From NCBI GenBank assembly GCA_000585075.1, contig JEMY01000026.1, positions 16,335 through 80,334 of the forward strand: a DNA stretch of 64,000 bases, written 5' to 3'. This DNA is from Candidatus Accumulibacter regalis. Lineage in GTDB: Bacteria > Pseudomonadota > Gammaproteobacteria > Burkholderiales > Rhodocyclaceae. Below, in pieces: positions 1 to 64,000 of the stretch (positions are counted from its first letter, which is position 1; each line of letters starts with the position of its first letter). Below the pieces are notes generated by a model, which was not told the DNA's origin, did not search any database, and was given only the letters and a program-made list of their open reading frames with translations. The translations under genes were made by a program, and so were the position numbers.

Positions 1-915
1 GTCATCGCCTCGCGCGAGTCGCGCCTTGCCATGTGGCAAGCGGAGTACGTGCGCGGGCGTCTCGCAGAACTATACCCACAGCGCAACATCGAGATCCTCG
101 GCATGACCACCCGTGGCGACCAGATCCTCGATCGCCCGCTGGCGGCCATCGGCGGCAAGGGTTTGTTCATCAAGGAACTCGAAGTGGCGATGCAGAACGG
201 CCAGGCCGATATCGCGGTGCATTCGATGAAGGACCTGCCGATGGACATGCCCGAGGGCTTTGTCCTGGGCGCCATCACGTCGCGCGAGAACCCGTGCGAC
301 GCCTTCGTTTCCAACCGCTTTGCCGGGCTCAACGATCTGCCGGCCAAGGCGGTGATCGGCACCTCGAGCCTGCGCCGCGAGGCGAGTCTGCGCGCTCGCT
401 ACCCTGATCTGGTCATCAGGAGCCTGCGCGGCAACCTCGATACGCGTCTGCGGAAGCTTGATGCGGGTGAGTACGACGCCATAATCCTCGCTGCCGCGGG
501 CCTGATTCGACTTGGGCTGGTCGGTCGAATTGCGTCCGTGTTGACCCCCGAGCAGTCCCTGCCGGCGCCGGGCCAGGGCGTGCTCGGTATCGAGGTGCCA
601 GCCCAGCGCGCTGATTTGATCGCCTTGGTGGCTCCGCTCAACGATCCGGCTGCGGCTCAATGCGTGCGCGCGGAGCGTGCCTTTTCACGCGCCCTGGGCG
701 GCAGCTGCCAGCTTCCTCTGGCTGCGCATGCGATGCTCGAGGGCGGTTTGCTCTGGCTACGTGGCTTTGTCGCTTTACCAGACGGCAGACAGCTGCTTGC
801 GGGTGAGTTGCGCGGCGCTCCAGACGACGACGAGGCCGTCGGCCGTGCCCTGGCGCAGATGCTGCGCGACCAGGGGGCAGGCGCCATACTTGACCAGCTT
901 GCAGCAGGGCAATGA
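1..915 (+). CDS. hemC: Hydroxymethylbilane synthase (porphobilinogen deaminase), 5' end outside window
   Basis: Frame open from base 1 ([21 protein letters not shown]...); [25 protein letters not shown] and [13 protein letters not shown] motifs; followed by hemD. Confidence 0.97.
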
Positions 916-1685
916 CCGAGGCATTACGCGGCAAGACAATCGTCGTCACGCGGCCGCGTGCGCAAGCGCCCCGTCTGGCTGCCTGGATCGCCGAACACGG
1001 CGGCGAGCCGCTGCTTTTTCCGTTACTCGAGATAACGCCAGTTGACGACCCGGAGCAGTTGCGCTTGGCAATCGCTGCCCTTGACGGCTATTCGCTGGCG
1101 ATCTTCATCAGCCCGAATGCCGTCGAGCACAGTGTCCCGGAAATCCTTGCGGCTCGCCAGTGGCCGGCCGGTTTGCAGGCGGTCGCCATTGGTCAGGGGA
1201 GCCTTTCCTTACTGCTCGCGTACGGGATCAGGAACCCGCTCGCTCCGCTCGAACGCTTCGATTCGGAGTCCCTGCTCGAACTTCCGGCATTGCAGAGCCC
1301 CGCTGTCGCCGGCCAACGGGTGGTCATCTTTCGCGGCAACGGTGGCCGTGAGTTCCTTGCCGACAGCTTGCGGGAGCGCGGGGCGCAGGTCGACTACGTG
1401 AGCTGTTACCAGCGTTCGTCGCCGGCTAGTGCCGCCGTGCTCGAAGCGCTCTGGCGCAACGGCCGCCTCGACGCCCTGACCGTCTCCTCCAGCGAGGGTT
1501 TGCGGAACCTTGTCGACCTGCTCGACGCCTCCGCGCGTGCGTCTCTGTGTACCACTCCGGTGTTCGTGCCACACCAGCGAATCGCCGACTTGGCGCAGAA
1601 ACTTGGTTTGCAGCGGGTGATTCTGACCGAACCGGCAGATGCTGGGATCATTGCTGCTCTGAACGTATATAATTGGCGGTCATGA
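912..1685 (+). CDS. hemD: Uroporphyrinogen-III synthase
   Basis: [26 protein letters not shown]...; overlaps the hemC stop. Confidence 0.93.
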
Positions 1686-3133
1686 TGAAAGAAGAAATCG
1701 ACCCAAGGTCTCCACTTTCCGAACAAGCGGCCGCAGAGACGGCTGCCAAGCCGCCGCCAGAGGAGCAACCGTCGGCGGGTTCTCGAGCAGAGCCCGAGAG
1801 CGAGTCGTTGCCCGCGGGCGAACAGCGGCCGGAGATGGTTTCCCCGGCGAAGGCCGAGCCGGTCCCGGAAGCTGAGTCGCCGGTCGACAAGGAGCCGTTG
1901 CCGGACAGTCGAGCAACGACGGTCGAGGGTCCGCCAAGCGCCGAGGTGCAGGCATCTGCAAAGAGTGCTGCTCAGACACCATCGCCAGCCAGTCAGCCAA
2001 CGCCTGCCAGTGCGCAGGGTACAGGCGACCAGCCGCCGGCAAGCCGGGCGGCGGCGGATCAGCAGCCACCCGGCTGGCGCAGTCCGTGGTTGCTGGTGGT
2101 GCTGGTGGCCCTTGGGCTGGCCGGCTGGCAGTGGTTCGAAACCCGGCAGAAGCTGGCCGATACGCAACAGGAGTTGGCCCGTCGCCTCGCCGACAGCGAT
2201 TCGAGTGGCGCCGAAATCCGTGCGCTATCCAAGGGCGCGACCGAGCAGGTGGCTGGCGTCCTCGGTCGCCTTGCGGCCCTTGAGGGGAAAATTGCCGAAT
2301 CGCAGAGCCAGCAGGCGATGCTCGAGAAGTTGTACCAGGATATCGCCCGCAACCGGGATGAGTGGGCGCTCGCCGAAGTCGAGCAAAGTGTGACCCTGGC
2401 CGCGCAGCAGTTGCAGCTGGCGGGCAATGTGCAGGCAGCCGTGCTCGCCCTGCAAACCGCCGACGCCCGCCTGGCGGCGAGCAGCCGGCCACAGTTCGTC
2501 AGCCTGCGCAAGGTTTTGAGCAATGATCTCGATCGCCTGCGTGCTTTGCCGCAGATCGACGTTGCGGCCATGAGTTTGCGCCTGGAAAGTGTCATAAATG
2601 CCATCGACACGATTCCCCTTGCTGTCGATGGGCGGTCCCGGCCGAATGGCGAGGGCGCAAAAGAAAGCGCAGACGGTGCGGCGGCGGAAGCGTCGTCGCC
2701 GCCGGCCGCTGAATGGCCTTCGGTAAGCAGCGTCGAGTTCTGGCAGCAACTGGTCAGCGCCGAGTTGTGGCAGCGATTGGGTCGCGAGATCTGGGGCGAA
2801 GTCAAGTCGCTGATCCGGATCCAGCGCGTTGACCGCGATGAGCCGGCCTTGCTCGCGCCGGGCCAGGCGTTCTTCTTGCGCGAAAACCTCAAGTTGCGTC
2901 TTCTCAACGCGCGCCTGGCTTTGCTGGCGCGCGATCAATGGACTTTCCAGAACGAGCTGAAGCATGCCCGGGCGTGGATCGATCGCTACTTTGACACCAG
3001 CGATAGCTCGTTGCAGACCGCGCAAAGCAATCTGGATCAGCTCGTTGCCACCGAGATCAACATCGAGATGCCGACGCTCAATGAAAGCCTGTCGGCGGTC
3101 AAGACCTTCAAGCTCGGTCAGGAGCGCCAGTGA
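1673..3133 (+). CDS. hemX: HemX-like membrane protein
   Basis: Pro/Ala/Glu-rich N-terminus, single TM segment (WLLVVLVALGLAGWQWFETRQKL), coiled-coil C-terminal part; position between hemD and hemY. Confidence 0.88.
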   Translation: MAVMMKEEIDPRSPLSEQAAAETAAKPPPEEQPSAGSRAEPESESLPAGEQRPEMVSPAKAEPVPEAESPVDKEPLPDSRATTVEGPPSAEVQASAKSAAQTPSPASQPTPASAQGTGDQPPASRAAADQQPPGWRSPWLLVVLVALGLAGWQWFETRQKLADTQQELARRLADSDSSGAEIRALSKGATEQVAGVLGRLAALEGKIAESQSQQAMLEKLYQDIARNRDEWALAEVEQSVTLAAQQLQLAGNVQAAVLALQTADARLAASSRPQFVSLRKVLSNDLDRLRALPQIDVAAMSLRLESVINAIDTIPLAVDGRSRPNGEGAKESADGAAAEASSPPAAEWPSVSSVEFWQQLVSAELWQRLGREIWGEVKSLIRIQRVDRDEPALLAPGQAFFLRENLKLRLLNARLALLARDQWTFQNELKHARAWIDRYFDTSDSSLQTAQSNLDQLVATEINIEMPTLNESLSAVKTFKLGQERQ

Positions 3134-4362
3134 GAGGGCTACTTTGGCTACTGGCACTTGCTGCCACGGCTGTCGGCATTTCGCTGGCAGCAAGGTACAA
3201 CGACGGCTACCTGCTGCTGATCGTCCCGCCGTATCGCATCGAGATCGCACTCAGTCTGGCGATTCTCCTCTTCTTTACCTCCTTCGCCCTGCTCTACCTG
3301 CTGCTGCGGACAATTGGGCTGACGCTCTCCCTGCCCGGCCGTATTGGTGACTATCGGGCACGGCGCCGTCGCGAGAAGGCCGCGGCGTCGCTTCATGAGG
3401 CCATTCGCCTGCTCTTCGAAGGGCGTTTCACGCAGGCTTTGAAGAAGGCCGGCGAGGCGCACGCTGCTGGCCACTCGCCGGGCGTGGCAGCCCTGCTCGC
3501 CGCACGGGCGGCGCATGGCCTTCGCGAACCCGAGAAGGAGCAGGAGTGGCTCGGCCGCGTCAACGACGCGCGGCTGGATCCTGCCCGGTTGATGCTGGAA
3601 GCCGAAATGGCCATCGACCATGAGCACTATGCCGAGGCGGTGAGCTTGCTGCACGCCCTGCAGAACATTTCCGGTCGGCACATCGCCGCGTTGCGCCTTG
3701 AACTACGTGCGCAGCAGGGTTGCGGCAACTGGCCGGAGGTGTTGCGGCTGGCCCGCCTGCTCGAGAAGCGCGAAGCTTTGGCCCCTGAATTGGCGCAGGA
3801 AATCAAGACTCAGGCGCACCAGGAAACCATCCGCCGGCAGCAGCAGGCCGACGAGGGCCAATTGCTCGCCTACCTGCGCGCCATACCGGCCAAGGAGCGC
3901 AGCCTGAGGCTGACGCACACCGCCTGCGAAGCTCTGCTTGAACACGGCGTTTACGACGATGCGCAGCGCATGATCGAGAAACAACTCGAGGGGCAGTGGG
4001 ATTCGGAGCTGGTGCAACTGTATGGCCAGGTGCGGGGTAGCGACCTGACTTCGTGTATTGCTCGCGCCGAGAAATGGCTGCCGCAGCATCCCGACGACGC
4101 ACAACTGCTGCTCGCCTTGGGCCGCCTGTGTTTGCACCAGCGTTTGTGGGGTAAAGCCCAAATCTACCTCGAGGCCTCACTGTCGCTGGTCGATCAGCGC
4201 GCGGTCAGGCTTGAGTTGGCTCGCCTCTTCGAGCAGACCGAACGCTGGGATGACGCCATGCCGCACTACCGGGCCGCCGCCGAGCAGGTCGCCCTGCGTC
4301 CTACGCCGCTTCTTCGCCTTGGCCTAAGCTCTCCTCGCTCAGTGCCTCGTTTGCCCGGCTAG
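3130..4362 (+). CDS. hemY: HemY family TPR membrane protein
   Basis: N-terminal TM segments, TPR-like body, hemCDXY order. Confidence 0.88.
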   Translation: MRGLLWLLALAATAVGISLAARYNDGYLLLIVPPYRIEIALSLAILLFFTSFALLYLLLRTIGLTLSLPGRIGDYRARRRREKAAASLHEAIRLLFEGRFTQALKKAGEAHAAGHSPGVAALLAARAAHGLREPEKEQEWLGRVNDARLDPARLMLEAEMAIDHEHYAEAVSLLHALQNISGRHIAALRLELRAQQGCGNWPEVLRLARLLEKREALAPELAQEIKTQAHQETIRRQQQADEGQLLAYLRAIPAKERSLRLTHTACEALLEHGVYDDAQRMIEKQLEGQWDSELVQLYGQVRGSDLTSCIARAEKWLPQHPDDAQLLLALGRLCLHQRLWGKAQIYLEASLSLVDQRAVRLELARLFEQTERWDDAMPHYRAAAEQVALRPTPLLRLGLSSPRSVPRLPG

Positions 4363-4387
4363 GTCTGTCTATCGGTCTCTCGCCCGC

Positions 4388-5332
4388 TTAGACCCACTCT
4401 CGCGGTTCGAGCAGCGCGTAGAGTTCTGCTTCCGGGCTGCCGGCCGCGGGTCGCCAGTCGTAACGCCATTTGACCGTCGGTGGCAGCGACATCAGGATCG
4501 ACTCGGTTCGTCCGCCCGACTGCAGGCCAAACAGCGTTCCGCGATCCCAGACCAGATTGAATTCGACGTAGCGCCCCCGCCGATACGCCTGGAAGTCGCG
4601 CTCGCGTTCTCCGTATGGCGTTCCTTGGCGCTTGTCGATGATCGGCAGGTAGGCTTCGGTAAACGCTTCTCCGACGGCCTGAGTCAGCGCGAAGCAACGC
4701 TCGAACCCCCCCTCGCTCAGGTCGTCGAAGAACACGCCACCGACGCCACGTGGCTCATTGCGGTGTTTGAGGAAAAAGTACTCGTCGCACCATTTCTTGT
4801 AGCGCGCATGGACGTCTTTCCCGAAAGGGAGCAGCGCCTGCTTGCACGTGGCGTGAAAATGCCGGATGTCTTCGCTGAATGGGTAGTAGGGGGTCAGGTC
4901 CATGCCACCGCCGAACCACCACACCGGTCCGGCATCGCTCCTGGTCGCCACCAGCGCGCGCACGTTCATGTGCGCGGTCGGGCAGTAGGGGTTTTGCGGG
5001 TGTAACACCAGCGAGACGCCCATCGCTTCGAAGGCGCGACCGGCCAGTTCTGGCCGCTTTGCGGTCGCCGAAGCGGGCAGCGTGGAACCGCTGACCTGCG
5101 AGAAGGCCACCCCACCGCGCTCGAAGACGCGACCGCCCTCGATGATGCACGTGCAGCCACTGCCGGCGAGCGGCTCACCGGCTGCCTTTTGCCAGCTATC
5201 GGCGCGGAATTGCCTGCCGTCGGCGCCCTCGACTGCTGCAAGCGCCGCGACGATGCGCGTCTGCAAGCCGGTGAAATAGCTCCTCAGGAGTGCCGCGTCG
5301 ATCATTTCGAGGCTTTGCCGGCCGACCCCCAC
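4388..5332 (-). CDS. hemF: Oxygen-dependent coproporphyrinogen III oxidase
   Basis: [19 protein letters not shown]-like, [30 protein letters not shown] motifs. Confidence 0.97.
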
Positions 5333-5357
5333 CAGATCCCCTGCCTGCTCTGACTCC

Positions 5358-6647
5358 TCATCGTGGCACGGCGCGGTGGCCGATGTCGTGGCGATACTGC
5401 ATACCGTCGAAGTGAATTCCGATAATCAGATTGTAGGCGCGCTTCTGTGCCTGCTTGACGTTGTCGCCGAGCGCCGTGACGCAGAGTACGCGGCCACCGG
5501 CGGTGACCGTCTGGCCCTCGTGTTCGCGGGTCCCGGCGTGGAAAACATGACTGTCTTCGCTGCTTGCGCCGCCTTTCGGCAGGCCGCTGATCACGTCGCC
5601 CGTGCGCGGGGCGCCGGGGTAGTTGGCGGCCGCGAGAACGACGCCCAGGGCGACGCGCCGATCCCAGGTCGCTTCGACCTGGTCGAGCCGGCCGGCGACC
5701 GCGTGGTCGAGCAGCATGAACAGGTCCGACTTCAGGCGCATCAGGATCGGTTGCGCTTCCGGGTCGCCGAGGCGGCAATTGAATTCAACCGTCTTGACCG
5801 ATCCGTCCTTGCCGATCATCAGCCCGGCGTAGAGGAAACCGGTGTAGGGGATTCCCTCGGCGGCCATTCCGCGCACCGTCGGCAGGATGATTTCGCGCAT
5901 CGTCCGGGCGTGCACCTCAGGCGTCACCACCAGCGCTGGCGAGTAGGCGCCCATGCCGCCGGTGTTGGGGCCGGTATCGCCGTCGCCGATACGCTTGTGG
6001 TCCTGACTCGACGCCAGCGGCAGGACGTCCTTGCCGTCGACCAGGACGATGAAGCTGGCTTCCTCGCCCTCCAGGAACTCCTCGACGACCACCTGCGTCG
6101 GTGTGCCACCTTCCGGTGCGCACGCGCCATTCTCTGGCAGCATGCGGTCGAGCGCAGCGTGCGCCTCGACGAGCGTCATCGCCACCACCACCCCCTTGCC
6201 GGCGGCGAGGCCATCGGCCTTGATGACGATTGGCGCACCCTGCTGGTCTACGTAGGCGTGCGCCGAAGCGCGGTCGGTGAAGCTTGCGAAGCGCGCCGTC
6301 GGGATACCGTGCCTGGCCATGAAGCGTTTGGCAAAGTCCTTCGAGCTTTCAAGTTGCGCGGCTTCCTTGCTCGGGCCGAAGATCTTCAGGCCGCGGGCGC
6401 GAAAAAGGTTGACTATGCCCGCCGCCAGCGGCGCTTCGGGGCCGACGATGGTCAGCGACACCTTTTCTTCTTCGGCGAAGTCGGCGAGCGCGTCGAGATC
6501 GGTGATGGCCACATTCTCCAGCGCCCGGTCCGCAGCTGTGCCGGCGTTGCCAGGCGCGACGAAGACCTTCTGCAGGCCGGGCGTCTTGGCCAGACACCAG
6601 GCGAGTGCGTGTTCGCGACCGCCCGAACCGATGACCAGTAACTTCAT
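5358..6647 (-). CDS. purD: Phosphoribosylamine--glycine ligase
   Basis: [17 protein letters not shown] start at 6647; ATP-grasp motifs; [16 protein letters not shown]. Confidence 0.97.
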
Positions 6648-6785
6648 AAAAATCCTCTCCCCCGAGAGCGGCCGCGGCGGCATGCTGCTGGTCCGCAGCA
6701 GAACGATTGCCGTCGACAATTCCGCCGGTATTTAGATCAGCTCAAAAAGCCCGTCACACATCGTGTCTTTGCCGCCGCATCGCGA

Positions 6786-8351
6786 TCAGTGCCGGAAGTG
6801 ACGGGCGCCGGTGAACACCATCGTCAGTCCATGCTCGTTGGCGGCGGCAATCACCTCCTCGTCGCGCATCGACCCTCCCGGCTGGATGACCGCCTTGGCG
6901 CCCGCCGCCGCGAGGACGTCGATGCCGTCACGGAAGGGGAAGAAAGCGTCGGAGGCGACCACCGAACCGGCCAGTTCGAGACACGCGTTCTGGGCCTTGC
7001 TTACGGCAATTCGCGTCGAGTCGACGCGGCTCATCTGGCCGGCGCCAACGCCCAGGGTCATGCCGTGGCCACAGAAGACGATGGCATTGGACTTGACGAA
7101 CTTGGCGACGCGGTAGGCAAAAAGCAGGTTCTCGATCTGCGACGCGCTCGGCACCAGGGCGCTGACCACCCTGAGGTCGGACGCCTGCACGTTGAATCGG
7201 TCCGGTGTCTGCAGCAACAGGCCGCCGCCGATGCGCTTCATCTCGAAGTCGTGGTAGACCTTGGCCAGTGGCAGTTCCAGGACGCGCAGGTTTTGCTTGC
7301 CGGACAGCAGTTCCCTGGCCGCGGCGGTGAACCCGGGAGCGAGAAGAACCTCGACGAAATGCTTGCGCGAATTCATGGCCACGATGACGTCGGCGTCTAC
7401 CGTGCCGTTGAAAGCAATGATGCCGCCAAACGCCGACGTCGAGTCGGTCTGAAAGGCTTTTTCGTACGCCGACAGCAGATCGGCGCTGATCGCGACGCCG
7501 CAGGGATTGGCGTGCTTGACGATCACGCAGGCGGGCGTGTCGAAGGTCTTGACGCATTCCCAGGCGGCGTCCGCGTCGGCGATGTTGTTGTACGACAGCT
7601 CCTTGCCCTGTAGCTGCCGGTAGTTGGCGATCGAGCCTGCGACCGGCTCTGGATCACGGTAGAAGGCGGCCTGCTGGTGTGGGTTCTCGCCGTAACGCAG
7701 CGTCTCGCCGCGATCGAAAGCCAGCTGCAGCCGCTCGGGAAAGGGCTTTGCCTGTTCGCTTTCGTCAAGAGAGGTCAGCCAGTTGGCGATGGCCGCGTCG
7801 TAGCGTGCGGTATGTACGAAGGCTTTCTTGGCCAGGGCGAAGCGGGTGGCTGCGCTCAGCCCGCCACCGTTGCTCGCCATTTCCGAGAGGAGTGCCGGGT
7901 AGTCTTCGGGATCGGTGACCACGGCCACGCCGGCGTAGTTCTTGGCCGCCGAACGGACCATGGCTGGACCGCCAATGTCGATGTTCTCGATGGCCTCGGC
8001 GAGCGTGACGTCGGGTTTGGCAATCGTCTCGCGGAAAGGGTAGAGGTTGACGCAAACCAGATCGATCGCCGGAATGCCGTGCTCCTCGATAGTCGCCAGG
8101 TGTTCCGGCAGATCGCGGCGGGCGAGGATGCCGCCGTGCACCTTCGGATGCAGCGTTTTCACGCGGCCGTCGAGCATTTCCGGGAAGCCCGTGTAATCGC
8201 CGACCTCGGTGACCTCAAGCCCGGCATCGCGCAGCATTTTGGCCGTGCCGCCGGTCGACAGCAGTCTGACGCCGTAGGCGGCAAGGCCCTGGGCAAATTC
8301 GCGAGCACGATTCTTGTTGGAGAGGCTGATCAGGGCTTGGCGTATTTTCAT
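6786..8351 (-). CDS. purH: Bifunctional AICAR formyltransferase/IMP cyclohydrolase
   Basis: [45 protein letters not shown] start; KHANPCGVA motif. Confidence 0.97.
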
Positions 8352-8400
8352 GGTGGGCAGGTTTGCGACAGGGTAGGGAGGATTGGAGCAAGAGGTCGGT

Positions 8401-8652
8401 TCAGGCGATGAGCCGGTGATCGACCAGCTTCTTGCGCAGGGTGTTGCGGTTGATTCCGAGAATTTCGGCAGCGAAAGTCTGGTTGCCGCCGGCCTGTTTG
8501 AGCACGACTTCGAGCATCGGGCGTTCAACGCTCTTGATCACCATCTCGTATACCGGTGCCGGCTTTTCGCCGTCAAGGTGCTGAAAATAGTTTTCCAGCG
8601 CCTTGCGGACGAAACTTGCAATGTCCTCATCCTCATCGTGTTGTCGCTTCAT
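8401..8652 (-). CDS. fis: Fis family DNA-binding regulator
   Basis: 83 aa with C-terminal [22 protein letters not shown]; overlaps dusB end. Confidence 0.93.
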
Positions 8653-9701
8653 GCGGCGAGATCCTCACAATTGGCGTTGGCCAGCGCCGGCGTGGCCGGA
8701 TCGCTGCTGACGTAGGGCAGGTGCTCGTTGTGCTCGGCGAGCGCCAGGAAAAAGTCGTTGACCGCTTGCCGTTGCAGGGCGATCGTCGGCAATTGGTTCA
8801 TCATGTGGCGGAAGGCTGCCGATCCGACCAGCCCCTTCGTGTACCACGAGATATGCTTGCGCGCGACGCGCACGCCAGTTTCCGTGCCGTAGAAGAGGTA
8901 GAGGTCTTCAAGGTGGGCGAGCAGGATGCGGTGAATCTCGCTGACCCGCGGCGGCATCAGAGGCGTGCCGGTGTTCAGGAAGTGCTCGATCTCGCGGAAC
9001 AGCCAGGGACGACCCTGGGCCGCGCGGCCGATCATCAGCGCGTCGGCGCCGGTGCTCTCGAGAACGAACTTTGCCGTCTCCGGCGAGACGATGTCGCCGT
9101 TGGCGATCAGCGGAATGCGGGCCTCGGCCTTCACCGCGCGCATGGTGTCGTACTCGGCGTGACCGCTGTAGCCACAGGCGCGCGTCCGGCCATGCATGGC
9201 CAGAGCCCGGATCCCGGACTGCTCGGCAATTTTCAGAATGCTCAGGGCGTTACGGTTGCCGGTGTCCCAGCCGGTCCGGATCTTCAGCGTCACCGGCGTC
9301 TGCGGTACCGCCTTGACCACCGCCGACAGGATCTTGCCGACCAGGGGCTCGTCGCGGAGCAGGGCAGAGCCGGCCATCACATTGCAGATCTTCTTGGCCG
9401 GGCAGCCCATGTTGATATCGATGATCTGCGCTCCGCGGTCGACGTTGTAGCGCGCCGCATCGGCCATCATCGCCGGGTCTGCGCCGGCGATCTGCACCGA
9501 GATCGGCGCCACTTCGCCATCGTGATTGGCGCGGCGGCGGGTTTTCGCGCTTCCGTAGAGCAGTGAGTTCGAAGTCACCATCTCGGAGACGGCGAGGCCG
9601 GCGCCAAGGCTCTTGCAGAGCTGTCTGAAAGGCCGGTCGGTCACACCTGCCATCGGCGCGACAAACAGGTTGTTGCGAAGCGTAAATCCGAGGAATTCCA
9701 T
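8649..9701 (-). CDS. dusB: tRNA-dihydrouridine synthase B
   Basis: APMAGVTDRPFRQLCKSLGAGLAVSEMV, DINMGCPAKKICN motifs; dusB-fis pair. Confidence 0.96.
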   Translation of the reverse strand: MEFLGFTLRNNLFVAPMAGVTDRPFRQLCKSLGAGLAVSEMVTSNSLLYGSAKTRRRANHDGEVAPISVQIAGADPAMMADAARYNVDRGAQIIDINMGCPAKKICNVMAGSALLRDEPLVGKILSAVVKAVPQTPVTLKIRTGWDTGNRNALSILKIAEQSGIRALAMHGRTRACGYSGHAEYDTMRAVKAEARIPLIANGDIVSPETAKFVLESTGADALMIGRAAQGRPWLFREIEHFLNTGTPLMPPRVSEIHRILLAHLEDLYLFYGTETGVRVARKHISWYTKGLVGSAAFRHMMNQLPTIALQRQAVNDFFLALAEHNEHLPYVSSDPATPALANANCEDLAA

Positions 9702-9926
9702 GGCGGTGCGGTGCCGGGGCGCAAGGCAAGACCGGGATTCTACCGCGATTGGCGCCCGAAAAACAGACGATCTTGCGTGCCGGCGACATTGATCGCCTTG
9801 GCGATGGCGTCACGGCATCGGCAGGCCTGCCGCCGGACTGGGCCTTGAGCTCAGCCGTCGCTACCTGCTTCCTGCGGCGTCAGCGTGCGCGGCGCTTCTC
9901 GCCCTGACGGCCACCCGAATTGGCCG

Positions 9927-10208
9927 TCAGGCGCTGTCCTGAGCCTTGTTGGCCGTGTCCGGCATGACGATGTTCACCTCGAGTACTTCCATGTTTCCCT
10001 GCTTCTCGATCGATACCTTGATATCTTCCGGGTTCACCGAGACGTACTTCGAGATCACCGCCATCAACTCCTGCTGCAATGCCGGCAGGAAGTCGGGCGT
10101 GTTGTTACTTTCATTGCGTTCGTGGGCAATGATCAGTTGCAGGCGTTCCTTGGCAATGGACGCCGTCTTGGGCTTGCTGCCGCCGAAGATCAGGGAGAAC
10201 AGGGACAT
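9927..10208 (-). CDS. minE: Cell division topological specificity factor MinE
   Basis: 93 aa, [14 protein letters not shown] motif; minCDE order. Confidence 0.95.
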
Positions 10209-10210
10209 CC

Positions 10211-11032
10211 TTATTTACCCCCGAAGAATCGCTTGAACAGGCCGGGCTTCTCGTAGTCGACGTAACGCAGGGGGATGGTTTCGCCGAGGAAGCGGCCGAC
10301 CACGTCAAGGTAGGCGCCGGCAACATCGCTGTTGGCGAGGTGGATCGCAGGCGAGCCGGCGTTCGAAGACTGAAGTACCGCTTCAGACTCGGGAATGACG
10401 CCGATGATCGGCACGCGCAGAATCTCCTGCACATCCTTGTACGAGAGCATTTCCCCCTCTTCGACGCGTTTTGGCGAGTAGCGGGTGATCAGCAGATGTT
10501 CCTTGACCGGCTCGCCGCCGCTCAGGGCACGGCGTGACTTGGCCTGGATGATGCCGAGAATGCGGTCCGAGTCGCGTACCGAGGAAACTTCCGGGTTGCT
10601 GACCACCAGCGCTTCGTCGGCAAAGGTCAGGGCCAGAACCGCCCCGCGCTCGATGCCCGCCGGCGAATCGCAGACGACGTAATCGAAGGCCATGTGTTCG
10701 AGTTCCTTGAGGACTTTCTCGACCCCTTCTTCGCTGAGCGCGTCCTTGTCGCGAGTCTGTGAAGCCGGCAGGACGAAGAGATTGCCGTTCTCGCAGTGCT
10801 TGTCCTTGATCAGCGCCTGGGTGAGCGTTGCTTCTCCGTTGAGAACGTTGACCAGGTCGTAGACCACGCGGCGCTCGCAGCCCATGATCAGATCCAGGTT
10901 GCGCAGACCGACGTCAAAATCGATGACGGCAGTTTTGTAACCACGCAGGGCGAGCCCTGATGCGAAGCTGGCGCTGGTGGTGGTCTTGCCGACTCCACCC
11001 TTGCCCGACGTTACGACGACAATACGTGTCAC
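10211..11032 (-). CDS. minD: Septum site-determining ATPase MinD
   Basis: [12 protein letters not shown] deviant Walker [24 protein letters not shown]. Confidence 0.97.
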
Positions 11033-11134
11033 GGATCTTTCTCCGCAGATTAAAGACGGGATTCTACCCGCAGAATGGGCTTTCTGCTGATTCGCGCAGC
11101 GCTGGCAGTGCCATTGCCGCTGCCAGAGCCGCTG

Positions 11135-11944
11135 CTACTCGGTCCTGAGTGGCTCGACGACCAGCTTGCCGGAGCTGTCGCCAGTTTTTTCAGCGAGCCT
11201 GACCTGCACCGCTTTGCCCGCCAGATCGCTCGGTACGCCACTGTCGAAAGTCCGATACAGTCCGGCAACCGAGACCAGCTGGGCATCGAAGCGAGTGCTG
11301 AAGATGCGTGCCTCGGTATCGCCGCTGGCGCCCGCCAGTGCACGACCGTGCAAGGGGGCGTAGATGTGGATGTTGCCGTCGGCGATGACTTCGGCACCGG
11401 AGTTGACCGCGGCGAGAACGACCAGGTCGCCGCCACGTGCGTAGATCTGTTGCCCCGAACGCAAGGGCCGGGTGAGGAACAGCGTCGGCGACCTCGCGCC
11501 AGCGCTGGCGGCGGGTGCGGGCTTTTCTTCCGGTGCTGGCTCGGGCTTTGCTTCCGGCACTGGCGGCGGCGCGGCGGGCGCCGGAAGCTCGTCGTCGGCA
11601 CGGGGCGCCGCGCGTAGCGAACGATCGACGGCGGCGTAGGTCGGCAGGCCGGCCGTGCGGGCGCTTTCGCGAAGCTCATCGCTGCCGCCCCGGACACCGA
11701 TCACGTTCAGCCCGTGGGTCCTGAAGAGCTCCTTTAAGAACTGCCATTTGGCCGACGAGGCGGCAGCCGCCTGCGACAAGTCGAGCACGGCAGCCTCGCC
11801 ATCGAAAAAGGGATCGTCGCCGAACAGCGCGCTGGCGGCTTCGCCGAGTTCGCCCAGTTGCAGCGATCGCAGGCTGACCGTGACGATGGGCAGGGTGGTT
11901 CCCTTGAACTCGATCAGTGGTGGGGTCTTGTTGGTTGGCGGCAT
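11135..11944 (-). CDS. minC: Septum site-determining protein MinC
   Basis: [48 protein letters not shown]; upstream of minD. Confidence 0.95.
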
Positions 11945-12047
11945 GGGATCGTGAGGGCGCTCTTGCTGGAACTGGGGAATCGGCGAAGTCTAGCGGAATC
12001 GCCTGTAAAAGCGAACTGCGGCGACGACATTTTCGTGCTTTGCGGGC

Positions 12048-12079
12048 GCTCTTGGCTGCGCTTAAGCGCAGCCAAGAGC
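12048..12079. other. 32-bp perfect palindrome GCTCTTGGCTGCGCTT|AAGCGCAGCCAAGAGC
   Basis: Exact palindrome in the gap between minC and the ubiH-like gene; no T-run on either strand. Confidence 0.85.
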
Positions 12080-12093
12080 CTGGCGTCGACCGT

Positions 12094-13282
12094 TCATGGC
12101 CAGGCGCGGGCCCCCCAGATCATTCGTTTGGCGACGAAGTGGCGCAGCGGCGGCAAGACGTCGAGTGCCAGCAGCCCTGCGCCACGAGCGATCCGTAGCG
12201 GCGCCAGGTCTATGCCGAAGACGCGCACGAGGCCGTCGGTGAAGGCGATGCTGCCCTGGCGGTCAAGGCGGCGAGAACGCGCGTAGGCGGCCAGGACAGC
12301 GGCATTGCCCGCGTCGCCGCTGGCGTTGGCAAGCAGCACCGCCGCGAGTTCCCAGGCGTCGCGCAAACCGAGGTTGAAGCCCTGTCCGGAAACCGGGTGC
12401 AGGCTTTGCGCGGCGTTGCCGATCCACACCTGGCGTCGGCCAGCCAGTTGCTCGCGGACCCGCAGCGCCAACGGAAAGCTGGTGCGCGGACCACTGGCAA
12501 CGAAAGCGAGGCGGCTGCCGAACTGCGCCCGTAGCGCGGCGAGGAAGTCACCCTCGTCGAGGGCGAGCAGGTTGGCGGCCTTTTCCGGTGGCACGGTAAA
12601 CACCAGCGAGTAGTCCTGCCCCAGCGGCAGCAGGGCAAGCGGACCATCGGGCGTAAAACGTTCCCAGGCGCGCTGCTGGTGACCAGGAACGGGGCGAACT
12701 TCGGCGACCACGGCGTGCTGCCGGTAATCGTAAACGCGCACGTCGGGGTCGCTGACCGGCGTACCTTCGGCGTGCACAACGAGTCTGGCCCGGATTCGTC
12801 GCGGCGCGGCGGGGTCGCCGTTCTGCGCCGCCAGCGTAATCTCGGCCGTGTCGTTGCCGGTCGTGATGTCGAGCAGCGTGCAGTCGTGCAAGCACTGCGT
12901 CGCGTCGATGCGCGCGTCGAGGGTGGCGGCGAGATCGCGGTAGCGCATCACGTAGCCGAGCGCGGCGATGCCGTATTCGCTGGCATCGATTAGCGTGCGA
13001 CCAAAACCGCCGCGCTGCGAAACGTGGATGCTTTCGATCGCCGTTGCCGCGCTTGCCTTCCAGGCGCCGAGACGTTCAAGCAGCTGGCGGCTGCCATGCG
13101 CCAGCGCCAGCGCGCGCGGGTCGCGGGCCCAGGCCGCGTGCGGGCGGCTGTCGAGCAAGAGCACGCTCTGCGGCCCGCCGGCCAGCGCCAAGGCCAGCGA
13201 CATGCCAACTGGCCCGGCGCCGACGATGGCGACGTCGACAGAGCTTGCGTTCGTGCTCTCCGCGCCGTTCGCCGGCTCACTC
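12094..13282 (-). CDS. UbiH/UbiF-family FAD-dependent monooxygenase (ubiquinone biosynthesis)
   Basis: VAIVGAGPVGMSLALALA, NAAQSLHPVSGQGFNLGLRDAWELA motifs; adjacent to pepP. Confidence 0.9.
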
Positions 13283-14584
13283 ATGGCGCATGACCTCCTC
13301 GATTTCGGCAACCGTTCGCGGTGCATTGGTGTACACCAGGCAGCCGTCGCTGGTGACCAGTACGTCGTCCTCGATGCGCACGCCAATGCCGTGCAGGTGT
13401 TCCGGAACGGCGCTGCCGGGGCGCAGGTAGAGGCCCGGTTCGACGGTCAGCGTCATGCCCGCAGCCAGCTTGACCCAGTCGTCGTCGGCCGTGCCGGTCT
13501 TGTAGTCGCCGGCATCGTGGACGTCGAGCCCCAGCCAGTGGCCGGTGCGGTGCATGTACCAGGGTTTGTAGGCTTCGCTTTCGACGGCGCCGTCGACGCT
13601 GCCGGTGAGCAGCTTGAGATCGATCAGCCCCTGCGTCAGGACGCGCAGCGCCGCCTGGTGGTAGTCGGTGAACGAGGCGCCGGGGTGTACTGCGGCAATC
13701 GCCGCCTGCTGCGCCGCGAGGACGATTTCATAGACCTCGCGTTGCTCGGCGCTGAAACGTCCGCCGACCGGGAAGGTGCGGGTGATGTCCGAGGCGTAGC
13801 CGGCGACCTCGCAGCCGGCGTCGATCAGGACCAGCGATTGGCCCGCCAGGAGTTTGTTGTTGTCGACGTAGTGCAGGATGCAGGCGTTGGCGCCACCGGC
13901 GACGATCGGCGTGTAGGCGTGGCCGTCGGCGCCGCGGCGGCGAAATTCGTAGCTCAGCTCTGCTTCGAGTTCGTATTCGGCCATGCCCGGCCTGCACGCG
14001 CGCATCGCGCGGCTGTGGCCGGCCGAAGCGATGTCGGCGGCGTGGCGCATGAGCTGGACTTCGTGCGCGTCCTTGCTCAGCCGCATCTGATCGAGCAGGC
14101 CACGCAGGTCGCGGATTTCACCGGGCGCGCGCGTGCCGCTGCGCCCCTGGGAACGAACGGCATTCAGCGCGTTGCCGATGCGGCTGTCCCATTCTCTGTC
14201 GTGACCCAGCGAGTGCCACAGCGCCGCGTGGTTGGCGATCAACGTGGGCAGCATTTCGTCGAGACAGCCGATCGGATGCGCTTCAGTAAAGCCGAAGGCG
14301 GCGGCGGCAGCGTCGGGGCCGTAGCGAAAACCGTCCCAGGTTTCGCGCTCCTCGTTCTTCTCGCGGCAGAAGAGGATCGCTTTCGCTTCCGCGCCGCCGA
14401 CCAGGACGATCACCGCATCGGGCTCGGGGAAGCCGCTCAGATACCAGAAGTAGCTGTCGAAGCGGTAGGGATAATGCGAGTCGCGGTTACGCAGGCGCTC
14501 TGGTGCCGTGGCCAGGACGGCGACGCCGTCCCCGAGGCTGTCGAGTACCCGCTGGCGACGCTTGGCGTAGGGTTTGAGACTCAT
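13277..14584 (-). CDS. pepP: Xaa-Pro aminopeptidase
   Basis: DAGCEVAGYASDITRTFPVGG, HRTGHWLGLDVHDAG, LTVEPGLYL motifs. Confidence 0.94.
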   Translation of the reverse strand: MSLKPYAKRRQRVLDSLGDGVAVLATAPERLRNRDSHYPYRFDSYFWYLSGFPEPDAVIVLVGGAEAKAILFCREKNEERETWDGFRYGPDAAAAAFGFTEAHPIGCLDEMLPTLIANHAALWHSLGHDREWDSRIGNALNAVRSQGRSGTRAPGEIRDLRGLLDQMRLSKDAHEVQLMRHAADIASAGHSRAMRACRPGMAEYELEAELSYEFRRRGADGHAYTPIVAGGANACILHYVDNNKLLAGQSLVLIDAGCEVAGYASDITRTFPVGGRFSAEQREVYEIVLAAQQAAIAAVHPGASFTDYHQAALRVLTQGLIDLKLLTGSVDGAVESEAYKPWYMHRTGHWLGLDVHDAGDYKTGTADDDWVKLAAGMTLTVEPGLYLRPGSAVPEHLHGIGVRIEDDVLVTSDGCLVYTNAPRTVAEIEEVMRHE

Positions 14585-15273
14585 CTGCTTGAGGCAAGCT
14601 CCATGTCGAGTTCAGCGAGGCGTTCGCGGGTTCCGACGTCGACCCAGCGACCGCCGTGTCGTTCGCCGGTGAGCGTACCGCGGGCAATGGCCGCGTCCAG
14701 CAGGGGGCGAAGTTTCATTTTCACGCCGGCCGCGACGGTGGCAAAGAAGTCGGGCGGGAAGACGCCAATGCCGGCGTAGGTCAGAGAGCCAGTGCGGTTT
14801 CCGGTCGCTGCGCGCACGATCTGGCCATCCAGGCAAAAGTCGCCACCAGGATGGTGTGGCGGGTTGTCGACCAGCAGCAGATGGGCGTGCTCGCGGTCGA
14901 GGGTGCTGGCGATGCGCCTGGCCCGCGAGAAATCCCAGTCGCACCAGATGTCGCCGTTGACCACCAGGAAGGGTTCGTCGCCAAGCAGTGGCAGCGCGCT
15001 GGCGATGCCGCCGGCGGTTTCCAGCGCTCCGCCGGCTTCGGGTGAGTAGGCGATGTGCAGGCCGAAGTCGCTGCCGTTGCCCAGTGCCGCCTCGATCTGT
15101 TCGCCGAGATGGGCGTGGTTGATCACCACCTCGCGCCAACCGGCCCTGGCCAGGCCCTGCAGATGCCAGGCGATCAGCGCCCTGCCGCCCGCCATCAGCA
15201 GTGGTTTGGGGGTCGTATCGGTGAGCGGGCGCAGGCGTTCGCCGCGCCCGGCGGCAAGAATCATGGCCTTCAT
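14581..15273 (-). CDS. murU: N-acetylmuramate-1-phosphate uridylyltransferase-like nucleotidyltransferase
   Basis: MKAMILAAGRGERLRPLTDTTPKPLL; adjacent to amgK-like kinase. Confidence 0.88.
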   Translation of the reverse strand: MKAMILAAGRGERLRPLTDTTPKPLLMAGGRALIAWHLQGLARAGWREVVINHAHLGEQIEAALGNGSDFGLHIAYSPEAGGALETAGGIASALPLLGDEPFLVVNGDIWCDWDFSRARRIASTLDREHAHLLLVDNPPHHPGGDFCLDGQIVRAATGNRTGSLTYAGIGVFPPDFFATVAAGVKMKLRPLLDAAIARGTLTGERHGGRWVDVGTRERLAELDMELASSR

Positions 15274-16304
15274 CAGAAGCTGTAGCCGACGTCGACCGGC
15301 CGCTTCTCGACCACGTCGAGCAGGCGTGCCAGCGGCCGCAGTTCTCTGTAGCGCTCGCAGCTTCGCCGCAGATAGCCGAGCACGCGCGGCATGTCCGCGA
15401 GGTAGTTCTCCTTGCCGTCGCGATGGCACAGGCGCGCGAAGATGCCGAGCACCTTGAGCTGGCGCTGTACACCCATCCATTCGTAGTCGCGGTAGAAGTC
15501 GTGGAAATCGGCCTCTACCGGCAATCCGGCCTGGCGCGCGCCTTCCCAGTAACGGATCACGAAATCGAGCTCCTGATCTTCCGGCCAAGCGATGTAGGCG
15601 TCACGGTAGAGCGAGACGAGGTCGTAGGTCAGCGGACCGTAAACAGCATCCTGGAAATCGAGAATTCCGGGGTTGCTCGGAAAAGCGGGCGCGGGCTCGC
15701 CGACGAGCATCAGGTTGCGCGAGTGGTAGTCGCGATGTACGTAGACCCTTGGCTGTCGCAGGTTGTTGGCCAGGATCGCTGCGAACACCGTCTGCAGGGT
15801 GGATTGCATGCCTTTGTCGATGGTCACTCCGAGGTGACGGCGCAGGTACCAGTCGGGGAACAGGGCCAGTTCGCGGCCGAGCAGGTCACCGTCGTATTCG
15901 GGAAGAACACCTGGTCGACTGGCGAGCTGAATGGCGAGCAGTGCCCGGTTGGCGTCGGCGTACAGTCGCGCCGCCGTGCTCCGGTCGTGCAGGGCACTCA
16001 GGTAAGTGCTGCTGCCGAGGTCAGAGAGGAGCAGGAAGCCTTGTTCGAGGTCGGCGGCGAGCACCGCGGGCAGATGCACCTCGGCCTCGCGAAAGAGGGC
16101 GGCGACCTTGATGAAGGGGCGGCAGTCTTCTTTCTCCGGCGGCGCGTCCATGACGATGCGCGTCGTTCGATCGGGGAGCTCGACGCGAAAGTAACGCCGG
16201 AAGCTGGCGTCGGCCGAGGCCGCTTCGAGGCGCGCATCCCAGCCTGGGAAAGTTGGCTCAAAGACCTGTCGGAGCCAGTTGCGCAGCAGGGCGGTACGCG
16301 GCAT
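15273..16304 (-). CDS. amgK: Aminoglycoside-phosphotransferase family sugar kinase (AmgK-like)
   Basis: ASADASFRRYFRV, YVHRDYHSRNLM, GILDFQDAVYGPLTYDLVSLYRDAY motifs; murU neighbour; divergent from lptD. Confidence 0.88.
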   Translation of the reverse strand: MPRTALLRNWLRQVFEPTFPGWDARLEAASADASFRRYFRVELPDRTTRIVMDAPPEKEDCRPFIKVAALFREAEVHLPAVLAADLEQGFLLLSDLGSSTYLSALHDRSTAARLYADANRALLAIQLASRPGVLPEYDGDLLGRELALFPDWYLRRHLGVTIDKGMQSTLQTVFAAILANNLRQPRVYVHRDYHSRNLMLVGEPAPAFPSNPGILDFQDAVYGPLTYDLVSLYRDAYIAWPEDQELDFVIRYWEGARQAGLPVEADFHDFYRDYEWMGVQRQLKVLGIFARLCHRDGKENYLADMPRVLGYLRRSCERYRELRPLARLLDVVEKRPVDVGYSF

Positions 16305-16463
16305 GCCGCTTCTCCTTGAACGATGGTGCTAAAATATGCGACCGATTCTACCATCCGGGCAGTGCTTGAAGTGCCGCCGCAGAGACGACCAAACCCACAG
16401 CCCGGCGTCCGAACAATCGGAATGGTCCCAACAATTCCTGGCATTCTTTATTGACAACCTTGG

Positions 16464-19400
16464 CATGACGTTTCCCTTTCGGCGCAAGCCGCGGACCTTG
16501 ATCTTTCGTTGCGCCGTGGCCACGACGCTTCTCGCCAGCCTGCCCGGCGTCGCGCAGGCGCAGCCGGCGCCACCGTTGCGCGTCGATCCGGCGTTGCTTG
16601 GCCTGCCGGCCATTGTGCCCGCCGCCCCGGTCAAGCGGTCGCCTGAGGGGCAGGCAGACGCTGCGCCTGCGGAGAGCAAGCCTGTCGTGACTCCGGTCAT
16701 CGAAGCGCGACCCGTGCCAACGCCGACGACCGCGGAAGAGCCAGTCCAGGCTGCAGTCGAGGTCAGCGAGCAGCCGTCGGCTGAAGGCGTCAGTTCGCCG
16801 GCTGCGAACGTCGGGCCCGACGTGCAGGCGGGGAAAGCGCTGGCGCGGGACGCGGAGCAGCCGGTGATCAGCCAGCCCGATCAAGGCCTGGCCGCACCGC
16901 TCGCCGAGACGCCGAAAGCCAGTGCCCGTGGCGCGGAGACCGTGGCCCCGTCGACGCTATCCGCGTCGCCGGCCACGACAATCCGCGTCGCCGGCCACGA
17001 CAATCGCCGTGCCGCCGCCAGCCGAAAAGGCGGCGCCGAGCGTGGACAAGGCGGCGCCGAGCGTGATTTCCACGCCCTCGCCGGTGCCGGTCAAGCCGGC
17101 CGGGGCGGTGGCTGCCGTGCCGTCGCCCTCGTCGCCGGCCAGCGCTACGCCGCCCGCCGAGGCGGAGGCCGGGTCGCAAGCAACCTTCCTGAGTGCGCAG
17201 AGGATTTCGGGCGTCGTTGACCGGGAGCTCATTGCCCAGGACGACGCCGAGTTGCGCCAGGCCGACAAGGTATTGACGGCCGATCAACTGACCTACTGGC
17301 CGGTCGAAGACGAGGTCGAGGCGGTCGGGAGCGCGCGCTTTCAGCAGCGTGATGACGTCGTCTCAGGGACCAAGATGCGTATGCGGCTCGAGGATCATTT
17401 TGGGTTCTTCGACGATGCTTCGTATTTCGTGAAGCGCCCGCCGCGTTCTGCGGCAGGAGCGAAATCCCGCGGCGACGTCGCTTCCGGCCTGGCGCCAACC
17501 GAAGCAGACAGCGAATTCAGCGGCGGTTTTGCGGCACCCATGTCCTTCGGCCTGCTGCCCGGGCAGACCAAGCTCAAGTATCACCAGGACGCAAACGGCG
17601 AGCCGACCGAAGCACGCGGCACGGCGCAGCGCATCGATTTCGAGGGCGAGAACCAGATTCGTCTGAGTTCGGCGACCTACACCACCTGCAAGCCCGGTAA
17701 TGACGACTGGTTTCTCAGCGTCGCCGACCTGAAGCTCGACTACGACAACGAGGTGGGGAGTGGCAACGATGCCACCGTCCACTTCCTCGGAGTGCCGATT
17801 CTCTACTCGCCGTGGTTATCCTTTTCGCTCAACAATCACCGCAAGTCGGGTTTTCTGACGCCAAGCTACGGAACGAGTAGCGACAGCGGTTTCGAATTCA
17901 CCCTGCCCTACTATTGGAACATTGCACCGAACATGGATGCCACGTTCGAGCCGACCCTGCTCACCAAGCGCGGTCTGCTGCTCGGCACCGACTTTCGCTA
18001 CCTCAACGCGGCGTACGGGGGAACCTACTTCGGCAACGTCCGTGGCGAGTATCTTCCGAATGATCGGGTGGCGAACCGCGATCGCTGGGGTGTGGCCTTG
18101 ACCCATTCTCAGGTCGCCGCCAACGGTTTCTCGGGCGCGATCAACTACAACCGGGTCTCGGACAGCGATTACTACACCGACCTGTCGAGCGAGATCACCA
18201 AGACCTCCGAAACGCAACTTCTGCAGCAAGGCTTGCTTAGCTACGGTGGTGGCGGATGGTGGAATGCGACGGCCAACGTGCAGACCTTCCAGACCCTGCA
18301 GCCGGACCCGCAGAACCCGGTCACTCCGCCCTATCAGCTCTTGCCGCAAATCACCGTAAACGCGCGCCAGCCGGATTTGTTGTCGACCGACAGCGCCTTT
18401 TTCGGGCAGTACACCAGTTTTGTCCGTCCCGATTCCTCTACCGTCGACGGGCAGCGGACGGTCATGCAACCACAGATTTCACTGCCCTACACCACCCCCG
18501 GCTGGTATGTCACGCCGCGCGTCGGCGTCAATGTCACTCACTATGCCCTGAATTACCCAGGCTCGACGAATATCCTCCCGACTTCGATCAATCGCAACCT
18601 GCCGATCTTCAGCGTCGATTCGGGAATGACTTTCGAGCGCCCCAGCAACTGGTTCGGTCGCGACTATACGCAGACCCTGGAGCCTCGTCTTTACTACCTC
18701 AACATACCGTACGAGAATCAGGACGATATTCCGATCTTCGATACCGCGCTGGCCGACTTCAATTTTGCGCAGATCTTTGCCGATAACCAGTTCTCCGGCT
18801 GGGACCGCATCAACAACGCCAATCAGCTGACCGCCGCCCTTTCCTCGCGCCTGATCAATCCGACTTCCGGTAATGAGATCATGCGCGGGATGGTCGGTCA
18901 GCGGCTCTATTTCACCAAGGACAAGGTGGCGCTGCCGGGAGCGACCACTCGGCAGTGGGACAGGTCGGATTTTCTGGCCGGCTTCACCGGGCAGATCCTG
19001 CCGCGGGTCTATGCCGACGCCGCCCTGCAATACACCGTGGACGATCAGGAGTTTCAACGCTATTCCTTCGGTGCGCGCTATTTCCCGGAGGCCGGCAAGC
19101 TGCTCAATGCGTCGTACAGTTACAACACGCAGGCGGTGACGCCGATCAAGCAGGTCGACGTTTCCGGGCAGTGGCCGATCGATGGCCGCTGGCAGGCGGT
19201 CGGTCGCTACAACTATTCGTTTCTGCAGAACCAGCCGATCGAAATTATCGGCGGCCTGGAATACAACGCCGGCTGCTGGGTGGTGCGCGTCGTCGGGCAG
19301 CGTCTGCAGACCACCGAGGCGGACGCGACGACGCGAGCCTTCGTGCAACTTGAACTGAGCGATTTCTCGCGCCTGGGCTCGAATCCGATCAGCCTCCTCC

Positions 19401-19468
19401 AGCGCCGGATTCCCGGCTACGGTGTGGCCAATCAGCCGCAGACGGATTCGGCTCTGGCCGAACAGTAG
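16464..19468 (+). CDS. lptD: LPS-assembly protein LptD, frameshifted near 16961-17004 by a 22-bp tandem duplication
   Basis: Signal peptide MTFPFRRKPRTLIFRCAVATTLLASLPGVAQA in frame 1, OstA/LptD domains in frame 2; removing one 22-bp unit joins the frames. surA-pdxA-rsmA downstream. Confidence 0.9.
16961..17004. repeat. Exact 22-bp tandem duplication (CCGCGTCGCCGGCCACGACAAT x2)
   Basis: Units 16961-16982 and 16983-17004 are identical. Confidence 0.97.
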
Positions 19469-19477
19469 GTGTTGACC

Positions 19478-20785
19478 ATGATGCTTTTATTTCGCGCGCT
19501 GCTGCTATCCCTTTTTTTCGTCGGAGTGGCCGCGGCGCAAAGCGCTGCACAGCCCTCCAGCCAGCCGCTGCCTGCCGACCGTATCGTCGCCGTCGTCAAT
19601 GACGAAGTGATAACGCATCACGAGTTGCGCTCGCGTCTCGCTTCTGCGCTGAGTCAACTGCAGCGCCAGGGGACCACCCTGCCGCCGCGGGATGTGCTCG
19701 AAAAACAGATGCTTGAGCGTCTGGTCATGGACAAGGTGCAGTTGCAGTTCGCCCGCGAGGTCGGCCTGCGCGTCGACGACGCACAGCTTGACCAGGCTTT
19801 GCAACGTATTGCTGCCAACAACAAGCTGTCACTCGCACAGTTTCGCGTCGCCCTGGAAAAGGACGGTATTGCCTTTGCCAGCTTTCGCGAAGAGATTCGT
19901 GCCGAGATGACCATTGCACGCTTGCGTGAGCGCGAGGTCGACAGCCGGATTTTCGTCTCCGAAGGCGAGATCGATAACTACCTCGTGGGCGAATCCGGGC
20001 CGGCTGCCGGCGAGGAGTATCAGATCGCGCATATCCTGCTGCGCGCTCCCGAGTCGGCCAGCCCGGAGCAGATTCAACAATTGCGCGCCAAGACCGACCA
20101 GATCGTTGAACGGCTGCGCAAAGGCGAGAACTTTGCCCAACTGGCTGCCGCTTATTCCGATGCCCCGGATGGTCTGCGTGGCGGCGATCTTGGCTGGCGT
20201 TCGCTCAACCGCCTGCCGACCATGTTCGCCGAAGTGGCGACGACGCTCAAGGTGGGCGACGTGTCGCCGGTTCTGCGCAGCTCGAATGGATTTCACTTGA
20301 TCAAATTGCTGGACAAGCGGGGTGGCGGTGCCTTGCCGGCTGTTCAGCAGACGCACGCACGGCATATCCTGATCAAGGTCAACGAAGTGGTCTCGGAGCC
20401 CGAGGCCAGGCACACCCTGGAGAGTCTGCGCCAACGGATCAAGCACGGCGAGAGCTTTGCCGACCTGGCCAGGCTCTTCTCGCAGGATGGCTCGGCGTCA
20501 AAGGGTGGTGATCTTGGCTGGATTTACGAGGGTGACACGGTTCCGGAGTTCGAGCGGGCGATGAATGCGCTGGCCCCGGGCGAGCTCAGCGAGCCGGTGC
20601 AGTCACCCTTTGGCTTCCATCTGATCGAGGTGCTCGAGCGTCGTGTCCAGGATGTATCGAGTGATCGCCAACGCGCTGCAGCACGGCAGGTGCTGCGTGA
20701 GCGCAAGCGTGACGAGGCCTATCAGGACTGGCTGCGCCAGACGAGAGATCGCGCCTACGTGGAGCTTCGTCTGGAGGAGCGTTGA
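19478..20785 (+). CDS. surA: Periplasmic chaperone/peptidyl-prolyl isomerase SurA
   Basis: Signal peptide; DRIVAVVNDEVITHHEL; two rotamase domains. Confidence 0.96.
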   Translation: MMLLFRALLLSLFFVGVAAAQSAAQPSSQPLPADRIVAVVNDEVITHHELRSRLASALSQLQRQGTTLPPRDVLEKQMLERLVMDKVQLQFAREVGLRVDDAQLDQALQRIAANNKLSLAQFRVALEKDGIAFASFREEIRAEMTIARLREREVDSRIFVSEGEIDNYLVGESGPAAGEEYQIAHILLRAPESASPEQIQQLRAKTDQIVERLRKGENFAQLAAAYSDAPDGLRGGDLGWRSLNRLPTMFAEVATTLKVGDVSPVLRSSNGFHLIKLLDKRGGGALPAVQQTHARHILIKVNEVVSEPEARHTLESLRQRIKHGESFADLARLFSQDGSASKGGDLGWIYEGDTVPEFERAMNALAPGELSEPVQSPFGFHLIEVLERRVQDVSSDRQRAAARQVLRERKRDEAYQDWLRQTRDRAYVELRLEER

Positions 20786-21804
20786 GCGCCCTGTCGAGCG
20801 CGCCGGTGATCGCCGTCAGCAGTGGCGAACCGGCCGGCGTCGGCCCCGAGATCTGCCTGCGTCTGGCTGATTGCGCGCTGGCTGCTCGCTTCCCGGCACG
20901 AATCGTCGTTCTTGCCGATCGCTCACTGCTCGCCGAGCGCGCCGAGGCCCTGCACTTTCCCGGCCAGCTCCGTGACTGGCAAGCCGGTCTGCCGCCGCAA
21001 GCCGGCACGCTGGAAGTGCTTCACCAGCCATTGGCCGCCGCGGCGACCCCCGGTCGCCTCGATCCGGCCAATTCCCGCTACGTGCTGGCACTGCTGGAGC
21101 GAGCACTGAGCGGCTGCCAGAGCGGTGAATTTGCCGCCATGGTCACCGCCCCGGTGCACAAGGGTGTCATCAACGATGCCGGCATTCCCTTCAGCGGGCA
21201 TACCGAGTACCTGGCCGAGCGGACGGCAACGCCACGGGTGGTGATGATGCTCGCCGGCGGCGGCTTGCGGGTGGCACTGGTGACGACGCATTTGCCGCTG
21301 CGTGACGTGCCAGCGGCGGTCACCCAGACGGCCGTCGAGGAGACCCTGCGTATCCTGCACCGCGAGATGAGCGCGAAGTACGGCATCGATCGCCCGCGGA
21401 TTCTGGTTGCCGGCCTCAATCCGCACGCCGGCGAGGGGGGCTACCTCGGTCATGAGGAGATCGAGGTGATCGCGCCGGTGCTCGAGCGGTTGCGGGCCGA
21501 AGGCATGACCCTGCTCGGCCCGCTGCCGGCCGATACGATGTTCTCTCGGCCGGTCCTCGAGCGCGGCGACTGCGTTCTCGCGATGTACCACGACCAGGGC
21601 CTTACCGCGCTCAAGTACGCGAGTTTTGGCCACGGCATCAATGTCACGCTGGGCCTGCCGATCATCCGTACCTCGGTCGATCATGGCACCGCACTTGAAC
21701 TGGCGGGCAGCGGACGGGCCGATCCCGGCAGCCTGCTGGTGGCCATCGAGCAGGCCATCGAAATGGTGGCGCGCGCCGCTGGCAGCAGGCCAGCGAGGGC
21801 ATGA
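20782..21804 (+). CDS. pdxA: 4-hydroxythreonine-4-phosphate dehydrogenase
   Basis: [65 protein letters not shown]. Confidence 0.97.
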
Positions 21805-22580
21805 GGAAGCACGTCGCGCGCAAGCGCTTTGGCCAGAATTTTCTCGTCGATGAACAGGTCATCGACGAGATCATCGACCAGCTGGCCGTACGCCGTGGCG
21901 AGAAGGTGGTCGAGATTGGCCCAGGGTTGGCCGCCCTGACCGCTCCCCTGTTGCGGCGCCTTGACCATCTGCACGTCGTCGAGATCGACCGCGACATCGT
22001 TGCCCGACTCGGGAAGATCTATTCGGCGGACAAACTGACGGTGCACGAGGGTGACGCGCTGGCCTTCGATTTCGGTCGACTGGCCAGCAGCGCGGGCGCT
22101 CACCTGCGCATTGTCGGCAATCTGCCGTACAACATCTCGACGCCACTCCTTTTTCATCTCGCCGATTATTCCACCTGCGTGCGCGACATGCACTTCATGC
22201 TGCAAAGCGAGGTCGTCGACCGCATGGTCGCCGAGCCGGGTAGTGGCGATGTCGGCAGGCTGACGGTGATGCTGCAGTACCGTTTCGTCATCGATCGTCT
22301 GCTCGACGTGCCGCCAGAGGCGTTCGATCCGCCGCCCAAGGTGCACTCGGCGCTGGTGCGCCTGATTCCGCGTTCGCCGGAAACTCTGCTGGCGGGCGAC
22401 GAAGCGCGCTTTTCGGCGCTCGTCGCCAGCGCTTTCCGGCAGCGCCGCAAGATGCTGCGCAACAGTCTCCGGGGGATGGTCGACGAGGATCAGCTGGCGG
22501 CGCTCGGCGTTTCACCGACTTGTCGGGCTGAGGAGCTGTCGGTGGCCGATTACGTTCGCCTGGCCAACAGCCTGACGTGA
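21801..22580 (+). CDS. rsmA: 16S rRNA dimethyladenosine transferase
   Basis: [45 protein letters not shown]. Confidence 0.97.
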
Positions 22581-22581
22581 A

Positions 22582-22614
22582 AACGGCGTCGCCGGTCCGG
22601 CGACGCCGTTCGCG
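22582..22614 (-). terminator. Hairpin between convergent rsmA and DUF2892 gene
   Basis: 14-bp perfect stem AACGGCGTCGCCGG-T-CCGGCGACGCCGTT; TTTT follows on the minus strand. Confidence 0.65.
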
Positions 22615-22629
22615 CAGGCAGCTCGCCGT

Positions 22630-22827
22630 TCAGCCGGTTTTCTTGACCGGACAGGTGTTGGCTCCAAGCAGCAGGTAGGCGGGACAGACACCAAACAGGC
22701 CGGTCAGCAGCGGTACCACGCCGATCCAGCCCCAGGCGCCGACGACCCCGAGGGCGGCCATCGTGATCAGCGCGATGCCGACGACGATACGCAGGATTTT
22801 GTCGATTCCACCGACATTGGTTTTCAT
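22630..22827 (-). CDS. DUF2892 (YgaP-like) small membrane protein
   Basis: MKTNVGGIDKILRIVVGIALITMAALG...PLLTGLFGVCPAYLLLGANTC. Confidence 0.85.
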   Translation of the reverse strand: MKTNVGGIDKILRIVVGIALITMAALGVVGAWGWIGVVPLLTGLFGVCPAYLLLGANTCPVKKTG

Positions 22828-22968
22828 GATTGGCTCCGTGAGCGTTGGTGAGTGACGGCGCCAGAGTACGCCGCTGCAGCCTGGCTGTATGTAACCGCAG
22901 TCACAGAGTCACAGGGTCAACGGGGTCACGGCGGCAATGCCGCGCCGCCAGCGGGGGGCCAGCGGCGA

Positions 22969-23649
22969 TCAGCGAGGGCTGTCCGCCAGTTGCTGCAGCC
23001 CGCTCGCGTCGATCACCGTGATCTGTTCGCGGCCCAGCCTGACCAGTCCCTGCACGGCGAAGCCCTTGAGTAGACGACTGACCATCTCGCGGACGCTGCC
23101 GAGTTCCTCGGCCAGCGCCTGGTGTGTGACTTGGATGCTTTCACCCCTGGCCACGAGCAGCTTTGCCAGGCGCTGGTCGAGGCGGTGGAAAGCCACTTCT
23201 TCGACCAGTTGCATCAGCTCGGCTATGCGCTCGGCAAACAGGTGGAAGACGAAGTCGCGGAAGCGCCCGTTTTCGGCGAGCAGTTTCTCGAACGCGGCAA
23301 TCGGCAGGAGCAGCAGCGACAGGGGCGTCTCGGCAATGCCGCGCGCCGAATAAGGCGTGTGACCGAGCAGGCAGCTCGAGCTGATGATGCACGAGCCGCC
23401 CGGCTCGACACGGTAGAGCAGCATCTCGCGGCCGCCGGCGGTGCTCTTCACGACCTTGATCGTGCCGGCAAGAATCAGCGGGAATCCCAGGCAGTCCTGC
23501 CGTTCGCTGAACAGTTTCGTGCCAGCGGGCAGGTCGCGCTGCGTCATTTTCTGGCCGAGATCCGCGAGTTGATCGGCCGGCAGCGAGCTCAGTGCCGGAT
23601 AGAGTGCGAGCAGGGATGGCGGCAGACTGCCAGGTTGCGGGCTGTCCAT
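22969..23649 (-). CDS. Crp/Fnr family transcriptional regulator
   Basis: cNMP-binding-like N-terminus and HTH (QALAEELGSVREMVSRLLKGF); start at 23649. Confidence 0.88.
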   Translation of the reverse strand: MDSPQPGSLPPSLLALYPALSSLPADQLADLGQKMTQRDLPAGTKLFSERQDCLGFPLILAGTIKVVKSTAGGREMLLYRVEPGGSCIISSSCLLGHTPYSARGIAETPLSLLLLPIAAFEKLLAENGRFRDFVFHLFAERIAELMQLVEEVAFHRLDQRLAKLLVARGESIQVTHQALAEELGSVREMVSRLLKGFAVQGLVRLGREQITVIDASGLQQLADSPR

Positions 23650-24416
23650 CAATCGGCCAGTTCCGCGGTCACCGGCGCGTGATCCGACGGTCGTTCGAGC
23701 TTGCGCAGGTCGCGCTTGATTTCGGCCCCCGTACAGCGTCCGGCGAGCGCCGTCGACAGCAGGATGTGGTCGATGCGCAGCCCGCGGTTCTTCTGGAAAC
23801 CGAGCATCCGGTAATCCCACCATGAAAAGCTCTTCTCCGGCTGCTCGAAGAGGCGAAAGCTGTCCCGCAGGCCGAGGTCCAGAAGGCGCTGGAAAGCCGC
23901 CCGCTCGGCTGCGGAGCACAGGATCTGTCCAGCCCAGGCTGCCGGATCGTGCACGTCGCGGTCGTCGGGCGCAATGTTGAAGTCTCCGGCCAGGACCAGG
24001 CGTGGATTCTCGGCCAGCTGCGCGGCGATCCAGTCGATCAGCGCATCGAGCCAGGCAAGCTTGTAGGCGTACTTGTCGCTGCCGACTGCCTGGCCGTTCG
24101 GCACGTAGGCGCAGATGAAACAAATCCCGCTCACCGTTGCCGCCAGCAGGCGTTTTTGCGGATCCGCATGGAGCGGGTTGCCGAAAACGACATCCGTCGG
24201 CGGCTCGCGAGTCAGTAGAGCGACACCGTTGTACGTCTTCTGTCCGGAGAAAACGACGTGATAGCCGGCGGCCTCGAGCTCCGCCTTCGGGAAGAACGGG
24301 TCGTCGAGCTTGGTTTCCTGCAGGCAGACGACAGCGGGTTTCTGCGCCGCCAGCCAGTCGAGCAACTGCGGCAGCCGGACCTTGAGCGAATTGACGTTCC
24401 AGCTGGCGATCTTCAT
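23649..24416 (-). CDS. xthA: Exodeoxyribonuclease III
   Basis: MKIASWNVNSLKVRLPQLLDWL, CLQETKLDDPFFP, RIDHILLS. Confidence 0.94.
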   Translation of the reverse strand: MKIASWNVNSLKVRLPQLLDWLAAQKPAVVCLQETKLDDPFFPKAELEAAGYHVVFSGQKTYNGVALLTREPPTDVVFGNPLHADPQKRLLAATVSGICFICAYVPNGQAVGSDKYAYKLAWLDALIDWIAAQLAENPRLVLAGDFNIAPDDRDVHDPAAWAGQILCSAAERAAFQRLLDLGLRDSFRLFEQPEKSFSWWDYRMLGFQKNRGLRIDHILLSTALAGRCTGAEIKRDLRKLERPSDHAPVTAELAD

Positions 24417-24931
24417 TCGCGGGGCGGGCCGGCAGGTTTGAAGCCGTAGGGAGCGGTGGCCGGATAGCCGGCAAAGTCGAGCAGCTCGTTCCAGGTGGCG
24501 GCAGTAAAGCCGGTGGCGCTTTGCCGGCCGACGCTGATGCTTGGCAGCACGGCGTCGCCGCCCAGTTGCCGGCCAAGCGCCGTCAGCTCGTCCTGGCTGG
24601 TGAGCAGTTTTTCCACGAAGGGAACGCCGCGGCCATTGAGCAGCACGCGCGCCTGCTGGCAGGCGCCACAGTCGGCGCTGGTGTACAGGACGACGGGGAA
24701 TCTGGCGCTCGCCTGGCGTATGGCGTAAGGAAGTCGCTGCTCGTCTTCGCCTGCGTTGGCCCCCTCGGAGACGGTTACCCCGGGCGTTCCCGGCGGCGGT
24801 GGCCGGTCGGATATCACGGTGACGCCGCTGCGCGCGTCGATCCAGCGGTAGGTTTGTTGCGCGTTGACCGCGCTGGCCGCCAGCAAGGAAGCGGCGATAG
24901 CGGCGAAGCGGACGGCGGTTGTCGGGTGCAT
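24413..24931 (-). CDS. DUF4124 plus glutaredoxin-like secreted protein
   Basis: Signal peptide, TYRWIDARSGVTVISDRPPPPG (DUF4124-like), then VVLYTSADCGACQQARVLL. Confidence 0.82.
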   Translation of the reverse strand: MHPTTAVRFAAIAASLLAASAVNAQQTYRWIDARSGVTVISDRPPPPGTPGVTVSEGANAGEDEQRLPYAIRQASARFPVVLYTSADCGACQQARVLLNGRGVPFVEKLLTSQDELTALGRQLGGDAVLPSISVGRQSATGFTAATWNELLDFAGYPATAPYGFKPAGPPRE

Positions 24932-24946
24932 GGGCGTGACCTTCCT

Positions 24947-27034
24947 TTACACCGAAACCATGCCGCTGTGCCTGAGCAGCGCGTCGACCTGCGGATCGCG
25001 ACCGCGGAAGGCGCGGAAGTTCTCGATCGCCGGACGACTGCCGCCGACCGACAGAATGCTGCTCAGGAAGCGTTGTCCGGTGTTCTGGTCGAAAGGGTCG
25101 CCGGCCTCTTCGAAAGCGCCGTAGCAGTCGGCCGAGAGGACTTCGGCCCACTTGTAGCTGTAGTAGCCGGCGCCGTAACCGCCGGCGAAGATGTGCGAGA
25201 AGCTGTTCGGGAAGCGGTGCCACTCGGGCGGGACAAGAACCGCGACTTCGCGGCGCACGTCGCCGAGCAGGTCGAGCACGCTGCGTTCTCCAGCCGGGTC
25301 GAAGTCGCTGTGCAGGAGCAGGTCGAAGAGCGAAAACTCGATCTGGCGAAGCGTCTGCATGCCGCTCTGGAAGTTCCTGGCCGCCAGCATCTTGTCGAAA
25401 AGTGCGCGCGGCAGCGCGTGGCCGGTGTCGACATGGCTGCTCATCCCCTGCACGACGCTCCACTCCCAGCAGTAGTTCTCCATGAACTGCGATGGCAGTT
25501 CGACGGCGTCCCACTCGACACCGTGGATGCCGGCGACGGCCAGCTCGTCGACGCGTGTCAGCAGGTGGTGCAGGCCGTGGCCGGTCTCGTGAAAGAGGGT
25601 GATTACTTCGTCGTGCGTGAAGGTCGCCGGCCTTGCCTGACCATTCGTGTTACCGATCGGGCGCGAGAAGTTGCAGTTGAGATAGGCCACCGGTTTCTGG
25701 ATGGGGTCGGTCGCCGCGGCAGCGGAAGACCGTCGGCGACGGGTGATCGCTTCGTCCATCCAGGCGCCGCCACGCTTCGTTTCACGGGCGTAAAGGTCGA
25801 GGTAGAACTGGCCAAGCAGTTCGCCGGCGGGCGTTTCGATGCGGAAGAAGCGCACGTCCTCGTGCCAGACTGGCGCGTTGTCGCGTTTGAGACAGACGCC
25901 GAACAGCGTTTCGACGACTTCGAAGAGGCCACTGAGAACCTTGTCCTCGGTGAAATACTGCTTTACTTCCTGCTCGGAGAAGGCGTACCGCTCTTGCAGG
26001 AGCTTTTCGGAAACGTAGCCGACGTCCCAGGGCTCGATGTCCTGGAGTTGCAGCTCGCTACGCGCGAAGGCGCGCAGGTCGGCAATGTCCCGTTCGGCGA
26101 AGGGCCTGGCCTTGGTCGCCATGTCGCGCAGAAAGGCCAGTACCTGGGGCACCGACTCGGCCATTTTTGGCACCAGCGACACTTCGGCGAAACTGGCGTA
26201 GCCGAGCATCTGCGCCTCTTCACGGCGCAGCCGGAGAATCTGGCCGATCAGCGGCGTATTGTCCAACTCGGCAGCCCCGAATTCGGCGGCGCGAGTGGCG
26301 TAGGCACGGTACATCACCGCCCGCAGACGGCGACTGTCGGCGTATTGCATCACCGGCAGGTAGGAAGGCATGTGCAGCGTGAATTTCCAGCCGTCGTGGC
26401 CATCCTTCTCGGCTGCCTCGGCCGCGGCCTGGCGGGCGTCGTCGGGCAGGCCGGCCAGTTCGGCCTCGTCGCTCACCAGTTCGGCAAAGGCGTTGGTGGC
26501 GTCGAGCAGGTTTTCCGAGAATTTGGCCGAAAGCTGCGAAAGTTCCTCCGCAATCGCCTGGAAGCGCGGCTTCTGATCGTCGCGCAGCTCCGCGCCGGCG
26601 AGCCGGAAATCGCGAATCTCGTTGTCGATGATGCGCTGCCGGGTTGGCGAAAGCCTGGCGTATTCGGCGCTCCCGGCGATTGCCTGGTAAGCGGCGAAGA
26701 GCTTGAGGTTCTGACCGAGTTCGGCATAGAAGCGCGAGACTTCGGGGAGCATGCGGTTATACGCCTCGCGCCATTCGGGGACGTCATTGACGGCGTGCAG
26801 ATGGCCGACAACTCCCCAGGCGCGCGACAGCGGTTCGAGGCCGTCACTCAACGCTGCCGCGAAGCTGTCCCAGGTCGTTGTGGCGCCTTCCGTGGTCAGC
26901 CGCACGATCAGCGCGCGGCAGTCGTCGAGAAGCTTGCCGATAGCCGGCTGCACGTCGCTCGGCACAATGGCGTCGAAGCGCGGCAGGCCGGACAGGTCAA
27001 GCAGAGGGTTGTCGCACAGGGGGGAGGCAGTCAT
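24947..27034 (-). CDS. prlC: M3 family oligopeptidase A
   Basis: TLFHETGHGLHHLLT zinc motif; start MTASPLCDNPLLDLSGLPRFDAI at 27034. Confidence 0.95.
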   Translation of the reverse strand: MTASPLCDNPLLDLSGLPRFDAIVPSDVQPAIGKLLDDCRALIVRLTTEGATTTWDSFAAALSDGLEPLSRAWGVVGHLHAVNDVPEWREAYNRMLPEVSRFYAELGQNLKLFAAYQAIAGSAEYARLSPTRQRIIDNEIRDFRLAGAELRDDQKPRFQAIAEELSQLSAKFSENLLDATNAFAELVSDEAELAGLPDDARQAAAEAAEKDGHDGWKFTLHMPSYLPVMQYADSRRLRAVMYRAYATRAAEFGAAELDNTPLIGQILRLRREEAQMLGYASFAEVSLVPKMAESVPQVLAFLRDMATKARPFAERDIADLRAFARSELQLQDIEPWDVGYVSEKLLQERYAFSEQEVKQYFTEDKVLSGLFEVVETLFGVCLKRDNAPVWHEDVRFFRIETPAGELLGQFYLDLYARETKRGGAWMDEAITRRRRSSAAAATDPIQKPVAYLNCNFSRPIGNTNGQARPATFTHDEVITLFHETGHGLHHLLTRVDELAVAGIHGVEWDAVELPSQFMENYCWEWSVVQGMSSHVDTGHALPRALFDKMLAARNFQSGMQTLRQIEFSLFDLLLHSDFDPAGERSVLDLLGDVRREVAVLVPPEWHRFPNSFSHIFAGGYGAGYYSYKWAEVLSADCYGAFEEAGDPFDQNTGQRFLSSILSVGGSRPAIENFRAFRGRDPQVDALLRHSGMVSV

Positions 27035-27078
27035 CAGGGGTTCCGTGGTTGCAGAGGAGGGTGCTCGCCAGCACCTCG

Positions 27079-27852
27079 CTATTCTACAAGGTCGCGATAA
27101 GCGTGCCACGACGCGTGCCCGATCAAGGGCATGAGAACGACCAAGCCAAAGAACAGGGTGGCAATACCGAGGACGGTCAGCGTTGCAACAATGGCCGCCC
27201 AGAGGACCATCAGGCGTATGTTGGCGTCGACCGCATGCAGGCTGGTGCGCATCGCAGTGATGAAGCCCACCTGGCGATCGAGCAGCAGCGGCACCGAGAC
27301 GACGGTGATGGCGAAAACCAGCAAAGCCAGACTGCCACCGCTCAGCAGCCAGATGATCATCAGATCGCGATTTTCCGGCAACTTGGGCATCTCGGCGAGC
27401 AAGATCAGCAGATCGGGCGGGATATGGGGTGCCAGGAGCAGGAAGAGCAGCGTCGAAATGCGTTCCCAGCACAGTCCGACGATGGCCAGCAGCAGTCCCA
27501 GTTTGACCAGCTCGCGCGCATTGCGGCGACCGCCGGCCAGCGATATCAGAAAAGTCGAAGACTGACCGGCCTGGCGGCGGCGGCTGATCTCGTACAGCCC
27601 GCCGCAGAGCAGCGGCGCAATCAGCAGGAAGCCGGAAGTGGCGGCGATGAACAGGTGGCCCTGCCGCCAGGCAAAAATGGTGATCAGGTCGCCAAAGATG
27701 GCAAACAGCAGTCCATACGAAAGGCTGGCGACGGGATTGGCGCGCATGTCGCGCCAGGCTGCGGCCAACCAGATCAGGGGCTGGCCGATGGCGACACTGC
27801 GAACGTTCAACGGCGCTCGGCGCCGCTCAGATGACGTGGCTTCTAGACCCAT
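27079..27852 (-). CDS. DUF2189-type integral membrane protein
   Basis: Multiple TM helices; WLAAAWRDMRANPVASLSYGLLFA...PLIGHASWHAYRDLV. Confidence 0.8.
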   Translation of the reverse strand: MGLEATSSERRRAPLNVRSVAIGQPLIWLAAAWRDMRANPVASLSYGLLFAIFGDLITIFAWRQGHLFIAATSGFLLIAPLLCGGLYEISRRRQAGQSSTFLISLAGGRRNARELVKLGLLLAIVGLCWERISTLLFLLLAPHIPPDLLILLAEMPKLPENRDLMIIWLLSGGSLALLVFAITVVSVPLLLDRQVGFITAMRTSLHAVDANIRLMVLWAAIVATLTVLGIATLFFGLVVLMPLIGHASWHAYRDLVE

Positions 27853-27909
27853 GCGGTCTCCTTGCTGAAGGGCGTAGGCCGGTTGTCATGCGCCGCGCGC
27901 ACGCGGCGG

Positions 27910-28848
27910 TCACTCGACAGGTTTGTCTCCGGTGAGGCGCTGCAGGGCCTCGACATAGCGGGCATGTGTTCCGGCGATCACCGCCAGCGGCAGCGCCGGG
28001 CCAGGCGCCTGCTTGTTCCAGGGCAGCGTTTCCAGATAATCGCGGATGTACTGCTTGTCGTAGGACGGGGGGTTGCTTCCCTCACGGTAGGCGTCGGCTG
28101 GCCAGAAACGTGACGAGTCGGGGGTCAGTACTTCGTCGATCAGGTGCAGCGTGCCGGTGGCATCGAGGCCGAACTCGAACTTGGTGTCGGCGATGATGAT
28201 GCCGCGTGCAGCGGCGTGCGCGGCGGCGGCGGTGTACAGAGCGATGGCCACGTCGCGTGCCTGCGTGGCAATATCGGCGCCGCTCCTGCCGCTGGCGGGA
28301 AGGATGTCGGCGAGCGTGCGTGCGCAGTCGGCTTGCGCGCGCTCGAACGAAACGTTCTCGTCGTGATCGCCAAGGGCAGCCTTTGTCGCCGGCGTGAAGA
28401 TCGGCTCGGGCAGGCGGCTGGCGAGGCGCAAACCCGGTGGCAGCGGGATGCCGCAGACGCCGCCGCTGGCCTGGTAATCTTTCCACCCCGAACCGATCAG
28501 ATAGCCGCGCACCACCGCTTCGATGGGCAACGGCCGCAAGCGCTTGACGACCAGCGCGCGGCCATGCACCTGCGCGCGCTCGTCGGCGGCGACTACCGTT
28601 TCAGGATCGATCCCGGTCATCTGGTTGGGGACGACGGCCGCGAGTTTTTCGAACCAGAAGCAGGCCAGCTGGGTGAGCAGCTGGCCCTTGCCCGGAATCG
28701 GGTCCGGGAGGACGACGTCGAAGGCCGAGAGGCGATCGCTGGTGACGATCAGCAGCTTGTCGTCGCCGACGGCATAGATGTCGCGCACCTTGCCGCGGCC
28801 GAGCAGCGGCAGGCTCTTGATCGTCGATTCGAAGAGGGCATCGGTCAC
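27910..28848 (-). CDS. purC: Phosphoribosylaminoimidazole-succinocarboxamide synthase (GTG start)
   Basis: [49 protein letters not shown]. Confidence 0.96.
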
Positions 28849-29003
28849 GTGGCTGATCCGGAGGGGAGTGATGTGAGCGGGGAAATCGCAGCGGCGGCAG
28901 TCGAGCGTTGGGATTATAGGACACATCACGCTTGCCAAGAGCGCGTCGTCGGCGCTCGCTGCTTTCTGCGTCGCCCGGCCCATAGCGCTGCCCGCGTCGC
29001 CAA

Positions 29004-29148
29004 ATCCCGGCTACGCCTCCTCGCAATGACGTGCACGCTGCTGTGGCGCTGCATTTCCGACGCGACTTTCAGCGCGCCGGACAGCCCGCCTGAAACCATG
29101 TCGCCGCCAGCATTCTCATGTTCCCTACTGCGTGCAACAGTGCACTAG
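29004..29148 (-). repeat. Interspersed repeat copy (TAGTGCACTGTTGC end plus GTCATTGCGAGGAGGCG module)
   Basis: Minus strand reads CTAGTGCACTGTTGCACGCAG..GGAACATG...GCTGAAAGTCGCGTCGGAAATGCAGC...GTCATTGCGAGGAGGCGTAGCCG; resembles copies at 51812 and 63871. Confidence 0.75.
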
Positions 29149-29154
29149 TTGGCG

Positions 29155-30594
29155 TCAGCTCGCAGCGGGTTGCTGATCGCCCACGCGAACGATTTTCAGC
29201 GTATTGGTACCGCCGCTGTTGCCCATCGGCTCGCCGGCGGTGAGCACGATGAAATCGCCTTTTTCGACCAGATTCTCCTTCATCAGCAACTGTTCGGCCT
29301 CGTACAGCAGCTCATCGCGGCTACTCGGCTGCTGGTCCATCAGCACCGGGAAGACGGCCCGATAGAGGCTCATCTTGGTCAACGCTGCGCTGCGTGGGGT
29401 CAGCGCGTAGACCGGTACGCCGCAGTTCAGACGGCTCATCCAGAGCGCCGTCGAACCGGACTCGGTGAGCGCGGCGATCGCCTTTACTTTCAGGTGATGC
29501 GCTGCCCAGATGGCGGCCAGTGAAATGGTCTGATCGATGCGCGTGAAGACCTGGTTGAGGAACTCGCGTTCGAGAGTCACTTCGGCGGACTTCTCTGCTT
29601 CCAGGCAGATCCGCGCCATCGCTTCGATGGTTTCGACCGGAAAGCGGCCGGCCGCCGTTTCCGCCGAGAGCATCACCGCGTCGGTGCCGTCAAGAACCGC
29701 GTTGGCGACGTCGGAAACTTCGGCACGGGTCGGCGCTGGCGAGACGATCATCGACTCCATCATCTGGGTTGCCGTAATCACCAGCTTGTTTCTCTCGCGC
29801 GCCATGCGAATCATGCGCTTCTGCAGCGCCGGTACGGCGGCGTCGCCGACCTCGACGGCGAGGTCGCCGCGGGCGACCATGATCCCGTCCGAGGCGCTGA
29901 TGATCTCTTCGAGGGCGGCAACCGCCTCGACGCGTTCGATCTTGGCGATGGTCAGCGCGTGTCCGCCGGCGGCATGCATCAATTGCCTGGCCATGTACAT
30001 GTCGGCCGCGCTCTTGGGGAACGAGATGGCGACAAAATCAACGTCGATGCTGGCCGCGGTACGAATGTCGTCCATGTCCTTGGCGGTCAGCGCGGCGGCG
30101 GAGAGGCCACCTCCCTGGCGGTTGATGCCCTTGTTGTCGGACAGTTCGCCGCCGTGACGAACGATGGTGAAGATTTCCGAGCCAAGCACGCGCTGAACGT
30201 CGAGCACGATGCGGCCGTCGTCGAGCAGGAGGACGCTGCCCGCCGAGACGTCGCGCGTCAGATCCTTGTAGTCCAGGCCGGCGCGGTCGGCGTTACCCAG
30301 TTCGCACTTGGCGTCGAGGATGAAGGGGGCGCCTTTATCGAGCCAGATCTTGCCGTCGGCAAACTTGCCGACACGGATTTTCGGACCCTGCAGGTCAGCG
30401 AGGATACCTACCGGGCGCCCGACACGGGCGGCCGCCTCGCGTACCAGCTGCGCGCGGGCAATGTGGTCCTGCGGTTTGCCATGGGAAAAATTGAGGCGCA
30501 CGACGTCGACGCCGGCGCGGATCATGCGTTCGAGCACATCGGCGTCCGACGACGCGGGCCCGAGGGTGGCAACGATCTTGGTATCGCGGGGCAT
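29155..30594 (-). CDS. pyk: Pyruvate kinase
   Basis: MPRDTKIVATLGPASSDADVLERMIRAGVDVVRLNFSHG; IMVARGDLAVEVG; ATQMMESM. Confidence 0.97.
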   Translation of the reverse strand: MPRDTKIVATLGPASSDADVLERMIRAGVDVVRLNFSHGKPQDHIARAQLVREAAARVGRPVGILADLQGPKIRVGKFADGKIWLDKGAPFILDAKCELGNADRAGLDYKDLTRDVSAGSVLLLDDGRIVLDVQRVLGSEIFTIVRHGGELSDNKGINRQGGGLSAAALTAKDMDDIRTAASIDVDFVAISFPKSAADMYMARQLMHAAGGHALTIAKIERVEAVAALEEIISASDGIMVARGDLAVEVGDAAVPALQKRMIRMARERNKLVITATQMMESMIVSPAPTRAEVSDVANAVLDGTDAVMLSAETAAGRFPVETIEAMARICLEAEKSAEVTLEREFLNQVFTRIDQTISLAAIWAAHHLKVKAIAALTESGSTALWMSRLNCGVPVYALTPRSAALTKMSLYRAVFPVLMDQQPSSRDELLYEAEQLLMKENLVEKGDFIVLTAGEPMGNSGGTNTLKIVRVGDQQPAAS

Positions 30595-31081
30595 GGGGTT
30601 CCTATTCTTGTTGTACAGACGAGGCTTCCATCTGGGGCGGTTTTCTTGGCGTGTTGGCGGGGCACGCACGAGCCGATTTGTCAGCCGTTTTCTCTGACAG
30701 TGCCTGGCCGTGCCACGTTCAACCGGGAGCGTTGTCCCTGCCGCGCGTGCCGATTCTCGGGTGGGTGAGAATTAGATCGGAGTCGCGGCTACACGACTTG
30801 GGTTGAGTGCAGCCGTCAGATCCGCAGCTGCGTGATTGCCGTGCACTGTACGCGCAACGCAGCAAAGGGGGGCGAGTGCTTGCCTGGCGTTCGCCTGGCG
30901 ATCGTTTTCGTGGCGACGGGTTGCAGCGCTTGTCGAGGGGCGGCATGGCGAGTGGCGATGGGCTCAGTTCGGGCGCTGTCGGCCCCGGTCCGGCGGCAAC
31001 AGGTGCCGGTCGAGCGACCAACAAGAGGTCGTCAAGGGCTTTGCCTCAGGAAGCCGAGGAGGGCGGGGGGAGAGGGTCAGG

Positions 31082-31106
31082 AAAAGGGGCGCCCGAAAGC
31101 GCCCCT
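31082..31106 (-). terminator. Rho-independent-type terminator downstream of gap
   Basis: GGGGCGC-CCGAAA-GCGCCCC stem-loop; TTTT follows on the minus strand, just past the gap stop. Confidence 0.75.
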
Positions 31107-31116
31107 GAATGGCTGT

Positions 31117-34124
<3,008 letters not shown>

Positions 34125-34261
34125 GATAATTTGCCGATCAGAAGCGGGTTGTTGGGTCGCATGGGCAAATTATCCGCCAAAACAGCAGGCATTGCCACCT
34201 TCCCTTGTGACGCCGCACGAGGAGGTGGCTGCTTGTGACTACAGACAGCGATGGCTCATGC

Positions 34262-34330
34262 GTAGTGGTTTATTAAATAGCAAAAGCTAACTATAAATGG
34301 AAAAAAGTTTAACTTTTAATTATCTATTGT
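34262..34330. promoter_or_regulatory. AT-rich intergenic region between divergent tkt and cbbY: probable cbb/tkt control region
   Basis: Strongly AT-rich in a GC-rich window; contains AAAAGTT-T-AACTTTT at 34303-34317. Confidence 0.5.
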
Positions 34331-34373
34331 GCCGCCTACACTGGTCGCTATCGAACGACGCCATGTGACCCGA

Positions 34374-35222
34374 ATGCACGCAGACCAGCCGGCCGAACGC
34401 ACAATGATCTCGCGCCCTTGCAGCGCGACGCTTGGGCAATCGGTCGTCCTGCAGGCGGTCATCTTCGACGTTGACGGGACGCTCGCCGATAGCGAGCGCG
34501 ACGGCCACCGCGTGGCCTTCAACCGGGCTTTTGCACAGTCCGGCCTGGACTGGGAGTGGTCGGTCGCCACCTACGGCGAATTGCTCGCGGTGACCGGTGG
34601 CAAGGAGCGCATCCGTCACTTCGCGGCACAGCACGCACCGCAGTGGCTGCAGCGGCCAGCGAGTGACGCCTGGCTGACCGGGTTGCATCGCTTGAAGAGC
34701 GAGATCTACGCGCAGCTGGTGGGCGCCGGTCGCATCGCCTTGCGGCCTGGCGTGGCGCGCCTGCTGGGCGAGTTGCGCCGCGCGGGTGTGCGCCTGGCGA
34801 TCGCCACGACAACGACGCCGTCGAGCCTGCACAGCCTGCTGCTCACCCGCTTTGGCGACCAGGCCGGGTCGCTCTTCGAAGTCATCGGCGCCGGTGATGT
34901 GGTGGCCGACAAGAAGCCCGCTCCGGATATCTATCACTGGGTCTTGCGGCAAATGAACCTGCCCCCGCAAGCCTGCCTGGCGGTCGAGGATTCGCTGCCC
35001 GGGCTGCGGGCGGCGACGGCCGCCGGCATCCCGACCGTAATCACCGTCAACGCCTATAGCGCAGACGACGACTTCGCCGGCGCGCTGAGCGTGCTTTCCG
35101 ATCTCGGCGAGCCTGGCGCGCCCGCGCGCCGCCTGGGGGGGGCGCCGCTGGCCGGGGAATGCGTCGATCTTGCCCAGCTGCGCCTTTGGCAGCGCACAGC
35201 GGTGGTCGACATGAACCACTGA
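34374..35222 (+). CDS. cbbY: HAD-family phosphatase CbbY
   Basis: VIFDVDGTLADSERDGHRVAFNRAF; KKPAPDIY; AVEDSLPGLRAATAAG; upstream of cbbM. Start codon uncertain. Confidence 0.92.
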   Translation: MHADQPAERTMISRPCSATLGQSVVLQAVIFDVDGTLADSERDGHRVAFNRAFAQSGLDWEWSVATYGELLAVTGGKERIRHFAAQHAPQWLQRPASDAWLTGLHRLKSEIYAQLVGAGRIALRPGVARLLGELRRAGVRLAIATTTTPSSLHSLLLTRFGDQAGSLFEVIGAGDVVADKKPAPDIYHWVLRQMNLPPQACLAVEDSLPGLRAATAAGIPTVITVNAYSADDDFAGALSVLSDLGEPGAPARRLGGAPLAGECVDLAQLRLWQRTAVVDMNH

Positions 35223-35291
35223 CGGGCAGCCGGCCTACGGGTAAAAACACCCACGAACACTTTCTTGACCATACTAGACACGGAGACAAGC

Positions 35292-36671
35292 ATGGACCAA
35301 TCGAATCGTTACGCCGACCTCAGCCTCAGGGAAGACGAGCTGATCAGTGGCGGCAAGCACATTCTGGTGGCCTACAAGATGAAACCCAAGGCCGGTTACG
35401 ACTATCTGCAGGCCGCCGCGCATTTCGCCGCCGAGTCGTCCACCGGGACCAACGTCGAGGTGTGTACCACCGACGATTTCACCCGCGGCGTCGATGCCCT
35501 GGTCTATCTGATCGACGAAGCCAGCGAAGAGATGCGCATTGCCTATCCGCTCGACCTCTTCGACCGTAACGTCACCGACGGTCGGATGATGATCGTTTCC
35601 TTCCTGACCCTGGTGATCGGCAACAATCAGGGCATGGGCGACATCGAGCACGCCAAGATCTATGACTTCTACGTGCCCGAGCGTGCGCTGCAGTTGTTCG
35701 ACGGACCGGCCAAGGACATTTCCGACATGTGGCGCATTCTCGGCCGTCCGGTCAAGGACGGCGGCTACATTGCCGGGACGATCATCAAGCCCAAGCTGGG
35801 CCTGCGCCCCGAACCGTTCGCCAAGGCCGCGTACCAGTTCTGGCTCGGCGGCGACTTCATCAAGAACGACGAGCCGCAGGGAAACCAGGTCTTTGCGCCG
35901 ATGAAGAAGGTCATGCCGCTGGTGGTCGACGCGATGAAACGTGCGCAGGACGAGACCGGGCAGGCGAAGCTCTTCTCGGCCAACATCACCGCCGACGACC
36001 ACTACGAAATGTGTGCCCGTGCCGACTACATCCTCGAGACCTTCGGGCCCGACGCCGACAAGGTCGCTTTCCTGGTCGACGGCTACGTCGGCGGTCCGGG
36101 CATGGTCACCACCGCGCGTCGGCAGTACCCCAACCAGTACCTGCACTACCACCGCGCCGGTCACGGCGCGGTCACCTCGCCGAGTTCGAAGCGCGGTTAC
36201 GACGCCTACGTTCTGGCCAAGATGGCGCGCCTGCAGGGGGCCTCGGGAATTCACGTCGGCACCATGGGCTACGGCAAGATGGAAGGCACCGCCGACGACC
36301 GGGCGATCGCCTACATCATCGAGCGTGACGAGTACCAGGGCCCGGCCTATTTCCAGAAGTGGTACGGCATGAAGCCGACGACGCCGATCATTTCCGGCGG
36401 CATGAACGCCCTGCGCCTGCCCGGCTTCTTCGCCAACCTCGGCCACGGCAATGTCATCAACACCTCGGGTGGCGGTTCGTACGGCCACATCGACAGCCCC
36501 GCCGCCGGCGCCATTTCACTGCGCCAGGCCTACGAGTGCTGGCAGGCCGGTGCCGACCCGATCGAATGGGCCCGCGAGCACCCGGAGTTTGCGCGTGCCT
36601 TCGAGTCCTTCCCGGGCGACGCCGACACGCTCTATCCAGGCTGGCGCGACAAGCTCGGCGCGCATCGCTGA
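35292..36671 (+). CDS. cbbM: Form II ribulose-1,5-bisphosphate carboxylase
   Basis: [88 protein letters not shown]. Confidence 0.98.
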
Positions 36672-36742
36672 GCGGCGGGCTGGCCGCCGCACGAACGACT
36701 TCCGAACAGCGATCGAGACAGCAACGGGAACAGGACCAGGCA

Positions 36743-37546
36743 ATGACCGACAAGGAGCAGTTCAAGGTTCGCGAAGAGCCTTTCTATCAGGCGCAGGGCA
36801 ACGAAGTCGCGCTCTACGAGGCGGCGTACGCGGCGCGTCTGCCGGTGATGGTCAAGGGGCCGACCGGCTGCGGCAAGTCGCGCTTCATCGAATACATGGC
36901 CTGGAAGCTCGCGCGCCCGTTGATCACCGTTGCCTGCAACGAAGACATGACCGCGTCCGATCTGGTCGGGCGCTACCTGCTCGAAGCCAACGGCACCCGC
37001 TGGCTCGACGGGCCGCTGACCACCGCGGCGCGCATCGGCGCCATCTGCTACCTCGACGAGGTCGTCGAAGCGCGCCAGGACACCACCGTCGTCATCCATC
37101 CGCTGACCGACCACCGACGCACGCTGCCGCTCGACAAGAAGGGCGAGCTGATCCAGGCGCACGCCGATTTTCAGCTGGTGATCTCGTACAACCCCGGCTA
37201 CCAGAGCCTGATGAAGGACCTCAAGCAGTCGACCAAGCAGCGCTTCACCGCTTTCGAGTTCGACTACCCGGACGCGGCGCTGGAAATCTCCATCCTGGTC
37301 AGCGAAAGCGGCATCGACGAAGCCACCGCCAGGCAACTGGTGAGCGTCGGCGCCGCCGCCCGGCGCCTCAAGGGGCATGGCCTCGACGAGGGAATTTCGA
37401 CGCGTCTGCTGGTTTATGCCGCAACGCTGATCAAGGGGGGGGTCGCCCCGGTGGATGCCTGCCGGATGGCGCTGGTGCGCCCGATCACCGACGACCGCGA
37501 CATTCGCGATACCCTCGATCATGCCATCGACGCCACCTTCGCCTGA
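36743..37546 (+). CDS. cbbQ: CbbQ MoxR-type AAA+ RuBisCO activase component
   Basis: [14 protein letters not shown] Walker A; directly after cbbM. Confidence 0.95.
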
Positions 37547-39863
37547 GCGCGGTCGCCCGGCACAGGGCCAGGCCATGGCCCCTCCCGGAGATACTGCCGG
37601 CCCGGCCTGGGAACGGCGGTTGCACGGCTACCGCGAACAGCTCGCCTGTGGCTTCCCGCAGGTCGCCGACGTCTTCGCGGAGTGCATGCGCGAAGCGCTG
37701 GCCGTACTCTCGGCCGAGGGCGTCGACGCCTATCTCGATACGGCGCGTTTCCTCGGCGGCATGGGCCGCGGCGTCGAGCCGGTACTGGTTTTCCTCGAAG
37801 AGTGGCCGCCGATCGCCACGCTGGTCGGCGAAGCGGCCCTGCCGGCGATCACAGCCAGCCTGCATGCCCTGTGCAAGTCGCCGAATGCCAAGGCGATCAC
37901 GCCCTTCCTGCAGTCGCTGGCCGCGGTCGCCCGCCGTTTGCCTTCGCGCCAGCAGCTGCAGCGCTACCTGGACCTGACGCAGGAGTTCTCCGAGCGCACG
38001 ACCGGTTCGATCCACGGCATTCACCAGACTTACGCCAGCCCCGGCCTGCCCGATTTCCTTGCCCAGGCACCGACGCTGCTCGACCAGCTGTCGATCGCCG
38101 GGCTGCGCAACTGGGTCGATTACGGTATCCGCAACTACCCCAACCATCCCGAGCGGCAACGCGACTACTTCAGCCTCAAGTCGGCGGACAGCCGCGCCGT
38201 CCTGCAGCGCGAGCGGCACGGCACGCTGCTGGTCGACAACGAACGCCTGCTCGACCTCTACCTGCGCGGGCTTTGGGGCGACAGCACGCAACTGGTGCCG
38301 TATCCGGGCCACCTCGACCAGGCGCAGAAATCGCTGCCCTATTACGACGCTTCCGGCATTCGCCTGCCCGACGTGCTTGACGACGCGCACGGCGTTTCCG
38401 GCATCGACCGCTACCGTGCAACGCTGGCGCACATCGCCGGCCATCGCCGCTGGAGCACGCCGCTGTTCGCCGACAACTGCAGCCCGATGCAGCGCATGGC
38501 GATCGAGGTCTTCGAAGACAGCCGCATCGAGACGCTGGTCATGCGCGCCTACCCCGGCCTGCGGCGGACTTTTCTGGCCCTGCACCCGGCGCCGCGCGCC
38601 GGCGCCTGCGACCCGGAAACCACCTCCTGTCTACGCCATCGCCTGAGCATGCTCTCGCGCGCCTTGCTCGATTCCGCACATCCTTACCAGGACGCCGAGC
38701 TGCTCAAGTTCGTGCGTCACTTTCACGAGACGATGGCGCGGGGCGATTCCAGCAGCGAGGAAATCGCCGACCTGGCGCTGGCCTACATCGCCCGTACCCG
38801 CCGCCAGAGCGACCAGTTGGCCGACGTCCATTTCGCCGATACCGAAGTCAGCTATCGCGACGACAACCGCCACCTGTGGCGATTTCACGAACTCAGCGAC
38901 GACGAGGAAATGTTCGACGAGCAGCGTCCGACGCCGGTCGCTGCCGACGTCGACCGCCTGCCGCCACGCCACTACCCGGAGTGGGACTACCAGAGCCAGA
39001 GCTACCGGCCGGACTGGGTCAGCCTCTACGAATCGCTGCACCCGGCGGGCGACGCCGCCGAGATCGACCGTCTGCTCGAAAAACACGCCGTGCTGGCCGG
39101 GCGTCTGAAGCGTCTGCTCGACATCCTCAAACCGCAGGACAAGGTGCGCATTCGCTACCAGGAAGACGGCAGCGAACTCGACCTCGACGTCGCCCTGCGC
39201 TCGCTGATCGACTTCAAGGGCGGCGCCAGCCCGGATCCGCGCATCAACATGAGTCACCGCACGAACGGCCGCAACCTGGCCGTTCTGGTCCTGCTCGACC
39301 TTTCGCAGTCGCTCGCCGACAAGGTCAAGGTCGGCGCCGGCGGCGGCGAGCAGAGCATTCTCGAACTGAGCCAGGAAGCGGTGTCCCTGCTCGCCTGGTC
39401 GATCGAGCAACTCGGCGACCCCTTCGCCATCGCCGGTTTTCACTCCGACAGCCGCCACGACGTCCGTTACCTGCACCTCAAGGGTTACAGCGAGCGCTGG
39501 GGCGACGTCGTCAAGGGCCGCCTGGCGGCGATGCAGGCCGGCTACTCGACGCGCATGGGCGCCGCCATGCGCCACGCCGCGCACTACCTGGCGGCGCAGA
39601 AGGCGGACAAGAAACTGCTGCTCGTGCTCACCGACGGCCAGCCCGCCGACGTCGACGTCCATGACGAGCGCCTGCTCATCGAAGACGCCCGCAAGTCGGT
39701 CGAGGAACTCGATCAGCAGGGCATCTTCAGCTACTGCATCAACCTCGACCGCCAGGCCGACGACTACGTCGGTGACATCTTCGGTCGGCGCTATACGGTG
39801 ATCGACAACATCGAGCGCCTGCCGGAACGGCTGCCGGAGCTGTTCATGGCGCTGACGCGGTAG
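37521..39863 (+). CDS. cbbO: CbbO, vWA-domain partner of CbbQ
   Basis: C-terminal MIDAS-like [10 protein letters not shown]...[23 protein letters not shown]; overlaps cbbQ end. Confidence 0.93.
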
Positions 39864-40292
39864 CAGGGAAGGGCGGTAGCGCTGTGATCGACCCGCCGCA
39901 AGCGGGGGCGTCCAAACTTCAGCCACCGTCGCGCGCATCGACTAGAATCAGTCCGGCGCTAGCAGCCGGTGGCACGGGAGTGGCGGGCTCTGACGTGGCA
40001 TGAGTCAGCACCCGAGGCCTGCAAGGAAGCCCCCTGCAGACACGGCTCGTCACCTTCTTCTCCAACACGGCTGTCAGACGGCTGTGGCGGCCGCCCCCAA
40101 TGGAAGCGAAAGGAGCAGCAGTGGTACGGGTCAAAAAGGACTTCCCGGGCGGGAGGGATCTGCCGGATGCCGCCTGCCACGGCGTGCCAACCCTGCGCCG
40201 GCGCCTTTACCCGGACGCCCTGCGCTGCCGTAAAGATGCTGTTCACGGCAATGGTCATCATCCCGCCTCGCCGGCAGCAAGGCGTGGACACG

Positions 40293-43027
<2,735 letters not shown>

Positions 43028-43031
<4 letters not shown>

Positions 43032-44569
43032 GCAACGACTACGACGTCATCATCATCGGCAGTGGCGCCGGCGGCGGCACGCTGGCGCTCAAGCTCGCCC
43101 CGTCGGGCAAACGGATCCTGATCCTCGAACGTGGCGACTATCTGCCGCGCGAAAAGCAGAACTGGGACGCCAACGAGGTCTTCGTCAGGAATCGCTACGT
43201 TTCCCGCGACACCTGGCATGACCGGGACGACAAGCCGTTCCAGCCGGGCGTTCACTATTTCGTCGGTGGCGCGACCAAGATGTATGGCGCGGCGCTCTTC
43301 CGCCTGCGTGAGCACGATTTCACCGCGCACCGCACGGCCGACGGCCTGACTGCCGATTGGCCGATCGCTTACCGCGACTTCGAACCGTATTACACGCAGG
43401 CCGAGCAGCTGTATCAGGTGCATGGCCAGCGCGGCGACGATCCAACCGATCCGCCGGCCAGCGCGCCCTATCCCCATCCGCCGGTCAGCCACGAGCCGCG
43501 CATCGCCGAAATCGCCGAGGGTCTGCGCCGCGCCGGTTATCACCCGTCGTATGCGCCGAGTGCGATCCTGCTCGACGAGGCCGACCGGGCGAACAGCCGC
43601 TGCATCCGTTGTGATTCCTGTGATGGCTACCCCTGCCTGGTGCACGCCAAGGCCGACGCCGAAGTCATCGCCGTTCGTCCCGCCCTGCAATATCCGAACG
43701 TGACGCTGCTCACGGGCGCGCATGTGCAGCGACTGGAGACCAGTGCCAGCGGCCGCGAGGTGAGCAGGGTGATCGTCGACCGCAACGGCGGGCGCGAAGA
43801 GTTCACCGCCCGGGTGGTCGTCGTTTCCTGTGGCGCGGCCAACTCGGCGCGGCTGCTGCTGATGTCGGCGGACACGAAACATCCGCGTGGTCTGGGCAAC
43901 GGCTCGGACATGGTCGGCCGCCATTACATGTTTCACAACGCCATTGCGCTGGTTGCGCTGTCCCGGCGCGAGAACAGCACCGAGTTCCAGAAAACGCTGA
44001 CCATCAACGATTTCTACCGCGGCGCAGCCGACTACGAGTTCCCGCTCGGCAACATCCAGATGCTCGGCAAATCCAAGGGGCCGATGTTCAGGGACGATGC
44101 GCCCAGGTTGGCGCCGGGGTTCACGCTCGGTCAGATGGCCAGGCACGCGGTGGACTTCTGGCTGACCAGCGAAGACCTGGCGCTGCCAGAGAACCGTGTG
44201 ACGCTGAATCCCCGCGGCGAGATCAAGCTGCACTACGAGTTCACCAACCTCGAGCCCCTCGCTCGCCTGCGCCGGAAACTGCAGTCGATGCTCGAAGACA
44301 TGGACATGCACCCGCATCTGATCCCGAACCATCTCTATTTCGGCAAACACATCCCGATCGCCGGTGTCGCGCATCAGGCGGGTACCTGCAGGTTCGGCAG
44401 CGACCCGGCCAGTTCGGTGCTCGACGTGAACTGCAGGACGCACGAAGTCGACAACCTCTACGTCGTCGACACCAGCTTCTTCCCCAGTATCGGCGCGGTC
44501 AACCCCTCGCTGACGGCGATCGCCAATGCCCTGCGCGTCGGCGACCACCTGCTCGAACGTCTGCGCTGA
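43028..44569 (+). CDS. GMC family oxidoreductase
   Basis: DVIIIGSGAGGGTLALKLAPSGKRILILERGD FAD motif; HQAGTCRFGSDPASSVLD; VVDTSFFPSIGAVNPSLTAIANALRVGDHL. Confidence 0.93.
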
Positions 44570-44580
44570 GAGGGGTGGCG

Positions 44581-45783
44581 ATGGCACAGCGCAGCGAAAT
44601 CGCTGCCGTCTATCTGGCCGGCGTCGCCCAGGGCGTCGCCCTGGTGACCTTCCCGGCGGCCAGCGCGGTGTTCACCGCCGCCGCCGGCTACGGGCTGTCG
44701 AGTACCGAGTACGGCGGCATGTTCGTGCCGCAGGCGATCACCGCCATCGGCGCCTCGCTGCTCGGCGCCGGCCTGGCGCGCCGGCTCGGCGCGAAGCGCA
44801 TCTACCTGCTCGGCCTGCTCGCCAACCTGCTGGCCATGGCGCTGCTCATCGTCAGCAGCCTGGTCATGCGTCAGCACACCCTGGCCTACGGGCTGCTACT
44901 GCTCGCCACGGCGTCGCTGGGGGTCGGCTTCGGGTTCACCGTGCCGACGCTGAACACGCTTGCCGCGGCCTTTTTCCCGCAACGGGTGGACCGGGCGGTG
45001 CTCGGACTGAACGCCCTGCTCGGGCTGGGCACTGCGCTGGCGCCGCTCTTCGTGGCCCTGTTCGTCGGGCTGGGAATCTGGTGGGGCCTGCCGCTACTCG
45101 TCGCGGTCGCCCTCGTCGGGCTGCTGCTTTTCAGTCGGCGCCTGACATTCTGTGCCGGCGCGCCGGCGATCGGCGGCGGGAACGATGCACCGATGAGCAG
45201 CGGCCTGCCGGCGCGCTTCTGGCTCTTCGCCGCCTTCGCGCTGCTCTACGGGGTCTGCGAAACGATCAACGCCAACTGGGCGTCGCTGTACATGAGCCGT
45301 GAGCTTGGCGCGAGCGCGACCATGGCCTCGCTCGCGCTGACCGCCTTCTGGGGATCGGTGACCGGCGGACGCATGCTCTTCGCGGCCATCGAGAGATTCC
45401 TCCCGCCACGGCGAAGCTGCCAACTGCTGCCCTGGGTCGTCGCGGGCGCGCTGATCGGCGCCGCTTTGCTGCCCAGGAGCGACCCTCTCTTCGGCATTGC
45501 CACTTTCGCGCTGGCCGGTCTCGGTTGCTCGGCGCTGCTGCCGCTGGCGATCAGCTTCGGCCAGCAGCAACTGCCGGGCATGGCCAGTTCGGTGGCCGGC
45601 GGGCTGATCGCCTTCTACCAGATGGGTTACGGTATCGCGGCTTTCGGCGTCGGACCGCTGCAAGGCCGGCTCGGACTCGACTTGAACGTCATCTATGGCG
45701 CGACGACGGCGGTCGCGCTGGGCCTGGCGGCGCTGGCCGTTCTCGTCGTCCGCAGCCCGCAACGCAGGCCGAGCGGGCCGTGA
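44581..45783 (+). CDS. MFS transporter
   Basis: ~12 hydrophobic segments with MFS character; directly after the GMC gene. ORF-track start 44575; ATG at 44581. Confidence 0.87.
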   Translation: MAQRSEIAAVYLAGVAQGVALVTFPAASAVFTAAAGYGLSSTEYGGMFVPQAITAIGASLLGAGLARRLGAKRIYLLGLLANLLAMALLIVSSLVMRQHTLAYGLLLLATASLGVGFGFTVPTLNTLAAAFFPQRVDRAVLGLNALLGLGTALAPLFVALFVGLGIWWGLPLLVAVALVGLLLFSRRLTFCAGAPAIGGGNDAPMSSGLPARFWLFAAFALLYGVCETINANWASLYMSRELGASATMASLALTAFWGSVTGGRMLFAAIERFLPPRRSCQLLPWVVAGALIGAALLPRSDPLFGIATFALAGLGCSALLPLAISFGQQQLPGMASSVAGGLIAFYQMGYGIAAFGVGPLQGRLGLDLNVIYGATTAVALGLAALAVLVVRSPQRRPSGP

Positions 45784-45863
45784 AACGTCGCGCCCGGCGA
45801 CGAGCGCGAAAACCGACCACCCTTTGTGCAGACCATGATTCCCATCGGAAAAGGAAAACGAGC

Positions 45864-46631
45864 ATGAACCTGAAAGGAAAAGTCGCCATTGTCACCGGCG
45901 GCAACAGCGGCATCGGCCTGGCCATCGTCCTCGAACTGGCCCGCCAGGGCGCCAACATCGTCATCGACTACGTCGTCCATCCGGAGACCGCCGAAGCGCT
46001 GGAACGGGAGGTTCGCGCCCTTGGCGACCAGGCCATCGGCGTGCACGCCGACGTCAGCCAGGTGGCTGAGCTGGAAAAGCTGATTGCCGCCGCCGTCGAT
46101 GCCTTTGGTCGCGTGGACATCATGGTCAACAACGCCGGCGTGGAAACGCGCACGTCGATTCTCGATACCAGCGAGGAGCAATACGAAAAAGTCATGGCCA
46201 TCAACCTGAAGAGCGCCTTCTTCGGCACCCAGCTGGCCGCGCGCCAGATGATCAAGCAGGGCGGGGGTGGCCGCATCATCAACATCACCTCGGTGCATGA
46301 AGACTGGCCGATGCCCGGCAATACGCCCTATTGCCTGTCCAAGGGCGGCATGCGCATGCTCACGCGCACGGCGGGTGTCGAACTCGCGCCGCATGGGATC
46401 CTCGTCGTCGGCGTCGGTCCGGGCGCCATCGCCACGCCGATCAATACCGCCACGATGAACGATCCCGCGCTGCTCAAGAAACTCGACGCCGCCATTCCCC
46501 TGGGCCGCATGGCGCAGCCGTCCGAGATCGGCAGCGTCGTCGCCTTCCTCGCTGGCGACGGCGCCAGTTATGTCACGGCGACGACCATTTTCGCCGACGG
46601 CGGCATCATGCAGGGAAGTCCCGGCCTTTAG
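45864..46631 (+). CDS. SDR family oxidoreductase (glucose 1-dehydrogenase-like)
   Basis: MNLKGKVAIVTGGNSGIGLAIVLELA; NNAGVETRTSI; YCLSKGGMRMLTR. Confidence 0.9.
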   Translation: MNLKGKVAIVTGGNSGIGLAIVLELARQGANIVIDYVVHPETAEALEREVRALGDQAIGVHADVSQVAELEKLIAAAVDAFGRVDIMVNNAGVETRTSILDTSEEQYEKVMAINLKSAFFGTQLAARQMIKQGGGGRIINITSVHEDWPMPGNTPYCLSKGGMRMLTRTAGVELAPHGILVVGVGPGAIATPINTATMNDPALLKKLDAAIPLGRMAQPSEIGSVVAFLAGDGASYVTATTIFADGGIMQGSPGL

Positions 46632-46644
46632 CAGGGGAACCGCC

Positions 46645-48054
46645 ATGGAACTCGATCCGGTTGTCCTGTCGCGAATCCAGTTCGCGTTCGTCATCAGCTT
46701 CCATATCATCTTCCCGGCCTTCACCATCGGGCTGGCAGCGTGGTTGGCGACCATCGAAGGCGCACGCCTGTTCACCGGCAACGCGCTGTACCGGCGGGTC
46801 TTCGACTTCTGGCTCAAGGTCTTCGCGGTGTCGTTCGGCATGGGCGTGGTCACCGGCATCGTCATGGCCTTCCAGTTCGGCACCAACTGGAGCGTGCTGG
46901 CGGCGAAGACCGGCTCGATCCAGGGCCCGCTGCTCGGCTACGAGGCGTTCACCGCCTTCATGCTCGAAGCCACTTTCTTCGGCGTCATGCTGCTCGGGCG
47001 CGAGCGGGTGTCGCCGCGTTTCTATTTCTTCGCCTGCTGCATGGTCTCGCTGGGAACCATGTTCTCGTCGTTCTGGATTCTCGCCAACAACAGCTGGATG
47101 CAGGTGCCGCTGGGCCATGAAATCATCGACGGCAGGATCGTCCCCGCCGACTGGATGCAGATCGTCCTCGGCCCGGTGCAGATGGTGCGCTGGCCGCACA
47201 TGCTGCTCGCCGCCTTCCTGACCAGCGCGATGTGCGTCGCCGCCACCGGCGCCTGGTACCTGTTGCGCAAGGTGCACCGCGACGAAGGCCGGGTGATGCT
47301 GCATTGGGGGCTGGCCCTGGTGGCGCTGCTGATCCCGGTGCAGATCTTCTTCGGTCACCTGACGGGGCTGTACGTGCTCAAGCACCAGCCGGCCAAGTTT
47401 GCGGCCATCGAAGCGCGCTGGAAGAACGAGCAGCCGGCCAGCGAGGTGCTCATCGCCTGGCCCGACGAGGCCAACGAGCGCAACCTGTTCGCGATCACCA
47501 TACCCCGGCTCGGCAGCATGATCGCCTCGGGCAACTGGACATCGGCCGAGGTCGGGCTGGAATCGTTCGTCAAGGAAGACCGCCCGCCAGTGGTGATCCC
47601 GTTCTTCGCCTTTCGCATCATGGTCGGCATGGGGCTGGTGATGCTCGCCGTCTCGTGGTTCGGCAACTTCCTGCGCTGGCGCGGCCGGCTGGAGACGACG
47701 CGCTGGTACCTGTGGTGCACCTACCTGTCGTTTCCGACCGGTTTCATCGCCGTGCTCACCGGCTGGTACACCGCCGAGGTGGGCCGCCAGCCCTGGGTGG
47801 TCTATGGCTTGCTGCGCACCAGCGACGCGGTCACTCCCTCGCTGAGCACCGGCGACGTGGCCTTCTCTCTGGCCGGCTACGTGCTGGTCTATGCGGTCGT
47901 GTTCAGCTTCGGGCTGCACTACATCTACTGCCTGCTGCGCGACGGCCCGGGGCCGGAGGCGAAGCCGGCCAGCGGAGCCACCGGCCGCCGGCCGCTGGCC
48001 TTTGCCGGCCATCCCGACACCGCCACCGGCCGCGGCGGGAGGCAAGCGCCATGA
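46645..48054 (+). CDS. cydA: Cytochrome bd-type quinol oxidase subunit I (short, CIO-like)
   Basis: MELDPVVLSRIQFAFVISFHIIFPAFTIGLAAWLATIEG; 470 aa; followed by cydB. Confidence 0.94.
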   Translation: MELDPVVLSRIQFAFVISFHIIFPAFTIGLAAWLATIEGARLFTGNALYRRVFDFWLKVFAVSFGMGVVTGIVMAFQFGTNWSVLAAKTGSIQGPLLGYEAFTAFMLEATFFGVMLLGRERVSPRFYFFACCMVSLGTMFSSFWILANNSWMQVPLGHEIIDGRIVPADWMQIVLGPVQMVRWPHMLLAAFLTSAMCVAATGAWYLLRKVHRDEGRVMLHWGLALVALLIPVQIFFGHLTGLYVLKHQPAKFAAIEARWKNEQPASEVLIAWPDEANERNLFAITIPRLGSMIASGNWTSAEVGLESFVKEDRPPVVIPFFAFRIMVGMGLVMLAVSWFGNFLRWRGRLETTRWYLWCTYLSFPTGFIAVLTGWYTAEVGRQPWVVYGLLRTSDAVTPSLSTGDVAFSLAGYVLVYAVVFSFGLHYIYCLLRDGPGPEAKPASGATGRRPLAFAGHPDTATGRGGRQAP

Positions 48055-49058
48055 GCGAGCTTCCGCCAAGCAACCTGGCGCTGTTCTGGGCCGGGGTGAT
48101 CGCCCTGGCGATCATGGCCTATGTCATCCTCGACGGCTTCGACCTGGGGGTGGGCATTCTCTTCGGTACCACTGCCGACGAGGCCAGGCGCGCGTCGATG
48201 ATGAACACCATCGCCCCGTTCTGGGACGGCAACGAGACCTGGCTGGTGGTCGTCGGCGCCGGGCTTTTCGCCACTTTTCCGACGGTCTATGCGGTGTTCC
48301 TGAGCGCCTTCTACATCCCGGTGCTGCTCCTGCTGTTCGGCCTGATTTTTCGCGGCGTCGCCTTCGAGTTCCGCTACCGCAGCCAACGCCTGCGCTGGCT
48401 GTGGGACTGGGGTTTCTCCATCGGTTCGATCGTCGTCGCCTTCGTGCAGGGTGCGGCGGTGGGCGCGATGATGCGCGGCATCCGCGTCGTCGACGGCCAG
48501 TACGCCGGCGGCTCGTTTGACTGGCTGCATCCGTTCGCCGTACTCACCGGCGTCGGCCTGGTGTTCGGTTACGCCCTGCTCGGCGCCGGCTGGATCGTCT
48601 TCAAGAGTGACGGCGCGCTGCGCGACTGGGCCTACGCGCGCATCGGCTGGCTGGTGGCCATCGTCTTCGTGATCATCGCCACCGCCTTTGCCACCGTTCT
48701 GGGGGTCGATGCCGGTGCCGTGGCACAGGGCCATCTGGCCGACCGCTCCTGGGGCTGGGCCTTGCCGTTGCTTGGCGTGCTTGCCTTGTTGGCGGCAGCA
48801 TGGGGTGCGCGTGTCAGGCGCGATGCCTGGCCCTTCGCTTTCAGCGCGCTGTTTTTCGTGGCGGCGTTCCTGACCCTGGGGGTGATGTTCTGGCCGTACA
48901 TGGTTCCCTACGCCATCACGGTCGGCAACGCCGCCGCGCCGGACGCCTCGCTGCGCTTCCTGTTCTATGGCGGCGTGGTGGTCCTGCCGGTGATCGCCGT
49001 CTACACCGTCGGCGTGTACTGGGTGTTTCGCGGCAAGGTGCACGGCGGCTACGGTTGA
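48051..49058 (+). CDS. cydB: Cytochrome bd-type quinol oxidase subunit II
   Basis: VILDGFDLGVGILFG; FWDGNETWLVVVGAGLFATFPTVYA. Confidence 0.95.
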   Translation: MSELPPSNLALFWAGVIALAIMAYVILDGFDLGVGILFGTTADEARRASMMNTIAPFWDGNETWLVVVGAGLFATFPTVYAVFLSAFYIPVLLLLFGLIFRGVAFEFRYRSQRLRWLWDWGFSIGSIVVAFVQGAAVGAMMRGIRVVDGQYAGGSFDWLHPFAVLTGVGLVFGYALLGAGWIVFKSDGALRDWAYARIGWLVAIVFVIIATAFATVLGVDAGAVAQGHLADRSWGWALPLLGVLALLAAAWGARVRRDAWPFAFSALFFVAAFLTLGVMFWPYMVPYAITVGNAAAPDASLRFLFYGGVVVLPVIAVYTVGVYWVFRGKVHGGYG

Positions 49059-49140
49059 CCGGGCCGGGCGCGCATCCGTTGCGGCCGCCCGGTCAGGTGC
49101 CGCGCGGATGGCAGGCGCTGCGCTTGGGCAATCGCCGCTG

Positions 49141-49767
49141 CTACGTCCCGCGGTAAGCCGCGTAGGCCTGCCAGGCGGCGACCAACGCCAGGATCAGGAA
49201 AAAGGCACCGCTGATCCGGTGCAGCAGCGCGATCGGGATCCTTTGCAGGAGGGTGCGACCGGCGACGATTCCCAGCGCCGACGTGGCGGCCAGTGCCGCG
49301 GTGGCGCCGAGCCAGACCGCGGCCGGAACCTGCGTGCTGCTCAGGGCCACCACCGCGAGCTGCGTCTTGTCGCCAAACTCGGCCACCGTCAGCAGGACGA
49401 AGGTGGTGAAGAAAATGCCCTGGCCGCTTTTCTCCTCGACTTGTTCGTCGTCTGCGTCGTCTTTGGCGCGCAAGGCGTGGACGCCAAAGAGGGCGAACAG
49501 GATGGCGACGATCGCGCCGACGACGTAGGGCGGCAACCAGTTGGCGATGGCCACCCCGAAGACGACCGCCAGCGTATTGAGCAGGGCGAAGGCGGACAGT
49601 GCGCCGAGCATCACCGGTGCCGGCCGGTGCCGGGAGGCCAGGGTCATGCACACCAGCTGGCTCTTGTCGCCGATTTCGGCGGCGGCGATCAAGACGAAGC
49701 TGGTCGCCGTCGTCGCCGACAGCTCGACCAGGTTGCCGGTGCTCAGCAGGGAGGCAAAGGATTCCAT
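49141..49767 (-). CDS. TMEM165/GDT1 (UPF0016) family membrane transporter
   Basis: Two E-x-G-D-K repeats: AAEIGDKSQLVCMTLA and VAEFGDKTQLAVVALS. Confidence 0.93.
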   Translation of the reverse strand: MESFASLLSTGNLVELSATTATSFVLIAAAEIGDKSQLVCMTLASRHRPAPVMLGALSAFALLNTLAVVFGVAIANWLPPYVVGAIVAILFALFGVHALRAKDDADDEQVEEKSGQGIFFTTFVLLTVAEFGDKTQLAVVALSSTQVPAAVWLGATAALAATSALGIVAGRTLLQRIPIALLHRISGAFFLILALVAAWQAYAAYRGT

Positions 49768-50065
49768 GGGGCTCTGCGCGTTGTCGATCGGGGTTTCCGG
49801 AAAAAGCTCACGGAAGCGGCCTGCTCACGATGGCCGAGTTCGCTGATCGGCGCGCCGCGAAGTGCGCGAGTATACCCCTTCGCGGCAAGTCCGAAGGCCT
49901 GTCGAGAGCACGAATTGACAGATATTGACAGCTGTTGGCCGCTGCGCCGAAACCCGCCCGGAGAACGCTCCGGTGGCGGGAGCCGGACTCGCAACGAGGT
50001 ACAGCGCCGTGCCATCGACCGACGCCGGGATTGCCCGTGTGCGTCCGTTGCGGCGACAGGCCGCC

Positions 50066-50638
50066 CTACCGCGCCCGGCCGCCCACGGTTGCGCGGTGGA
50101 CGTAGAAACTCTGCGGCGCGGAGGTGATCAGCAGCTCTCCCGAGCGGTCCATTATCGACACCTGGAGTTGATGCTCGACGCTGTCCGTGGCGGCTGCCTG
50201 CCATTGCGAAGCACTGATTTCGAACTGCGCCGTGGTGTAGGTGCCGGGCAGCGCGCCACCATCGAGAGTGACGACGATGGCGTCACCCTGATCGGCTCGC
50301 AGCGCCGGCTGGATGGCGAGCTGAACCGGGATCTGGCCGGTGTTCGAGTGGATCGTTCCGCCGCTTGCCGGCTCGGTGATCGCCAGCGACTGGTAGTGGG
50401 CAGCGACGGCCGGGGTCTGGGCGGGCTGTTTCGGCGCCGCTGGCGGCGAGTCGCTGAGGTTGATCGGCGGCAGGGTCACCTCGGTCGCCCCCGGGCTTGG
50501 CAGGTCCCGCCCCTGGCTTGGCAGGTCCGAGAAGACGGGACCGTCCTTGCCGGGCGTTTCGTAGATTGGCTGCGCCGCGGCGGCCGCTGCGGCGAAAACT
50601 CCCAGGAGAAGGTAATGAACGGTCTTCATGTCGATCAT
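50066..50638 (-). CDS. Secreted DUF4124-like protein of unknown function
   Basis: Signal peptide MKTVHYLLLGVFAAAAAAA then QPIYETPGKDGPVFSDLPSQG. Confidence 0.6.
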   Translation of the reverse strand: MIDMKTVHYLLLGVFAAAAAAAQPIYETPGKDGPVFSDLPSQGRDLPSPGATEVTLPPINLSDSPPAAPKQPAQTPAVAAHYQSLAITEPASGGTIHSNTGQIPVQLAIQPALRADQGDAIVVTLDGGALPGTYTTAQFEISASQWQAAATDSVEHQLQVSIMDRSGELLITSAPQSFYVHRATVGGRAR

Positions 50639-50954
50639 CCAGTTGTGCTGCGGGTCGTGCCGGTCTGGCGACAGGCAATATAGCACGTTGCCACTGACCG
50701 TCGTTGCGTCGCCCGGTCGCTCTCTGCCGGTCGAGAAGCGCGGCAATTGCACCCGCCGCTGAGCGGCGTCTGGCATTTTTTGCGGCGAACGTTGGCGACG
50801 CGGAAAACGGCAGCCGGCGCGGCGAGTGGCGGCGCAGGTGATATTCTTCCGGCCGAAGACGGTGTTCTGCCGCCAGCCGCGAAATTCAAGCCAGCTGGCA
50901 CCGGCGAGGGCACCAGCAGCCAACGCCTGCAACCCGGGAAAGGAGCTCCAAGGC

Positions 50955-51809
50955 ATGGACTATCGCAAGGAATTCGTCGTCAACCCCAGGAAGAAGCTCA
51001 AGCTGGCCAGGATCGACCCGGTGCAGAGCGGCGGGCACGCCTCGAACGAGGCGGCGCAGCCGGAGATCACCAAATACGTTACTCGCATGGCCGAGTTGCA
51101 GGCGCTGCTCTACGCCAACGCCGACCAGTCGCTGCTGGTCGTGCTGCAGGCGCTCGACGCTGCCGGCAAGGACGGCGTCGTGCGTCACCTGTTCAGCGGC
51201 ATGAATCCGCAGGGGACGTCGGTGTTCGGCTTCAAGCAGCCGAGCGCCGCCGAAGCGGCGCACGATTTCCTGTGGCGCGCGCACCAGCGAACGCCGGGCA
51301 AGGGCGAAGTGGTCGTTTTCAACCGTTCCCACTACGAGGATGTCCTGGTCGTGCGCGTGCACGGGCTGGTCCCCGAATCGGTGTGGTCGAAACGCTACGC
51401 GCTGATCAACGACTTCGAGAAGCTGCTTACCGAGAACGGCACGCGCATTCTCAAGTTCTTCCTGCACATCAGCCCCGAGGAACAGCTCGAGCGTTTCAAG
51501 CAGCGGCTCGACGATCCCGCCCGCAACTGGAAAATCAGCGAGTCGGACTACTCGGAGCGCGAGCTGTGGCCGCAGTACGTCGAAGCGTATGAAGAGGCTC
51601 TGGTCAAGACCAGCACCGCGCATGCGCCGTGGTACGTCATCCCGGCGAACCACAAGTGGTTCCGTAACCTGGCGACTTCGCAGATCATCGCCGAGACGAT
51701 GGAGGAGATGAAGCTCAAGCTGCCGCCGACGCGGGTGGACCTCGAAGACGTGCGCCGCAAGTACCACGCGGCGGCCGCGGCGCAGGAAAAGCGGAACGGC
51801 AAGGGCTAG
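50955..51809 (+). CDS. ppk2: Polyphosphate kinase 2 family protein
   Basis: LDAAGKDGVVRHLFSGMNPQGTSVFGFKQPS; VVFNRSHYEDVLVVRVHGLVP; PWYVIPANHKWFRNL. Confidence 0.95.
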   Translation: MDYRKEFVVNPRKKLKLARIDPVQSGGHASNEAAQPEITKYVTRMAELQALLYANADQSLLVVLQALDAAGKDGVVRHLFSGMNPQGTSVFGFKQPSAAEAAHDFLWRAHQRTPGKGEVVVFNRSHYEDVLVVRVHGLVPESVWSKRYALINDFEKLLTENGTRILKFFLHISPEEQLERFKQRLDDPARNWKISESDYSERELWPQYVEAYEEALVKTSTAHAPWYVIPANHKWFRNLATSQIIAETMEEMKLKLPPTRVDLEDVRRKYHAAAAAQEKRNGKG

Positions 51810-51811
51810 CG

Positions 51812-52184
51812 TAGTGTTGCGCGCAGAGTGGAACATGGACATCCCCGCCACCGCGGGGCTTGCGCGCGGCTGTCGGGCTGGCTGAAAGCCGCGTCGGGAA
51901 GGCGGCAACACGCCAGCCCGCTGGTCATTGCGAGGAGGCGCAGCCGACGCGGCAATCCAGTTCCCTCCTCTTGCCATCTTCCGCCGCAGCGACCGCGCGA
52001 AGAGCAAGACCTCTGGCTTGCCGCGTCGGCTTCGCCTCCTCGCAATGACGGTGTGGGGCATGAGCGCCGTGGATGGCGACGACGGCCGCCCCGGCATGGG
52101 CGCTGCGAATTTCAGCCAACACCGGGTTTTCGCCCTGCTTTCGGCAGACCCAAAAAGTCGCATCAAGAACGCAACACTGCACTA
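51812..52184. repeat. Composite repeat: TAGTGTTGC left end, two inverted 37-nt GTCATTGCGAGGAGGCG modules, GCAACACTGCACTA right end
   Basis: 51924-51960 and 52013-52049 are inverted repeats matching at 35/37 by eye; outer ends match the other copies. Confidence 0.8.
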
Positions 52185-52188
52185 GCAT

Positions 52189-52345
52189 AGTGTTGCAGGC
52201 CGTATGGAAGCTAGAGATGCCGGCGACGACATCGTTGCAAGCGGCTGTCCGGCTTGCCGGAAGTCTCGGCGCTCATGCGGCGCCCAGCCGGGTTGCCCGC
52301 GGCCTTCAAGCTTGCGCAAGGTCTGGTCAAGAACGCACGCTACGC
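52189..52345. repeat. Degenerate second copy of the TAGTGTTGC repeat
   Basis: TAGTGTTGCAGGCCGTATGGAAG...GCGGCTGTCCGGCTTGCCGGAAGTCTCG...CAAGAACGCACGCTAC; right boundary approximate. Confidence 0.55.
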
Positions 52346-52380
52346 CAGCGTGCCCTGCGGTGAGAGAGGGAGAGTCACAA

Positions 52381-54149
52381 TGACACAGGCGCGCGAGGAA
52401 AGAGGCTACCGCTGGCCGATCCTGCAGGGCATCCTGCCAATCGACCGGGCCGGCGTCGGTCGCGACATCATCGCCGGCTTCACCCTCGCCGCGTTGTCGA
52501 TTCCGGGGACGATGGGCTACACCAAGATCATCGGCACGCCGGTGATCACCGGCCTGTACACCATCCTCATCCCGATGTGCCTGTTCGCCATCTTCGGCTC
52601 GTCGCGCCATCTGTCGGTCAATGCCGATTCGGCAACGGCGGCCGTGGTCGCCGCCGGGCTCGCCGGCATGGCCGTGCGGGGATCCAGCGAATGGCTGGCG
52701 CTGTGCAGCCTGCTGGCACTGATGGCGGCGGTATTCATGTTCGCCGCACGCGTCCTGCGGCTGGGCTTCCTCGCCGACTTTCTCTCGCGCACGGTGCTCA
52801 CCGGCTTTCTCACCGGCGTCGGCGTGCAGGTCTCGCTGCTCGAGGTCTCCGGCTTGCTGGGCCTGCCGCGGATCAGCAACCATCCGCTCGCGCAGATCGT
52901 GCACGACGCGCAATCGATTGGCCAGACCAATCCCTACGCGCTGGCGATGGCGCTGGCCGTGCTGGCGGTGATCCTCGGCAGCAAGAAGGTGTCGGAGAAG
53001 ATTCCCGGTGGCCTGGTCGCCGTCATTGGCGCCATCGCCGTCAGTTGGGCGCTGGGTCTCGACGCCCATCTGGCAACGCTGGGTGCGGTACCCAGCGGTC
53101 TGCCGACGCTCGGTCTGCCACAGGTCGACTGGAGCTGGCCGCTGCTCTGGAAGCTGGCGCCGATCGCGCTGGCCTGCTTCGTGGTCATCCTCTCGCAAAG
53201 CGCCGCGACCTCGCGTGCCTACGCCGCCAAGTACAACGATCGCTTCGACGAGAACGTCGACATGGTCGGTCTGGGCATGGCCAACCTGGGTGCCGGGCTG
53301 TCCGGGACCTTCATCGTCAATGGCAGCCCGACCAACACGGCGATGGTCGCCGGTGGCGGTGGCCGCAGCCAGATTTCACAGATCACCACCAGCGCCATCG
53401 TGTTGCTGGTCCTGCTCTTCCTCACCGGCCCGCTGGCGCATTTGCCCGACGCCGTCCTTGCGGCGATCGTTTTCCTGGTGGCGGTGAAAATGATCGACAT
53501 CAAGGGCATGACGCGAATCTTCGTCGAAGCGCGCACCGAGTTCTGGGTCGCCCTGGTGACGGCGGCAACGGTCGTCGTCGTTGGCGTCGAGCAGGGCATC
53601 GTCCTGGCGATGATCCTGTCGCTGCTCGATCACGTGCGGCGAAGCTACCGCGGCACCAATTCCGTGATCGCCGCGGACAAGAGGAAGAAGGGCTGGCAGA
53701 TGGTGGCGCTGAGCGCTCCGCAGCAGATCGCGCCCGGTCTGATCGTCTATCGGTTCAGCCACAGTCTCTACTATGCCAACGCCGGCCAGTTCGCCGACGA
53801 GGTTCTCGAACTGGCCAAGACCCCGGGGCCGTCGCCCCTTCGATGTCTCTGCGTCGAAGCGGCGGCGATCGGGGACGTGGATTTCTCGGCGGCGGCGATG
53901 CTGCGCGACACCTGCAAGCTGCTCGCGGAGCAGGGCATCCGGCTGGTATTCGCCAACCTCGCCCCGGACGTGTGCGCGCAATTCGAGCGCCACGGAATCA
54001 CCGCGATCCTGGGCCAGCACGCGATCTACGGCTCCATCCACGCGCTCGTCGCCGAGTACGATGACCCGCCCGCCAGGGACGAGGCGGCGGTCGCCGAGGG
54101 CGACGGCACGCCGCCAGCCTGCCCGGCGGCCACGAGCCCGTCAGCATGA
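52381..54149 (+). CDS. SulP family anion transporter with STAS domain
   Basis: Multi-TM SulP N-terminus (DIIAGFTLAALSIPGTMGYTKIIGTPVITGLYT); C-terminal STAS-like LRCLCVEAAAIGDVDFSAAAMLRDT. Confidence 0.92.
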
Positions 54150-54279
54150 CCCGGAGCACCTCTGCCGTCGCCGACGGCAGCCACGCGTTCTCCCGCGCTT
54201 CCCCATCGGGCAGTAGGCGACGCGCCGTCAAAGCGCTACGCTGCACGGCCATGGCGAAACAAGACTCTGCACCTGAGCG

Positions 54280-54780
54280 TGCCCCCATAAAACGGACGCC
54301 ATGAAGTGCTGTTCCAAGGCTTCATGGAGGAACGTGAGATGAAAACGAGGATACCGAAGCGGACCTATACGACGCAGTTTCGGGAAGCGGCGGTTCGGCA
54401 GGTGATCGAAGTTGGGCGAACGGCGACCGATGTGTCGTGCAGCCTGGATATTTCGCCGAAGACACTGGGCAACTGGGTACGGTGGGCAGCTAGGTGGACA
54501 CCGCCGAGGGGTGGTTGTACGTGGCGCTGGTGATGGATTTATTCAGCGGCCGCCTGGTCGGCTGGGCGATGGGTGATCGCATTGACACCCGCCTTACGAC
54601 AGAGGCGCTCGGGCTTGCGCTCGGCTTGCGCGACCCGCCCGCTGGGCTGTTGCGCCACTCCGATCGTGGCAGCCAATACTGCGCGCACGACCATCGTGAT
54701 GCGCTGGAAGATGGGGGCGTCACGGTGTCGATGAGCCAGCGCGCGAACTGCTACGACAACCCCCCGATGGAGTCGAACAG
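54280..54780 (+). mobile_element. IS3-family insertion sequence remnant with internal and 3' deletions
   Basis: OrfA N-terminus MKTRIPKRTYTTQFREAAVRQVIEVGRTATDVSCSLDISPKTLGNWV joined out of frame to OrfB rve segment GWLYVALVMDLFSGRLVGWAMGDRI...HSDRGSQYCAHDHRDALEDGGVTVSMSQRANCYDNPPMES. Confidence 0.85.
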
Positions 54781-54843
54781 TCCTGTCCGATTCGAACGGA
54801 GGTGGACAATGCACCAACAGCAAACACGACCGGGCGGCACCGC

Positions 54844-54910
54844 AAGTTATCCACCGCCGCGCGCTTGGCGTGCGAGAGAGGCGCCGCACGCGCGCGCCCG
54901 TGGATAACTT
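54844..54910. repeat. Inverted repeat AAGTTATCCAC...GTGGATAACTT
   Basis: 11-bp perfect arms at 54844-54854 and 54900-54910 with a GC-rich interior. Confidence 0.85.
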
Positions 54911-54960
54911 TCTGCCCGGTGCCCTTCTTGGCGTCCAGCAAACGGGAACAAATCCACGAA

Positions 54961-55092
54961 ATGACCGACAGCAAAATCGAGTCGGCGAAGAAGCTGCTCG
55001 CCACGGGCGTACCGCGCCGCGATGTCGCCAAAAACCTTGGCGTCTCCGTCCCAACTCTATACCGATGGATTCCAGCCTCGGCGCAGGCTTAG
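54961..55092 (+). pseudogene. Serine recombinase/resolvase C-terminal HTH remnant
   Basis: MTDSKIESAKKLLATGVPRRDVAKNLGVSVPTLYRWIPASAQA: resolvase-type HTH only, catalytic domain absent. Confidence 0.65.
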
Positions 55093-55518
55093 GGGGCTAA
55101 TTGCTAGGTGCTATCCCGTGCTATTGCAGCGCGCAAACGTCCGCGGCGTGCATGGCGATGCGCTTAATTCTTGGGCTTCAGCATCAGGCCATCAAGAGAC
55201 GTTGCGGCGGTGAAAACTCGCCCGGCGCGAACGTAGGCTAACTGATCCGGAACGGGATGGTGTCGTGGCAGCGGTCACCACTACTAGCAGGAGTATGCCA
55301 ATGGCAGCATGAACTCAGGCGACAACTGTCTTGACATCGACCGGGTCGTTCAAGGTTCTGCCCGGAAAGAAAACGCAAGCGCCTTCTGCATGACGGCTGT
55401 GCAAAGACATCTGGAAAATGCTTTTCGACCCCCCGCAACTTTGATCGCAAGCTGCGTTTCGCCGCAGATTTGCTGCGTCGCAATCGGCAAGTGCTTTGCA
55501 AGGTATGATTCGTGCAAT

Positions 55519-58101
55519 ATGGCTCTCACCTATTCGGATGGTCGCAAACGCGCGGCCTTGTTTGGGCTGGCGCTATTGGTGGCCAGCATGACCCTGCTAT
55601 TGGCACGGCTGGCGTGTGCTGCGGAAAATCAAGCCACCATTGCCGCGGTTGAGGCTCTGCTATCCCTTCCTCAAACACAGCCACCGGAAGGTGGCTGGGA
55701 GCACCGCGCACCTCCGGGGTTTGTTGTCGAGGACGAGGAGGACGAGGACGAGGTGCTGCTTGCTTGGCTAAAAAAACAGAAGAAGCTGGGTGCCGATATG
55801 AACGCCATGCGCCATCGCGGCACCATGTTGCATCACGCCATCCGCGCAGGGATGGTCAATACGGCCTCTTGGCTACTCGCGAACGGTGCCGATCCCCTGA
55901 AAGAGGGGGAGCATGACGCGCTTGAACTGGCGCTTATCTACCGGCAGGACACGGTTTTCGACTTCCTGGTCAGGAGGCCTGGCGTTCGCGATGCACATCG
56001 GTCGGGCGTATACCGAGCTTGGAAAAGTGTCGTGGCCAACAACTCGGACGAGGGCCTTAAGAAACTCATCACCGCACACGTACCAGTACCGGCAGGAAAA
56101 AATCGCGAACTTCTCTTGGATGATGCGCTCGCCGCTGGCAATGGACGCGTGATTCGCGCGTTGACCGCAAAGGACCCGGACCCTCTGCTCAGGGCCAGGG
56201 TCCGTTCCATAGACGAGGACTTCGAGATCGCCGATCAACGCTTGCCAAACCCCATTTTCCTCTCCTTGATCGGTCAGGTCGTTTCGGTCGAGGAGGTGGA
56301 TCGCCTATTCCGGCTGCGTATACGTCGCCCGTGGAACGATGCTGACTTCGCTACCGGTGTGGTTGGGAATGTATTGAGGAAAAGCCTATACAACTCGGCG
56401 AATAGATCGGACACCTACACCCTTTTCGAGCGCATACCGGCATTTGCATTGCAGGAAGCATTCAAGAACAAGGGGGTACTCTCCATGTGGTGGCGATGGT
56501 TGTCTCGTTTGCCAGCGAGAGAGCGCGTGGTAGCGATGGCTCGTTGGGGTGATCTTCCGGTTCGCGAGCCAGAGGCTCTGCTGACGGGGGTGCTTCTGGA
56601 AGCATCTTGGTTTAATCAGCAGGAAGACGACCCAAACGTCGTCGCCGCATGGGGAGAACTGCTGGCGCTCTTGCGTCCCCCTTTTCCGAATGGCGTGCAG
56701 GGAAAGATGTGGATGTTCGTGCCACAGGCCCATCGGCTGACGTTGCTCCGGCTCGGTTATCGACCGAGCAGCGAGGAGCTGCGCTGGTGGATCGACAGAA
56801 ACAGTGCGGAACTTATCGATGCATTTTGGCCGGCGATGTTGTCCATCCTCCCCGAATTGGGCCAGAGAAGCCATGAGCTGGTGTTCCGACCTGTAGTAGA
56901 TGGCTCGGACTACTACTGCGTTGATCGTTGGACCATCGAAAAAGCGCTTCCCTTGACTGCTGCCGCGACAATGCCGGAGCGGCCATACGCTATGGAAGCT
57001 TCGTGTTGGTTCGAAATACCAGATGAGATCCGACAAACCCTATTGAGCCGCCATTGGGTAAAACCACCATTGGCTGTGGCTGCGGGGCGATTCGTACTGG
57101 AAGAACGACAATGCGCCTTTCTGCCGACTGCCGCGTGGCGGCGAAAACTGGCTGGTTTGCACTCGCTGACGATTAAGGAAGGCGAGTCCGTCTCTATCGA
57201 CGGGGTGATGGCGGTCGAAATTCCAGGTGAGCAGAATTGTGCTCTGCTCACCTGGGGAGGCAGCGCGGGGGGAAGGTTGTACATTGACGACGACAGCTTT
57301 GAAGGCACTCAGCGATTTACGCCATGTGCCGACGGTATCTACACGACGTCGATTTGGCTGCCATCTGGAGAGCTGATCAATTCAGTTCTGCAGGAAGGCC
57401 TGCCTTTCCTCGGAGGAATGACGCTGATTCGCGATACCAGCGATGGCGAGCACTATTGGCTGGGCGGAAGCGAATCGTTGGGTGGCTGCGGGCAAACGCC
57501 ACCGGCGCTGTTTCGCTTTGAGGAAGACAACGGAAAAGGGGCCGCGCTACGTGCTTTGCAGCAAACCCATCCGGTGATGCAGGCGTTGCTTAGTCAGTGC
57601 AAAGGCAAGGACCCGATGGCGTGCCTTGGCGCCCCCCCGCCACTGGAAGATTCCGTTAATCAGCGTGTCTACCCACGGGGAGGCCGCGCAATGGGACATT
57701 TTGCCGACATGCACTGGAATGTCGAGCGCAAGGCTTTCGTCAACGCATTCCTCGACTTCAAACCAGAGGTCTTGCGCGCCATGCAGGCGGAGGGTGTTTT
57801 CCCTCATTGGGTAACGGAAGCATTGTCGGCGGTGTCCGCCTCCAAACTTTCTCTGGCGGAGAAACGTCGCCGTGCGGCATGGGTATTGAGAGACCGCGCT
57901 TTACTTGGGGCGGCTTTAGAATCGCAGATGTTGGCTAGCCTTGTTGACTGGCTGCCCAGCGAGGACTGGGAGCCGATTATCGAGGTAGGTCCAGAGTATC
58001 TAAGTGGTCTGCAGTACACCGCCGAGAGAAAAGGGAACGCAGTATTAGCCTGCTGCTTTTCTACTGCGTTGAAGCAAGTCTGCGTGCCTATGAAAGAGTA
58101 A
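55519..58101 (+). CDS. Large orphan with N-terminal signal/TM segment and ankyrin-like repeats
   Basis: MALTYSDGRKRAALFGLALLVASMTLLLARLACAAENQ; GTMLHHAIRAGMVNTASWLLANGADPLKEGEHDALELAL resembles ankyrin repeats; acidic stretch VEDEEDEDEV. Confidence 0.75.
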   Translation: MALTYSDGRKRAALFGLALLVASMTLLLARLACAAENQATIAAVEALLSLPQTQPPEGGWEHRAPPGFVVEDEEDEDEVLLAWLKKQKKLGADMNAMRHRGTMLHHAIRAGMVNTASWLLANGADPLKEGEHDALELALIYRQDTVFDFLVRRPGVRDAHRSGVYRAWKSVVANNSDEGLKKLITAHVPVPAGKNRELLLDDALAAGNGRVIRALTAKDPDPLLRARVRSIDEDFEIADQRLPNPIFLSLIGQVVSVEEVDRLFRLRIRRPWNDADFATGVVGNVLRKSLYNSANRSDTYTLFERIPAFALQEAFKNKGVLSMWWRWLSRLPARERVVAMARWGDLPVREPEALLTGVLLEASWFNQQEDDPNVVAAWGELLALLRPPFPNGVQGKMWMFVPQAHRLTLLRLGYRPSSEELRWWIDRNSAELIDAFWPAMLSILPELGQRSHELVFRPVVDGSDYYCVDRWTIEKALPLTAAATMPERPYAMEASCWFEIPDEIRQTLLSRHWVKPPLAVAAGRFVLEERQCAFLPTAAWRRKLAGLHSLTIKEGESVSIDGVMAVEIPGEQNCALLTWGGSAGGRLYIDDDSFEGTQRFTPCADGIYTTSIWLPSGELINSVLQEGLPFLGGMTLIRDTSDGEHYWLGGSESLGGCGQTPPALFRFEEDNGKGAALRALQQTHPVMQALLSQCKGKDPMACLGAPPPLEDSVNQRVYPRGGRAMGHFADMHWNVERKAFVNAFLDFKPEVLRAMQAEGVFPHWVTEALSAVSASKLSLAEKRRRAAWVLRDRALLGAALESQMLASLVDWLPSEDWEPIIEVGPEYLSGLQYTAERKGNAVLACCFSTALKQVCVPMKE

Positions 58102-58579
58102 CGACCGTCCCGGCTATAAGGCGATAGCCTGGCAGGCGCCTGCAATTGACAAGCTGGGCGACCGTCCGTTTCTCAAAATGCCAACGTCTCATAAGGGTCG
58201 TAAACGGTGAGTGGTGTTCTTCAGTTGACGGTTACCCCGCGTCGCCGGCCCAGACTTTTTTCGGCGCTTCCGGTTCGACGGAAATAATGGAATACAGCTG
58301 ACGTTCACGGCGCATCTCTCCAATGGCCGCAGCGGCCGAGGATGAGGCCGCCAACCCACAGTTTTGGTCGTTAGCTTGTTGATCACAAAGCTGCCATAGC
58401 CCTTGCCGACGTCATCAGGCTGCAATGGGTCGCCAGGCGACGGCCAGTCGGTGACGGTTGGCGATCAGCAATCGCCGCTGCGTGGCACAGCTACGCATGT
58501 CGGCAGGCTGGCCATTTTCGCCATTATGATGCCACCGGCTTAACGCACTCTGCGATCCGTTTTCTGAAGCGACGCCAAC

Positions 58580-58728
58580 ATGCGTCCGCAATTCGACTGC
58601 CTGGTGCTGGATGTGCAGCTGCCCGGGATGTCGGGGCTCGATCTGCAGGAGCAGCTTAATGCCCTGACGCCGGGAACACCGGTGGTTTTCATCACGGCCT
58701 ACGATGATCCACGTTGGCGCCCGGATCT
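58580..58728 (+). pseudogene. Response-regulator receiver domain fragment
   Basis: MRPQFDCLVLDVQLPGMSGLDLQEQLNALTPGTPVVFITAYDD: phospho-Asp region, then abrupt change of sequence. Confidence 0.7.
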
Positions 58729-58759
58729 GGCCAGTGCCGCTGCAGGCCCAGGCGTGTGG

Positions 58760-59523
58760 TCTGGAATATCGGCACGCTCGACTTCAAGGGCGGCGCGCCG
58801 AGCGCCGCGACGTTGGACAAGGTCTACGACAACCGGCTATACGCGCACGCTTTCAACGCCTTCGTCAACACCTACCAGGGGGTAGGGGCCTGCTCGCCGC
58901 TGGCGTCAAGGACAACGAGATGATGATCTGGTCCGAGCTGATGGACGCCAAGTCGCTGTTCCTGACGGCCAATGCGGACACGGTCTATTTCTTCGGCTGC
59001 ATTGACCTGCCGCAAGGGCCGATGGTCTGCGAAGCGCCCTCCGCTGCGCTGGGCGTGAGCGACGACGTGCGGTGGCGGTGGGTGACCGATAGTCGGTGGT
59101 GCCGGCACCAGCATTGCCCCGTTTCTCTCGGGCGAGGCCAGGCTCGGCCGGGTCACGGCGCCGCCGGCGATGGTCTTCCACGAAGGCGCCGGCAAGGTGA
59201 CGAACACCATTCCGCCAGGCGACTACAGCTCTTGCGAACTCCTCAACGAGACCGTTCAGAACGCGCCGGCAAGCACGCGCGACCCCGAACTGATGGGCTC
59301 GATCGCCGCGATCGGCGTCGTCATGGGCAAGCCCTTCCCGCCCACCGGCTACCGCACGCTGGACGCGCGCAGCGCCTTCTTCTATGGTGTTACCGGTATC
59401 ACGGCGGCGATGAGCATGCGATTGCCCGGCAAGGGCTTCATGCCGGCGCTGCGCCTGTACAGCCCGCTCGAGCCCTTCTTCGCCAAGACCTGGCGGCCGA
59501 GCGAGATCGAGCTGGTAAAGTGA
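58760..59523 (+). pseudogene. Decayed partial duplicate of the downstream DUF1254/DUF1214 gene
   Basis: IGTLDFKGGAPSAATLDKVYDN, LMDAKSLFLTANADTVYFFG, MVFHEGAGKVTNTIPPGDYSSCELLNE and LRLYSPLEPFFAKTWRPSEIELVK lie in different frames and match segments of 59562-61187. Confidence 0.88.
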
Positions 59524-59561
59524 TCGCGCCGTTCGACTTAACCCACAAAGAGAGAGACTTG

Positions 59562-61187
59562 ATGACACCACGCAAACAAACGCAGGCAGCTTGCCGTCTG
59601 CTGGCTACACTGGCCGGCACCGCTTTCGCCGTCGGTACGGCGCTGGCCCAGTCGCCCGCCATCCCGCCGTCCCTCGTCACGCCGGACAAGGTCGAGACGC
59701 GCATCGGCACGCTCGACTTCAAGGACGGCGCGCCGAGCAGGGAAACGCTGGACAAGGTCTACGACAACCTGGACTTCATCCACGCCACCAGCGCATTTCT
59801 CAACACCCTCTCGGGCGTCAGCATCCACTCGGCTCGAAAAGGCCTGCTGAGCGTTGGCGTCAAGGACAACGAAGTCATCGTCTTCTCGCAGTTGATGGAT
59901 GCCAAGTCGCTCTTCCTGACGGCTAACGCCGACACGGTTTACGCCATCGGCGTCCTCGATCTGACCAAGGGCCCGATGGTGCTCGAAGTGCCGCCCAAGT
60001 TTCTCGGCACCATCGACGACTACTGGTTCCGTTGGGTCATCGACCTTGGACTGCCCGGCAGCGATCGGGGCGAAGGCGGCAAGTACCTGGTGCTGCCTCC
60101 CGCTTACGACGGTCCCCTGCCGGACGGCGGCTTCGCCATCGCCCGCGCTCGGACGGCGCGGGTCTTGTGGTTCGGGCGCATGTTTCTCGAGGACAACGAT
60201 CCGAAGCCCGCCGCCGATGCGATCAGGAAATACACCCGGATTTATCCCTACCAGGCCGGCGGTGTGGGCACTCCGATCGCCGAGTTCCTGGCTGGCAAGG
60301 CGAAGCTGGGGCCGGTCACGCCGCCCCCGCCGACCGTGTTCCACGACGGGAGCGGCAAGGTGATGAACACTCTTCCGCCGAACGACTTCAGCTACTTCGA
60401 ATCCCTCAACGAGGTCGTGCAGCAGGAGCCGGCGACCTCCCTCGATCCCGAGTTGATGGGGCCGATCGCCGCCATCGGCATCGTCAAGGGCAAGTCGTTT
60501 GCCCCGGATGCGCGGATGAAGAAGATCATGACCGAGGCGGTCGCACTCGCCAACGCCACGGCGCGCAGCTTGTTCATGAATCCCCGCGATCCGAGTTGGT
60601 ATCACTATCCCGACTCGGGCTGGGTGAACATGCTGTTCGAGAGCGGCTACGAGTTCGAGACGCCGATTCCGGAAATCACGCGGGAAGGTGTGAAGCCGTT
60701 CCCGCCCACCGGCTACCGCCAGCTGGACGCGCGCAGCGCCTTCTTCTACGGCGTCACCGGCATCACGCCGGCGATGGCCATGCGCCTGCCCGGCATTGGC
60801 TCGCAATACGTCTGGACCATGGTCGACGCGGACAAGAACTATCTCGATGGTGGCAAGACTTACAAGGTGACCTTGCCCAAGGGCATCCCGGCCGGCAAGT
60901 TCTGGTCGTTCACGCTCTACGACACCATGACGCGCTCGATGCTCGATACGCCGCAACGCTATCCGCGCGCCGGCAGCCAGAGCTATCCGTCGCCGGCCGC
61001 CGAAGCGGGCGCCGATGGTTCGACCGTCGTGTTCTTCGGCCCGAAGCAACCCGGCGGGGTCAAGCGCGGCAACTGGATCCAGACCACGCCCAACAAGGGA
61101 TTTATCGCCATGCTGCGCCTGTACAGCCCCCTCGAACCGTTCTTCACGCAGAAGTGGCGGCCGAGCGAGGTGGAACTGGTGAAGTGA
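59562..61187 (+). CDS. DUF1254/DUF1214 domain secreted protein
   Basis: Signal peptide then VETRIGTLDFKDGAPSRETLDKVYDNLDFIHATSAFLNTL...GLLSVGVKDNEVIVFSQLMDAKSLFLTANADTVY. Confidence 0.88.
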   Translation: MTPRKQTQAACRLLATLAGTAFAVGTALAQSPAIPPSLVTPDKVETRIGTLDFKDGAPSRETLDKVYDNLDFIHATSAFLNTLSGVSIHSARKGLLSVGVKDNEVIVFSQLMDAKSLFLTANADTVYAIGVLDLTKGPMVLEVPPKFLGTIDDYWFRWVIDLGLPGSDRGEGGKYLVLPPAYDGPLPDGGFAIARARTARVLWFGRMFLEDNDPKPAADAIRKYTRIYPYQAGGVGTPIAEFLAGKAKLGPVTPPPPTVFHDGSGKVMNTLPPNDFSYFESLNEVVQQEPATSLDPELMGPIAAIGIVKGKSFAPDARMKKIMTEAVALANATARSLFMNPRDPSWYHYPDSGWVNMLFESGYEFETPIPEITREGVKPFPPTGYRQLDARSAFFYGVTGITPAMAMRLPGIGSQYVWTMVDADKNYLDGGKTYKVTLPKGIPAGKFWSFTLYDTMTRSMLDTPQRYPRAGSQSYPSPAAEAGADGSTVVFFGPKQPGGVKRGNWIQTTPNKGFIAMLRLYSPLEPFFTQKWRPSEVELVK

Positions 61188-61563
61188 CCCGGCTGATTCG
61201 CCGGTGAGGCACGCGGGCCGCGATCACCCGGTTGCGGCCCGCCCTCCGTCAAACCATCCACAAATGGTTTCTCTACGGCAAGGCCACCGTCACGGCGGAG
61301 CTGACGGTAGCCGATGGCGACCGCCGGACCACCGTGCCTGTCGGAGGCAGCAGCGCCGATATCGGGCTTGCCGTGCGCGCCCGCGACGGAAACTGGCGCA
61401 GCGACCACGGCCAGCCTGCTGCCGATTGGCTCTGCGGATGATATCCTTCGGGCCGAAGAGGGCGCTTTGCCGCTGTCGTAATGCAGGCGATTGCCACGCC
61501 GTCGCGAACCCGTCGGAACACGCACCCGATCACTGTCACTCAACCAAGCTAGGAGAACGTTTC

Positions 61564-62061
61564 ATGAGCAAGCTCGTGGTAATTGCCTACGATGATCAAT
61601 TCCGGGCAGAAGAAGTCCGCACCAAGCTGCGCAAGCTGCAGCAGGACCACCTCGTCGATCTCGCGGAGGCGCTTGTTGCCGTCAAGGACGACCAGGGCGA
61701 GGTCACCCTGCTGCAGATGTACAAGCCGGCCGCCGTGGTCGAAGGACGCAAGGGTTTCTGGAATACGCTGGTCGGGGCCATCGTCATGGACCCGGTGCTC
61801 GCCATGGCGAGCGACGCGCGCGGCGGCGCGATCAGGGGCGCGCTGGCCGGCGCCGGCGTCGACGAGGACTTCCTGAAGGATCTTGCGGCGACGTTCAAGA
61901 ACGGCAGTTCGGTACTCTTCGTCCTGGTCCGTCAGGCAAATCCCGACAAGGTGCTGGAAGCACTGCAGGGCACCGGCGGCAAGGTCATCGAGACGACGCT
62001 GTCGCACCAGGACGAAGCGAAGCTGCAGGCGGCCCTCAGCGCCGCCCCGGCGGTCGGCTGA
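61564..62061 (+). CDS. DUF1269 family protein
   Basis: MSKLVVIAYDDQFRAEEVRTKLRKLQQDHLVDLAEALVAVKDDQGEVTLLQ. Confidence 0.85.
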   Translation: MSKLVVIAYDDQFRAEEVRTKLRKLQQDHLVDLAEALVAVKDDQGEVTLLQMYKPAAVVEGRKGFWNTLVGAIVMDPVLAMASDARGGAIRGALAGAGVDEDFLKDLAATFKNGSSVLFVLVRQANPDKVLEALQGTGGKVIETTLSHQDEAKLQAALSAAPAVG

Positions 62062-62187
62062 GCGTACGGCAGTCGGCGGTCAGTCGGCGCGCCGTCGCCA
62101 CTCGCCGGCAATGGCGCCCCGCAGACGGCAGATGAACAGGCCATTATTCCTTCGTATCGCGACACCCATGCTTCAGGAGAACACACC

Positions 62188-62811
62188 ATGAAAACCCGCC
62201 TGCTGGTCTGCGCCGCAGCCATCTGTCTCGCTTCGCCACCGCTCGCCGCCGAGCAATGGTCCTGGGACCCCGTGAAGGACGTTGAGAACGTCCTGCCCGC
62301 GGGCGTACCGAACGAAGGAAAGATCATTCAGGGCCGGCAGCAGGTTCGCGAGATGGCACAGGATGCGCTGAGCTCGCTCTACGAGATTGCGCCGGGCGCG
62401 CATCGGGCGATCGAGCGCTCGGCGGGCTATGCCGTTTTCAGCACCTTCGGCATCAAGCTCTTCTTTGCCGGCGGCACCACCGGCAAGGGCATGGTCGTCA
62501 ATCAAATGACCGGTCGCCAGACCTTCATGCAGATGGCGCAGGTGCAGGGCGGGCTGGGCTTCGGGGTCAACAAGAACCGCCTGATCTTCGTCTTCGCCAG
62601 CGAGCAGGCCCTGCGCAACTTCATCGACCAGGGCTGGGACTTCGGCGGCCAGGCCAGCTTCGCGGCGATGGACCGCGGTCAGGGCAGCATGTTTGCCGGC
62701 GCCGCGTCGGTGGCACCCGGCGTTTACCTGTACCAACTGACCGAGAGCGGGCTTTCGGCCACGCTCACGGTGTCGGGGACAAAATTCTTCAAGGACCCCG
62801 ACCTCAACTGA
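62188..62811 (+). CDS. YSC84/SYLF-domain-like secreted protein
   Basis: Signal peptide; AGYAVFSTFGIKLFFAGGTTGKGMVVNQMTGRQTFMQMAQVQGGLGFG. Confidence 0.75.
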   Translation: MKTRLLVCAAAICLASPPLAAEQWSWDPVKDVENVLPAGVPNEGKIIQGRQQVREMAQDALSSLYEIAPGAHRAIERSAGYAVFSTFGIKLFFAGGTTGKGMVVNQMTGRQTFMQMAQVQGGLGFGVNKNRLIFVFASEQALRNFIDQGWDFGGQASFAAMDRGQGSMFAGAASVAPGVYLYQLTESGLSATLTVSGTKFFKDPDLN

Positions 62812-62925
62812 GTCCTTCTCGCTGCACCGCCGTTTCGTTCCTCAACCCTTCGTTTCGCTGGCAATCTGCGCCGCAGTTCGGGCGCAGGCGCCCGCGGACG
62901 CCACTTTCACCGCAAGGAAACATCC

Positions 62926-63858
62926 ATGAGATTCATCAAGTCCCGCGTCCTGCTCGCCGGCGCCGCTTCGCTGCTCGCCCTCGGCGCCTGCAACTCCGAG
63001 CAAAAAGCCGCTGCACCGGCAGCGAAGGAAGCCGCCGCGCCGGTGGTGCAGGAAGACGCCGTGGCGACCGTGAACGGCACCGCCATCACCAAGGCGCGTG
63101 TCGACATGATCGTCAAGCAGGGCGCCAGCACCGGCCAACCGGACACTCCCGAAATGCGCCGGGGGATCATCGAGCATCTGACCGCGCAAATGCTGATCGC
63201 CGAGGAGGCGGTGAAGAAGGGGCTGGACAAGATGCCCGAGATCAGCGAGCAATTCGATATGCTCAGGCAGTCGATCCTGGCCAACGCCTATGTCCAGGAC
63301 TTCATCAAGACCCATCCGGTCAGCGAAGAAATGCTGAAAGCCGAATACGAGCGCATGAAGGAAATGGCCGCCGGCAGCGAGTACAAGGCGCGCCATATCC
63401 TGGTCGAGACCGAGGCCGAAGCCAGGGACATCATCGCCAGGCTGAAGAAAGATCCGGCGGCGTTCGAAAAGCTGGCCCGGGAAAAAAGCAAGGATCCCGG
63501 CTCCAAGGCCAATGGCGGCGAGCTGGGCTGGTTTGACACGGGCTCGATGGTGCCGGAGTTCGGCAGCGCAGCCAGCAAGCTGGAAAAGGGCAGCTTCACG
63601 CAGGAGCCGGTGCACACCCAGTTTGGCTATCACGTCATCCTCCTGGAAGACACCCGGCCGGTACAAGCACCTCCCTTTGACCAGGTCAAAGCCGATCTGG
63701 CGCAACACCTGCAGCAGCAACAACTGACGAAACTGCTCGACGATCTCAAGGCCAAGGCCAAGATCGCGATTGTCGAAGCGTCAGCGCCGGCCGCAGCGCC
63801 GGCAGCCACCCCGGCGGCAGCGCCAGCCCCGGCGTCTGCAGGCGCCGCCGGCAAGTAA
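62926..63858 (+). CDS. PpiC-type peptidyl-prolyl isomerase lipoprotein
   Basis: Lipobox LLALGAC; rotamase motif YKARHILVETEAEARDIIARLKK...GGELGWFDTGSMVPEF. Confidence 0.92.
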   Translation: MRFIKSRVLLAGAASLLALGACNSEQKAAAPAAKEAAAPVVQEDAVATVNGTAITKARVDMIVKQGASTGQPDTPEMRRGIIEHLTAQMLIAEEAVKKGLDKMPEISEQFDMLRQSILANAYVQDFIKTHPVSEEMLKAEYERMKEMAAGSEYKARHILVETEAEARDIIARLKKDPAAFEKLAREKSKDPGSKANGGELGWFDTGSMVPEFGSAASKLEKGSFTQEPVHTQFGYHVILLEDTRPVQAPPFDQVKADLAQHLQQQQLTKLLDDLKAKAKIAIVEASAPAAAPAATPAAAPAPASAGAAGK

Positions 63859-63870
63859 GCCCTGCTCGTG

Positions 63871-63976
63871 GTGTAGTGCTGCACGCCGGTTGAAATTCGA
63901 GACTTCCCGCCGGCCTGTCATCTTTTGCGCGGCTTTCGGAGTTGGCGAAAGTCTCGTCAGGAATGCAGCACTACAC
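63871..63976. repeat. 106-bp MITE-like repeat with 13-bp perfect terminal inverted repeats
   Basis: GTGTAGTGCTGCA (63871-63883) and TGCAGCACTACAC (63964-63976) are exact reverse complements. Confidence 0.85.
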
Positions 63977-64000
63977 CCGCCGCCCCACCCCCCCCCCCCC

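Follow-up and report, generated by a model that had tools for sequence, protein, structure and literature searches.

The window, a stretch of 64,000 nucleotides of Candidatus Accumulibacter regalis, carries near its right-hand end a PpiC-type gene followed by a short element with inverted ends. The features of this locus, and the related units located elsewhere in the window, are as follows:

62926–63858, + strand: gene of a PpiC-type peptidyl-prolyl isomerase of 310 aa (PF00639 rotamase, E = 8.1e-22), outside the element
63871–63976, + strand: very probable IS630-type MITE monomer of 106 bp (sequence reading and family model)
63871–63883, + strand: left terminal inverted repeat GTGTAGTGCTGCA
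63933–63951, + strand: short inner hairpin CTTTCG-GAGTTGG-CGAAAG (CTTTCAG..CTGAAAG at this place in other copies)
63964–63976, − strand: right terminal inverted repeat TGCAGCACTACAC, the perfect complement of the left repeat
51809–51913, + strand: second copy of the 105-bp unit (110 bits), first unit of a 374-bp composite
51809–52182, + strand: composite of 374 bp, made up of the unit, a fold-back repeat of ~127 bp and a partial second unit; CTA on the left, TAG on the right
51924–52049, no strand assigned: fold-back repeat GTCATTGCGAGGAGGC...GCCTCCTCGCAATGAC of the composite, about 127 bp
52185–52288, + strand: third copy (58.7 bits), adjoining the composite, with a TA common to both
29040–29145, − strand: fourth copy (81.4 bits), CTA outside its left end

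The initial annotation had described a 106-bp element with perfect 13-bp inverted ends and no open reading frame, located behind a PpiC-type gene and similar to three other copies in the window. Coordinates and sequence proved to be exact, no reading frame of at least 100 aa overlaps positions 63871–63976, the neighbouring gene product has the rotamase domain, and the three further copies are real. The terminal inverted repeats of the window copy match at 13 of 13 positions, which makes it the sole such unit among 56. By our own estimate, about 0.3 perfect 13-bp pairs are expected by chance per 64 kb (spacer of up to 100 bp, 65% GC); since the arms could thus be due to chance, they prove little by themselves, and it is the membership in a repeat family that makes the element real.

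A sequence-and-structure model of the 105-bp unit was built from 12 units of the window genome, including the window copy. In this 4.63-Mb genome the model gave 72 matches at E ≤ 0.01, most of them covering model positions 1–105, so that the element is clearly not single-copy; the window copy, being one of the 12 model-building sequences, matched with E = 4.8e-17. Among the congeners, 26 matches were found in genome G014, ten in G010, nine in G008 and two in G015, and there were none in the other congeners searched or in 11 genomes of other families. The plasmids searched did not contain a match to the element. Scanning GTDB genomes for both exact ends at a distance of 64–94 bases retrieved seven loci in five named metagenome-assembled genomes (MAGs), the hosts including Ca. 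Accumulibacter meliphilus, Ca. A. conexus, one Nitrosomonadales MAG and one gammaproteobacterial MAG; one proteobacterial MAG held three near-identical copies. When 399 Burkholderiales genomes were sampled, 12 of them proved to contain a single exact end together with its CTAG (reversed control, 0), not all of these hits being MITEs. Three near-identical MITEs of 92–93 bp with intact CTAG on both sides were observed in MAG FK1.bin35 (L075, L078, L081), and their sequences point to recent activity in another proteobacterium. The family is short, noncoding and bounded by inverted ends, and occurs in dispersed multiple copies with common boundaries, as is characteristic of MITEs, the usual length of which is about 50–500 bp.

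The ends of the element coincide with the limits of similarity among the copies. Directly outside the unit, exactly at the model boundary, TA was found on the left in 22 of 56 and on the right in 8 of 56 cases, as compared to 0–4 (left) and 0 (right) at the seven next offsets; the low number on the right is explained by the many units that form part of composites, where their right end is an inner, degenerate one. For the same reason, namely that many units inside composites have an inner end, agreement between the left and right flanking dinucleotides of the 56 unit boundaries was weak (p = 0.07 over the whole set, 0.37 with TA left out) and does not count as evidence here. Well-preserved copies are located between two CTAG half-sites, read as C-TA-[G...C]-TA-G. 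The flanks of the seven exact-end loci were CTAG/CTAG (five), CTAC/CTAC (one) and TTAG/CTGG (one), and composites of the window genome are flanked by CTAG/CTAG as well as by the non-palindromic pairs CGAG/CGAG and CTCG/CTCG. Judged from these flanks, C-TA-[G...C]-TA-G is the IS630 pattern of a duplicated TA with preference for CTAG (PMC2170065), at the level of the family and not of the window copy. Tenzen and Ohtsubo are said, by the title of their 1991 paper as listed in PMC2170065, to have described such a preference of IS630 for TA within CTAG. A 4-bp duplication of CTAG, brought about by an IS5-, IS481- or IS701-type parent, had also been considered; the discovery of IS630 genes with these ends led to its rejection, because C-TA-[G...C]-TA-G then is the simpler reading.

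The window copy itself is preceded by TG and followed by CC. The search for target-site duplications proposed in the initial annotation was thus successful for the family, in the form of TA in CTAG, but no duplication is visible at the window copy. A poly-C run to its right (63977–64000 and beyond) ends at a scaffold gap of 15 N (C26:80335–80349), and a second fold-back repeat, with GTCATTGCGAGGAGGC ends, is located 46 bp to the right of the element. This stretch is possibly hard to sequence. The missing TA and the proximity of poly-C and an assembly gap suggest that the insertion of this copy is old or that its flank has been altered.

Empty sites were sought by joining the flanks of two G015 copies with one TA and searching the congeners with the joined sequences. 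The first aligned end to end (394 bases) with G014 at 93% identity, and the second aligned with G017 over 232 bases spanning the junction (86%). Both empty sites are gapless across the junction and each retains a single CTAG, indicating that the two G015 copies inserted as exactly the unit described here; as sequence comparisons, these sites attest to past mobility only. For the window copy, no exact empty site was found at the ppiC homologues of the congeners examined, because the sequences downstream of these homologues are unrelated.

At four of the Burkholderiales loci with an exact end (L112, L113, L116 and L122), an IS630-like gene is located just inside the end. The L116 gene encodes a 378-aa transposase that contains a DDE_3 domain and a helix-turn-helix domain (NCBIfam IS630 NF033545, E = 8.7e-83) and is flanked by CTAG-GTGTAGTG ends. 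Within the genus, Accumulibacter genome G024 contains an IS630 of 1161 bp with GTGTAGTGTTGCA exact at both ends, situated between CTAG sites; its reading frame was reported as two overlapping pieces, so that this copy may not be intact. Compared with this end, the end of the window copy has C instead of T at position 9. A transposase with matching inverted repeats, as called for in the initial annotation, is thus encoded in Accumulibacter G024 and at L116. The window genome contains a relic, from C44:233666 on. It aligns closely to the G024 element over its first ~300 bp, whereas the rest is frameshifted, interrupted by a stop and internally deleted. An intact matching transposase was not found in the window-genome assembly. 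Long single-ended pattern matches, read for transposase genes ahead of the IS630 loci, did not reveal any. In several MITEs, the subterminal bases resemble the IS ends more closely than shuffled sequences do, but for the subterminal arms of the window copy the match is weak (left, p = 0.13, not beyond shuffles; right, p = 0.02). Another IS630 group of the genus, sharing 39% identity, has the different ends GTGTYTAATTGCA. This GTGTYTAATTGCA-ended group is present in G010 in many near-identical copies with CTAG (L135, L144, L148, L150, L152, L154, L156).

An IS630 with the same ends, the TA/CTAG flanks and the empty sites argue that the element was mobilized in trans by an IS630 transposase. We are highly confident that it belongs to the IS630 (Tc1/mariner) superfamily as a non-autonomous MITE, moved in this manner into the TA of CTAG; of the options named in the initial annotation, profile search, target-site duplications, empty sites and the transposase gene with the same ends agree on this one. 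The element would hold only the transposase-binding ends, GTGTAGTGYTGCA and a few subterminal bases. IS630 transposase, supplied in trans, would bind these ends and excise the element at both of them, and the excised element would be pasted into CTAG at its TA, which would be duplicated. The repeat family, its boundaries, the TA/CTAG flanks, the empty sites, the IS630 of the genus with the same ends and the decayed relic are all seen directly in the sequences. We infer that the copies were mobilized by such a transposase and that the window copy reached its place likewise. Since the window genome contains only an IS630 relic, the family probably is immobile there now, unless an intact multicopy IS630 has escaped assembly.

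Half-sites of the GTCATTGCGAGGAGGC...GCCTCCTCGCAATGAC repeat occur 151 times in the window genome, as compared to 0 in the control, and one of them is located to the right of the fourth copy (29015–29030). In many composites, the second fold-back repeat begins 11 bp past the first MITE unit. The outer ends of the composites of 230–390 bp lie in CTAG-like sites, which suggests, on the basis of the sequence, that some composites moved as one element. We tentatively consider it possible, though somewhat short of an even chance, that the composites of ~230–390 bp were amplified as one chimeric element, the IS630-type MITE serving as vehicle for an unrelated repeat, with both families persisting in a genome devoid of the transposase. 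At L036 (1501–2671; G000:C3:12073–13243), three composites with near-identical repeats are arranged in tandem over 1171 bp. On the second fold-back repeat and a CTAG repeat pattern, the literature searched contained no paper.

Like repeats of the REP/REPIN type, which RAYT (Y1 tyrosine) transposases spread with no duplication of the target, the copies are intergenic, multicopy and palindromic, and they have GTAG, a feature of some REPs, close to the end. However, a duplicated TA in CTAG flanks the copies, the empty sites retain one CTAG, and the same ends are found on a gene for a DDE (IS630) transposase; the REP-like option of the initial annotation is extremely improbable and was rejected. 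The surroundings of the window copy are compatible with an origin other than transposition at this place: it may have been brought in when the adjacent GTCATTGCGAGGAGGC repeat recombined or was locally rearranged, or its right flank may be an assembly artefact, as TA is present on neither side and poly-C, 15 N and the fold-back 46 bp on lie next to it. Nevertheless, both ends of this copy are intact and perfectly matched, and many other copies have likewise lost TA on one or both sides; we regard such an origin as rather unlikely.

Whatever its origin, the window copy might be retained because of a hairpin that it would form in the 3'-terminal part of the ppiC mRNA, acting as stabilizer or terminator. 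Its strand folds far more strongly than shuffled sequences do (−55.1 kcal/mol, z = −5.45), its perfectly matched ends are unique among the units, and the pairs of the consensus structure exceed shuffled and slid controls, in an alignment that was itself fitted to the structure. Inverted ends, however, fold by construction; the stem is followed by CCGCCGCCCC and not by a T-run (read by eye), as an intrinsic terminator would require; no such element follows the ppiC homologues of the congeners examined; and none of the matches in an Rfam search reached the gathering score of the respective Rfam family. A role in the mRNA tail is possible but improbable.

The IS630-type MITE may be regarded as a gene-less "parasite of a parasite", which has only the end signals of IS630 and was probably moved by the enzyme of the latter. 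It constitutes a repeat family, present in many copies in Ca. Accumulibacter, that can be tied to a transposase lineage; the host is a key phosphorus-removing organism of sludge. The clean empty sites of the family and insertion polymorphisms are usable as lineage markers. In the literature searched, no published description of this family was found; it is a new one of a well-known kind, with RUP-like architecture, target and proposed mobilizer. IS630/ISY100 elements (Tc1/mariner) move by cut-and-paste, using a DDE transposase and duplicating TA (PMC2170065). TA duplication is common to them and to the element described here, which in contrast is noncoding and one tenth as long. The ISBmu8-like IS630 of Burkholderiales has a transposase 63% identical to that of L116, and one of its ends starts with GTGTAGTG in CTAG; since this end diverges past GTGTAGTG (to CGTCACAAATAATG), it is not a likely parent of the Accumulibacter MITE. 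RUP of Streptococcus pneumoniae is 107 bp long and occurs in 110 copies in strain ATCC 700669; its inverted ends resemble those of IS630-Spn1, by which RUP has been proposed to be mobilized in trans, and are paired in its fold (PMC3049150). Length, high copy number, IS630-type ends and the proposed mobilizer are features of both, a likeness of architecture as described in PMC3049150 and not of sequence. Differing from RUP in the phylum of its host and in forming 230–390 bp composites with a nested second fold-back repeat, the Accumulibacter MITE provides transposon biology with a betaproteobacterial RUP-like system.
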